From Plicaturopsis crispa FD-325 SS-3 (taxonomy: Eukaryota > Basidiomycota > Agaricomycetes > Amylocorticiales > Amylocorticiaceae): a stretch of 64,000 nucleotides of DNA. A program made the translations under genes and the position numbers. Of the stretch, positions 1 through 64,000 are shown piece after piece; within the stretch, counting starts at the first letter, position 1; every line of letters begins with the position of its first letter. The stretch is taken from assembly GCA_000827205.1 (NCBI GenBank), contig KN832555.1, positions 2,268,248-2,332,247 on the forward strand, in the 5' to 3' direction. The notes under the pieces were generated by a model. It was not told the DNA's origin, ran no database searches, and was given only the letters and a program-made list of their open reading frames with translations.

Positions 1-149
1 GCCTATTTGGCAGTGGTAGGAGCAAAAAGAGCGCAGGCTTTCGGGAAGCTCGGGGTAAAACTAAGCAAAACGTACTTCAGCATGGAAAGATTCGACAATT
101 TAAGTTGGAATGCACGTACAAGTTGTTTGCGAGTCTGCAATGACAGACA

Positions 150-734
150 TCATCGTGTCGGACGAGGATGTGGTCGATCAGGCGAAGTAGTTCCAGGGGT
201 CGATGGTGGTGATAGCAGCTCCCTGTACTTATTCAGAGGCTGCTGTAGATGCTGGGCCAGTATTCGTCCCTGTGTGATGTTCAATTAACGGCGCAAACAT
301 TCGGTGAAAGGAAGTGCACTACTTACCTTGGCTTGTAGCTCGTCCCAATGCACCGCGCTAGTGGAGTTTAGGGCAATGAGCATCAGCGGCTCCCGTTTTG
401 GCCCCTCTTCCTTGGTGAGGTCGATGTCCGCGCGCACTTGGTCCACTGGTAGCACAAGTATGCGGCCCATCTAAACCACAGTCAACAGCCCAGCCGGCCT
501 TGAATTCGCATTAAGACATACCTCGCTGTCGACCATCCCGTATCCTTGTTCCTTCGTCTCCTGCCACACCTCGCCACTCAGCCCAACGACAACGCGAATC
601 TCGTCTTTGGGCCGTGCTTGGTCGTACGCAGCGGAAACGAGTTGCCCAGTCGTCGTAAGGAGAACCGCAGTGTGCAAATCTGGCAAGGAAATGACCTGAG
701 ACAGTAGTTTATGAAGAGAGGACAGCACAAGCAT
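150..734 (-). CDS. LAMTOR2-like roadblock/LC7 protein (Ragulator/EGO subunit)
   Basis: Three exons: 734-522, 470-327, 269-150, giving 158 residues. The introns (51 and 57 nt) have GTATGT and GTAAGT donors. The product starts MLVLSSLHKLLSQV, followed by HTAVLLTTTGQLVSAA. It has the alpha-beta pattern of a roadblock domain and ends in the helix QAKGRILAQHLQQPL, which resembles the last helix of LAMTOR2. An unspliced reading of exon 2 would stop early and lose this helix, so I favour the third exon. Family knowledge: LAMTOR2 with LAMTOR3 scaffolds Rag GTPases on the lysosome or vacuole for TORC1 signalling. About 30 Pro/Ser-rich residues extend beyond the usual C-terminus. Another roadblock protein (dynein light chain or MglB-like) is the alternative; the final helix makes LAMTOR2 more likely. 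Confidence 0.72.
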
Positions 735-1078
735 TGTTTCTTGGCAACTTTTGAAGGTAGAAATTGCGAAAGTGCAAGCGATAGTCTGCAGATATCAAGC
801 TTGCATGGGAGCTGCACTGTAAATCGGAACGCGGATGAGGACCACGCGCATATTTTACCTAGTCGCGTGATTAGAAACACGTCGACAAAAATTGGCGCGA
901 GCAGGAAAATTGATTTATACTCGCCAAAAAATGCTTAATAAAAAAGCAAGCTGGACGACAAACGCATGTGTATCATTGACCTGAGCATGAACAAAGCAAG
1001 GTGTTTGAGCGGCCACATCCGAAACAAATATTGACAGTGGCTACCGAATAATTCCCCATTGTCTGGCCGGTGGAATGC

Positions 1079-1088
1079 TATATAAGGT
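1079..1088 (+). promoter_or_regulatory. TATA box of the kinase-like gene
   Basis: CTATATAAGG lies 48 nt before the ATG at 1136, a good core-promoter position. It overlaps a possible GTG-initiated extension of the frame, which supports taking the ATG at 1136 as the start. The rest of the 735-1135 gap shows no gene. Confidence 0.6.
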
Positions 1089-1135
1089 CGCACGCCCTCG
1101 ACTTGGACCTCACCCTATCTTCCCACCAAGCAGCC

Positions 1136-1969
1136 ATGATTCTTCCTATGGGATCCATTCTTGAGGTCACCTCCGCATTCGACGACGATCTCGTCCTCCG
1201 CATGTCGTCCCCCGGCAAAGTGAAGGGCAAAGGCCAGCCCAAACGCTTCCTCGCAGAGATATACGACAAGGTCCGCGCCAGCTGTCCGACAGTCTACAAG
1301 GCACGCCTCCGCGCCTCCGGGAAGGGCGCCACCAAACACGTCGCCTTGAAGATCGCAGCGGGCATGCACGAGGCGGACAACCTCGAGTGGGAGAGTTACT
1401 TCTACAAGAACGACCTGCGCGAGCTCCAGGGGTCCGTCGTGCCGATCCACTACGGTTTCTTCAGAACTAGCGAGGCAGCGGGCAAGAAAAAAGGAGCATG
1501 TGCTGTCATGGTGACGGAGCTTTGCGACGGGTGGGATCCGGAATCGCACTTCGTCCCCGACGCGTTTGAGATTAAGTGAGTGCTTTGTTCTTGCGCCACG
1601 CCGTTTTCGCTGACGGGGATACGAAACACGCACAGTCGCCGCAAGCTTGCAGCGGTGTTTCGTTTGCACCGTGCGGGAATCATGCACACGAACCTCGTGG
1701 ACGACTCACAAGAGCATTTCGTGGCGCAAGGGAACGATTTCCGCATCGTGGGCTTCACGAACGCCATCCGCCACCGATGCGAAGGGTGTGTATCGATTCC
1801 GCGTCCATACGACGATGGCCGTCTATACACCGATAGCCACAGCGAAGAGCTGGGATGCCCTGAGCTGTACAAAGCGGCGCAGAAATGGGGAATTCTGAGT
1901 CCAGGGGGTACAATCCTTCTAGCAGCCGAGTTCGGGTGGAACCTTGTCGATCCGCCACAGTATGAATGA
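1136..1969 (+). CDS. Kinase-fold protein, probable pseudokinase
   Basis: Two exons, 1136-1575 and 1636-1969, 257 residues. Seen: a VALKIA segment fits the ATP-binding Lys strand, GIMHTNL sits where the catalytic loop HxD should be, and FRIVGFTNA sits where the IxDFG strand should be. Both catalytic Asp positions appear substituted (to Asn and Gly). The tail EELGCPELY is the kind of motif found in the small kinase-like proteins that are expanded in agaricomycetes. I infer a non-catalytic kinase fold of unknown role. At 257 residues it is short for a kinase because most of the C-lobe is missing. The start is the first ATG after a TATA box. Confidence 0.65.
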
Positions 1970-2686
1970 TCTATCATGGAGGCGGCGTCAGTGATAATGC
2001 ACTACCTTCGAATGCAGAATGTAATTGCGAATTTAGTTCAACAAGACATGGGAAATGCAGTAAATTAAACGGGGTTCTCACAAGACCAGGTGGGAAGACG
2101 AAGACATTTCCGACGATAATTGAATGTCATGCGATAGACGTTCATCGTTTGGTTGGCGAAGTCCGGGGACGAGGTGAAAAAGGGCCACGTAGAGTGACGC
2201 TACCGTGTTACTAAATTATAACGCTGACCAGCTTACCTAGTAAGTACCAGCTGTGACGCGGTCAGCCGCCAGGGCAGTGCAGCAGGCGCTCGCACGTCGA
2301 TTTATTGGTATACCTGGGCGCTTGCGCGCTAAGGCAGCATGCCACGGTAGGTAGGCCTGCGTAGCAGTTTCATGTCAAAAGTGTCTCTTGAGGTCCTGTA
2401 GCAAGCACCACAAGCTCTGGGTGGTTTCAAGTTGAAGCGGGCACGCAACGTTTCTTCGAGATCTGCGTAAAACGCCGCGTGTTTAGTACCCGAAATGTGC
2501 CGAATGCAGAAATCGTTGTGTTTCATGCAAAATTCCCACGGCGACCACAGCCTATGAAACGCGCGGTTCTTGTTCTTTTTACACAACAAACACGCGGAAA
2601 ATAGGCCGCCTTTTATTTGCGCTAAATTCCCTGCGTCTCCTCCTCCTCTCGCCCCACAGAATCTCACTTCAAACTCTCATCTCTCA
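1970..2686. other. Intergenic, promoter side of casein kinase 1
   Basis: No supported gene. Short frames on both strands lack recognisable domains. The last 100 bases before 2687 become C/T-rich with CCTCCTCCTC, the usual look of a basidiomycete 5' leader. Confidence 0.5.
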
Positions 2687-3943
2687 ATGGCCGACAACTC
2701 TTCTCACCGGTTGGACCTGCGTGTCGGCGGCAAATACAGGCTTGGAAAGAAAATAGGATCTGGCTCGTTTGGTGGGTGCTCGCCATCGATTATTTTCTTG
2801 CTTTGTGAGCTGACGGTGAGGGGCGCTAGGTGACATTTACCTTGGTATCAACATCATCTCCGGCGAGGAGGTCGCCATCAAGCTCGAGTCTGTCAAGGCC
2901 AAGCATCCTCAGCTCGAGTACGAGTCGAAAGTCTACAAGACCCTCGCTGGCGGTGTCGGCGTGCCCTTCGTCAGATGGTTCGGCACCGAGTGCGACTACA
3001 ATGCCATGGTGATGGACCTCCTCGGTCCCTCACTCGAGGACTTGTTCAACTTCTGCAATCGCAAGTTCAGTCTCAAGACCGTTCTCCTTCTCGCCGACCA
3101 ACTTGTGAGTGCTGTTGCGGTCGCCGGATGGGCTGTGCTGACGCTGACGCCACCCGCCCCAGATCTCCCGCATCGAGTACATCCACTCCCGCAACTTCAT
3201 CCACCGGGACATCAAGCCTGACAACTTCGTCATGGGCATCGGCAAGCGTGGAAACCAAGTCAACGTGATCGATTTCGGTCTCGCGAAGAAATTCCGCGAC
3301 CCGAAGACGCACATGCACATCCCTTACAGGGAGAACAAGAACCTGACTGGTACCGCCCGCTACACGTCCATCAACACTCACTTGGGCGTCGAGCAAGCTC
3401 GCCGAGATGACTTGGAGTCTTTGTCCTATGTCCTGATGTACTTCCTGCGTGGCGCCCTCCCGTGGCAGGGCCTGAAGGCCGCCACCAAGAAGCAGAAGTA
3501 CGACCGCATCATGGAGAAGAAGATGACGACGCCCACTGATCTCCTCTGCCGAGGGTTCCCTAACGAGTTCGGCATCTTCTTGAACTACACCCGTGCCCTT
3601 CGGTTCGACGACAAGCCCGATTACTCCTACCTTCGCAAGCTGTTCCGCGACCTCTTCGTGCGTGAAGGCTACCAGTATGATTACGTCTTCGACTGGAGCG
3701 TTCAGCGCGGCGCTGCAGACGACTCTAGCGCTGCACCTAAGCGCCGCCCGAAGGTCGCTCAAGAGGAAGAGGAGCACAGGGCCAGTGACAGAATGTAAGC
3801 AATGCTCGATCTTTTACCATTTCTCCGCTCAACGAGTGCCTAACAGGCTTCGCTCTCATACTCGACAGGCGCAACAGACAGGAACCCCGGGGGCAGTAGG
3901 CCAGCAACGCGGAGGACGGGGGAGAGACGGCGACATGTGGTAG
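2687..3943 (+). CDS. Casein kinase I (Hhp1/CK1 delta type), copy A
   Basis: Four exons: 2687-2771, 2830-3104, 3163-3794, 3847-3943, giving 362 residues. It has a Ser/Thr kinase domain with the glycine loop GSGSFG, catalytic [18 protein letters not shown] and the CK1 signature [11 protein letters not shown]. The final exon adds a basic Gln/Gly/Arg tail starting [10 protein letters not shown] that is typical of fungal CK1 and would be missed if translation stopped at 3798. CK1 phosphorylates acidic or primed substrates in DNA repair, trafficking and clock control. A second, inverted copy lies at 22272-23340 and shares the first two intron positions. Confidence 0.95.
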
Positions 3944-5181
3944 ACTCCTAGAGAGTAGGGTTGCGTCTCGGCTCCCGCCTTCAGAGCTCGTCATGGCTCT
4001 ATGGGTGTCTTTGGAGAGGCAGAAGAGGCCACGGGGTCTTCGGTCTGCGCGATTGGTATATTTGGTCATCGGGTTCCAGCCGGAGTGGTGGGGAGCGTGG
4101 GCAGGTGGTCTACACGGTTGGGGCACGCCAGGGCGCGCCGAGTAGGAGGGCTGCATCGACGCCTTCTTCATGCCGTTGCCGGCCGTTTGGATCGTCGGTC
4201 GTTTCGTGTCAGGATGTCGCTCTCGCAGGTGTGGTCGCCGGCCACTCAACGGGCCGCCCGAGAACATCACACGCTTCACACGCTCAAGCGCAAGGTTGCG
4301 CTGCCCTCCCTTTCTGTTCAGCACGGACGCTATTTCTTTTCACGCCTATCCCGACCCTCGGGGAAGGAAGGCCGCTTTATTCCTGCATCACTACGTCGCC
4401 TTATACTGTCCACCATTATATATCTGCGCCCTCGCTGAACACCTTACTCTTCAACTTTCAGATATTACTTGTTACGTTTAAACCCATCCCATCCACCCAC
4501 CATCCACTTCCAGTTCACTGTTACGCATATTCCATTCCATCACCCACGCGCACACTCCTTATTTGCATCCGTTTCCTACTTGCCGATTTGTTGTCCTCTT
4601 ATCCCCCACCTCGTACTGGATCCGCTCTCCTGCGGTCGGATCTCTCGAGGGCGAGCGGGATCGGAGAGGGCGCCGCGTTTGGGTCGGTCCTCACGAAGAA
4701 GGGGTGGACGGGCTGGCTGTTGGGGGGGATTCTGAGGGGAATATGCACACGACGTCGACCGGCATTCTCGTCTCCTCCATCTCTGGGAGGCAGAACAACA
4801 CTTCAACTCACGAACTTATTCACGATCCCCTCACGATTATCCCTCCTTCGCGCCTCCTGCTCCCCCTCGTCGGTTCAAGCGCTGCTGTTGTCGAATATAT
4901 ATCTCTCTGGTATTACAACGGACTTGTCGGTGTTCTGCTTCTGCTACTACTACCTACTACCGCTGGAATGACATAGATTCGAATATTTTGTTGATTCTAA
5001 GTGCGATCTTGCAGTTTGCTTGCAACAGTGAAGAGACTCGAGAGTGAAAGGCGCGCCTCCGGTAAACAAGTCCAAATATCGCCCGTTCCACGTCAAACTG
5101 CACAGTGTCACGGTAACAAACGTATACTGAACGCTCTCATACCTCCGCTACTCTAGATATCTCGCTGGCCAGGTCTCTGCC
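3944..5181. other. Intergenic region between CK1 and coatomer gamma
   Basis: An open frame covers about 3961-4971, but its composition is low-complexity Ser/Arg/Leu and it matches no family I know. Overlapping frames are equally open. From about 4440 to 4640 the strand is strongly pyrimidine-rich, as in promoter or 5' leader DNA. I call no gene. Confidence 0.5.
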
Positions 5182-8100
5182 ATGGCTTTCGCATCCAAAA
5201 AGGAGGAGGAGAGCGGGCTCAGCTCCTACTACAACAACAAGACCACGATCATACAAGAGGCCCGAGTCTTCAACGAATCTCCCATTAGTCCACGGAAATG
5301 CAGGGCGCTCCTCACGCGTATCGTCTACCTGCTCTATGTCGGCGAGACATTTGGCACGCAGGAGGCCACTAACCTCTTCTTTGGCACCACGAAATTGTTC
5401 CAGCACAAGGATGTGAGTCCCGCCGCCGCGTTTCGCTGGACCCGCGCTTACTTTGGGCAACGGATGTTAGAGCGCGTTGCGGCAGATGGTCTACTTGGCC
5501 ATCAAAGAGCTGGCGACTACCTCGGAGGATGTTATCATGGTCACCAGCAGCATCATGAAGGATATGCAGCCCAATTCGGAAGTCATCTACAGGCCGAACG
5601 CGATCAGGGCACTCTGTCGTATAATAGATGTATGTGGAATCCCGTTACACCGCAGGATTTACGATGCTGACACTCTGTGCTAGCCGTCCATGGCGCAGGG
5701 TGTCGAACGATTTTTCAAGGCGGCTATCGTGGACAAGAACCCCTCCATTTCCTCCGCCGCGCTCGTCTCGTCGTACCATCTGTTTCCCCACGCGAAGGAT
5801 GTCGTCAAGCGCTGGGTTAACGAGGCACAGGAAGCCGTCAATGCCAAGGGTTCCTCGACTTTCTTTGGCGGTTCAAGCGGTGGCGGTTATCTCGGCTTCG
5901 GAGGAGGCTCCCCAAATCAGAACAGCGGATACCAGGCTATTCCCTCGACCAGCTACATCACACAGTACCACGCGTTGGGGCTGTTGTACTTCATTCGCCA
6001 GCAGGATCGGATGGCCGTGACAAAGATGATTCAGCAGTTGGGCGGCGGAAAATCCGGAGCCGGGACTACACTAAAGAATCCAATGGCCCTTTGTATGCTC
6101 ATTCGTTATGCGGCAAAAGTTATGGAGGATGATCCAAAGTATGCAATTTCCTCCACTGATTTTGAGTAGCCCTGATCAGTTTTGCAGTGTTCAAAAACAG
6201 ATGTACGACCTTCTGGAGGGCTGGCTACGGCATAAGAGTGACATGGTCAACTTCGAGGCCGCGCGTGCAATTTGTGAAATGAAATACGTCCAGCCCGCAC
6301 AACTCACCAAGTCGCTATCAGGTTAGTATATGCTCCATGTTATGCATAAGCCGTACTAACATATCGTGGACTGTACACAGTCCTACAACTATTCCTGGCC
6401 TCACCGAAATCCACGCTCAAGTTTGCGGCAACGCGAACCCTTGCTGCCTTGGCACTTGTACACCCTGCCAGTGTTGCGACCTGCAACGTCGACTTGGAGA
6501 ACCTCATCTCGGACACGAACCGGAGCGTGGCGACGTATGCTATCACCACCTTGCTGAAGGTTAGTGTTCAGATATGACGACATTTTACCTACTAACGCAA
6601 GGGCATCAGACTGGTAACGAAGCCTCTGTTGACCGTCTCATGAAGCAAATCACTGGCTTCATGACCGAAATCAGCGACGAGTTCAAGGTCATCATCGTCG
6701 AAGCCATCCGCTCTCTCTGCCTCAAGTTCCCCTCAAAGCATGTGGCCATGCTTGCGTTCCTTTCGGGCGTGCTTCGCGACGAAGGAGGATATGACTTCAA
6801 GCGCGCGGTTGTCGAGGCCATCTTCGATATGATCAAGTTCATCCCCGAGAGCAAGGAACAGGCGCTCTCGCATCTCTGCGAGTTCATCGAAGACTGTGAA
6901 TTCACGAAACTGTCAGTCCGCATTCTGCATCTACTTGGTATGGAGGGCCCCAAGTCGCCGCAGCCAGCCAAGTACATCCGCTTCATATACAATCGCGTCG
7001 TGCTGGAGAACGCAACCGTCCGCGCGGCTGCTGTTTCGAGCATGGCAAAATTCGGTGTTAATGGAGGAGACGCCCTTCGGAAGAGCGTCGGCGTACTCTT
7101 GAATCGGTACGTCGGTGCATTCTTGACTTCGTTATATGTGCTTAGGGCAAAAATGCTGTAGCTGCTTGGATGATGTGGATGATGAAGTTCGTGACCGTGC
7201 TGCCATGTATCTGCGAGTGCTCAGGGAGAAGGAGCTGGCCGATGTTTATATCAGAGAAGGTCGGTTTGCCTGTTCAAATACTCCCTTATACAATATTAAT
7301 CGTGTTGCATATATGCAGAATCCATCTTCTCTCTGGCTGCTCTGGAGACAAAACTCGTCGCTTATGTCAACGACCCGGAGTCGTCGAAGCAAGCGTTCGA
7401 TACGTCCTCGATACCCAAAATCAGTCGCAAGCAAGCCGCGCAAGATGCATCTCGTACGTTGATCTGGCCGACTTTACTGCCAGGGCTAATGCTGTATCGT
7501 TCTAGGGCCAAGCACACTGGACACCATCGGCGTGCCTGCCTCGAAGAAAGCTTCTGCAACACCTCCACCGCCGTCGGCTGCGGAGACTGCGTCTGCCTAC
7601 GCACAGCAGCTCGCGGATGTTCCGGAACTGTCATCTTACGGTCCTGTGCTGAACAGCAGCCTCAAGCCGACGCAGCTCACCGAGACGGAAACGGAGTACC
7701 AAGTTACATGCGTCAAACACATATTTGCGGAGCACATTGTTTTCCAGGTCAGTGCGAGTACATGCGCTCACGCGTTGCCGCTAACGTGGGCCCTCCTTGT
7801 TTTTCCTAGTTCAACGTGTCCAATACGTTACCCGATACTGTTCTCGAGCAAGTCTCAGTCATTTTGCAGCCACAAACCGAGTCCGGATTGTCCGAGGACT
7901 TCATTATCCCAATACCATCCCTCACTGCTGCAACCTCGCCAAGTATCGTCTACGTGTCCTTCACTCGTGAATCGCCAGAGGAATATGCGTTGGCATCGTT
8001 CCAGTGCATTCTCAAATTCGTGAGTAAGGAGCTGGACCCCTCCACGGGAGAGCCCGAAGAGGAAGGCTACGAGGACGAGTACCAACTCGAAGACGTTGAG

Positions 8101-8517
8101 CTCTCCGCTGGTGGCGATTACATCATACCCAGCTATACCACATTCGCCTCCGAATGGGATCGATTGCGGACGGGTGCAACTGCCACGGAGACATTCGCCC
8201 TATCTGCGATGGAGAGTCTGAAAGGTGCGGCTTATTTCCTGTGTTTGATATTCGGCTTGTTCAATTCATCCTCTCCAGCTGCGTGTGACTCAATTATCGA
8301 GGTTCTCAACATGGAGCCTTTGGGCGGATCGCAAACCCCTTCCTCGACCTCTGTACACACCCTGCAACTATCAGGTTTGGTCACTGGTGGCGGGGGCAAG
8401 GTGCTTGTGCGGAGTCGGATGACGTTTACCAAGGGGCAAGGCGTGACCCTCGAGCTCGGTGTTCGCGCAGAAAAGCAAGCGGCTTGTGCTCTTGTTCTTG
8501 CAGCTGTTGGGGGTTAG
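5182..8517 (+). CDS. SEC21: Coatomer gamma subunit (COPI, Sec21)
   Basis: Eleven exons: 5182-5412, 5471-5629, 5684-6138, 6188-6321, 6381-6559, 6610-7106, 7162-7259, 7319-7453, 7506-7747, 7810-8224, 8279-8517. They total 928 codons with every junction in frame, close to the usual 870-935 residues. The N-terminal two thirds is the adaptin-like alpha-solenoid (for example [21 protein letters not shown]). A Pro/Ala linker around [17 protein letters not shown] follows. The C-terminal gamma-appendage begins near [10 protein letters not shown] and ends with the platform subdomain. The protein is part of the F-subcomplex of COPI, which coats vesicles for Golgi-to-ER retrograde transport. The start has the expected N-terminus, [13 protein letters not shown]. 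Confidence 0.96.
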
Positions 8518-8835
8518 ATTGGACTCATTGGATATATATATATTGTTTACTCTCATGTTTGAACGCCCCCGGAGGATGTATTGAGCGAATCGTAAGGCCC
8601 GAAATGATAATGCGATCTGCCCCAACAGGAGCAGTGCGCGCGCTACCGGGAGTCGGTGGTCCCGGAAACGGTGGGATGCAGACCTTTATCTTTATTGTGA
8701 ATTGCGGCCTTGTCGTCAAAATCGTAAGACGGCCGTTGGTTTTTTTACCTATGTAAATGATCTTGCTACACGAACCGCCTTAAAACCTTGCGTATACGAC
8801 TTGTCTTGCCATCCGATTCCTGGTCGCCGCACGAT
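8518..8835. repeat. Spacer with short AT repeat
   Basis: Downstream of the coatomer stop there is a short alternating run of AT (8530-8543), then 290 bases with nothing recognisable before the pantothenate kinase start. It serves as the 3' end of one gene and the promoter of the next. Confidence 0.5.
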
Positions 8836-10627
8836 ATGCTGCCCTCACCCAAAGTCATTCACGTCGACACGCGCGGTGCGGTTATACTGTCGGAAGAATC
8901 CCCCGAGGTCTGTCTTGTCTTGTCTCTGAACCTTGAACGCCCAGCGCTCACAGGGTGCAGACTCGAGATAGTCGGGGAATCTATCTTCCAAACCATATCG
9001 AACCTGTTTCGCACATCGCAGTCGACGTGAGCACGGGAACCAGCTACATAGACCCACACCGCGAGAACTGACGAGTCTCCGAATCAGGTTGGAGGATCTC
9101 TTGCTAAGGTTGTCTATTTCACTCGGTCGCCTGACCCGCCAGCTTCTCCATCCATCGCCGCAACGAAAGCCAGCAGCACCTGCGGCGACTCGCGGACGCC
9201 CGGCTCCTCTCTCGACGACGACTCTCCCGGCGCTTCGCCGCTGCTTTCAACTGCCGGCACACAGTCGCGGCAGAATGGCGCACTTACGCCGCTCATCTTG
9301 GACACGCATGCGCAGAGCTTCGGCATAAACGGGGGTGGTGACGGGCTCGTGGGCTTCAAGGAGGGCCTCCTGCGCGACTCGATCCTACGGAGGACATCCC
9401 AACACTTCCCGGGCGGCTCGCTCAACTTCGAGCGGTTTGAGACCGACAACATCGACGAGTGCGTTGAGTTCATCCGGACGCTTATTGAGCGATCGGCGCA
9501 TGTGAACGGTGTCACCATCGACGAGATGCGGAAGGGCGTGAAGATCATGGCGACGGGCGGCGGCGCGCACAAGTTTTACGAGCTGTTCAAGGACGCGCTC
9601 GGGGTCGAGGTGCAGAAAGAAGATGAGATGGAGTGCCTGATTGAGGGCCTCAAATTCATCGCGCTGATCCCAAATGAAGTCTATTACTTCTCGGACGAAC
9701 TTATACAGAGCGTCGCGCACCCTTCGGGATCAAGCATCAAGGGCGATGGCTCTTTGGAGAGGCCGAGTCCTAACCCGCCCAATTACGCTGTCACTTTCGA
9801 AACCAACCCCGTGCCCCAACTACCATGTCTACTGGTAAACATCGGATCGGGCGTTTCCATTATCAAGATCGACGAGGACGGCAAGTACGAGCGTGTCAGT
9901 GGGACAAGTTTAGGTGGTGGTACACTGTGGGGATTGCTGAGCTTATTAACACCAGCGACGACGTTTGACGGTGCGTACCAAGCAACATCACCTCCCTCGA
10001 CTACTTGCTTAATATCTCGTGCACCAGAAATGCTGGCTTTCTCGGAGAAGGGGAACAACGAGACCGTCGACATGTTAGTCGGCGACATATATGGACAGGA
10101 CTATGGCCGCCTTGGCCTAAAGTCCACAACAATCGCCAGCTCTTTTGGCAAAGTGTTCAAGAAAGGCGGCGAGAAGACAACATTCTCTCCCGAGGACATC
10201 AGCCGGAGTCTACTCTACGCAGTATCGAATAACATCGGCCAGATTGCGTGCGTTTCGCCAAACATGCTACACCGCCATCCAGACTAACCCGTGCCACACA
10301 GGTACATGAACGCGGAGAAATATAATCTAGACAAGATCTACTTTGGGGGGTACTTTATCCGAGGTAAGCAGATCGTCTGCGCAAAGACCTTTGGCCGATA
10401 CTTATGGCGATCTTCAGGCCACGCGGCGACTATCACGACACTGTCTTATGCCATCCGTTTCTGGAGCAAGGGAACCAAGCGGGCATTATTCCTTCGCCAC
10501 GAAGGCTTCCTGTGAGTGATTTAACCCTCCGGAGTATTGTGTATCTGACTGAAGCGCGCGTAGGGGGTCTATCGGAGCATGGATAAAGAACATCGGCCCG
10601 CAGGAAGAGGCTGACGACAGGACATAG
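8836..10627 (+). CDS. Pantothenate kinase (eukaryotic PanK)
   Basis: Seven exons: 8836-8907, 8961-9026, 9088-9970, 10028-10247, 10302-10363, 10418-10511, 10564-10627, giving 486 residues. The N-terminus VIHVDTRGAVIL, then YLPNHIEPVSHIAVD joined across an intron to VGGSLAKVVYF, is the ATP-binding beginning of eukaryotic PanK. Later come ATGGGAHKF, VNIGSGVS, GTSLGGGTLWGL and YFGGYFIRGH. It phosphorylates pantothenate in the first committed step of CoA synthesis. A Ser/Thr-rich insert of about 45 residues follows the first motif (DPPASPSIAATK onwards). The first two exons are only 24 and 22 codons, so a prediction starting at the long exon would lose the ATP site. Confidence 0.94.
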
Positions 10628-11538
10628 CTCTTTTCTCTCATGGATACTGGAGGACACCGTACTATAACAGGAACGCATAGGCTAACATACTGTAAAACTA
10701 ATTGCGGGCGGTCTTTTTGCAGACGTCGTTCACACTGAATATGTATTTTGTTGTACAGTGGACGATTGGGGCCAGGACTGATTAGGCACCGAGGGTCTGT
10801 CGGCTCGGTGCCGTCGGATCAAGTGCTAAAAAACGCATCCTAATCGGGATATACACCTTATAGCAGCACAGCCACATCGCAGGCTCTTTTGCTGCGACGT
10901 AGTTCCTGTGGGCCTCGAAGATAAGTCGGAGTGGAAAATAATGGATGGCGCCAATATATCAGCTGTTGCAGGTTGCAAGCACCAGAAACTGACCAGAGAA
11001 ATGGAGAGACACAGCAAATACGACGGATGATTGGCGGGACATAACGGCTATCAGTAATATATAGCATGACATACGCATTAGCGTCACACAAGAAAAGAAA
11101 AGCAAAAGAAATAGCGAGTAGCGAATAGAATCTGAGACAGAGCCTCACCGGCTTGTGCAGCTGCTTGAAGTTGCCGTGCTCATCCGTGTGATCCCGCAGA
11201 CGGCTGCAGCTGTATTACTGAATGGCGATCCGCTGCCTGGCCCAGCGAGTATCTGAGCTGGCGGAGTCTGCAGAGCCTCCAAGCCTAGTATAGCAGCTAT
11301 ACGAGAGGTGCACTAAAAGGAGGTGCACGGCCGCAGGGGCCAAGTACAGGATACAGTGCAAGACTTTGTGTGTGCCGAGAGCCGGGAGGAGAATGAAGCG
11401 TGGGAAAGCCTAAATGGGCAGACTCGAAGAAAAAGTAGCCGAGTGTAATCTTCATGAGCCTTTGTAATAAGCAGCCAGCTTTTTGAGCTGGGGCCTGCTA
11501 ATCCCCCTCGTCTTTTACTTCCATCACCGCAAGAGCAT
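10628..11538. other. Intergenic
   Basis: About 0.9 kb between pantothenate kinase and the homeodomain gene. I see no gene. It contains the hairpin listed at 10785-10812 and otherwise looks like unstructured promoter DNA. Confidence 0.5.
10785..10812. repeat. Perfect 9-bp inverted repeat (hairpin)
   Basis: GGCACCGAG and CTCGGTGCC are exact reverse complements separated by a 10-nt loop, 158 nt after the pantothenate kinase stop. It could fold in RNA as a 3' UTR element. No tRNA or snRNA features surround it. Confidence 0.55.
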
Positions 11539-13323
11539 ATGCACTCGTCCTTCTCCTCCTGGCCCCATTCTCCTGTAATGGCGCCCGTAAACATCGACGA
11601 TTTGGCAAAGGCTCAGGCTGACAGGCAGAAGAAACCTCGCCATCGACACAGTCCTGCTCAATTGGCCGCTCTAAATGAGCTATACGACAAAACAGAGCAT
11701 CCCTCGCTCGACCAACGCACTACTTTGGCTGAACGTCTTGGAATGTGCGCTAGTTCCTCTCTTTCGGAGTTTCACTCCGGACATGTGTTCATTTCCCTTT
11801 CACAGGGAGACAAAGACCGTCAACGCATGGTTTCAAAATAAAAGAGCCTCGTCCAAGAAACGCAATAGGGGCGGCGCACATAAGGACCTGCTAGCTATCT
11901 CCAGCACTCACGCATCGACTCCCTCTTCATCCACTTCCCATACCCCTCATTACACAGACATCGACGACTACCCTGAAGACGAGTACCCACCCCCTAGCCG
12001 ATATCCTCGCCGATCTACCTCCCTCGCCGCAACAGCTGCTGACGCCCAAGAGCAGACCTTCTACGCCGGTAACAACGACAACAAGCACCACTTTGCCGCT
12101 CAAAGCGAAGCCATGACTCGCAAAATTCGCATGCGTCCATCTGCTGAGCAGACCGACGAGCTCCGCAAACTATACAACAAAAACCCGCACCCCACAAGAG
12201 AAGAACGTGAAGAACTCGGGGAACGCATTGGGATGTAAGTTATCCCGTACGGTGTTCAAAGGTCATCAACTAAACGTCATCGCTTTTCCTCGTAGGCGCT
12301 ATCAGAGCATAACGAACTGGTTTCAGAATCAACGTAGTCTGGCTAAAAAGCGGAAGGAAGATGAGGAGGCCGCCGAGCATGAGCCGCCGACGTTTTCAGC
12401 TTTGCCCCCAGCCGCAGTACATCCCTCACTGTTGCCGCCGCCTTCTTCGCATCCCTCCTTGTCGTTGCCTGTGTCTCATAGAAAGCGCTCGCCAAGTATA
12501 TCAGCACCTCCTGCATTATTGATCCACACCCCGTCGTCTCGGAGATCAACGCCTCGCCGCAGCACAACGCCTTACAGCACTACTACATCGCTTTCGCGGC
12601 CTAGGCGCACACGGCCGGAACCCTATCAACTCGATGCACTCAAAGGACTTCTCTCCCACACATCGAATCCTTCAATCGAGGAGCGCACAGCCCTGGCGCT
12701 TGAAACCGGAATGTGAGCAATATCTCTCATTCGATAATGTCATCTATGAGCACTGACTATGTGCGGCCTCTAGGGACCTGGGAAAAGTTACCAATTGGTT
12801 CCGAAACCTTCGTCAGACCGCTCGGAAGCGAGCTAAGAAGGGCGACTACGCCGACGAGGACAGCGTCAGTGGACACGGACACAATGACTCTGCCTCGGCT
12901 TCGCGCTTCGGAACCCCTTCCTTCCATTCGTCTGCGTCTTCTTCAGCAAACGACGCTGAAGAAAGAATGGACCTGGACGAGGATGACTACGCCCTCAACG
13001 AAGGCGGACACTCAGATATCGGCAGCGAAGACGAATACCAGGAGGCTGTCACGCCGAGTCCCGAACCGTCCCCGCCTCCATCCAGCTTCTCCGTCTCATC
13101 CATAAAACACCATTCGCATCATTCCAGCACGCGCGGCGCAAGCGTCCGTGTGCTAGGCATGCTTGTTGACTCGTCGGGACTGCATCCACGTGCGGAGGTC
13201 TCCCCCCTAGGCGCAACTCACGACGAAGCCGATTTGCTCCTCCACTTCAAAGAACACGTTGTACATCAGCTTAGTAACTGTGCGTCCTCTTGTCCTTCGT
13301 CCACCTTATACAAGTCTGATTAG
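11539..13323 (+). CDS. Triple-homeodomain transcription factor
   Basis: Four exons: 11539-11744, 11806-12234, 12296-12712, 12774-13323, giving 533 residues. Homeodomains lie near residues 30-90, 172-232 and 311-371. Their recognition helices read NAWFQNKR, TNWFQNQR and TNWFRNLR, each followed by a basic run. Each homeodomain is cut by an intron inside the Met codon of (I/L)GM (AT|G, phase 2), with the three Met about 140 residues apart. Linkers are Ser/Pro/Thr-rich and the C-terminus is acidic (DLDEDDYALNE). It is probably a nuclear DNA-binding regulator. The start could also be the second ATG at 11578. An optional intron at 13279 would end the protein about 18 residues earlier. Confidence 0.88.
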
Positions 13324-14043
13324 ACATGCGTTTCAGAATCGTGGGCACAAACACGTCGTCCACCATCGTGCGGCCATCGCGCCCATCGATGAGCTGCTAC
13401 ATATAAATGTTGTCTTGACACTGTCTTCTTGTGTGGCTCTGGTCTCCCTACTTATTTCCTTTTGCATTTTCGCCCGCGACTGCCTCCTTGCTACACTGCA
13501 CGTTACCGATTTACTCCCGCCGCTAATACTCATGGCACCCTTCTCACTAACACTTCTTTCGTCTGCTATTTTATTATGACCATGCATAGTTCGGCTCGTT
13601 TGGCATCTATATTGGTTGCATATATCTTAACCCCTCCTCGTCTGTTCTCGCCTATTCTGTGACTCTCATGTAGCCTTCCGTATTCGATATTCAATATGTC
13701 TGATCTTTGCAATCTCGGTCATGTACTCAAGCTGATAGGGTGTGGTGCAGTGCCGACAAAGATCGTAACGTTTAAATTTGCGCCTACCACAAGATGGAAA
13801 GTCCAGGTACGGTCGTACCTGGTACAGACCGTTTTGAAGTCTTCGTATGATCCGGGCATCTAACTTTCAATTATCATATCGGCAAGGAGAGTGCACATAT
13901 GCGTAGTAAGCTAACTGATGTATACACCGAGTCACGAGAACGTGGCACAACGAGTCAGCATGAGGATCGCGACAGGCTTATAATGAACAGAGGGTATAGA
14001 GGGCTCTTATTTCAATTCACTATAGGCCTCCCCTTTGACTAAA
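13324..14043. other. Intergenic, pyrimidine-rich then plain
   Basis: The first half (13400-13680) is C/T-rich and probably 3' UTR. The second half holds no recognisable gene and serves as promoter for the PhzF-like gene. Confidence 0.45.
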
Positions 14044-14991
14044 ATGCCTCCAACAGCCGTGCCTTTCGCCATGGTCAACGCCTTTACCGAGGACTGGCGT
14101 GGCGGTAACCCCGCCGCCATCGTGTTCCTGTCGCAGGCGCAGGAGCTTGACGATGCAGCGCTGCAGGCGATCGCGCGGAACATGCACCAGACCATGACCA
14201 CGTTCGTCTGGCTCCCTCCACCCTCGACCGCGTCCTCGGAGCAAAATTCGGCCACGTTTGCGGTCCGGTGGTTCACAGTCGAGAAGGAGGTACCCATCTG
14301 TGGGCACGGCTCGCTCGCCGCGGCCGCGGCCTTGTTCGCAGACCCGCAGCTAGTCGGAGAGCATGTCACTGCCATACACTTCGCAGCCGCAAGCCTCGAG
14401 AAGCCACTGAGCGTCCGGAAGGCAGGGACCTGGCTGGAGCTAACGTTGCCGTTGGTGAGCATCGAGGAGGTGACCGGGCTCGAGAGAGAAAAGATCCAAG
14501 GCGCTGTCGCAGATGCCTTTGGACGGGATGTGGCGATCAGCTACGCAGCAAAGGGCGGCAAGGGATTCGAAACATACCTCATGATTGAGCTGGACCCGAA
14601 GGAGGACCTTGAGGGCTCGGAAATAAATACAAATGCATGGGTAAGATTGTCCCTCGTTTATGGCATAGGCCGCTAACGTTGAGAGCGGTTACAGACGCAG
14701 ACTGCACCCAGTACCACAAACATCTTGACCACAGCATCGCCTGACACCGCGCACGCGTTCGTGTCTCGGATGTTCGCACCGCTCACGGGGATTCCGGAAG
14801 ACCATGTATGCGGCTCTGCCCACAGCTTGCTAGGACCGTACTGGGCGCGAAAGCTAGGCTTAGGGGAGCAGGAGATGAGTGCGCAACAGGTTAGCAAACG
14901 GGGCGGACATCTCAAAGTTGTCTGTGATGCGGGCAAAGTCTTGTTGAAGGGACAATCGGTAGTCACCGCGAGGGGGGAGATTTTCGTGTGA
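14044..14991 (+). CDS. PhzF-family (phenazine biosynthesis-like) protein
   Basis: Two exons, 14044-14640 and 14695-14991, 297 residues, the usual family length. Seen: the N-half motifs VNAFTEDWRGGNPAAIV and CGHGSLAAAA, and the C-half motifs DHVCGSAHSLLGPYWARKLG and KRGGHLKV. These define the two-domain diaminopimelate-epimerase-like fold. The family includes the phenazine isomerase PhzF and yeast Yhi9, most members having no known substrate. The strand that normally carries the catalytic Glu (SET in many homologues) reads HQTMTTF, with Met51 in its place. No other phenazine gene is nearby, so the name describes fold, not pathway. Confidence 0.9.
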
Positions 14992-16321
14992 GGGAAAGGT
15001 CCTGGCCGTACTTGAAGGATTCCACGCGTAGGCTGGAAAGCTGTGGACTGATAATAGTACAGCACACGATCGATTGAGAAGGCGTGAGTAGCTGCGCAGA
15101 AGGCAATGAAACACGTATCGTTTAGCGTCTAAAACATAGAACATCTTCCAAATTGTGCGACAGTCCCGTCGCGATTGCCACGTCCACGAGAAAGCCATCC
15201 ATGGGACCGTCGCGAGGGGCCATGTTTGCAGCCTAGATAGTCCGGAGACGTCCGTCACGCAAAGAGTGGTCGGCTCCAATCCCGCTTACATCCTCGGGGC
15301 TGATGTCGAGATATCATTCTCGATAAGTTCGTAAATAATGTGGGGTAACGCCAAAAACGTGCTCTGTAGGACTCACAAGTGCAGCAACGCTTCGGATCAT
15401 CCGCCGTGGTCGTGCCGACCTCGCGTGAACGGATCCTCGCATTGGCGCGACAACTGAGTACGGAGCATTCATTTCTTCGATCGATTGGCTGGAGAACAAT
15501 AAATTTGGAGTCATACCGCGCACCAGGAAGAAAGGGCACGACTGAATTATGTACGCCTCGCATGATATGATCGTCAGCATGCTGTTTCAGCACACAGCAG
15601 CCGAGGCTAGAGGACGTACGTTTAGACTGAAGGCCTAATTGTTGACCAACCACTGTAGCAGTATGGCACTAATTTGAATATGGCACAGCGAACGCGCATT
15701 GCACGCCTCCATAACGGGGTTACGATCTTGTGCGAGTTAGAAACAAGGCGCTGCTGTAGGAATCATTATTAGCAGCTCCAGCTCCACGGCGTGCCGTTCT
15801 TTCGAGAAATTTAACGTTGGCTAGTAGCCGCAAATTGCCGGCGCCGCTGTTCGTCGGTGTTCGTCATTCAGTACTGGAGCAAAACGAGGGTGGTGAGTGC
15901 ACCTTCATTGCCTATCTGTCCTATGCGCGAAGTAGCACTGCGCCCTGTGTACATCCCAGGGAAATCCTGCCATGAAAGACAGAGGCAAGAAACAAATTTA
16001 GAGAGGCGTTTACGACAACGCACGTGGAAGAAGAGTTGTAGGATTCCCGGGCGACGGATGTGCTTTATACGCGCCGAAGGAGCCATCCCGACACTGAACG
16101 GCCCCATGATCCGAGACCCTTACCCTCGTTTACGGTTCACCCACTCGTAATTTCGTTATATACCCTTATCACTCGTCCTGCGTTTTGCTTACCTTTTACC
16201 ACCCACAGCCCATCTCATTTTAATCCGTGCCCCAGGGCTACCAGCGTTTCCCCCTACTTCCCCCTCCATCTACAAGAGAACTACGCCGAACTCTTGTATT
16301 TGCGGTCGATAAATCGCGGAC
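14992..16321. other. Intergenic
   Basis: About 1.3 kb without a supported gene. Scattered frames of 60-140 codons on both strands have no recognisable motif. A TATA-like TTATATACCC at about 16155 could serve the small ORF starting at 16322. Confidence 0.45.
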
Positions 16322-16549
16322 ATGCTCTCAAATCCTCAGCAGCCCACACCAGCTGCCATGCCTATGCGCGAAAGTGCACCCGGTCAACCTGATCCCTTCG
16401 TGGTGTACTCACGCTCGCTCCACGACTATACTTTGCGGCTTTGGACGGAGTCAAGGCGATTGGCGGAGGAAAAAGCCCGGGCGAAAGCTGCGAAGCGGGA
16501 GGAAGATGCGAAGAAGAAGGCCCAGCAGGCGAAAGCCAGCAAGCCTTAA
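16322..16549 (+). CDS. Small conserved-looking protein, function unknown
   Basis: Uninterrupted 75-residue frame. The N-terminus is Pro/Gln-rich (MLSNPQQPTPAAMP). The centre, FVVYSRSLHDYTLRLWTES, is followed by a strongly charged Ala/Lys/Glu helix (EEKARAKAAKREEDAKKKA). It has no signal peptide or membrane segment. The protein-like centre and the helical tail suggest a real gene. I do not recognise the family. It might instead be the last exon of a longer gene, but no upstream exon is visible. Confidence 0.55.
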   Translation: MLSNPQQPTPAAMPMRESAPGQPDPFVVYSRSLHDYTLRLWTESRRLAEEKARAKAAKREEDAKKKAQQAKASKP

Positions 16550-17546
16550 AACACATTAATTACGCCGGCAACGGCGGTTGATCTGCTGCTGCCCCGCGAC
16601 TATATTTTGCGGCGAGACCACGGTCGGTATGGCTTTTGTGCATCGTTTTTGCGCCGCATATCTGACTCTACGGGTTCCCTTAGTGCTCTACTCGCCTGCG
16701 ATAACCAACTTGATTGCATTTAATTTCGGCCCTGCCGCCCATATACCCCCATCTCACGGTGTATCCTGTATTGCTATTTACGAGTCCTTCGCCGCGTCTC
16801 ATTCTCGCATGTCTCCGCTCCATCTGCCCGTCTAATCATCGTGCGCTATCGCCCCATCTATTTCTTGCCCACAGACTACCTATCATACATATTTGCCTTC
16901 CTCTATATCCTCTCCATGCTACCCTGTCTTGCCCATTGCACTGGTCTGCTCTCAATTGTACTCGCCAGTCACAAGTCCTTGCACATGATCTATATGCACC
17001 AGAATAAAAAAACACGATTTCGTCATACTTTCCTTCCTTGCCCGATCAGCGTTTCAACGGAGTCGGTACCTGTCGCCATCAACTTTCGAGACGACGACGA
17101 CCCCCGGGGACCTGAACGCAGTCGGCAGGCGCAAGACGATCCGAGACCGAGACGTCGACTCGGGTGTAAATCCTGTCTCTTGCAATATCGTCATGATATC
17201 CATGTCCTTCACTGCCCTTCAGTGCATGCCTACTTTGCTCAAACGATTCAAAGTGTGAACGCTTTGCTTTCTTTAGCGGCTGGCCAGCATATACTGTAGT
17301 CCACAGTGGAAAGATGCATCATGGGATAATCAGGATCGCTGCCGCCCGTCACTGGTAAGCAGACACGACGAGTCCCGGGCTGATCATCAAATTCAGACTT
17401 GCTACTTTTCAATTCATCCCCATTTGCCGCGTCTGTTAAAGTTGAATCACGCATCTCGTCCTCCAGTTTTGCCATTGTTCAGCTGAGCTTGAGGCTAGCG
17501 TTTCTTTCTGACCGGCAGTACAGACTGCGGGCGCAACGCGTCAACG
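16550..17546. other. Intergenic
   Basis: About 1 kb. From 16700 to 17030 the strand is pyrimidine-rich with ATAT patches. No gene is supported. Confidence 0.45.
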
Positions 17547-20500
17547 ATGCGCATCTTCTCCATCCCATCAACCATAGTTCTGGCCTGTGCTGCGCGAGGT
17601 ATTGCAGCAGTTACTGTGTCATCGAGTGCCAGCGAAAACGGCATTCAACCGTCGACATATACCGTGCCAGGCGCTTTCCCGACCTCGGCATACGACAAGT
17701 ACTACAACTCGCCCACCGCAACAGACGCGCAGGTCCAGCCAGTCATTTCCGACCCTGTTTCGGTGCGTCGTGTCGTCATTGATTGTGATTCGTACGCGAC
17801 ATAATGCGTAGTACCCCGTTGACAGCATAAAACATATCCGCTCGCTTTGACTAACCCTGATGCTATACCCTCAGTGAGTGCGATGCGATGCTCGGTGGAT
17901 GTCCCGCTTTCATCTGACGCGTCGCATAGAATAATACAGTCGACGTGCACCCCCTCCCTCCTGTTGCGTCGTCGTCTCGGCTGCTCTCACAAGCAGCCGC
18001 CCAAATCGTGTCTATCGCCACCAACCCTATATTCGGGAACAACACGTGTGCGCAATGTCAGGCGGCATTGGAAGTTGCGAAATTCCTAGCCCTTGCGGCA
18101 CCGCATGAGGGACCTGCGCTAATCGTGCAGATGTGTGAACATTTCGCGTTCTCGTCCAGCTGCGCAACTACGTATGGGCCGTTGGGGCTCGGAAATATAT
18201 TGACTCAGGTTATATCCAATGCGGACGCTGGCGGCTATGACGGGCAGGTAATGTCTTCGGGCGTGCTGATAATGTGGGGCGCTTCGTTAACATTCTGCTT
18301 GCAGAACCTATGCTACAACTTCATAAAGAAGTGTCCCCGCCCGGCAACCTCGCCTCTGAATTTGACGAGCTGGTTCGCCAAGCCCAAACCTGATCCTCTG
18401 CCGGCTCCTCCGAAGCGAAGTGGAAAGCGCGTTAAAGTGCTTCACCTCTCGGATATCCACTTGGATCCTCGTAAGTGCCCTTCGTGATATATCTGCGCTA
18501 TAACACCTGATATTCCTGGTTGTGGGAATGGAGGTTATGCAACTGGTGCAGAAGCGAACTGTACCTCTGGCCTGTGTTGCCGTTCGAACAACTTCAATAA
18601 GCTGAGTCCGAATGAGACGTTGCTTGCCGCCCCTCGATTCGGCTCTTTTCTCTGGTATGTTCAGATTTCGAAGTTTGTAATGTATGCTCAGCAGGCTCCT
18701 GTCCAGTGACTCGCCGCTCTCACTAGTGATGTCTGCGCTGGAGGCGATACCTACGCTCACGGGGACGAAGGATCAAGGCTTCGCTTGGACGCTCTACACA
18801 GGTGACCTGCTGGCCCATGAGCCTGACAATCAAAATTCAAGGTAGAATGTCCTCCTTCAAACTGAGTAAGCGCCGCCATGGCTGACCCTGACATAAAGAG
18901 ATTTAGTGACATACACCGAGGTACGAACGAGCGGTGGCGTCCGGTTTTATAATAGTTCACTAATAATTTCGCCTCAGACTGCCCTGTACAACCTCTTTAA
19001 AAGCGTCCTGGGCTCTGGACCGGTATACACTGTCCTAGGGAACCATGATAGCTACAATCAGTTTGTGCCATTGCTGAATACAGTCTTACGACAAACTGAT
19101 CGTTGTCACCATACAGAGCTCAGGATGCGTCTCACTCACTCGGTGAGAAACTAGGACAGCAGTTCAGCTGGTAAGCGTCTGTCCTTCTCATTGACACATA
19201 GTGCCCATCACCATCGTTTCCAGGAACTACGATCATCTTGCATCACTCTGGAAGCACGAGGATTGGCTCCCAGAAGCTGCCGTAGACCTTGCCCGTGCAC
19301 ATTATGGCGCGTACATGGTCAAGCGTGTCGACGGCCTGAGAATTATTACACTAAACACCGATTTGTGTGAGTCCAAGTCTTTAACGCTGTCCTCTCAATG
19401 TTGACGTGTTTCCGTGGCTATCAGGGTACCGGTAAGAGCGATCCTCTGGCGCTTATACAACAATACCTAACCTACTTGTGAAGTGCCAATTACTTCAATT
19501 ATATCAACATGACAGACCCCGATGTCTCCGGCATGCTGAGGTTCGTGACTGATGAGCTGCAGGATGCCGAGGACGCAGGCGACCGAGGTAAGCAAGGTCG
19601 TAGATTGCTTCAGACCCGGTACTGACAAAGAGATGTTGCAGTCTGGATTTTGGTCAGTGTTTTGACTAAAATGCCATGAATATTACTCGCTATAACCGGC
19701 TCTCTAGGGTCACGTATTGTCAGGATGGGATGGCACCAATCCCTTGCTGAACCCGTCAAATCTATGTAAGTTTTCAAGGGTATTCTTCAACATGCTTTGC
19801 AACTCATCACTCCGACAGTCTACCAAATGTAAAGGTCTTGATCTACCGGCCTATATCGCGTATTCACCAGCTCCAACAGTGTCGATCGCTTCTCCCATAT
19901 TATTGCCAGTATGTATCCATCAAATTTTTCTGTGTATTCTTGTCCTTACGGCATTAATAGATTTGTTCTGGGCACATACACACGAGGACCAAGTTTCGGT
20001 GAGTGAGATAGCATCTATAGCGTTGCTAGTGTCCTAAAGATGTTGTAGGTGTACTACGCCAACAATGCTACAAACATCAGCGCCGAGTCCGCGGGCGCTG
20101 TTGGCTGGGTAGAGTCCATGTTTCGCTTGTTTGTATGACATAGCGCTGACCCAAATGTGCATTGCGCAGATCGGACCCTCAATCACACCGACATCCAACG
20201 TGAACTCCGGATTTCGTGTCTACGAAATCGATTCGGCGGTTTGTCACGTCATCCTCTCCAGTTTCGGAGCCGCTGATCTTAGCACTGTTTTTGGCGCAGA
20301 CCTTTGAGATCATGGACGCCCACACGTACGTGACCCGTCTTCCTACCATGAGCAAAAACTTTGTATGACTTAAACGCCGATGGATTGTGTAGATGGAAGA
20401 GTGATGTCAGCGCTTTCCCAAGTCTTGATTCCCAGACAGCAGCCGGCCCGACGTATGCTTATGAATACAGCACTCGTGAGGCCTACGGCGGCAACGTCAC

Positions 20501-20864
20501 GGGCTGGAGCGAAAGCGATCCATTGAATGCGACATGGTGGCATCATGTCACGGAAGGTGCGTTATTCTAGCACGGATATCTATTCGCAGCCATTAATGAT
20601 TTTCAAATTCATCAATCAGCCATGGTCGCCGATCCATCTCTCGTAACGGTACGTTCTTCACGCATCAGCTCCTCGCGGGGATCTCACGTTTCTTTCTCTC
20701 TACAGAAATTCCATGCGTACCAGGGCAAGAGCTCCGTTCGCACGGCCGCATGCAATGCAACCTGCATCGAAGCGAAGATATGCTACATTCGCAGTGGTTC
20801 GGCCCCGCTTGGGATACAGAACTGCATACCCGGTTACGGCTCTGTGCAGGGCCTCTATGACTGA
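17547..20864 (+). CDS. Secreted acid-sphingomyelinase-like phosphodiesterase
   Basis: I resolve 23 exons totalling 690 codons (689 residues), all junctions in frame. The main ones are 17547-17762, 17826-17873, 17930-18247, 18305-18470, 18534-18654, 18707-18841, 18978-19060, 19224-19366, 19484-19587, 20393-20556 and 20706-20864. Order of parts: signal peptide (about 20 residues ending GIAAV), a saposin-like Cys-rich segment ([13 protein letters not shown]) and a calcineurin-like metallophosphatase with SDIHLDP, TGDLLAHE, GNHDSYNQ, GHVLSGWDG and AHTHED, which supply the two-zinc ligands. A C-terminal Cys-containing tail follows. Family members cleave sphingomyelin or related phosphodiesters outside the cell or in the vacuole. 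Three exons are only 7, 11 and 10 nt (19425-19431, 19642-19652, 19819-19828). Confidence 0.93.
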
Positions 20865-22271
20865 GTGTACGTAGAACTCAGTTATCTATCGGCGCCCACG
20901 TTCCTTCGCCTTGGGCGTATCTATAGACGAACCACAGGATCTTCCACTATAATCCAATGACTTCGATCCCCAACGAAACCCCCATTTCTTCATCCGTCAA
21001 GTGCGCTGTCTCACACTTTGCGAGACCTTCCGAGACTTCATGACGTAGTGTTCCTCTATCTGCTAATTCTCTGCGTACTGTGTCTTGAGAACTTCTCCTA
21101 TTTTCTTCTAGCTCCCGAAACGAGAACTTGTACACATGCGCCTACATGCGCTCTCTGAGAAGGCATGAGAAGTGCCAGCTGTCGTAAATTAAGGTTTGGT
21201 TGCCATATTAGGAAGGTAGTAATCGAGACACCGCTTGCACTCCGAGGCCGTCCCGTCGAAAGGGACTGCTCACCGATAAAGATCGGCACCAGCAGACAGT
21301 TATCGCGAGCATGTAGACCGGCAAACAATGATTAATGACTTTTGACGGTTCCGTTGCTCAAGACCTTGCACATAGCATATGTCATATTTGAGCGATTGAT
21401 GACCGTAGAGACGACCAACAGCAGCAAAATCGAATCATAGATGGTGTGTATTGCGATATCAGAGGTGTACTCTAAAGAAGCCAGCGACAACGCAAATGAA
21501 CTAGGAGACAGCAAAGGAAGTCGTGAAGGGCATGGCAAAGTTCGTAAATCCTGTGAATCCTGTCTACCCCCTTACCGTGACGGAGGTTATGCGATACGCT
21601 CGCAAGATTCCCTACGCAGCCACTCGTCCGCGAGCTAGCTCATGATTACTTCGCGCAACGTTGACCTCTCCGAACCTGTTCGCCCTCGAAAGGACCCGAC
21701 TGCGTGCAAGTGGATCTAGATCTTGGGGGAAGATGTGAGGATGATGGGTCGTCACGGAGGAGGGGCTGGAGAGCGCGATATGGATAGAAGTGGAAGGTGT
21801 GTAACGGTAACCCGGGGATGAGAAGTGAGCCAGTCAGTATGTCACGGTGGGCGCATATAATAGTGGTGGCGCAGAATTTGACGAGTGGCAGGAAACGGAA
21901 GCGTGTGTGCCGAACAGGAAGTGATGTTATCGCAGGCTAGCATAGGGTGGGCATGGTTGGAGCGCGGGATGATTGGTGGGATTGGTGGAGGGGCGAGCGA
22001 CGTCCTGACGAGATTCGACCGAGATGAGAACGACTGTCATCGGGAGCAAAATACCGAGCTGCTACACGGCCCTGCAGCTCTACCACTCGGCGTACTCTGA
22101 CCGCTTAAATCACCTGCTCACATTGCCCGCACATTCAGCTGTGATGTGATGGCCAGACCTCGCAGACTCGAGGTCCTCGGGCCAGCGCTGCATCCCACGA
22201 CACACCCTCAAGGCATGGACGAGCTCTCAAGGCGGAATGACTGGTGGAGACCAAGCAATGCTCATAGTCTT
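20865..22271. other. Intergenic between convergent genes
   Basis: The phosphodiesterase (+) and the second CK1 (-) both end towards this 1.4-kb gap. I see no gene in it. Short frames have no family resemblance. Confidence 0.5.
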
Positions 22272-23340
22272 TCACTCCTGTTCCTCCTTCGGGTGGTGCT
22301 TAGGTGCAGCGCCAGAGTCGTCTACGGCGCCACGCCGAATACTCCAGTCGAAGACGTAGTCATATTGGTATCCTTCGCGCACAAAGAGGTCGCGGAACAG
22401 CTTTCGCAGGTACGAGTAGTCCGGTTTGTCGTCGAAGTGAAGGGCGCGGGCATAGTTAAGGAAGATGGCGAATTCGTTGGGGAAGCCATGGCAGAGGAGA
22501 CTAATCGGCGTTGTCATCTTCTTATCCATGATGCGGTCGTACTTCTGCTTCTTGGTGGTGGCCTTTAAACCTTGCCACGGGAGGGCGCCGCGAAGGAAGT
22601 ACATCAGCACGTAGGCGAGAGACTCCACGTCGTCGCGACGGGATTGCTCGACGCCCAAGTGGGTGTTTATGGACGTGTAGCGGGCGGTGCCAGTCAAGTT
22701 CTTGTTCTCCCTGTAAGGGATGTGCATATGCGTCTTCGAGTCACGGTATTTCTTCGCGAGACCGAAATCGATCACGTTGACCTGGTTTCCTCGCTTGCCG
22801 ATGCCCATGAGGAAGTTGTCTGGCTTGATGTCGCGGTGGATGAAGTTGCGGGAGTGGATGTACTCGAGACGGGAGATCTGGAGCGATTGGTCAGTGTTGC
22901 TACACATAATTTCTATCTACTGACACACTCACGAGTTGATCGGCGAGCAGGAGGACGGTTTTCAAGCTGAAACTCCGATTACAGAAATTAAACAGGTCCT
23001 CAAGAGAGGGCCCGAGAAGATCCATGACCATGGCGCTGTAGTCACATTCTGTGCCGAACCATCTGACGAAGGGCACACCAACGCCGCCAGAAAGAGTCTT
23101 GTAGACTCTCGATTCGTACTCGAGCTGGGGGTGCTTAGCCTTCAGAGACTCGAGCTTTATGGCGACCTCCTCGCCAGAGATGATGTTTATGCCGAGGTAG
23201 ATGTCGCCTGCCCTCCGCACCGTCAGCGCACATAACGGTGAAGTGATCGATAACAAGTACTCACCGAAAGAGCCGGATCCTATCTTCTTTCCGAGCCTGT
23301 ATTTGCCGCCGACACGGAGGTCCAACCGGTTGTCGGCCAT
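22272..23340 (-). CDS. Casein kinase I, copy B
   Basis: Three exons: 23340-23265, 23207-22933, 22877-22272, giving 318 residues. It carries [27 protein letters not shown] and [10 protein letters not shown] like copy A at 2687-3943. The two are near-identical through the kinase domain, differing at scattered residues (KYRDSK against KFRDPK, HFDDKP against RFDDKP). Both early introns are at identical positions. It stops at PKEEQE and lacks the last intron and the basic Gln-rich tail of copy A. It is probably an active CK1 with different localisation. The two copies are in opposite orientation about 18 kb apart. Upstream it shares a 1.6-kb divergent spacer with chitin synthase. Confidence 0.94.
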
Positions 23341-24983
23341 TGTCAGTAAAGTCTTTGAAGGGGGGTTCTAGGACAAGTGGATGAGTATGATGTTGGGATG
23401 AAGGGTAAGCAGGGACCGGTAAAAAGTGGGATCCTATTTGTAGTGCGCTTGGGCTGGCATGCAGGAGTAGCACCGATGTGAAATAGTCGAAACGCTCGCG
23501 AACGCGTCATCAGCCACGACGCCTAGGGTACGACACGTCGTTAAAGCGACAACGCCCTGTCCGTTTCGAGCAAACTTCATGAACGGAAGTCATGCAAAGG
23601 CTCGGTACAGTTGCATCGAAGGGGGCCGACAACAGCATGGCCACCGCGAGGCGATGGAATATATATCGGCATCTGCAAGATTGCACAGAAACCTAGCTTA
23701 CAAGACGAACATAAATCAAGACTATACTCACCGAGCAGCTGCAGATGTAAACGGGGGGAATCGAGGAGAGAGAAAGGCGAAGAAACTGATTAAGTACTTT
23801 ATGTTGACGGAGGAGAACAAGACGGAGCCTCGGAGGACGGGCTCGGACACGTGGGTATGAAAGTCGGAGTTCGACTCCGGTAGCGTCTTTCCTCCCAACT
23901 TGGCTTGCAGAGGTCCAGCGCTGCCCTTGTTTGACTCGATGACCGCTCGTCGTTTCCGCCCCACGGCGAACCGCGTGAAAGACGCTCTTCACTTCCCAGA
24001 AATACTCTCAGTTTCCTATGATTGACTCCTGCTGTGTTTGGGTTGCTGTGGACTATCATCGGGGACTTTCGCTGCGTCGTCCACTTGTCGTAATACCGAC
24101 ATTTGCTTGGTTCTCCGAGATCCCGTCTCCTCTCCGTGTGTCTTGTGCCCAAGCGCGCATCCAGCAGCCCGGTGAGCGTCCATGTAGACGGCGCGATTCC
24201 GAGTTTCTAGAGCTTCACAAACCTTTCTGGGGCACATGCTTCTTTAGTGGTATGTTCCAATTTGCTTCCACCGCCAATCCACCGCTGCCAAACTTTTTCA
24301 ACGTGTTTCTACCCACGCAGCCGGCGAAACTCCTACCGCGTGAGATCTCCACTCACCGCATTCTCGTCGTCGATCGTGCTAGGCTCCTTGCTACTTCGTT
24401 CCCCGGGCCCTCCATCGAGTCCTTGTGACTGTTCACGCCCGCGTTAACGATGCGTCGTGCTTGTCTTCCTTGTAGTATCATTCACTTCCGTATTGTGTCG
24501 AGATACTGCTTTGCAATCTATCTTTCAAACGCACTTTATGCCCACGATCGTCGTAGCGCGGTAATTCTGAGCTGCTTCCGTGGGATTTCGCGACTGAGCG
24601 TTGAACGTTGAGCGTTGATGCTGTTGCAAAGTGTCGTCGTATAGTCATGGAGCTTGCGCACGTTGAGCTATCTCTTGGCTATGTCGCTGGTGGATAGAAC
24701 GCGTGGTTCGGGCGGAGACAGGCGCCCTTCGCGAGAAGACGCAGCGGCGATGCTACAGTGATTTACCTATTTTGGTATAGCAGGAGGCCAATCAGCAACT
24801 GCAAAAGCCTGATGTCAAGGAACGGACGGACACGATACATACCTTGACTCTGCTCTACATTTTTCGGTCGCCCTCGTATACCCCTCCGCCCGCTTTTTAT
24901 TGGCGAGTACCGCTAGCCTCTCGGTCTATTATTGCGGTACTTGCTGTTCTCTCGTTATACCTACCCTCGGCACCCGAAATCCC
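23341..24983. promoter_or_regulatory. Divergent promoter region, CK1 copy B and chitin synthase
   Basis: A 1.6-kb spacer between two genes transcribed away from each other. No coding frame is convincing. A tRNA-like T-arm at 23861-23877 has no matching acceptor stem and is not called. The unusual length suggests regulatory content, which I cannot resolve. Confidence 0.45.
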
Positions 24984-27900
24984 ATGGCTTACCGCCAACA
25001 ACACGATCCTTACTACGAGCAGAACCCACCCGCTCATTACGGCAACACTGGTGTTGCCCCGGACTATCCCCCGCCGCCCCAGCAGCAACCATACCACAAT
25101 GACTACGATCAGCATTCGCAGTGGGATGCTCAGTCCTACAAGTCCGGGTACAACAGTTCCCAGGTCCACCTCAACCCGTCACAATATGAGATGAGCCAGG
25201 TGTCAGTTCACCAGGCGCCTCCTCTTCCGAACATGCCTTATCAGCCCGACTACCCACCTGCGATCGGGCGCCAGCTCTCGGCCGGAAACCAGAGTACGGC
25301 AGGGTACTCGGTCGCCCGCGAGAAGATGATGAAGCGCAGGTCTATGCGCCAAGTCGAGCTGCAGAACGGGAATCTTGTCCTTGACGTGCAGGTTCCGTCG
25401 CATATCGTGCCCTCCAGTATGAACAACCTCGAGGAAATGACGAAGATGCGATATACCGCCGCTACCTGCGATCCGGACCAGTTCATGCAATCACGGTACT
25501 CCTTGAGGCCCTATCTCTACGGCCGGAAGACGGAATTGTTTATCGTCTTGACCATGTATAACGAGGTAAGTCATTGGAATGTTTAAGGACTGAACTGCTC
25601 TTCATGAATTATATTATGCCCTTAGGACGAGATTCTGTTCGCGAAGACCATGAACGCGTGAGTCGTTCACGCGACGACAATTTCTCTATTCCTGTTTCTC
25701 ACTTCGTTGTAGGGTCATCAAGAATATAGCACACCTGTGCACCCGGACACGCTCCAAGACTTGGGGCCCGGATGGCTGGAAGAAAGTAGTCGTCTGCGTG
25801 GTTTCTGACGGTCGCAATAAGGTCAACAAACGCACATTGCAAGTTCTCAACTTGGTGAGACATTTAGGGTTATCTTTGCTTGCGCATCTAACCCACCGCG
25901 CTCGAAATTTCGCAGATGGGATGCTATCAAGAGGGAATTGCGAAGGACTCCGTCGCAGGCAAGGACGTCACCGCGCACATCTTCGAATACACTACCAATG
26001 TGATCGTCTCCGACATGGGCGAAGTCACGATGGGAGCGTGTCCCGTCCAAGTCTTGTTCTGTTTGAAAGAACAGAACAAGAAGAAGCTGAATTCCCATCG
26101 GTGGTTCTTCAATGCTTTTGGACCACTGATCAAACCCAACGGTAAGTCCGTACTTCAATACCTGCCCGCTCCTGTTAATGTATCCCCCTCAGTATGTGTT
26201 CTTCTTGACGTTGGAACCAAGCCCACCGGAACCTCGATATACGAGCTTTGGAAATGTAAGCGGATACCCTTTCTCTTTGTTCATGATTCCTGACGTAGCA
26301 TTGGCAGGTTTCGATAAACATTCCAATGTTGGCGGCGCTTGCGGAGAGTAAGCAATAGTCAGTCGTAGAAGCTCGTTTTATAAATGACTGAGTGTGCCCT
26401 CAGGATTTGCGTGGATACTGGACGTGGGTGCTCACTCCTTCTGACGAGTCCGCTGGCAGCGTCGCAGAACTTTGAGGTGGGTGTCAACCGGACAGTTTAT
26501 ACAATATCATCCACTGAGATCCGCCGCAGTACAAAATGTCAAACATCCTCGACAAGCCTCTGGAGGTATGCATATCACCTCCATTGCCTATCAGACCTTT
26601 GCTGACCAAAATAACTAGAGTGTCTTTGGCTACATTACCGTGCTTCCTGGAGCTTTTAGCGCCTACAGGTATGCTGCCCTCCAGAACGGACCGGACGGCA
26701 AAGGGCCCCTTGCGTCCTACTTCAAGGGCGAGGACATGCATGGCGGAGGTGCCAACGGGGCTGGCTTATTCGGTATACATTCTACTCTCCTTGCGGCGGC
26801 GCTTTACGCTCGCTCACACCCAATATCACAGAACGCAACATGTACTTGGCTGAGGATCGTATCCTATGCTTTGAAATTGTGACGAAGAAGAATGAGGGCT
26901 GGATGTGAGTGCCCTTTTCCCGCTCGTAAATTTCGTGTTTTGAAGATTTACCAATGATGCAACAGCTTGAAATACGTGAAGAGTGCGAAAGCAGCAACAG
27001 ATGTGCCCACCTCCGTGAGTCACTCATTTTGCTTCATTGTCGCATCGAGCGCTCATCGTTACGATTGTCACAGGTTCCGGAATTCATCTCCCAGCGTCGC
27101 CGTTGGCTCAACGGTTCCCTTTTCGCCTCTGTACACGCCACCGTCTTCTGGTGGAGAGTTTGGACGTCTGGCCAAAACTTCTTCCGCAAGATCATCTTGC
27201 AGGTAATACCACTGGTTGCAAGGCTGTACTTCACACTAACATTCAATTTCAATCAAGATTGAGTTCATTTACAACGCTGTCCAACTCTTGTTCACGTGGA
27301 CGTCGCTCGCAAACTTTTACCTCGCTTTCTTCTTCGTGAGTTGGCGTTACCTTTTACGCGCAATTAACTCGTCGCGTACTGACTCCTCGCGTCTGTAACT
27401 GCTAGTTGGTCTCATCGGCAACGGCGTCACCCAAGACGGATGCATTTAATTTCATTGAGAAAGGTGCTGGCGCTGATGTGGGTGCTTTCTCGTTCCAGGT
27501 GCAGGCCTTTAACTGAGCGCCAATCTGTTACAGGTGTTCGAGGTGTTCCTCAAGCTCTACATCGGCCTCATCTTTGTGGTACTCGTCTGCTCGCTTGGCA
27601 ACCGTCCGCAGGTAAGCAAAAGCCGCTTATGTGGTGCTTGAGTCGGGCCTTGATGAAGCACTCTAGGGATCGAAATGGACTTACACGATTTCGATGATTC
27701 TGTTTGGATTCTGTAACGTAATCACCATTTGGTGTGCTGCATGGACCACCTACCTTGCCGTTCCGCACACACTTGCAGGATGGAAAGATTTCCCCCAGTA
27801 AGTGTTTCGCATGGACCACCGTAAGTCTTACCATCTGACGATTCGGGACAGCTTGGTCAAAACGAACAAGACTTTCCGGGAGATCGTGATATCCATCGGT

Positions 27901-28834
27901 GCAACCTACGGCCTCTACTTCATCGGATCGTTCATGCATCTCGAGCCGTGGCACATGTTTACGTCGTTCATCCAGTATCTTTTCCTCTTGCCAAGCTGTG
28001 AGTCGCGTTACCGTAGTAAACATCGTATGAGTTTCTCTGACCATCACCATGCACAGACATCAATATTAACGTAAGTGAATTATGTTGCGAGTTTGATGCT
28101 ATGGAGAATTGAAGCCATAATCCAGATGATGTACGCTTTCTGCAATCTCCACGATGTCTCTTGGTACGTAGCGATGCTAGGCGTACTGTGAGGGGAAAAG
28201 AACTGATAGTGCGATTTTGTAGGGGTACGAAAGGTGACAACGGCCCACAAAAGGACTTGGGCGGCGCCAAGAAGGTCAAAGGCGCCGATGGCCAGGATGT
28301 CATGGAGGTAGAACTTCCGACGGCGCGTGAAGATGTTGACCAGATGTGGGCCGCCTCGAGGAGTGCATTGCGCAACCGTCCGCCTGAAGAGAAGGAGCAC
28401 CGTGATGCCGCCACAAAGCAGTCCGACCACGACAGGAACAGTCGGACGAACGTTGTATTGGCATGGGTCGGCACGAACATGTGAGTTGTCCGCTTGTGCG
28501 TCGTGTAATGTTTCTGCTGCTGAAGCTGTTCCGTTAGGGTCATGATCCTTGTTTTCACTTCTACCGCGTTCACGACCTGGGTCAGTGACCACGTCGAGAA
28601 GACGGACGACTCCACCTTCAATCCTTACCTGTCGTTCCTGTTCTTTGCCCTGTAAGTCATGCTATTGACGTGTAAAGACTGCCACCGTGTTCTCAAACGT
28701 TCTTTCCAGCGCTGGGCTCTCCGCTATTCGTTTTGTGGGATCGTTGGTAAGTTCTGCCATCAATGGTACAAGCGTCATCGTACTCACAGCTGCCTCTCTA
28801 GCTCTACTTGATATTCCGTCTTTTCGGATTCTAG
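24984..28834 (+). CDS. Chitin synthase (division 1)
   Basis: I resolve 23 exons, 866 codons, all in frame, from 24984-25565 through 27074-27202 to 28802-28834. The N-terminus is Gln/Pro/Tyr-rich and disordered (about 110 residues). The chitin synthase N region ([10 protein letters not shown]) leads into the GT2 core with [24 protein letters not shown], the acceptor-site EDR ([10 protein letters not shown]) and the product-binding QRRRW. Several membrane segments follow ([28 protein letters not shown] and others). It polymerises UDP-GlcNAc into chitin at the plasma membrane. The presence of Chs N-domain, GT2 and C-terminal membrane cluster without a myosin or cytochrome b5 part places it in classes I-III. 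One exon is 14 nt (28057-28070). Confidence 0.95.
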
Positions 28835-29268
28835 ATCCTCACCTTTAATCGACCTTGTTCCATCCCTTTCGACTTTCAGGTCTGCAAGCGCTATTCGATG
28901 TTGACTATGGGGCTGTTGCGGGGCGAGACGTGTAACTATTATGACTTCAGCTATTTGGATTCCCTGTAAATGTACCGTAACATACCTCTGCGAATCCTGC
29001 ACCCCAAATTGATTTTGGCGCTATCAAAGCTTTCGACTTGACTTTAAGTTTTGAGGAGAATGTAACTTTTGAGAGCCTGAAGGTAGCCACGTGAAAGAGG
29101 CGCGGGCCGTGAACTTGGCCAGACGCGATCTGACGTCGACCGCGCGAACGCGTTTCTGCTAAGTACTTTCCACTCGACTTTCTTTCCAGCCACGACATCT
29201 GCTACCTATCGACACAGGAGAAATCTACCTTATATCGAGTACTGCCACTAGACTGGAGTTTCGGGTCA
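28835..29268. other. Short intergenic spacer
   Basis: 434 bases between chitin synthase and NTE1 on the same strand. Nothing recognisable; it is presumed 3' UTR and promoter. Confidence 0.5.
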
Positions 29269-32200
29269 ATGGAGCCTCAATTGGGGGCAGCGAGTCAAGC
29301 TTTGGACCCGAGAAATGCCGGTCCTAGTGCCCGGCACCCCCTCGTATCCCTAGTATCAGCTTGCTTCTGGGTCATACGTTCGTACTTGCTTGCATATAGC
29401 GCTTGTCAGACCGACTTACGACCTCGAGTAGTATGGCTACTCTCATGGGTCAAAATGCTCATTGCTTTCGCGACCATCACGATTCCTACCTCGATCTATG
29501 CGGTTCTCTCATATTCTATGACTTTGACGGTACGAACGTTATATTCCATGCATGCTGCACTCTTGACGCTTGTGATGTTCAGTTGAACTTCTGGTCTTTT
29601 GCTGTGATGTTTGTGCTCTCCGCGATCGCTCTCAACTACTGGATCCGTTTCAAGTACCTCAATACGTACACTCAACTGAAGGAACCACCACTTGTCAAAC
29701 CTGACGCGAACGAGCTTCACCCGGATGTCAATACCACGGACCCTCCACCAGCCTTCCATAACTATCTCGACGACTTCTTGCAAGCCATTCGAGTGTTTGG
29801 CTTTCTCGAGAAACCCGTACGCAGAGAACAATCTATAGCAAACACGTCTGCTGATTTGGCTGTAGGTCTTCCATGAACTTGCCAGGCATTTGCAGACTCG
29901 CCGGCTCATAGCCGGAGATAGCATGTCCTTGGACCAGGACAAGAGCTTCTATTGCGTGGTAGATGGTATGGTACAAGTGTACGCCAAAAGCGGACAGTCT
30001 ACTGCAGGCCTGACCGGGTCGTGGGACGACGAGGATATGAATGGCTACCAGCTCTTAAATGAAGTTGGTAGCGGCGGAACTCTTTCCAGCCTTTTCACGA
30101 TCCTCAGCCTCTTTACGGAGGACGTCAAAATCAGCTGGCAGGACGGCGAATCAGACGCGCCTTCGGAAGCGGACGGCATCACCATGCCTAGTTCACGAGG
30201 TCGTACGCGCAGGGCTAATTCCGATGTTTCCCAATTTAATCTCGGCGGTAAACCTCCTCTTAGTAGACGGTCGTCTGTTTCGTCTTCGGCATCCACGGTA
30301 CACGGGGGAGGCGTGACTTCGCCGGGACCTGGACCGCGTTCACCAGCTCTTTCTGACAGTTTCGAGGAACCGACCACGCCTGTTCAGGGCTTTTCCTCGG
30401 GCACGCGTACGAGCTCGACCCCCAATACCCCCTTGCATCACGGAACTGTAGCCCGAGCTACGGAGGATACTACATTGGCCGTCATACCTGCAGAGGCTTT
30501 TCGACGTTTGACCAAGAAGTTTCCGAAGGCGACTGGGCATATCGTGCAAGGCAAGTATTGCCACCTTCGCGGGTATCACTGCTTCTAACAAGACTCGTGC
30601 GTACAGTTATTTTGACGCGCTTTTCGAGGGTCACGTTCAGCGCTGCCCACAAATATCTGGGCCTCACCACAGAAGTTCTTCGTACCGAAAAGGCCATCAA
30701 CGACATTGCATGTCATCCTTTGCCTGCGTCATTCTACGAGGGTGGTGGATTGCAATATCTTCGACAGCGCTTCGACAGTGGCACTGTTAACGAACCTGAG
30801 GTCCCTGTCGAAAAGGATTACTTCAACTATAACTCTTCTCCTTCTCATAGCAAGCAAAAATTACCCGGCCCTCAGCTATCAGCCAAAGCTGCACTATCGG
30901 AAAGTCCAGCCCCGCTGCGGTCATCGCCCTTCCGATTGGGATCGCGCACTATGGTTCAGGCAGGTGATCTCCATAGCACCGCTGGCCAGATGAGCGAGGT
31001 CTACCGACCCCTTGCGCGGTCATTCAGCATCATCAATACACCGCACGTTACTCGAATGGTATCGTTTAATGCAAACCAGGATCCGATTGCAGAAGGAAAA
31101 CGGCGACAAAATTCTGGTGAGGACTTTGACCTTCGCGAGGAGGTCATGTCGTGTATCGCAAAGTCCATTGGCCTTTTGCAACCACCGATGAGCGAAGCTG
31201 AATCGATCGAAACATCTCCCGTATTCACTCCTTCCGACCCCGGTGGCCGTTCGCGAAAAGGATCCTTCGACTCCTCCTTTAGCTCTCTTTCGCTGCTTGA
31301 CATAGGGGATGACACGTCGAGTATGACAGGAGGTTCGTCGTCTATTCTTACCAGTGGAGATTTAGCGGGTGTCGACAACGAAGTCGAGATCCTTTTCTTC
31401 GCTGCGGGATCTACCCTTGCAAAAGCTGAAGAGCGAAATACCGGTACGTCTTAGTGGTAGCGACATGTACATCTGTTCTGATCTGGTGTCGTTCCAGGTC
31501 TATTCTACGTGATTGAAGGTTTCCTCGACATTCTGTTACCGATCAACGACAGTCCCAATCGGCCATCGGCGGATACGAAGGCTAGCGCAGGTGACTCCGA
31601 TCCCTGGCATCTACCTGGTCCAAAGTCAGAGAAAGACCAACGTCACAAGCTCCTCTTCACGGTGAAACCTGGTGGCATCGCTGGCTATCTGGGTAAGTAT
31701 AGTCTCTCATACCTTTGTGTGCACTCGTTTAACTGGACTGTCTACACCAGCTTCCCTTTGCAGCACCGCTTCCTATGTCGACATCAAGGCGAAGACAGAT
31801 ACATATGTTGGATTTCTGCCATCTCACGCTTTGGACCGACTGTTAGAAAAGCGGCCCATTGTACTATTGACACTCGCTAAACGTCTGATATCACTGCTAT
31901 CACCTCTTGGTTCGTCTTTGTATCCGCTCTTTTGTATCCTTTTGGTCTAACTTCTGGTCGCACGGTCTCCACAGTACTGCAAATCGATGCGTCTCTTGAC
32001 TGGATGCACGTCACGGCCGGACAAGTCCTGTGGCGGCCCCAAGACGTTAGCGATAGTTTCTATATTGTCATTAATGGGCGCTTGCGAGCCATCACCGAAA
32101 AGGAGGTCGGTGGTGTGACGATAGTCGGAGAGTACGGTCAGGGCGACACAGTCGGTGAACTGGATGTTATCACTAGCTCGCCCCGCAGAAATACGGTGCA

Positions 32201-34792
32201 TGCTATCCGTGACACGGAACTCATTCGCATGCCTCAGACGCTCTTCAATGCCATCTCCGCTCGGTGAATATTTCGTTTGTATTTCAATACCTGTATCTTG
32301 CGACTGACACTCTTTAGAAATCCTCAAACAACTGCCCAGTACGTGTCTTGAAGGTAGCATCTTACCCCAGTGACAAACTTATTTTTCTCCCAGGCTCCTG
32401 CGCATGATTGCCTCTCGTGTACGAGATGAAGTCAACTCTGCGGACATCACTCAATCCTGGTCAAACTCCTCAGAGCTCGGTCGGAATAACACTAATCTCA
32501 AGACGGTAGCCGTTCTACCAGTTTCGCGCAATGTTCCTGTGGATGGCTTTGCCAGAAAATTGGCGGCGGCATTGGAAAGCATCGGCGCGGCGACGTCGTA
32601 TCTCAACCAGGCCTCGATATCTAGTCATCTCGGACGTCATGCCTTTTCGCGGATGGGGAAGTTGAAGGCTGCAGGATGGCTGGCGGACCAGGAGCAGAGA
32701 TATCGGACCGTCCTATACGTCGCCGACTCTCCGGTCAGCAACTCGTGGACTCAGACTTGCATTCGCCAGGTCAGACCACTCCGGTTTTCGAGATTTTGCT
32801 TACTGATGTCTCGTATACTTAGGCCGATTATGTGATGGTCGTGGGCATTGCCCAAGGAGACCCTAACATCGGAGAATACGAACGGCTGCTTCTGTCTATG
32901 AAGACCACCGCGAGGAAGGAGCTGATTCTCTTGCACCCTGATCGCTCTGTTGTACCCGGATCAACGCGTGAATGGTTAAAGGTCAGTCATCCTTCCGAAG
33001 TTTGTCAGTTATTGTCACCAATCGTGAACAGAACCGACCTTGGGTCCATCAACACTTGCACGTTGAACTTCCGGTGAGTTTATTTCTCACTTTTACCTCT
33101 GGACCAATATATCTAAGGTCAATCCTCAAGGGTTTGGTAATGTCCGTCCCAAAACCTATGCAATCGTCCCAGGACCCCGGTGCAGTCGCTGCCCTAAAGA
33201 ATCTCAAAGACAAAGTACAAAGTGGCCTCCAAAAATACCGTGGTGGCCACGCTAACATCCAGCCACAACGTGGACCGAACATCAATGATTTCTCTCGATT
33301 GGCCAGACGAATATGTGGAAAATCCATTGGCGTTGTTCTCGGGGGTGGTGGTGCTCGTGGCATTTCGCATCTCGTGAGTGCCATACGAAGTTTGCTATCG
33401 GCGCTTCCATGCTTACAAGCCATAGGGTGTCATTCGAGCGATGGAGGAGTATGGTATCCCGATCGACCACATTGGCGGTATGTACGACGCGTAAGCATAT
33501 TTCAATCATATCCTGACTGTATATTCTCAGGTACCAGCATCGGTGCATTCGTTGGTGGTCTGTACGCCCGGGAAGGGGATATCATATCAAGCGCTGGACG
33601 GGCAAAGCAATTCAGTAGTCGGATGAGCAATATCTGGCGCATGCTGTCTGATGTAACCTATCCGATTGTTGCGTACACCACGGTTAGTCTTGCGTGTTTC
33701 TTTCTTGCACGGGATCTCATTCTTACTCTTTATATGCAGGGACATGAGTTCAATCGCTCGATATACAAGGTAGGCTACACTATCATTCCCCCCAGCCACG
33801 TATGCTAAATTATCTGTGCAGGCCTTTTACGACCTTCATATCGAGGACATGTGGCTTCCGTACTTCTGCAACACTACCAACATTAATACCTCTACCATGG
33901 ATATTCACGAAACTGGATATGCGTGGCGATTTATCCGTTAGTTTTAGGTTGAGGAGACCAGTTACCGTGTCATCTGACGCCGGCATTTTTGTAGGTGCAT
34001 CGATGACACTAGTCGGTCTTCTTCCCCCGCTATGTGACAACGGGAACATGCTCGTTGATGGTGGCTACGGTGAGATTCGTATACCTTACGTGAGGGTTTC
34101 CGTTCTGACATAGATTACGCCCACAGTTGACAATCTACCAGTAAGATACTCCTCGGCGCATGGCGTTTCATGTATACTAAAAGAGTTCACAGGTATCGGC
34201 CATGTTCTCTATGGGTGCTAGCGCGGTGTTCGCTTGTGACGTCGGCTCAGTAGGTGCACTGAACCCCTCGGTGACGTCGTACTAATCTTCACCAGGTCGA
34301 TGACAACTCACCACGCAACTTTGGGGACCATGTGTCCGGATGGTGGCTTCTGTTAAACAGATGGAATCCGTTTACGAACATCAAGAACGTCCCCGCGATC
34401 ACTGAGCTCCAGAGTCGACTGGCATAGTAGGTCATTCCCAGTTTCCTGAGGACTGCGACTAAAAATTGTCTCTCTACTACAGTGTTTCGAGTGTCAAGAC
34501 GCTTGAGGATGCGAAGGTTGCTCGAGGCTGTCTATACATGCAAATGCCTGTCCAGGAGGTGCGTTGCATCGTTGATGATTCCTGTAGTTCATCCGCTCAT
34601 TCCATGCCACAGTACGGAACTCTCCAATTCGGCAAGTTCGAAGAGATCCAGGAGAAGGGTTACCTTGCTGCACTGAACATCCTGGAGAAATGGGATGAGG
34701 AGGGACGCTTGCCATCCGCGTATATCGACGGAAAGGAGAACACGAGCAAGGGAAAGAAGAAGGGCCGAAGCGCCAGGCGAAATTCGATCTGA
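29269..34792 (+). CDS. NTE1: Lysophospholipase NTE1 (neuropathy target esterase family)
   Basis: I resolve 22 exons totalling 1461 codons with all junctions in frame (29269-29529, 29583-29816, 29866-30550, 30607-31443, then on to 34613-34792). The N-terminus has two membrane segments (near [18 protein letters not shown] and [15 protein letters not shown]). Next come cyclic-nucleotide-binding-like domains ([37 protein letters not shown] with [13 protein letters not shown]) separated by Ser-rich linkers. The patatin domain has oxyanion GGGGARG, nucleophile GTSIG and the Asp of LVDGGY. It deacylates phosphatidylcholine and lysophosphatidylcholine at the ER. The intron at 30551-30606 must use a GC donor to stay in frame. 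One exon is 14 nt (34127-34140). Confidence 0.95.
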
Positions 34793-36418
34793 CCTCATCC
34801 GACCGTCGTGTCTGTATCTTATAGCAACTTACTGATTCCTAGCCATATGTATAACACCAATTCATTCATCCTCAGTAGGGAGGGGGTATCTCCCGCTGGC
34901 GACTCGACTAGAATTCCGGCAAGTCCTCGCAGTACCCAAGCCTCTCGTTACTGTATAAACCGCGCAGCAACGGCTCTGCTACCGTACGTGCTCCGTTTAC
35001 ATGTTCGGTGTTTGCTGATGCCGCCTTGGGACGCTCTCACCCTTTGTGCTCCTGTTCAGCCATCCTGGTCTTTGTCCACGTGGGGCCGCGGGCCTGTTTT
35101 CTGCTCTACTGTGTGGCGACATGATGTTTTCTAGCCTCTCGCAGAGACATATCAATATGTCTACCCGAGCCACCGCTCTTCCCTGCAAGCAGGCAGAAGT
35201 TGCCGTGTGCTAGCGGGAAGTGTGCTCTTGGCTCTATGATGTGGCACGATGCTTACGAGTTTTGTTGGCAGGTTTATCTTGTGCCATGATGTCCCGCCAT
35301 GTCGTCGGCGGGCCCGAGTTGGAATGTTTTCATTTTTCTCGTGAGTGCTCCGGCGCCTTTTCCCTGTCAGAATGACGCCCTGGTGTGCTCCCTGCAGTAC
35401 GGATGCACCCTCTGCGCGCCCGCCGCATCCATCGCATTGCTCCCCACGTGAAACGGCATTTTTTTTCACGGCTTGAGGGCTCATCAGTGGCGCTAGTGAA
35501 TTGCAAGTGTCAAAAGGGCGGAATCAGGTCCCCAGGAAGCTCCCGGTGCGCTACTCGCAGTTTTTATCATGTTGTGGGAGTTGTTCGGGGAAATGCGAGG
35601 GCTGATATGGGTGCTCGTTTATAGCGTTCACTCTCGTTTATTGACCGTGACGCGACGCGTTTGTACGAGGACCCCGGAGGGGTTTCAACTCAGCGAGGCC
35701 GTGTAAATTAAAAAGTCGTGCTCTCGTCCTGTTTTCTATACGCTGCAAGACCGCAAGCCATCCTGTTCAGGAATACTGCAGCGACTATAGCCTCAGCTAA
35801 GGGCGTCGACAGCTAGCTGCTAATTTGAGACTCCTGCACACCGTCTCCACGTCGGTTCGAGGATCCTCACTTATCTTCGATAACAAACTCGTGCCACGAG
35901 TCTCGGACGGTACCCCGGACTCTTGAAATTAGCTTAGAGTCATCCTGGCGTTTATTGGATTTGCTCCATGTAAGTGCATTGTAGTTCTGGCAGTCTTCCG
36001 GATACCCCGCTTACCAGGAAACATGTCAACAACAGCCTCGGGTGCGCAGTCGTGGCAGCGCGCAGCGTCGTGGGGCTTATCGAGAGTGCAAAATGCAGGG
36101 GTGGCCGAGGGCCTGGCCTAATGCAGAAGTTGGATCGAAGGAATGTCACTGGGTTTGCTTTCGTATAAGTACCGCGAGGACAAACGAAAATGCGCCTCGT
36201 CTTTTCCCCTCTCCCCACGTCAACTCCCCGTCCGGCTTGCATCGCGTTTTCGCTCAATTTTCCTTCTTGTAAGCTCTCAAATTGTGCTTTCTTGGCCTGT
36301 CGCGTTTACTGACTCCCACGTCCCTTGCTTGTCGTCGCGTCTATCAGTCGCGTCTGTCCCTTCGTCGTTTGACGTGTAACTCGCCTGTCACCGCCCGATA
36401 CCTCTAATACCATACACG
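34793..36418. other. Intergenic
   Basis: 1.6 kb with no gene I can support. Frames at 35161-35484 (-) and 35952-36257 (-) have no domain or convincing start. From 36180 to 36400 the strand is pyrimidine-rich and likely the promoter of the small HMG-like gene. Confidence 0.45.
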
Positions 36419-36765
36419 ATGGCACCGCGAACTGCGACAAAAGCGGCGGCTGATAAGCCCCCTAAAAAAGGTGCGCTGCTTTTTACATTTTGGCGCATGT
36501 CCAGTTTGCTCAAAAATGGGTATCTTTAGCCAAGTCTTCAGCTGGCGGCGCGAAGAAAAAGATGACTGCGTACAACAAGTTCATGAAGACTGAGCTTGCG
36601 CGCCTGAAGGAAAGCGAGCCCGACATTGAGCACAAGGACAGGTGAGATATCCACGGGTCTGCCTATGCCATGTCATCGTCAACTAATCGACACGCGGCGC
36701 GATGAAGGTTCAAGATGGCCACGGGGAACTGGAAGGACGCGAAAGAAAACCCCAAGAACAAGTAG
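36419..36765 (+). CDS. Mini HMG-box/YABBY-like protein
   Basis: Three exons: 36419-36470, 36530-36641, 36708-36765, giving 73 residues. A basic Ala/Lys N-terminus precedes KKMTAYNKFMKTELARLK, then a helix across the second intron (EPDIEHKDRFKMATGNWKDA), ending ENPKNK. The pattern AYNxFxK...HKxxFxxxxxxWKxAxENPKN is that of the short YABBY/HMG-like proteins common in fungi. Such proteins probably bind DNA as chromatin architectural factors. It has no acidic tail. The frame closes exactly (74 codons). Confidence 0.8.
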
Positions 36766-37502
36766 CGCATCGATGGACGCCCCTGCTTCATCTCTTCATG
36801 CTTTGCATTCCACCACCTTCTTTTCGACCGGCCTGTCAACTACATACTCCACGAGCTTCAGACCCGACCCAGCCCAGTAATGTCGTCTGTAAACTTTCTT
36901 ATGCTGGGCTATGATGTTTTTATATTCATTGTTGTTAGTCGCGCTTTCGCTTTCTGTACTGCACTCTGCTCTCTTAGTTTGCTACTCAACTTATAATGCT
37001 ATTATTTTCGTATGCAGTCCGCAGCGAGCGCCGAGCGATGTCAGTGTCATGGGTACCCACCGCGCCATAATAATGTCACGCTGGCTGAACGAAGGCCTCC
37101 CTGCCGAGGCTTGTATGCTGTCAGACGTCCTGCCAGAGAATGATATGTGGATTCCTGTCCATCGGACGCCACCTGCAAAGAGCTCGGGCAAAGTGCTGTA
37201 GGAAATAGCCCCTATACGGATACACGGCCCCGAGTCGGCAAGTGAAACGGATTATGTTTACCGCCTCGACGTCCTGGATTGCCCTTCTCCTCCTGCTCTG
37301 ATCTTGTTATGACTTAAACCGTTGCGTTTGGGCGTTATCGTAGCCCTTCACCGGTCCATTTCTCTTTACTGGTCTGTCTTCGCTGTCCTTCTCGCTCGCA
37401 ATCTTTCTCTGTATCTGCTATCCAAGTCAATCGTCTCCAGCTACTATCTTTACTCCTTAGATTTTGCCATTTCGCCGTTTGTCGTTCCGACATCCTCTCA
37501 CC
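36766..37502. other. Intergenic
   Basis: 0.7 kb between the mini HMG gene and the F-box gene. One hydrophobic frame (36911-37201) has no start context or family and is probably 3' UTR. From 37330 to 37500 the strand is pyrimidine-rich leader. Confidence 0.45.
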
Positions 37503-40500
37503 ATGAGCCGGGCACATGCCATCGATAACGTCGACTCCCTTTTTCACTTTGACCCTTTTGAACCCTCTGCTGTAGCGGTGGACCTCAAGGGCGCCTCGAG
37601 TCCATCCTACACTCCGTCCTCACCGCACGGGGCGGTCTCTAGACAAGTCTTTCCCACTATCCTCTCCACAAATATATCTTTTAACGGCCAGGATCCTCCA
37701 ATGGATCCCGACATGGCTGAACGGCTGCAACCGCAGACGGAAGACGAGCAGGAAGATCTCATATCCTTTGGAGTCGATCACAAAGGCAAGGGCGTGTCGA
37801 GGCCGATGCATATCCTTACCCAGGGCACAGCAGACCTGTATGACAGATTTGACATGTCGCCATCGGCCTCGTCTTCGTCCTCTAGCCCCTTGAACAACAC
37901 AGGTCTGCCTTCTCCTTTAACTCCATCGTCGTTTGGATATTCCATCCAGACCCCTCTCGACGACAACCCCATGTCTATGACGCACCCAGTTATGGTCGCG
38001 GGCTCGTCATTCGATGACGCCGTCCAGGTCGTTGACGAGCCCCTTGTCAACAAAGGGAAAGGGAGGGAGATACCTCCCACTTTGCCTCCCTTGACCTTCG
38101 AGCCGTCGGCACTGTATGGCAAGGAGGGTTGGCCATCTCCCGGACTAATGACGCCTACTCCAGGACCGTCATCCTACGGCTCTGGGTCCCTATCCGACCC
38201 CGAAATATCCTCTCCCCAGACCTCTCAGTCTTCTGGTGCCGCTTCTAATGCGGAGGATAGGGCGCATACACCCGTCATTAACCGCCTGCCTTCACGACGC
38301 CGTTCACTATCGAACCTCTCCGTGAAGTCCTCGCGGTCCCTTGCAGCGCGCTCTGTGTCTAACATCAGGGAGAAGCTAGGGTCCCCGAAGCCTGGTAACC
38401 TCGCGCGCAAGCTGCTCTTCAGGAAGCGGCCCGACTCTCCAGAGCCTCTGTCACCCATCACCAGTGATGTGTCAGCGGTACCCGCAGGTACTACTCCGGA
38501 TGCACGACATAGCGGTTGGGAAGCAGGGATATATTCACCTAGCGCGATCCCTTTCTCGAGCCTCAACTTGGAGATCGATTTGGCCTCTAAGCAGGTCTTG
38601 CAATACTCACCTCGTCCTTACAATACGTGTTTGCCCAAGGGTCGGTCGTACTCGTACCCACTCTCTGGTTCAGCTCTCGATTATATTCCGACCGCCCCAG
38701 AGACTGATGTCTTTGGGCCTATTTTGATACCTCGCAATTCGTTCGACGAGATGCTTCCTCGGGAGCTTCAGCTTCATGTGCTCATGTCGCTGATCGGTCT
38801 CCACGAGGAAGAACACAGGAGAACTGTCAGAGAGGGCAAATGGACAGCGACAAAGGCCACGTCTCGCAAGAACAAGTGGGTGGGAGAAGCGCGGGGTGTC
38901 CGTGAGCTTCTCAAACTCAGTCGGGTAAGAATGACTTCTTATACTGTGGAGGGAACGTATTTTAACCGCCATGCAGGTCTCGAAGGCCTGGCAGTCTCTT
39001 GTGTATGACGGCCAGATTTGGGCAAATGTAGACCTGAAGGCCTTCCCTCTCTTGCCGCCGTCAGTCGTCTTCAGACTCACTGAATCGGCCGGTGCCTTCG
39101 TCAAGGGCATAGATCTTACCGGTCATACGCGGCTCGAAACGTCGACTCTTGTTGACATGACCGACGCCCTCTGTCTCAGCCCAGCCGACCTCCAGCCCAG
39201 TACCCGACTTACGTCTATCAACCTTCAGGGCTGTTCGGCCATCTCCACTCGTGGACTGCACCATCTCCTCACGCGGTCTCCTTCCCTTCAGAGACTTTGC
39301 GTCAAGGGTCTCCGTGCAGTCAGAAACACGACCTGTGATATCATCTCTGTCCACTGCCCTCAACTCACATCGCTGGATATGAGCCGATGCATCAACGTGA
39401 CCGGGGATGGTATTCGCTCGTGGCTTGCCGCCGCTATGTACCGTGGTGACCGCCTTCCACTGAAGGAGCTCCGCCTGAGCGGGTTGAAAAACTTCAACGA
39501 CGATGTCATGGCCACCATCGGTCAAGCCACCCCCGATCTCGAAGTTTTGGACCTGAGCTACATTCGTTCTTTGCACAATTCCGCGTTGGATGCATTTGTG
39601 TCTTGCGGGGAAGGTGAAGGAGTCGAATCCGTGCTGCTGACGGCCAGGGAGGCTGGTCGCGACCCGGCCGACTCGACCCGATACCGTCGGCGTGTAACCC
39701 GCCTTCGACATCTTTCGCTATCGTCGTGCATCCTCTTGACCGACATCGCATGCTCCAACCTCGCGCACGCCGTGCCGAACCTCGAATTCCTAGAGCTGGC
39801 GAGCGTGGGTGCGGGGCTTGGGGATGACGGGCTCATACATCTCCTCGGTACCACTCCGAATATTCGGAAACTCGATCTCGAAGACGCCCGGGAGATCACC
39901 GACGACGTACTAGAGGCTCTGACGCCCAACCTCGATGAGGAGGTGCACCCACACTCTCGTATCAAAGGCCCGCCGCCACCACAGACCGGCCACGCCCTAG
40001 AGCACCTCATCGTATCTGATGCATCCAACCTCACCGATGATGCATTCATCGACCTCATTCGTGGGTGTACGCGTCTGCGTGTGCTCGAAGTCGACAGCAC
40101 GCGCATGTCCGGGCAGGTGCTCATGGATTTCGTGCGCACGGCGCGCAAGCGCAAGATGATCAACCCGCGCATTGTTACCATTGACTGCCGCGGCATCGGC
40201 GAGAACCTCGTCAAGGAGCTGTCGCCGTCCACACGCCCCCGGCTCGGCTGGCGGGCGTATGACGGGAAGAAGCTCGCGTATCTGGATGGGCGGGATAAGG
40301 AGGAGTACCTGCTCAAGATCGGGCAGGACGAGTGCGACGAGACTCGCGTCGTGCTCAAGTCGTTCTATTCGTGGCAGACGGTCGATGCTGTGAGCGCTGC
40401 GCGGGAGAAGCGGCGCAAGTCAAACTCGCGTCGGGTGACGAATGATTCGACTGACAGCGTCAGTGGCGGAGAGGATTTGCGTGTATCCGATAGAGCCCGT

Positions 40501-40599
40501 TGGTGGAGTCCGGGCGCGAGGCGGGCGACGTCGGGCGGGAACACCCCAACCCATGGCCTCAACGCCGACGGCAATCGCGACAGTTGTACAATCATGTAA
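37503..40599 (+). CDS. F-box and leucine-rich-repeat protein with C-terminal CAAX box
   Basis: Two exons, 37503-38924 and 38977-40599, 1014 residues. The first 400 residues are Ser/Pro-rich and disordered with basic patches. An F-box begins near LPRELQLHVLMSLI, is split by a charged insert and resumes at LLKLSRVSKAWQSLVY, with the intron just before VSKAW. About 14 leucine-rich repeats follow (LTSINLQGCSAIS, LEVLDLSYIRSL, HLSLSSCILLTD, RKLDLEDAREITDD). It probably recruits substrates to an SCF ubiquitin ligase. The protein ends CTIM, a prenylation motif, so it may be membrane-anchored. Grr1/Pof2-like proteins are the nearest type I can name. Confidence 0.88.
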
Positions 40600-40833
40600 G
40601 ATTGTGGTTTTGTGTATTTTTTCTGAACCATCTGTCCACGTTCTTGTAATTATCTATGTATTTTCCCACTTGTATACGTTGTACTTACCCCAGACGATGT
40701 TCCCTTACCACCATGTACTTAGCTGTACTTAGACGAAACGAACGATGATGACCATATTGTAAACACGGTTTTACATTAAGTATTGAACACAGCGTCCACA
40801 TGCATAGGTCTGAGCATACATTTTATGAAGGAG
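40600..40833. other. Short spacer between convergent genes
   Basis: Holds the 3' ends of the F-box gene (+) and LRP1 (-). Nothing else is seen. Confidence 0.5.
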
Positions 40834-41933
40834 TCACCGTGCTGTGGGTATCATCGGGCCTTTCTGCTTGGCCTTCTTCGCCTTCTTCGCCTTGCCGGGT
40901 GTCGAATTGGTCTGACTTGGACTCGGATCGTCAACCCCGGCAGAGAGGGAGGCCGCACTTTTGCTTTTCTTGACCTTTTTCTTCTTCTCGACGGGTGCAG
41001 GTGCCTCCTGTGTAGACGGCGCGTCGTCATCTCCGTATCCTGCAGATTGATGATTAACTTCGTGGCACAGGGACCAACATTAGAAAACGAACCAGCAAAA
41101 GGGTCCATCGGCGGTCTTCTCCGCTTGGATCCAGCTTGGGGAGCCTCTGAGCCGTCCTGAGTATCCTCCTGGGCCTTTTCCTTTCCCTTACCTTTCTTCC
41201 CATCCCTCCGCTCCTTCATATCGACCACATCCCATCCTTCTTGTATAGGCTCCTCATCGAAGACCTCAAGTCCATCCTCCTCATCGTCGCTTCCAAGCTC
41301 CTTGAGCTCCTTTTCGTATTCCGCGCGAGCAGCCATCTTCGCTGTTATCTTGACGGGCACTGGGGCTGCCGACTGCGACGGACCTGCTTCCTCGCCCGGT
41401 GGCCGTTTATCTTGGCCGTACGTAGCCTGTGCAATCGCATGCTTGATAAAGCGGTTCGCTGCGTCTTTGTCGGTGACAAGTCTCCCTGCACGGCTATGAG
41501 TTTTCGAAATAGAGATATTGCGGCTATACGCACTCTTGGAAGCGTCTTCCGCGTTTGCTATCTTCTGGAAATATTGTCGGACGCGCTCCTGTGCGGAAGA
41601 TAATTGAAATACGATTTTTGGTAGCATTGGAAACGCACATACCAGCTCGCCGTACACAGGATGCGTTTTCGGGTCAATCCCCTTAGATTTGAGGTAAACT
41701 GTGATCGTTAAATACGCATGTTTCTTGGAGAGGAGATGCGACTCACTGAATACTAAATCATACACGAGATATGGCAGTACGGTCTGCAGCTTTGCTTGCT
41801 GTATAGTCTCGAGACCGACCACCGTCTCCGGGAGGGTCTGCGCGAGGAGCGGCGCGAGCTGGGTCTCGAGATCGTCGAGAGAGTCTGATAGCGTCGAAAG
41901 CCTTGCTTTAAGGCGATTTGTTTCGCTCGTCAT
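40834..41933 (-). CDS. LRP1: Exosome cofactor LRP1/Rrp47 (C1D family)
   Basis: Exons 41933-41747, 41698-41643, 41588-41093 and 41039-40834. The third probably contains a 48-nt in-frame intron (GTGCGT donor after EDASK, acceptor before RLVTDKDAA). Removing it gives 298 residues; keeping it gives 314. The N-terminal Sas10/C1D helices read LETQLAPLLAQTL, then YLKSKGIDPKTHPVYGELxRVRQYFQKI across exons and DKDAANRFIKHAIAQA. The C-terminus is a Lys-rich tail (KKKKVKKSKS, KAKKAKKAKQK) that likely binds RNA. It partners Rrp6 in nuclear exosome RNA processing. It is head-to-head with SF3B5, with 177 bases between the two ATGs. Confidence 0.88.
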
Positions 41934-42110
41934 GGCCACAGTGTTTCGTGTTGTGCTAAGCAAGTAAAGGCAGTCCGGTAGGAGACGAAAACTAGAGGAG
42001 AAAACAGCCAGAAAGTCGAAAATCTCGACAACGATATCCACGTGCTGGACGCGGCTGGTGGCGCCTGTCTGCCGGCGCCTGCGTCTTTCCGCCGCCACTT
42101 GCCTCTTACC

Positions 42111-42666
42111 ATGGTCAGTTATCTACAGTTTCTCCTGCACTACCTGATTTTCCTTACTGAAAAGAGTTGATCACAGTCTTCAGAGCTGAGATACACGGCG
42201 AACACGCAGCTGGAGCACCGTGAGCACCCTTGAGCCTTCCTTCCCATCGGCAATGACGAGAACTCTGCCTCTACAGTTCATGCTCGATACACCGGCACCG
42301 GTATGTCGCCCTCTTAGCCTACTCATGCGAAGAGACGTCTGACTAAGAGCTTTACAGGTCATGCTGATTTGACCAAGTAGTGAGTGCCGTTCCGAGGTCC
42401 ATATGGCTTGCTGTTGACACCAAGAACTCGCAGCGACTGGCTTACACACCAACACCGCGATACCTTGTCGTCTATTGTCGGTCATCCGACACTGACGTCC
42501 TATCTCGCAATTGCAGATGGGGAGTCGATTGGCAGAGTCAAGTTCGAGATGACAGAGGTAAGAGACAGTTATATCGCCAAAAACGTGCCTCAGTTAACAC
42601 TATCTTTAATCTCTCCAGCGCATGCTTCAGCCCTGTGGGCCTCCTCCGAGAAAAGACGAGGACTGA
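42111..42666 (+). CDS. Splicing factor 3B subunit 5 (SF3b10/Ysf3)
   Basis: Six exons: 42111-42113, 42177-42219, 42277-42300, 42358-42379, 42434-42557, 42619-42666, giving 87 residues against 86 in the human protein. The first coding exon is the ATG alone. Readable segments are NTQLEHL, YTGTGHADLTKY, DWLTHQHRDTLSSIVGH, YLAIADGES and RMLQPCGPPPRKDED, all strong SF3B5 matches. It is a structural part of SF3b in the U2 snRNP. With five introns in 264 coding bases it is easily missed by gene finders. I rely on it because every junction stays in frame and the protein is highly conserved. Confidence 0.93.
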
Positions 42667-43320
42667 AAGTTGTAGTCCTTTGCTACTACATATAGGATGT
42701 ACATTTCCGACTACAGTGTGGCGATGATGCTACTTATGCAAAGCACCCAAACGCTGTTCACTCTCCTGTGTGTACCCCGCCGGCATCAGCATCGAACACC
42801 TTTTGGAGTCTTTGCCTTTGAGGTGCAATGAACCACGCGAAGTTAATAAAACACGCCACGGATCTGTGTTCGTAGATAGCCGGGCGCTTTGTTTCTGAGC
42901 CCCGGATTCCCGATCATGGCAGGACACTTTTGCCGTCGAGAACTCCTCCCACGCAAAGTCCACAGCGGACGGAATGAGGGTAACCGTGATCCCAGGAGTC
43001 GGACAAGCGCCCGTCGCGAGCGCCGTGATGCCCAATTACTATAGCCATCGGACAGGCCATCGTATCCGGGTCGTACACTGCTCTCGACGGCACCGGTCGT
43101 CTCTCTCTCCCTTTCACCACATACACCATTCGCTTTGAACTTGAAGGCCCCCGCCCACTGGCAGCCCCGCTTTATATCGTGCGCATAAAACGTGCATCCT
43201 ACCCCATTGATATCGAGATTGACATTTATTGGCCTTTGTCCTAGGCCACCGACCGGGTCCACTCCGACCACAATACACAATCACCCCAAATCCCTTTGAT
43301 TTCTTTGGTTTTCCCTCATA
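42667..43320. other. Intergenic
   Basis: 0.65 kb between SF3B5 and the methyltransferase gene. Frames on the minus strand here have no recognisable content. Confidence 0.45.
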
Positions 43321-45963
43321 ATGGTCTCAACATTTGCTATTCGACCGCTCTCGCTCTTCGACAGTCCACCCTCCCCCTCAACTCCTTCTGCTCACACCCT
43401 GGCGACACCGCATTACCGCAAGCGATCCGACGTGTCCGGATCCCGGCCAAACTCATTCTACCACCGCGCATCCTCTCCTCCTCGCAGCTCCACCATCCCC
43501 TCACCATACACACTTGACGCGCCTTTTCGTAGCCGCCGCACGAGCATGGGCGTCAAAGACCTAAGAGCCACCTTTGGGCGCGCCCGGAGTAGCAAAATGC
43601 CACCGCCAGAGACCCCTACGTCAAAGGACCACGTCCGCCCCAATTCGCCCGAGTGCGCCGCAAGCCACGCGCATTTCCTCAAGAAGTCGATGAAGAGACA
43701 AGCATCGTTGCCAATGCTCAGAAATTTATCCGGTAGGACGTCCACCAGCTCCGCTGACTCAGCCAGCACATCCGCGTCCAGGAGCCCTCTTTCCGAGCTG
43801 GCCTCTGAGCCATGGACGAGCGCGGACGGGCGTCAAGAAGAGTCGTATGAGGAGAGGAACAACTGGCACTTGAAGCGTGGCTTGAAGTACCACCCCTACC
43901 CCGACGAAGCGCCATACATGTCTTCCTACGAGCCCATGCCTTTAGAGAAGTGAGTCGTATGTGTCTCTTCGCTCATGAACTCCATTTCCTTACGCACGTC
44001 CACAGTGACCACTGCAGCGAAACCCTCTTACGACGCTTGAATCCCACCGGGACTCCCTCATTTATCGAGGAATTCAAGAGATTTCCGCCTTCTCGCATAT
44101 TGGATCTTGGGTGTGGTCCAGGGCGCTGGGTGATGGAGGCAGCGGCATACTGGAAGAACAACGGTACGACGGTGACGGGATTTGACCTGGTGCCCGACGA
44201 GCTCTGGCATTCTGATAAGGCTAGCGCGGAAAACATAAAGTGGGTACGAGGGAACTTGTACGTGCATTGCTCTGCTTCAGCGACTGGAGAGAAGTCCTAA
44301 CGGTGTACATGCACAGTATCAAGTACCGGCTTCCTTTTCCGAACGCGTCGTTTGATCTTGTGCGCATGGCGAACCTGAGCCTGGCCATTCCCTTCGACCG
44401 CTGGAGCTTTGTCCTGGATGAAGTTTGGCGGGTCCTCTCCCCAAGCGGTCGCCTCGAGCTCATTGACGATAGCATATTCTTCCCGTACGCGAAGAACCTT
44501 GACCGGCCTCCACCCACTGCATCGTACCTTGCCTCTCATCCACAGAGAAAGCGCCGCCCTACACCCAATGCCGACTTCGATCCTGAGTCCGAGACAGAGG
44601 AGGCACAGAGTACAGGCATTGACTCTGGGGACAAAGAGAGCTCCGACCAGGTTGAGCCAACATCACAAGTTAAAGACGAAGCCAATCACGCCGTTCCTAC
44701 CTCCCCTCTGGAAGACGACGTGGATGAATCCGCCGACACGACTCTCGTGGCTGACAGTCTACCAGACGAGTTGTTCATCAAGGGCGAATCTAGCGACGTC
44801 AGCGTCGAGTCAGGCGTCGCAATGGAGGCTGCATCTGTCGAATCTCCCGTCAGTAAGCGAGATTCGAATACCACCATGGTGAACTCCGTTCATTCCGGTG
44901 ACGAATCTGATGCTACGAAGGCTGAGCCCGAAGCCCCATCGTCCGAGACGTGCTCCGCCGAGGACGATGACCAGTCAAAGCGTCGTATGCCCGTCTACAC
45001 ATCAGAAGAATGGGATCGTTGTGCAGAGTCTTCGAAGGAGCTCGAGACTATCTTCGAACGAATGCTGTGGGCAAAGTTCGGTGTCCACCCGCGTCCAAGC
45101 GAAATCATCGACGACTTCCTCGCACCGCCCTTCGGGCCCACCGATTTTCGAAAGCTGCACATGTTCAACGTCGCACTCGCCCCGGAGAAACCCTCTGCCG
45201 CATCAAAGCGCAACTCTGGCAGCTCCTCGTCTGTCCGAAGTACGGACACCGCTACCAAGAAAGGGTGGATGACCATTGAATGGGACAAGAAGGACGCGAA
45301 GAAACGGGACTCTCTGGGCCACGTACCCGATGTGCTCAGCGCCAAAGCCGCGCGTCAGCTGGGCATCGATACGTTCCCTGCAAATTCGAAGGCGGCACGT
45401 CAGCTCGGCAGTAACGCGCCGTATGAAGGACCGCCGCAGTGCCCCGGCCTGTACGTGTGGCCCGCAACCTTCATTCCCATTCCGCCGGCTGAGCTCGAGA
45501 TGCACGCGTGCAAGAATGTGCATCTTCTGCTCTCTTGCCGGTCGGCGCTCTACGACTACGTGCAGGAGTTCAAGGACGAGGTCGGGAAGCCCCTCGTCTC
45601 TGAAGAAGAGTTTATGGACCAGTTGTGGGAGTATGAATGGTATGTCGCCTTTTCTCCTCGTCTTATGATCTACCACTCACTGTCTCCTTCTCGGCTCATA
45701 GTTTCAGACGTGGTCGTTTCAGTTGGTCGTCTGAGCCCCCGGCGCTAGACCTACTCAACCTGAAGAACGCAGAGTCGTCCGCTCCTCCCACGCCCACTAC
45801 ATTCGCTTCCTCCGCCGTTCCTGATTTGTCGTCTCCCTTCTTCGGACGCCCACGCAGCGGCTCTGGCTCGAAGACATTCACCCCGACTGCTGGGTATACG
45901 CGCGACGAACTGACGTTCGTCCGCAAGATCCAGGTTTACGAAGCGTACAAGACCAGCGACTGA
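43321..45963 (+). CDS. Long protein with class I SAM-methyltransferase domain
   Basis: Four exons: 43321-43949, 44006-44257, 44317-45639, 45702-45963, giving 821 residues. The first 210 residues are Ser/Pro/Arg-rich and disordered. A Rossmann methyltransferase follows: motif I ILDLGCGPGRWVMEAA, motif II TVTGFDLVP, then LPFPNASFDLVRMANLSLAI and EVWRVLSPSGRLELIDD. A long acidic Glu/Asp/Ser linker (about 170 residues) separates this from a conserved-looking C-terminal part that includes HMFNVALAPEKPS and PGLYVWPATFIPIPPAELE. Methyltransferase-domain proteins of this layout are common in agaricomycetes, and the substrate is unknown. Confidence 0.85.
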
Positions 45964-46381
45964 GTCGCTCACTACTGCACATAGACCGCATACATCACAG
46001 CATCTCTCGTCTATCCACATCACGACTCTCAGCATCCTCATTCAATGTTTCGTCCCGGAAATTGTAGCCATCACAACGCAACCTTTTTATGCCAGATGTT
46101 GGCCCAGCCCTCCGTTTATCGTGTTATTTGTTTCCTTGCTCTTGCTTTTATCGCTGTTGTTCTATCATTCCATACGTGTAATCTGTCTCGCCCACATTTC
46201 TACTCGTGCTACACTACACTTCCTAGCCTACAATATTCGAAATATACATATTATCGCGGTACATCTGAGCCGCTGTTGATTTATGAATGCGCGGACTGAG
46301 AAAACCCCCCGAGTCCTTGTTGCAATGCGTCTACAAAGCCCTTACTTGGCATGAAGGACGTGGCCGCGTAGTAATGCATCA
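45964..46381. other. Spacer between convergent genes
   Basis: Contains the 3' ends of the methyltransferase-domain gene (+) and the WSS1-like gene (-). T/C-rich with no gene visible. Confidence 0.5.
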
Positions 46382-47794
46382 TCATCCCAGCGTACTCTCC
46401 GTCTTGACCGCCCCACATGTCCGACAGGTCCACATTGCGTGCTGCATGCCGGCTGTACCGCAGGAAAGGCAAACCCAGCCAGCCTGCGGATCAGGCGGTC
46501 TAGCCGAAAGGCACGCAGCGCACTGGAGAGCGAGTGGGGCATTGAGCAGGGTGCATACTGGACAGGGCCAGTCATCAGACGGAGAGACAGCCGCAGTGGC
46601 TGGCGACGAGACCAGCGTTCTCGACGGCGCTAGAGCGCTCGAAGCGTCGCCGGCTGGACGAGGGTATGGATCGGGGCGGCGCGGCCGTGAAGACGACGCG
46701 GTGGCAAGGACAGATCGGCGACTCGAGCTGGCCACTGGTGCAGAAACTGGCTTTTCTGGCGCTGTTTTCTGCCGTCGCGATGTGGGGCTTGGGCCAGCAA
46801 CTGGCCTGGGGTCATCCAGAACCACAATATCCGAGTCATCCGAGTCAGAATCGTTGGTGAGGTCGATAGCCTTGTCTTCGACACTATCTTTCGCCGCCTT
46901 GTCAACTTCCCGCTGAGCCAATTGCCCCGATCCTGATCCACATGATTTTTCATCTTGTGCCCGTCGCTCCGCAGCCTGCGATCAATCAGTGCGTGAGTAT
47001 TTCTGTCGGTAAATCGACGATTGGTAGCCTTGCCTGCGCCGCCAATTCTCTCGGTGTCATGCCCTTTCCTCCGGGGGCTCTCCCACCGAGACGTCCTCCG
47101 CCGCTTAAAACACTGGCCGTAGCTCTGCGTTTTTCCGCGGCCTCGAGCGCCTTGGCGCGTGCGAGATGTGGTGGAAGATCATGGGATACATTCATCCCCA
47201 CTCTATGGCCCTTGGAATGGAACCCTTCGCCGGAGTACCCCGAGCGCTTCAGCGCGTCATATTCATCTTGGAGGCCTTCAAGGAATTTGTAAAACGTTTG
47301 GTCGTGCGGCCCGTGCACGTTATGAGTGAGCTAGATGTGATTGACAGTATTAGCTTTGTTATGCAATCCACTAGAGGGTGCATGAGAGTACTTCGTGAAG
47401 CATTGTGCCCATCACGTCCTCTTCGTCGTAGAATGTATCAGGCGCCCACGACGGTCGTAGCCTTACCAGGATCTTCTGTCCTCCATTGACGTCTGCATAT
47501 GCATCAGTATGCGGGGGCAGAACTGGGTACGGTGCCACGTACTGAGTCCTGAATGGCAAAGAAATCGGGATTGTAATTAGCGAAGTAGGCTAGGACCTAT
47601 AGCAGATTTAAAGCATACTCACCTAGTAGATTGGGATCATCTGGAAAGAACTCTGAGAGTACAGGAAGCACCCAGGAATGCTTTCGCATTATGGGCTTGA
47701 CCAGCGATGCGATGCGTTGAAGCATGGCAAGCGCCTGGTCTGCCTTGGGTCGGTCCTTGAGATGAGTGAAGGATTTTACAAATGTGTCAGTCAT
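46382..47794 (-). CDS. WSS1/SPRTN-type DNA-protein crosslink metalloprotease (WLM domain)
   Basis: Four exons: 47794-47623, 47492-47392, 47330-47034, 46975-46382, giving 387 residues. The WLM domain has NGGQKILVRLRP and the zinc site MLHE joined across an intron to LTHNVHGPHD (HExxHxxxxH). Next are GRLGG and a helical EAAEKRRA stretch. A SUMO-interacting-like acidic/hydrophobic core, DSDIVVLDD, follows. The C-terminus has two RanBP2-like zinc fingers (CPVCTLLNAPLALQCAAC and CLSCGTAGMQHAMWTCRTC). Wss1 proteases cut proteins crosslinked to DNA, with SUMO and Cdc48. The third intron (47033-46976) reads GCAAGG..CAG, a GC-AG intron. Without it the frame stops. Confidence 0.9.
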
Positions 47795-48005
47795 GGCGTT
47801 CAGTTCCCTAAGTAAATGAGATGGTCAAATCAAGAAGAAAGCAAAAGAAAATAAAGAGTCAACTTGAAGTTTGAAGAAATCCTTAGCCGACGCGCGTCCA
47901 CCAACGCGCGTCGATTTCACCTCACGTGTCTATCTGGGTCGAACGGCTGCAGTCTGAGTCTGCAGAAGAGAAAATACAAGTACCAAGAAATTTAAAACAT
48001 ATCGC

Positions 48006-48025
48006 AGGTAGGTAGGTAGGTAGGT
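48006..48025. repeat. (AGGT)5 microsatellite, likely LINE 3' tail
   Basis: Five exact AGGT units plus a partial one. On the strand of the retrotransposon this reads (ACCT)n and comes about 285 nt after its last ORF, where a LINE would carry a simple-repeat tail. Confidence 0.7.
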
Positions 48026-48310
48026 AGTATTAGCCGGTTTGATGATCCCATCCAAGGATAGCCGGTAACCGTACGACATACATGAGCGTCGACTGTATGC
48101 TACGTGAACATCCCAAACCCAATCCGTTGTGAACAGCTCGAAACTCCACCAGGGTTCTGCGCGCGCGCGACAAGCTCAGACCTATTGCGCGCAGCCAGTG
48201 ACTCCCCAGTCATCAGTAGACGAGCGTCTCCCGGACCAGTATCATCGGGGATGCGAGTAATCCGAGTACACTTATCCCATCTGAAATCGGTCATTATGGA
48301 CTTGTTAGGT

Positions 48311-51300
48311 CTATTCAAACAAGTGGCGTGGTACGAGGTACATCTCGTGGCCCTCAAATATGTCGAACACGTCCGCTACGAATCTCCCCAGTCTCTTCGC
48401 AACCTTCTTACTGCCACAGAGCTTCCGGAGTCGATCCAAAGCAGGCGCGTTCCCATCGCCGCTTGCAGTCCCTCGCGCGTCAATTATCTGCGCGTCCTCT
48501 AGAAACCGTTTCCGTAGGCAAGCCAAGTCCCCATTCCCGTCGCATATCAAGAGTGCGTGGCATTCGTCTTCCACCCCAACGTGACAGAATCTGCATAGCC
48601 GCCATTCCCTAGGGATGCGTTTGCGGTACCGTTCATCCCAGCGCCCTCGTTCCACCGCAAAGGGCGTGTCCCCTTGCAGCAGCCGGGTCAACGCTTTCCG
48701 GTGGCGTGCAATCGGTAGGAAGAGATAGTGACGGAACGCCATCGCAGTGACCTGTAGTCGCCCGATGCCGTCCGTTTCGAGCCTGTGATGCAGCAAGTAT
48801 GTTTTCGGGGAGTCCAGCAGGCATTTCTGTAGCCATGTGTCGCACGATAGTTTGACCGCGTCGATTGTTGCCAAGAGTCCGTCCTCTGTCATCAGATGAT
48901 CGGGTAGTAGTACGGGCGTCGGCAGCGAGCAAAGGACATGTCGCAAGTCACCAACCCAGCACGCTCGGCCACGTCGTGCCAGCGCCAGCGAGTCCAGCAA
49001 CGCTGCACGAGCAAACCGCCTCTCGGGCAATCCAATTAGGTACCGTGCGTATCGCAAGGCCAGAGTGACGCGCCTGAACTTGATGGGGAGTACTCCAGTT
49101 TCCGTGAATAAGGTGCAAATTAGTCCTCTGCGATTCACCCCCAGTAGTCTCCGAAGGAACGAGTGCTGCGCGTCCTCGAGCTCTTTCAGCAAGCCCTCGT
49201 CGACGTCCAGAGCTACTTCGCACCCCGAGATCAGGTGCGGGTCGACACGGGCCATATAGAGTTGCCTTCCTTCGAATGCGGGCATCGCTCCAATTCTGTG
49301 TTCCACCGCAAAAATCGCATGGGACATGTTTACTGCCTTGGACGCCTTTGTTATGTAGTGCTCTGCAAATATATTCCGGTGCGTCGACCGGAACCATACG
49401 CCGACATACTTGTAGCAGTCGACGAGCGTGATTGTGGTGTCGCCTATGTGAATAGTTGGTATAGGCGTCGGTATCTCCCCGAAGATCATCCAACTGCATT
49501 TGAGCGCCGCGATCACCATAAAGTTGACACTGCACCATATCATGAATGTCGCAATCTTCCGTTGGACACCAGCCGCGGTGGTCGACCAGATCGCCACGTC
49601 GTCCGCCTGTGCGACAAAAGAGACACGCCTTCCGTTCAGCATGATGTCGTCGACGTCCTCTGGCACGTTACAGTCGGCGAAATATAGGTTCCAAAGCCCA
49701 GGGGACGCCGTGTCGCCAGTCAGCAGCCCCACCAGCGACGCGAACTCAGCGGAGGTCATCTTTCCATGTCGCACCAGGTACGCCATTTGCGCATACAGCT
49801 TTCGCATCCAGTCAAAGAGAGGTCCACCCCCTCCCCTTCGGTACAGTTTGATCCATAGCGTTGCCAAGTCCGTCGACGGGAATGCGTTCTTCAAGTCAAT
49901 GAACACCACGAAGAGAGGCTTCCCCAGGGATCTTGCTTTGTCAATCGCGCAGCGTAACACCAGCGAGTTGTCGTTTGTACGGTGGTTCTCCTGGAAACCG
50001 TTCTGGTAGTCCGGGATTATGTCCTCTGCCAGTGCCCACTCTCTGTAGCGTCGATCCACTAGCAGGGTGAGTACCTTTCCCACCGTCGTTCAAGTCAGCT
50101 CCATGACACGACGGTATATCCAGCACATTGCAAGTACCTTGAGCAGGCACGACTCGAGGCCAATTATCCTATAGCTCTCCGGATCCCGTTCGGGCTTGCC
50201 CGTCTTCAGTATTCCAATCAGGATTGTCCTCGTCCATATTCTGGGAGTGTCGATCTCTGTGATGCAGGTATTGAAGAGCTCTAGGATAATCTCGTTTGGT
50301 ATTGTCATGATCTCTCCGTACGACACGCGGTCCAACCCCCTCGCACTCGTCGGCTTGTGCTTCCTGATCGTCCGTTTGGCCCATTGCATCTCCTCCTCCG
50401 TGAATACACGCGAGAAGAACTTCTCCGCCGTCCGGTCCACTGTCGTCGACGGGAGAGCACTGATCAGCCAGGTGTTGTGTTCGTGGATTCCCATGTCGAA
50501 GTGCGCAGGAGGTACACTCGGTGGGTTCAAGCGTCGCTCGAACACTCCCATCAGCTGGGATGCGGAGACGCGAATTGCCCGCACTTTAGCATCTGTCCAC
50601 TTGCGGATGAGCACCCAGAACTCCCCGTTGCTTTCGCATGCCAGTAACTCCAGCAGGTTAGCGTGTTTCGCCATTCGCTCCCTGTTCCGACCACGCCGTT
50701 TTTCGAGTATGCCGTCGTCGATGTCGTTCACGCCCCCGATGTCGGTGTCCCTCGGTCGTGTCGTCTCTTGGACCTTCATAGTCGTCGTCACTTTCGCCAT
50801 AGCCAGTGTCGGCCTCCCACTGGCATCCGCTCCCACGGGAAGACTCCACTCGTCCACCACCGCCAGGGCCAGATTCATCGTGAGAGAAGCTCTGGCGAGA
50901 TTCGCAGCGGCGCAGGCGTGTTTGTTCAACCGTCGGTCGTCAACCATCATGAACGCCGTTGGCGCGCTGCGGTCGTGCAGAGCCTTCACCCCCAGGCGCA
51001 TCAGGTCGCCGTCTTTCCCCGGCCATCCTTGTGCCGCATTTCTTCCAGCGCGTACGCAGAACGCAAGAATTACAAACCGCGAAGGTGTGTACACAGCCAG
51101 TGCTCGTCTCGCAGGGATTCGACTCAGTGCCCGGAGCACCCCCATTATTATCGCTCTGTTGTCGGTCTGATCCCCCGCGAAGTGCAGCGCCTCGTTCTTC
51201 GGGCTCTTCTCTCCCCAGTATATTCCGACCGCAGCTCTCCTATGAGTTGTATCACCCGTCGATGTCGAAGAGCAGATATACACTGGGATAGCCGGTCCGT

Positions 51301-52237
51301 TGTCGTGCACTACTCCATAAAGCTCGTTCGTCGCTTCTGTCTCGCTTTGTGCAGCCTTGCGAGCACGATCGAGGAGCAGATCCAGTTTCGACGCGGCGGG
51401 CGGTGCCGGACGAAAGACGCCTAGCTCCTCATCCTCGTCCTGGTCGCTGTTGCTCTCGTACCCCGGGAATTCCATTCGCACGGTAAGTATTGCATGGTCC
51501 GACCAGTCTGTCTTCTCGCTGACACTCATCGATTTGATAGCGTCGAGTAGTCTCGACGAACAGATAGCGAAGTCAATTACAGAGCATCCGTTTGTTTGGA
51601 ACGATGTGAACGCTCCCGGCGAGCTGTCTTCGAGCCAAGTGCCGTTTAGGATCGCAAGTCGTGCGCTGTTGCACATGCGCAGCAGCCAACGTCCTCGTGT
51701 GTTAGGCACCCCATCGTCTTCGGAGGAACGTCCCAATCCGCATCGGCGCGGTGTCAGGCTGCCAATTCGGGCGTTAAGATCGCCCATGAGGAGCACAGGC
51801 TTCTCAGGGTTTGTGGTACAGAATGTCACGACGTCCCGTAGTCTGTCCTCTGGATGTATTTGCGACCATTCGTGCCAGTTCGAACCAGTCGGTAGGATAT
51901 ACGAGCCAATGACGAACATGTCGTCGAGATCCAGGACAAGTAAGTCGGGCCCCGAGAGATCCTTCCTGACCTCGCAGTGAAGGCAGTCTCTAATGATCGC
52001 CGCCACTCCTCCTCCTAGCCGTCGTAGGCCAGTTCGATCGGGTCGTGGTGCGGATACGATGGAGTACCCTTCCGGCAGGGTCAGAGTCTCTTCCTGGCCA
52101 GTGCGCAGCCATGTTTCGTTGAGGAGGAAGATGTCCGATGTCTGTATCAGTTTCACTATTTCCTCGTCCTCGAGTTTCTCTCCAACAGTTCCCCGAATAT
52201 TCCAGGATTTTATTATCAGACTAGGAAGATAGACAGT
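48311..52237 (-). pseudogene. LINE ORF2: APE endonuclease, RNase H-like domain, reverse transcriptase (one nonsense codon)
   Basis: The frame opens after TAA at 52240-52238 and runs 1309 codons, interrupted only by TGA at 50092-50090. Downstream sequence stays in the same frame. Endonuclease: SWNIRG, LLNETWL, GDLNARIG and SDHAIL carry the expected Asn, Glu, Asp and His. An RNase H-like segment (51286-50879) follows with AVGIYWG, QTDNRA and YTPSRFVI. RT: FIDLKNAF (motif A), GDTASPGLWN (motif B) and QADD (motif C, 49609-49598). The C-terminus has a CRFC...ECHALLIC zinc knuckle. No ATG precedes SWNIRG, so initiation is unclear. The first in-frame Met is inside the endonuclease. Confidence 0.88.
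50879..51286 (-). other. RNase H-like domain without catalytic acids, inside LINE ORF2
   Basis: Located between endonuclease and RT. The scaffold is readable: AVGIYWGEKSP, HFAGDQTDNRA, RALAVYTPSRFVI, NAAQGWPGKDGDLMR, APTAFMMVDD. The four acidic positions of RNase H (Asp of strand 1, Glu of the first helix, Asp of the YTDS motif, Asp of the last helix) appear replaced: VYICSS, RAIIM, YTPS and NKHACAAAN. It is inferred from motif spacing only. Confidence 0.65.
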
Positions 52238-52275
52238 TTAATAAGAAATCACATCTAATAAGCACAGCGAGCGAT

Positions 52276-53412
52276 CTACCATCCGGCGCCGCCGCCCTGC
52301 GTTGAGTTCCGGGTGTTACCCCCATTGTTCACCGTTACCATCTTCGCCGTCATCCCTTGCATTTCTGCGGGCGCGTTTGTCTGAATCGTCTGCACCAGCG
52401 TGTACGCCGCGGTGTACTCGCGAAAGCGGATGCTAAGCACCCCTTGGTCCTCCCGAAGTCGTATGGCATTCACGATACTGCCTTGGGAGATGTGTCCGAC
52501 GAGGTCACAAATTTGCCTAGCCAGCTCGCGAGGGTCGCCGCGATCTGTCACTGAGCTGACCAGCACGTCCCAGAACTCTCTTCCCATCGGACGGGGCCTC
52601 TTGTTGGGGGTGAAGGGGGCCTCGCGGTCGTCTCTATTTGCCGACATCGATGGCCCGGCGTGGGCGTTCGGTGCGCTTGTGTTGAAGGACGCGACTCTGC
52701 CCGTGGTGCTCTCCGAAGCGTTAAAACTTGCCGCCTGGGGCGCTCTTCTTTCTCCATACGCCTCAGCGGAGCGACGTGACTCCTCTCCGCCAGACGCCTC
52801 AGGACCGCGCACTGTGGTTGAGGGTGCCGCAGCGATGTCGCGTATTGCAGAGCCAATCATCTCGCCCACGGATGTTACCGTTGGCAGGGAGTCGATGGCG
52901 CCAATCACGCGGTCCAGTGTGGACCTCGTCGCCGCCATGGTTTCGTATAGATTGCGGAAGGTAGGGTCGTCCTCGAGTGCTAGGCTGCGCGAGGGGGGAG
53001 CGTCCGTGGCGGCGCGAAGGTCCTTTATCATGAGCTCTAGTCCGCGTAGTCTGTCGTCATTGAGCCGAGCATTGGTCACTTCTGATCGCCGCAGGTTGAG
53101 CACCGTGCGGGCCATGACACCTTCGTTTTCCGTAAGTCGTTGCCGCGAAGCGCCCGCGTTCTCTCCCGGCGCCGCAGGAGTCATGCTCAGAGCATTGTAT
53201 GTGTCAGCGTCGCTCGCTGCACTCGCATTGGCCAAGGACGCCGTCGATGAGTCTAGTGGAATTGTCGCTGGGCGCTCCTTTCCCTTAGCCTTGATTGTTC
53301 CCCCAGCCTTCGAGACCGCTTTGGAGGACTGCTTGCGCAGGCTTCGGGTTGTGGAAGGGGGCGGAGCTCCCTTGGCGGATTGTATTGACGCGGCGTCCGC
53401 GTCCACGTCCAT
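52276..53412 (-). CDS. LINE ORF1 (gag-like RNA-binding protein)
   Basis: 378 residues, intact. The N-terminus is Ala/Ser/Lys-rich and disordered. The middle has charged helices (RTVLNLRRSEVTNARLNDDR) that could form a coiled coil. The C-terminus, ICDLVGHISQGSIVNAIRL through VLSIRFREYTAAYTLVQTIQT, has an RRM-like beta-alpha-beta look, and no CCHC knuckle is seen. By analogy with L1-type ORF1 it would coat element RNA. Identification rests mainly on position before ORF2. It ends TAG at 52278-52276, out of frame with ORF2. Confidence 0.75.
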   Translation of the reverse strand: MDVDADAASIQSAKGAPPPSTTRSLRKQSSKAVSKAGGTIKAKGKERPATIPLDSSTASLANASAASDADTYNALSMTPAAPGENAGASRQRLTENEGVMARTVLNLRRSEVTNARLNDDRLRGLELMIKDLRAATDAPPSRSLALEDDPTFRNLYETMAATRSTLDRVIGAIDSLPTVTSVGEMIGSAIRDIAAAPSTTVRGPEASGGEESRRSAEAYGERRAPQAASFNASESTTGRVASFNTSAPNAHAGPSMSANRDDREAPFTPNKRPRPMGREFWDVLVSSVTDRGDPRELARQICDLVGHISQGSIVNAIRLREDQGVLSIRFREYTAAYTLVQTIQTNAPAEMQGMTAKMVTVNNGGNTRNSTQGGGAGW

Positions 53413-53535
53413 TGTTTCCGTCGGGCGAGTGTTCGCTCCCAGACCAGCAACAGGGCCGCTACAAGGCCATAATTAGTCTCGCGGACCAATCTAGGTGTTT
53501 GCATAGCGATGTACCTCATTTGCACCCGGTCAATA

Positions 53536-55021
53536 TCATACGATTAAATTCTGTTGAGAGGATACAGAGGTGTTTGCTGTGGCTACTCCCAGTGCACGGT
53601 CCGGCTTAGAGCAGATTTTGAATATTCTGACATCTTCGGCAGCACCGCCTTCAGGGAGCCCACCAAACATCTGACTGTCGAAATGCGCGTCCACGCGCTT
53701 GAGATGCAGGCTCTCCGCTGCGGACACAGAAGCGATCAGTATCACGAATGGCATGGCGTGAAAAAAAAAACACGCACCGGCAGTATTGGTGAACATGTCC
53801 AGAGTACCCGCATTCCTGACGGTTAGCGCAACATATGCAACGCGTGCGCTATCACCCGGCAGCGGTGCATTTAAGAGAGAGTGCAAAGTCTCTACTAAGG
53901 GAGCAATAAGTTCGGGGTCGAATACCTGCCATGGAATAAGAACTCGTCCGCGTCTGTATTTCAAGATGCTCACAATATCGGCACCGAGAATGATGTCCGC
54001 GTCATGGGTAAGGGCGGCTGGAATATCTCCCCACTCGAGCTGAGAGCACTCGACTTCACGTCTACTAGACAAATCTAGGGTGCATACGGGACAAATGAAT
54101 GGCGAAACGGGAGATCCAAAATAAACACGTACTACATGGTAGGCCGACGTTTGCACGGCATCTGCCTAGAACTTCTTCATTGTTGTCCGTCAAGCACAAG
54201 GAGCCACCACTGCCTTCTGTTCCGTACAGATGCTGGATGCTCGCACACACTATGCCCAGGACGCCCGTTCCACAGCCAAGTTCAAGTACGTTCTTGTCGA
54301 TAATCATCTCTAAGAGATGCAACTGCTCAGTCCTCAAGAAACGCGCTAATAATCGAAGGAATTTCCTACCTGGGTGCGATATGATATAATGGGATAGCAC
54401 AAGGCCAGCGCCCCAAGTCCTAAGTCCTGTCGTACCATTTTCTATGGTGGTGCGGGATTCCAGCAGTGTCGTAGTATTCCAATTGCTCAAATTGACAGCT
54501 CCGTGCGCATCTGGAGTGTCTCTTATCTTCCAGAAATGTGTCGCATAACACGGAGGCGGGGGCAGGCCGCCGCTGGAGGTCGTAATTAGGTACACGCGTT
54601 GGGACGTCGGTTTCAAACATACGCGGATAACGAGGGCAAGAGGGAGACATAATGATCATATATCCGGGAATCGATTTCAACGTCCTTCAAAGCGGATCCA
54701 AACATGAGCATCGAAGTGGACGGTATTGACGACGTCGCGTGCCTCGTCAGTCTTCAAAAGTGCCCCCTCCAGGTTATGGATAGCCCATTTCCAAAAAGTG
54801 TGCTCATAGAGACTAGAGGGTGGGTAGGCTCGCAGGTGTGTATTGCACAAGATATCGTCGACAAGAAAGTCGTTGATGTCGCGCAACGGTGTCTTGGACG
54901 GAAAAGTAAGATGCCTAGGCGGCACTAGCGCGCAGTACCCTCGCAGCAAACGGAACGTATCCTCAGATAGACCGCGTCTTGGAGAGACTTCCAGTTCTCT
55001 AGCAGGCGAATGTAGAGGCAT
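53536..55021 (-). CDS. eEF2 lysine methyltransferase EFM3 (FAM86 family)
   Basis: Six exons: 55021 to about 54734, 54684-54623, 54572-54370, 54309-54133, 54074-53778, 53717-53536, about 402 residues. The N-terminal region reads LLRGYCALVPPRHL and YEHTFWKWAI. The methyltransferase core has ENGTTGLRTWGAG, VLELGCGTGVLGI, CLTDNNEEVL, QLEWGD and DADIILGADIV. It ends VAYVALTVRN ... EDVRIFKI followed by 27 extra residues up to the stop. Family knowledge: EFM3/FAM86 methylates a Lys of elongation factor 2. The first exon end and the start codon are uncertain. The retrotransposon begins immediately downstream, so the extra tail may come from changed 3' sequence. Confidence 0.85.
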
Positions 55022-55171
55022 AGATATATGTACACAGCAGATGAGACAGACCAACGCACGGACCCAGGAACTTGAAGGTGAAATCCGTACCGAGCGTGCT
55101 TGGCCCGCCCTGAAGTGGCGCACGTGGCATGTCAGAAACCTCTGATTTTTCTCGGTTACAAGTGGACCAGC
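55022..55171. promoter_or_regulatory. Bidirectional promoter, EFM3 and mitochondrial Bot1
   Basis: Only 150 bases separate the two diverging start codons, so both genes must share control DNA here. No TATA box is visible. Confidence 0.5.
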
Positions 55172-56721
55172 ATGTTTGCTCCAACACGACGTCTGCCATC
55201 CTCTCTTTCTCTCGTCTCATGCTGCCGTACCGCCGCAGGTGCCTCCCGTAGCGCGTCTACCGCTGCAGGGACGCCGTCTAGACGGTCCAAGGACGACGAC
55301 AGATCCGAAGGCAACAAACCGAGGTTCGTCGCTGGCCCGTCCTACTGGGACTGGATCGCGAACCCCGAAAATACTCGGGAATGGGAGCAGAATACCCCCC
55401 GTAATTTCCTTGGGAAGACACATGTAAGCAATATCCGAGCTTGAGACACGGATGGCTCTGTCTGACGAACATACATAGCCATTTCCTTTGAACCCGTCAT
55501 TTAAACCTCCAATACCCGTTTCCGACAAACTGCGGACGAAAATCTACGTCGAGTTCATGACTGACCCACAAGAGAACAACGTCCGCGTGTTATCCGATAA
55601 ATACCAGCTCAGTCTCAAGCGGGTGGACGCAATACTTCGGCTGAAAGGCTTGGAGGCTCATTGGATCAAGGTTCGTACCCTCGGTCAGTCGTCTTGCCGT
55701 TCGAAACGGCCCATTCGTGATGTTTCAAACGATTAGTCTTTAAGACACCTACATGGTTACAATTTCATGCAATTGCATTCTGATACACTCTTTCTGCCTC
55801 CATTCATATCACTGAACGAGTACTGACTACAACTTTCTTGCAGGTAAATAGTGCAATACATGTCATGAGATGTAAAAAACGCTGACCGTTGTTTTGTGCT
55901 CTCGTGGCTGTCTAGGAGGTTAGTGTCTTTTCTTCGAGCTTGCCTTCACACCGTCCTAGGTTTCCAGGAGGCTATATAATGGTCCGCGGAATATCAATAC
56001 GTCTACGGTGCCCTTGCATCGTCCGGATTATAGTTCAAATATCTCCGCACCCCTTACCAATTCTCCTTCCTCCATCATTGTCCTCTCTTGTTAGTCGCTA
56101 AATTTGCTGAACATCCGCCATTTCAGAAAAAAACTGTTCAAACTGGATTCGTCAAGGGGATGGAAGGCCTACTTGGCTGTTCAACATTGGGAAATGCACA
56201 AGAGGAACGCAACCCGAACTATATTCCAGGCGACGACTCTGAACCCGAATTTATCGACATCAAGCGTTATGATGTCACCTTGGCCGACAAACTTGATGAA
56301 GTAGACGGCGACGACAAGTCGCGCCTGCGGTATCAGCGCATGTTCTGGGAGCCTGTAGCTGAGAGTGACGAGGTAGGCAAATTCGCACTGTTTTGACCAG
56401 ATAGTAACTCAATGCCTCGTACTCTAGGACGCCATTATGCCCGAAATACTCGAGCGTGCAAGGCAGGACCAAATCAAGGCGAAAGACGAGGCTCGGTTGG
56501 CCAAGTCAGGCCCCAAGTATTTGCCCCGCAGCCACCCGCATGTCCCTCAGGTAGAGGGCTCGGGTACCGAGCTCTATACCACGAAGCCTGGGCACGTCAC
56601 TATCAAGTTTGTGGACGTGGGCGGGAAGTTCCTCGACGTGCATGATGTGGACCGCAGGAGAAAGGAGGGTGAACGGAGGCGGAACCGGAGGATTGCTCGT
56701 CGCGAGAAGAACACGCTTTGA
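55172..56721 (+). CDS. Mitochondrial small ribosomal subunit protein mS45 (Bot1-like)
   Basis: Exons 55172-55423, 55479-55670, 56127-56372 and 56428-56721, giving 327 residues. The N-terminus is Arg/Ser/Ala-rich and looks like a mitochondrial targeting peptide (MFAPTRRLPSSLSLVS). Core: YWDWIANPENTREWEQNTPR, PFPLNPSFKPPIPVSD, LSLKRVDAILRLKGLEA, QTGFVKGMEGLLG. It ends VDRRRKEGERRRNRRIARRE. This matches the Bot1p/mS45 family of the mitoribosome small subunit. The second intron is 456 nt, unlike all others here (45-65 nt), and contains a juxtaposed CAG|GTAAAT at 55841-55846. Confidence 0.85.
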
Positions 56722-56932
56722 GGATGTCCTTCAACACCCACATATCGAGCATATTCCTTCCCATCTACTTTTCTACTGTTATTAGTTGCTTTAATATGTC
56801 AACGGTCGTATGCGATTCGCAGTCGTGGTCATAAGTATGTATAACGAGGTTACAGGTGCGCTCCTAGACATGCGTGTTTTACAGGCTTGACCCTCTGAGG
56901 CTGCGCCAGTCAGTCTGAGTAAGTAAGTTACC
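56722..56932. other. Spacer between convergent genes
   Basis: 3' ends of the mitoribosomal gene (+) and the transporter gene (-). Nothing else is seen. Confidence 0.45.
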
Positions 56933-59301
56933 TCAATATGCGAATCTGAAGTCTAGGCGTTGGTTTCCTTGGTCCTTCGTCGTCGCAACGTAGTCCTCTT
57001 GTTCCTGTGAATGTCAAGGGCATGATGATTCAATTATACGGTGCGGCGACTTGTGGATCGAATTCTGCGTACCTTCGCTGACCACGCGTCCCATATTCGG
57101 GCCCTGCGCTTGTTGATCGTACGGTAGAAAATGAACGTCAAGAAGTAGAGTGTGATGTTCATGCAGCAGATGCCAATCAAGACGCGATTGCCTCGCTTGT
57201 CTAGGAATTCATGAGTAAAGAGCCCGCTACATATGCGAAGGGATAAGTGTTGCACTCACAAAGTGGCTGTAGAACAGGGAATTTAGGATTGTGAGCTATC
57301 TGTCCTGCACATAGATTGATACGAGCTGCCACTGCTTACCTTGTCATCCTTCCGGTAAATGTTGGCCTGTATTATTCGGGGATCATTTAGAAGGGAGTTT
57401 ATCGACAAGAAAGCAAAATACGCACGTAAATTATTGCACCGGCCTGCACAAACATATTGTAGACAGAAGCAGATACAGTTCGCGTCCGCACCGAGTAGGA
57501 ATTTCGAGAAGCCCATGCCACTTGTATTGGATGGATATAGGGAAAGCCAGTGATCAGGGTCACAACGGCGTAATACACCCATTGCGATGTAGAGCTGTTG
57601 AACGTATAGAGCGCGATGAGAAGGGGCAATGCCCAGAATTGCAGGACGACCGTCGCGGCCACACGACTATTGATGGTTTCGCTCAGGTAAGCCATGATCA
57701 CCATCGTGACCATGCCAATGACAGTTGAGGGGATCGTTAGAAGATTCGACTCCGTGGTGGTGAAGCCGAGGTTGCGAAGTGAGAGGGTGAGGTAGGTCTG
57801 CGGAGGGCCCACGGGAACTGAACATGACGATATTAGTTGGCATCCCGGTCGAAGAAACGGAAACGTACTCATGTGAACGAGGCCGAGAACATAGATTGGC
57901 CACATTCGCCAGTCCCGCAGGGCTCGGAATATCATGCGGGGACTGAGTCCTTGGCGGTTATGCATGTCCGACTTGCTGGGATCATCTCGCAAAACTCTGA
58001 GTGATACCATGTAAGTATCAATGATATCAATGACAAGTCCTTCGGGGAAGGAATGCACCTGTTGACCATGATCGTCTCCTCGCTACAGTACACGTTAGTC
58101 ATCGGCGCACAGATGAGAGCTAGAGGGACCGACTGACCGATCCGAGAACCAGCCCTTCGGTCTAAACCATGCTTTCGTTTGCGTTGGACCAGGCGGCATC
58201 AAGAAATACGAAGCCAGACCAACTCCGAGAGTCAAGCATCCTTCAATCAAGAAGAGGTACCGCCACCCAGGCTGCCCTCTGGCGCCGCGCAGTCGCAAGA
58301 TTCCTGTTGCGAGGAAAGCGCTGACGATGTCAGTCAGGTAATTCGACACCCAGAAAAATGCTAGACGGATGGGTACTGTATATCCGCTGAGCACTTTTGC
58401 CGGATCGTAATGGGAAAGAATCGCGTACGTTCGGTTTTCGTGTAGAAGTAGGACAAGTAAAGGACAACGTCGGGGATAAAGCCGCCTTGTAAAAAACCGA
58501 GTAAAAACCTACAAAAGAGAAATGCTCAGGTCGGGAATTAGAGGGCAATTTTGGAGTACGACCACAGACCTAGTTGCTAGGAAGGATGTCCTTCCAGAGA
58601 GCCAGTACTGGCTGAAGGCAACGGTGCTCCATAAAACCATCTTGGTGAGAATTAATATTGTATGTTCGGGTGGAAGCCCAAATGTTATACCTGGGTCGGG
58701 ATCCATACGTCTGGGCCGACGCGTTTGGATACCAGCTGAGAAGGAAGCTCGGCGATGAGGAAAGAAAGTCGAAATAGCGTGTTTCCGAGGTTGAAATCAT
58801 TCGTCGTCATATTTAAGTCGTCCAGAAAATTGTCGGTGTTTGCCTGCGACACATTGCCACGGTCAAGATCCAGCGAGAAGAACATTACGCAGGCCCATAT
58901 CATGATACGGTAGTCGATTTTGCGCACAACGGCCTGCAAATACATCGTTGAGCAGTGAAGACTACAAATAGTGGCGCAACACGTACGCGTTCCTCCCGCC
59001 ATGTCCACCGAGCATCGGGATCGAACCGGTGAGTATTCTCATATTGAGGTGGTGGCCGATATGCCTCCAATGTCTTCGGGTCGTCAAATACGGAGGGCTG
59101 CGTAGCCACACTGTCCAGGTCTTGCTTGGGCTGTCTTGAACGCTGCCAAAAGAATCTTCTTCGATCCTCCACGGGGGCAGCTAACGAGCCAGCTTTCGCG
59201 TGTATGTCTAGGGAGTCGGCGTCGGTAATCTCCTTGGTCGATGCGCCGTCAGCCGGAGCCTTCTCGTCGAAGATTAATCCCTTCGAAATCAGCGTAGACA
59301 T
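56933..59301 (-). CDS. MFS transporter, Dal5/Tna1 (anion:cation symporter) type
   Basis: Twelve exons: 59301-58987, 58933-58691, 58640-58570, 58508-58429, 58375-58138, 58082-58059, 57996-57869, 57817-57426, 57366-57340, 57266-57260, 57200-57073, 57004-56933, giving 574 residues. A cytoplasmic N-tail of about 110 residues precedes the first membrane helix. Family marks are [52 protein letters not shown] and the C-terminal [10 protein letters not shown]. Twelve membrane segments are plausible. Members take up organic anions such as nicotinate, allantoate or pantothenate. The substrate here is not known. Exon 10 is only 7 nt. Confidence 0.92.
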
Positions 59302-59675
59302 GACGGGAAAAAAGAAGGCTGCTGGAGACGTCCAGCCAAGCGCCTTCCACCCACAGTATATAACTCATTGGACTGCTTATCACCTCTGATGAGTACCCGA
59401 GGAGCACTCGATTGCGAGTTCAACTACGAAATGGCGCAACTGCAGAAGTCGCGTAACAGGGGTTGATTTTCTGCTTTGGGACACGCGTTCCTCTCTTGGC
59501 AAGGCTGCTCTTTGGACTGTTTCTTCACTGTCAGTGAGATGAAGCGCCGAAGGGCTGAGCGTTAAAGCAGTCCTTTGCACCATCAAGAGAAAAATCGATT
59601 AGTTTTGAACGTTAACGATGCTCAGAACAAATGTTACGCTACGCTTCAGTTTCATTTCTCATCATCGCCCGCTAT
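59302..59675. other. Intergenic
   Basis: 374 bases: promoter of the transporter gene and 3' end of CCT7. No gene is visible. Confidence 0.5.
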
Positions 59676-61633
59676 CTATCGCCTCGGCGCACCCCGCCCT
59701 CTTCCTCTCAGTGCTCGTTGCGCAGTGCCAGGCGGCGCTCGAGGCCCAGGATTCGGCTGGAGAAAACGAGACGTCAGATTGCGGTTCATGTGAAAGACCG
59801 TGCAGGCTTACCGCTTCACTCTGGGGGTTCCTGACAGTTTCGTCCACGCTAAGGATCAAACATGCAGCCTCGGTCGCGCTAGTGATAGCATTGACCTTGA
59901 CAAGAGAGGGTTCCCAAACGAACGCGTCCATGTTGTTGCGGACGCCGTCTACACCGTCGACGTCGACACCGGCCCATTTCTCACCAGTGGCGTGTTTCAT
60001 GCGCAGTTTGTTCAAAATGTCCGTCGAGTCAATCCCGGCGTTGTCGCAAATTTGCCGAGGAATGATTTCAAGAGCTTTGGCAAATGCAGTAATGATGAGC
60101 TGGAGTTTTCCAGGGATGGACAGAGCGTGCCGCCGGATGTGAGCCGAAAGATCCATCTACGTGTTGACGGTGTTAGCGAGTAGGCGTGATTTTCAATCGA
60201 AAGTTGTACGGACCTCGATGGCACCACCGCCAGCGACGACTTCGCCATTCTTCACCGCACGCTTTACGACCATAATAGCATCGTGCAGACTCCGCTCAAC
60301 CTCTTCGATAAACTGTTCTGCGCCACCACGAAGGAGAAGGGTGCAGGTCTTCGCTTTGGGGCAACCTTCGAAGATGTTGTACCGTTCGCCGCCGATTTGT
60401 ACTTCCTCAAACGTCTCGCATGTGCCCAGATGCTCCCGAGCGATGTCAGAGCATGTGGATTGTACGGCCCCGCCCACTGCCTGCACGACTCGCCGGAGAT
60501 CACCAGCAGCGACGCGTCCCGCACAGAAGATGTCACGGTCAGCAAACCATTGGGTCGCAAGATCACCGATGGGAAGCTTGCTGAGGACGACCTTGGCACC
60601 AGTTTTCTCGATTGCCTCTAATTTTCTGTAGATGATCTCCCATTCGGCATCGACGATGGCCTGGTAGTCCGAAACGGCATCGACGCGAACTTCAGCGTTA
60701 TCCTTCTCCGCTTTGAGCTCGAGCTCGACATTGAGGCAGAGGATCAAGGGGTCGCGGAAGGTTTTTGGTTGTTGCTCGGCACCGGCATATGTGAACGTCT
60801 TTTTGAAAGCCACGCCACGGATGAGTTGTGAGTCTTGCATGCCTCCCCCGGCAATTTTTTTGACTCCAATGAGCGACTCGTCGAGATCGTCCTGGTCAAG
60901 GCACTGAACAGCGTCGACGACCATATTGGAGAAGAAAGGCTTTTCGGAGTGGATCAGCTTGGATGACATCGATGTTGATGCGCATTTCATCAAAAGTGAG
61001 CGGAAACGTCTAAGCATATACAATATTTAGTCCGTGCACAGGCTAAGGAAGCAGACTGCTCACTCTGGGTCAGACTTGTCGACGGTAACCTGGATTGCTT
61101 TTATGCGATCGACGGCCTATGTAGAAGGGTCATTCATCTTTCATATTGTCGATTTTTGGGTACGATTACATACCAGTTGCGACGCTTGCCTGAAGCCTTT
61201 CATGATGATATGCGGACTAACACCCTCTTCAATGTAGCTCCGGACCTCCTTCAGCAGCTGGGCAGCCAATAGTACGACGCTAGTGGTTCCATCGCCTACT
61301 TCCGCATCCTGCGCGCGAGCAATGTCAACCAATGTTCTCGCGGCAGGATGGACGATGTCGAGCAATTTTAAGATCGTCGCGCCGTCATTTGTGATCTGGG
61401 CCTCCCCACGATCGGAAACAATCAGCTTGTCCATTCCGCGCGGGCCAAGGGTGCTCGAGAGAGTCTCCGAGATCGCAAGACACGCGGAGATGTTGGAGAG
61501 TAATTGGGGATTTCCTTGGGAGGTATCTGTGCCCTCCCGCAGGAGGACGACAGTCGGTTGCTAGAGACACAGTGGTCAGTGTTTGCGTACATTCTTTCAA
61601 AAGATCTCGTACCATCGGTAGACCTCGCTGCAT
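59676..61633 (-). CDS. CCT7: Chaperonin TRiC/CCT subunit eta
   Basis: Exons 61633-61613, 61560-61174, 61116-61064, 61009-60214, 60156-59812 and 59756-59676, giving 560 residues. The N-terminus MQRGLPM is spliced to [20 protein letters not shown]. Chaperonin motifs are [23 protein letters not shown] and [13 protein letters not shown]. The eta-specific region reads [58 protein letters not shown] and [17 protein letters not shown]. The tail is Gly/Arg-rich (GRGRGAPRR), as in animal CCT7. It folds actin, tubulin and WD proteins in the cytosol. The 7-codon first exon is the only unusual part. Confidence 0.96.
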
Positions 61634-61859
61634 TTTGTCGTGAATATACTAGGTTGACGCGGTCGAAAATGAGATTCTGAACGCCAAAGCGGACGACGTA
61701 CCCATCTCATCTAAATATGGCTATATATTCTCACGATGCCATCGACGCGTCGCGGCAATTGTGGGGAACGCGTCTGTCTCTCTGCTACCACACCGTTTCG
61801 CATCGTCTGGATTAAAGTCCGCTTATAAGAACGCTCATCTGGATCACTTTTCACTCACA
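61634..61859. promoter_or_regulatory. Bidirectional promoter, CCT7 and RAD5-like gene
   Basis: 226 bases between diverging ATGs. TATA-like TATATATTC near 61721 and CTTATAAG near 61823 are visible. Confidence 0.5.
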
Positions 61860-63554
61860 ATGGACGCGAGCTCCTCCAACGACGAAGGCTCTGGACTCTT
61901 TTTTGCCGGTTCTGACGAGGAGGATGATACCCGTATGGTCGATGAAACCGGAGCCGGCGAGCAAAGGTATCGGTCGGCAGAGCAGCACCTTTTCTTTCCC
62001 GACAGTGACGAAGAAGACGAACATGCTCCTGTCTTTTTTCCGAGCCCAAGCAAACGTCAAGTCTCACCTTACGTTGTCGACGACGATAGCGACGTCGAGA
62101 TCCCGTTCGTGGAGGATGTACCCAGACCCTCGAGCGTTAGTTCCTCGTCTGTCCGTGCCTCTTCTGTTGAGTCCATCCGCTCTGTGTCTCCCCCGACTAA
62201 AAAGCGGCGTATCTCTCCAACCCCAGCACCTCTGCCACCGCAGCCGGCCTTCCACTCCGCTTATATCGGTTCCTTCATAGTCCCAAATGCATATTCCACT
62301 GCCAAAGGCAAAGGATACATCAAACCAGGAGACCCCATCAAACTGGAGCGCGACGAGCTAGAAGATCCCACGACGAAAGCCAGCTCATCCAAAGCCAAGG
62401 GCAAGGCTAAGCAGGTCAACAAAGGTGGCAAGAAACAGCTCTCGATCGCGACTATGCTGCAACATAGACCGACTAAGATATCAAATATAAAAAAGAGTCG
62501 AGACACTATTATCAGGCTTAGCAACGCACGGGGATTTGGTGCGTTCACGAGAACTGTGCAATTTCAGACCGAGCCTTTGACGCCAGTGTTTTATAGAATT
62601 CGGACGGATACCCCAGGATGTAGCCGCTTGGGTTTCCAAACTCTTAGACCTTGGTAAGCGGCCGGTTTGACTTCTAGTAATGCCCTGTCTCATTCGTCTC
62701 ACAAGGCATCATCGACTTTCGTGGAAGCACCATGATTGACTGTCCAGACGTACTGCATTCTGGCGCCGACCTTATAATATCGCTCTCCGTTTATATCCGT
62801 GCATCCGCCTTCCAAACTCCCAGCACATCCGCATCCAAGGACTCGAAAAAGCGCGACATGTTCAGTGAAGGTCAGGAAACCCTCGATGAACAGGTCTTGC
62901 GGGAAAGAAAGACTTCGTTACTCCGCCTATTTGATGTCATTGGCTTGAAGCCCCGACATGACAACAAGCTCGGAGAACGCAGTGACAAATCTGAGTCTGA
63001 GATTCACGCGAATGCTTTGAAAGAGACGAACCAGCAACCACTGGATCGCCGAAAACCCGTCAAGACAGAAGTTGTGGGTGATGGCGAAGAGATCGAGGTT
63101 GAGGAGGGCGAAGAGCTGGACGAGAATGAATTGAACCTCATATACAAGAGGTATCGTGCTTGATGTTTCGTTATTATCGCCCTTAATACTTAACACTGTG
63201 TGCGTAGGGCTCAGGAAAATGATCGTGCAATGGGCGAAATGGAGCCCGCCAATACATTCGCGCTCACTTTGCGTGGATATCAGAAGCAAGCACTGTTGTT
63301 GGTTCATCTTACTCTTTCGTCTTTGAACGTCAAATAATGTATTTCTAAGATGGATGCATTCCCTCGAGTTAGGTCAAGCCGCTGCCCGGGAGGCACATTC
63401 TATGCATCCGCTATGGAGCGAGTTGAGTCCACATATTTCTTCTGCGAATATGCACTAATAAAATCGTAGGTATATCTTTCCCGGGGAGCCGGTAGACGGC
63501 ATCATTGACTTGACGGCTGACGAGAAACCATTCTATTTCAACCCGTTGTCATAA
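61860..63554 (+). CDS. RAD5-like protein, N-terminal (HIRAN) part only; truncated or interrupted
   Basis: Exons 61860-62538, 62597-62653, 62706-63150, 63208-63297, 63350-63421 and 63470-63554, giving 475 residues. The N-terminus is acidic (FFAGSDEEDD, FFPDSDEEDE) and Ser-rich. The HIRAN region reads YIGSFIVPNAYSTAKGKGY, then EFGRIPQDVAAWVSKLLDL and IIDFRGSTMIDCP. An acidic linker is followed by FALTLRGYQKQALLWMHSLE and IIDLTADEKPFYFNP, which in RAD5 leads directly into the SNF2 ATPase. Here LS and TAA follow, and neither SNF2 nor RING sequence is seen in the last 446 bases. RAD5 proteins are usually over 1000 residues. Whether it is a pseudogene, a HIRAN-only protein or a gene split by an insertion cannot be decided inside the window. 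Confidence 0.8.
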
Positions 63555-64000
63555 CCCAAAATGATTTTTGTGTTTATGGACATGGACGATTTTCTATATT
63601 ACGCGCCACTTTCCTTCTACGTTTTCGTATAGTTTGTCTTATTCCTCGTATGCCTTTGGATATATGATTTTTCTGGATTTATTGTTTTGAAGGAAAATCC
63701 GCAGAGCAAGTTTTTGTCTGGAAGATATTAGCGAAGTCATTATTCTTAGGAATTAAGCAAGAACTAGTCATCGCAACGTGGTATTGAAGGCTTGCTGACT
63801 TCCTGCAAAGTTGACAGGATAGATGTCAGAGTAGGAAATTGCTTAGTCAATCCGATTTGAAGGGTACAAGGTGTGGTTTGTAAGCTGAAGTTTCTATAAC
63901 CTTCCAGCAAGTTCCATGGCTTAGTAATGCACAAACCAAATACGTACAAACAACGGATCTGAGTAGTATATATAGCAGCTGAATCAAGAGAATACATAGG
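63555..64000. other. AT-rich sequence after the truncated RAD5 frame
   Basis: Noticeably richer in A/T than the rest of the window (TTTTTGTGTTTATGG, TATATGATTTTTC). No helicase motif and no terminal repeat are visible. It could be 3' UTR or the edge of an inserted element that continues past the window. Confidence 0.5.

Follow-up and report, generated by a model that had tools for sequence, protein, structure and literature searches.

The window, by which we mean the whole stretch of 64,000 nucleotides of Plicaturopsis crispa FD-325 SS-3 DNA that was analysed (contig KN832555.1, positions 2,268,248 to 2,332,247 of the forward strand), carries on its minus strand a retroelement whose ORF2 has an N-terminal APE-type endonuclease (EN) and a reverse transcriptase (RT), the combination that defines an APE-type LINE. 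Between these two enzymes lies an RNase H1-like domain in which every catalytic acid has been replaced. In the following, W denotes the element in the window, and B and C denote two diverged relatives in the same genome. The main features of W are listed below, in window coordinates.

52276..53472, minus strand: ORF1, 398 residues, stop to stop
50090..52237, minus strand: first open part of ORF2, with the endonuclease, the RNase H-like domain and the N-terminal region of the RT; it stops at the TGA at 50092-50090
51494..52207, minus strand: APE-type endonuclease domain (Pfam Exo_endo_phos, E 1.1e-13)
50879..51301, minus strand: acid-less RNase H1-like domain, 141 residues, between EN and RT
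50075..50137, minus strand: 63-base in-frame insertion with a premature TGA, in the N-terminal part of the RT
48311..50089, minus strand: second open part of ORF2, with the RT (Pfam RVT_1, E 2e-13) and the C-terminal region
48595-48542, minus strand: CxxC...H...C knuckle in the C-terminal region of ORF2, found by eye and invariant in the three copies
48006..48138, minus strand: conserved 3' end, terminating in a (TACC)n tail at 48006-48027

Every motif quoted in a preliminary description of this DNA was recovered, but from the minus strand of 50879-51286; the plus-strand translation is without them. No strand had been given, and the bounds of the domain are better set at 51301-50879. The same description took the EN and RT motifs, in one frame, to look intact, which is correct only in part. 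The motifs that we take to be the catalytic ones are there (NETW, GDLNAR, VIDFA and SDHAIL in the EN, and FIDLKNAF and AQADDV in the RT), but the TGA at 50092-50090 splits the N-terminal part of the RT. The 63-base insertion that holds this TGA (50137-50075) is missing from B and C, has its ends marked by an 8-base direct repeat, and shows GT at its start, CTGAC at 50098-50094 and AG at its end; it may be a candidate intron or a small insertion in a LINE ORF.

Motif C of the RT reads AQADD in all three copies (W: 49598-49612, minus strand), and LINEs usually have an aromatic residue at the position of this Gln. Among solved structures, R2-type RTs are the best match of the RT part (E 5.3e-8), a match that does not place the element in a clade. 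ORF1 gave no match in a Pfam search and is 36% identical, over 264 residues, to the ORF directly upstream of the ORF2 of B. Inspection by eye shows ORFs similar to a methyltransferase gene immediately before the 5' side of the LINE (53536-54655, minus strand).

The 3' end of W (48006-48138) recurs with 76-77% identity over 124 to 131 bases at four other places in the genome, and two additional places match shorter pieces; this conserved block may be the part recognised by the RT. The block and its (TACC)n tail are common to the W and B subfamilies at 77% DNA identity, which exceeds the protein identity of their ORF2, at only 52% (first part) to 69% (second part). Two hallmarks of LINEs are seen among these copies, namely a simple-repeat 3' tail, which is (TACC)n in W, B and the copies at C6 and C7, and 5' truncation with different flanks, as the copies at C6 and C7 match the 3' end of B only. 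The match is 99% over 557 bases at C7 and 94% over 822 bases at C6, and in each case the (TACC)n tail is followed by different sequence. Judging from these near-identical 3' copies with different flanks, subfamily B has inserted recently. The copy that drove these insertions would have carried the acid-less domain, before which the short 3' copies stop.

A search of the genome with the first part of ORF2 gave B at C2:2520897-2522990 (52%) and C at C11:606209-607540 (38%), the latter with a short piece beside it, as well as two RNase H-only matches to LINEs that we take to be Tad-like, a name given by resemblance and recall. There are three such Tad-like LINEs in this genome (C18:21925, C11:37428 and C18:363293), and their RNase H is recognisably related to the W domain. 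The frame of B is listed as 1379 residues, of which 1268 are open before a gap of N and hold EN, domain and RT. The gap consists of 224 N, and a 471-base stretch is 100% identical on both of its sides (L020:1665-2717), a repetition that is probably an assembly artefact. The frame of C is broken, and no EN match was obtained upstream of query residue 228 in any frame. With the RT part there were 12 matches including the window; nine of these are partial, one of them being the repeated piece of B, and the eight other RT-match loci, when tested for the domain, gave no match better than E 0.30. All copies found that reach upstream of the RT (3/3) have the acid-less domain in the same place, and the position between APE endonuclease and RT that had been described for the window is thus common to W, B and C. 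Domain and RT profiles run against a viral collection, the RT profile against prokaryote genomes and the first part of ORF2 against plasmids gave no relatives; these collections are not fungal, so they are silent on fungi. An NCBIfam scan gave nothing useful.

Compared singly with Pfam RNase_H, the W domain scores E 0.00088 and 19.9 bits, under the curated cut-off of 25.8, and the C domain scores E 0.00065, while the B domain gives no match. When W, B and C are combined into one joint profile, three human RNase H1 sequences are hit with E values from 5e-14 to 1.8e-13, and chain 3h08_A, another RNase H, is hit at E 0.0068. Human RNase H1 covers profile positions 2-99 and 3h08_A positions 31-139, which leaves little of the domain unmatched. 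Compared by hhalign with a profile built from two intact Tad-like RNases H of this genome, the domain profile reached 97% probability (positions 4-124), and in the alignment the domain is colinear with the host RNase H1 and the LINE RNases H. The GxQTxxRA spacing of host and human RNase H1 is kept in W and C, and B has GxQSxxR. That the domain is not an RNase H at all, its motifs resembling those of RNase H by chance, might be suspected from the lack of a Pfam match for B alone and from the poor single-sequence structure model; given a profile match at E 5e-14, an hhalign probability of 97% and a colinear alignment, this idea is hardly credible, and chance resemblance was rejected. On the strength of the profile match to human RNase H1 and the hhalign probability, we regard the W domain as RNase H-like, in agreement with the preliminary description. 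Its RNase H fold rests on homology, because the single-sequence model, with a pLDDT of 38.9, lends the fold no support.

The origin of the domain is less clear-cut. The joint profile scores the host RNase H1 at 43.5 bits, versus 42.9-44.3 bits for the three Tad-like RNases H; taken singly, C scores the host enzyme higher, B scores the Tad-like enzymes higher and W shows no preference, and the tree does not settle the choice between a host-type and a Tad-like origin. A cellular type of origin is suggested by the GxQTxxRA spacing and by the match to human RNase H1. The host RNase H1 gene itself (L035), near C2:780,600, comprises four or more exons, the ends of which were set by eye, and encodes all catalytic residues.

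The catalytic positions were read from an alignment with the host RNase H1 and the three intact Tad-like LINE RNases H. They are listed here together with one further motif of the domain.

51272..51274, minus strand: position of the first catalytic Asp; Cys in W, Ser in B and C
51149..51151, minus strand: position of the catalytic Glu; Ile in W, Thr in B, Ala in C
51083..51085, minus strand: position of the third catalytic acid, Asp; Pro in W and B, Asn in C
51041..51061, minus strand: FCxxAGR motif; W, B and C all have its named residues, which neither the host RNase H nor the Tad-like ones contain
50933..50935, minus strand: position of the catalytic His; Arg in W, B and C
50903..50905, minus strand: position of the fourth catalytic acid, Asp; Ala in W, Ser in B, His in C

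None of the four catalytic acids D-E-D-D is kept in any of the three copies (0/4 in each), and the His is replaced in all three. For W, this confirms the earlier reading that all four acids are lost, D, E, D and D having become C, I, P and A, and adds the change of His to R. The full set D-E-D-H-D is kept in 8/8 comparator RNases H from the same genome, which comprise the host RNase H1, the three Tad-like LINEs and four other LINEs. These eight account for all but one of the nine Pfam RNase_H matches in the genome, among which W, B and C are absent; the ninth match (C15:659332) covers profile positions 110-140 only and was left out of the comparators. Identity to the host RNase H1 is 20.3-21.8% for the four other LINEs, and 24.5, 18.7 and 26.1% for W, B and C, respectively, which puts B slightly beyond all comparators in divergence. 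The acid loss cannot be put down to divergence alone, because the four intact LINE RNases H are similarly diverged from the host enzyme.

The preliminary description had argued that random decay should strike all domains alike, so that a loss confined to one active site would be telling. By itself this argument is weak. Each copy retains only 14 to 19 of the 44 other conserved positions, so that a chance loss of 4/4 acids would not be very improbable in any one of them, and a single copy is not strong evidence. Instead, the case for a common acid loss is carried by the loss shared among three relatives and by the eight intact comparators, and random decay of one copy was rejected since the loss is common to W, B and C. 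Sister copies with intact DEDD residues, named beforehand as the sign that only the window copy had decayed, were not found in this genome (0/3). The preliminary description also supposed that related agaricomycete elements combine this order with an intact active site, which is the case for 0/3 copies here. We also considered a second, active RNase H downstream. Pfam gives no second RNase H match in ORF2, including the part after the RT, and this candidate was rejected; an intact domain should have been seen, although the search also misses the domain of B, so that a degenerate one would escape it.

The domain aligns over 142 columns with 0 gaps across the three copies, at identities of 44% (W-B), 35% (W-C) and 34% (B-C). 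The linkers flanking it have identities of 23-26% and 16-29%, or 25, 21 and 24% when pooled, in the same order of pairs. Between W and B, identity is 60% in the EN and 61% in the region before the RT, and in the RT it is 76% (W-B), 67% (W-C) and 71% (B-C). One-sided Fisher tests of the domain against the pooled linkers give P 0.002, 0.009 and 0.05 for W-B, W-C and B-C, and three-way invariant columns number 35 of 142 in the domain versus 15 of 110 in the linkers (P 0.02); in these tests columns are taken as independent, and the three comparisons share sequences. Selection was gauged by pN and pS counts against the shuffled level, in three copies from one genome, of which only B has an open frame, and in diverged pairs only. 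In the domain, pS is 0.71-0.85 versus 0.73-0.77 after shuffling, with synonymous sites at or near saturation, and pN is 0.40-0.47 versus 0.73-0.74. Linker pN, at 0.43-0.62, is also under the shuffled level. Purifying selection, which had been put forward as the mark of a retained domain, is visible on the protein sequence of the domain. However, the constraint is only moderate, because changes have accumulated faster in the domain than in EN and RT, and linker 2 hardly differs from the domain in the W-B pair.

Fifteen of the 35 residues that are invariant in W, B and C are absent from host and Tad-like RNases H. These lineage-specific invariants include S11, next to where the first Asp would be, D122-R123 in place of the Gly-His, H128, and F81-C82-x-x-A85-G86-R87, and of these, S11, D122-R123 and H128 lie in or beside the old active-site motifs. 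In the RNase H tree, W, B and C form one group (support 100/99) with a long stem, and within it W groups with B (97/93), a topology to be read with a warning about long branches; RT identities give the same branching order.

The best explanation, in our view, is one ancestral loss of catalysis, after which the domain was kept as a folded, non-catalytic EN-RT module while a host RNase H does the cutting, and we hold this to be slightly likelier right than wrong. The ancestor of a low-copy fungal APE-type LINE lineage would have had an RNase H1-like domain between EN and RT. Catalysis in this domain would have been lost once, before the W, B and C subfamilies split, and the domain would then have been retained as a folded, non-catalytic module. 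The grouping of W, B and C, the RT branching order and the lineage-specific invariants fit, but do not prove, one loss followed by retention. Most likely, the module would serve as a platform or tether between EN and RT, at the place where human L1 ORF2p has its tower, and, in the course of target-primed reverse transcription, might hold the two enzymes, the template RNA or the target DNA in position. A host RNase H would remove the RNA strand, as it does for LINEs that lack such a domain, and it is the most likely agent because no second RNase H was found in ORF2 and the host RNase H1 gene is intact. The homology, the position, the shared acid loss, the constraint at the protein level and the recent 3' insertions of subfamily B were computed directly. 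The single ancestral loss, the lack of activity, the fold and the tether role are parts that we infer.

A bolder proposal, offered tentatively and with the balance somewhat against it, is that this lineage of mobile LINEs independently evolved its own counterpart of the retroviral connection domain, from a cellular-type RNase H1 between EN and RT that was ancestrally stripped of catalysis and whose old active-site face was rebuilt (S, DR, H and FCxxAGR) into an essential part for EN-RT coupling or for guiding nucleic acid.

Three other accounts of the domain have to be weighed against retention as a non-catalytic module. It could be a neutral relic, a disused RNase H1-like domain that now acts as a spacer and is constrained only by the open frame and by protein solubility. 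Such a relic would be expected to be less conserved than EN and RT, as is the case, and the failure of B alone to match Pfam RNase_H and the modest contrast with the linkers (P 0.002 to 0.05; in linker 2, a W-B pN of 0.43 versus 0.40 for the domain) agree with it. However, pN lies well under the shuffled level while synonymous sites are saturated, there are no gaps in the domain columns of the three copies, and the 15 lineage-specific invariant residues fall partly on old active-site motifs, so that we consider a neutral relic rather unlikely. It is very improbable, on the other hand, that a different site, metal-binding or hydrolytic, has been built from new residues such as D122, H128 and those of the acidic columns 37 and 99: columns 37, 99 and 122 are indeed acidic in all three copies and H128 is invariant, but the catalytic acid positions are occupied by none of them, D122 stands where the Gly preceding the catalytic His used to be, and a two-metal site looks unlikely.

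Finally, the domain might bind the RNA/DNA hybrid without cutting it and hold the nascent hybrid near the RT. Its RNase H1 ancestry would suit this function, as would an excess of Lys+Arg over Asp+Glu in the three copies (20 v 10, 16 v 11 and 17 v 10) and the residues T, S and T (W, B and C) found two positions past the site of the phosphate-pocket Arg, where the Thr is presumably part of the phosphate pocket of RNase H1. Nevertheless, the stretch beside the first Asp and the motif round the last Asp are rewritten. We take the NG that follows the first Asp and two Trp in the DNA channel to be substrate contacts of human RNase H1, and most of these residues are lost in our copies. The alignment column of the pocket Arg was set by residue numbering that we assume to be correct. 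At this column, where human RNase H1 has Arg179 (PMC8713576), our copies have D, T and A, although D is likewise found in the host enzyme. Hybrids can be stained with a human RNase H1 that lacks catalytic activity (PMC10830420), which speaks for binding without cleavage as a workable function; for this domain, we nonetheless judge a hybrid-holding role to be unlikely.

Among known systems, cellular RNase H1 is the best profile match of the domain, from which the W domain differs in the absence of D-E-D-H-D and in its carriage inside a LINE ORF2. The Tad-like LINEs of the same genome differ in having the RNase H after the RT (by Pfam in C18:21925, where EN, RT and RNase H are all matched, and by reading in the other two) and in keeping D-E-D-H-D; W departs from this Tad1-type order, as its domain precedes the RT. 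The Utopia non-LTR retrotransposons of oomycetes resemble W in carrying an RNase H upstream of the RT, a position called unique by the authors (PMC4640811). However, they have a restriction-like endonuclease and an archaeal-like RNase H with conserved D-E-D-H/R-D (PMC4640811), so W shares the RNase H position of Utopia and differs in its APE-type endonuclease. In the open-licence literature, we found neither an APE-type LINE with an RNase H between EN and RT nor a LINE RNase H without all of its acids; the fungal LINE survey of Novikova et al. (2009) is outside the scope of this search, and both results are weak evidence of absence.

The closest parallels in kind are found in other proteins. 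The connection (tether) domain of retroviral reverse transcriptase is likewise an inactive domain derived from RNase H, but it is a duplicate beside a functional RNase H (PMC5603734). The retroviral arrangement, with an inactive and an active RNase H next to each other and both after the RT, is not that of W, where the domain lies before the RT and no second one was found. Similarly, Prp8 has an RNase H-like domain with an incomplete active site beside an RT-derived domain, although Prp8 is a splicing factor and its domain still has two acids on the first strand (PMC5603734; PMC3985635); according to PMC3985635, this domain has no significant sequence similarity to the other families. The tower of human L1 ORF2p occupies the same EN-RT region as the W domain, but consists of a baseplate and protruding helices and bears no RNase H-like label in the available text of PMC10830420, where L1 is described as recruiting RNase H2 via PCNA.

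Overall, retroelements have acquired RNase H domains on repeated occasions, and in both retroviruses and Prp8 a dead or incomplete one has been retained next to an RT or a domain derived from an RT. If our preferred reading is true, this LINE would add another example from a different branch of retroelement history, with its dead RNase H1 in the place between EN and RT that is filled by a different domain in human L1, and the element offers a direct test of the role of the EN-RT region in target-primed reverse transcription.
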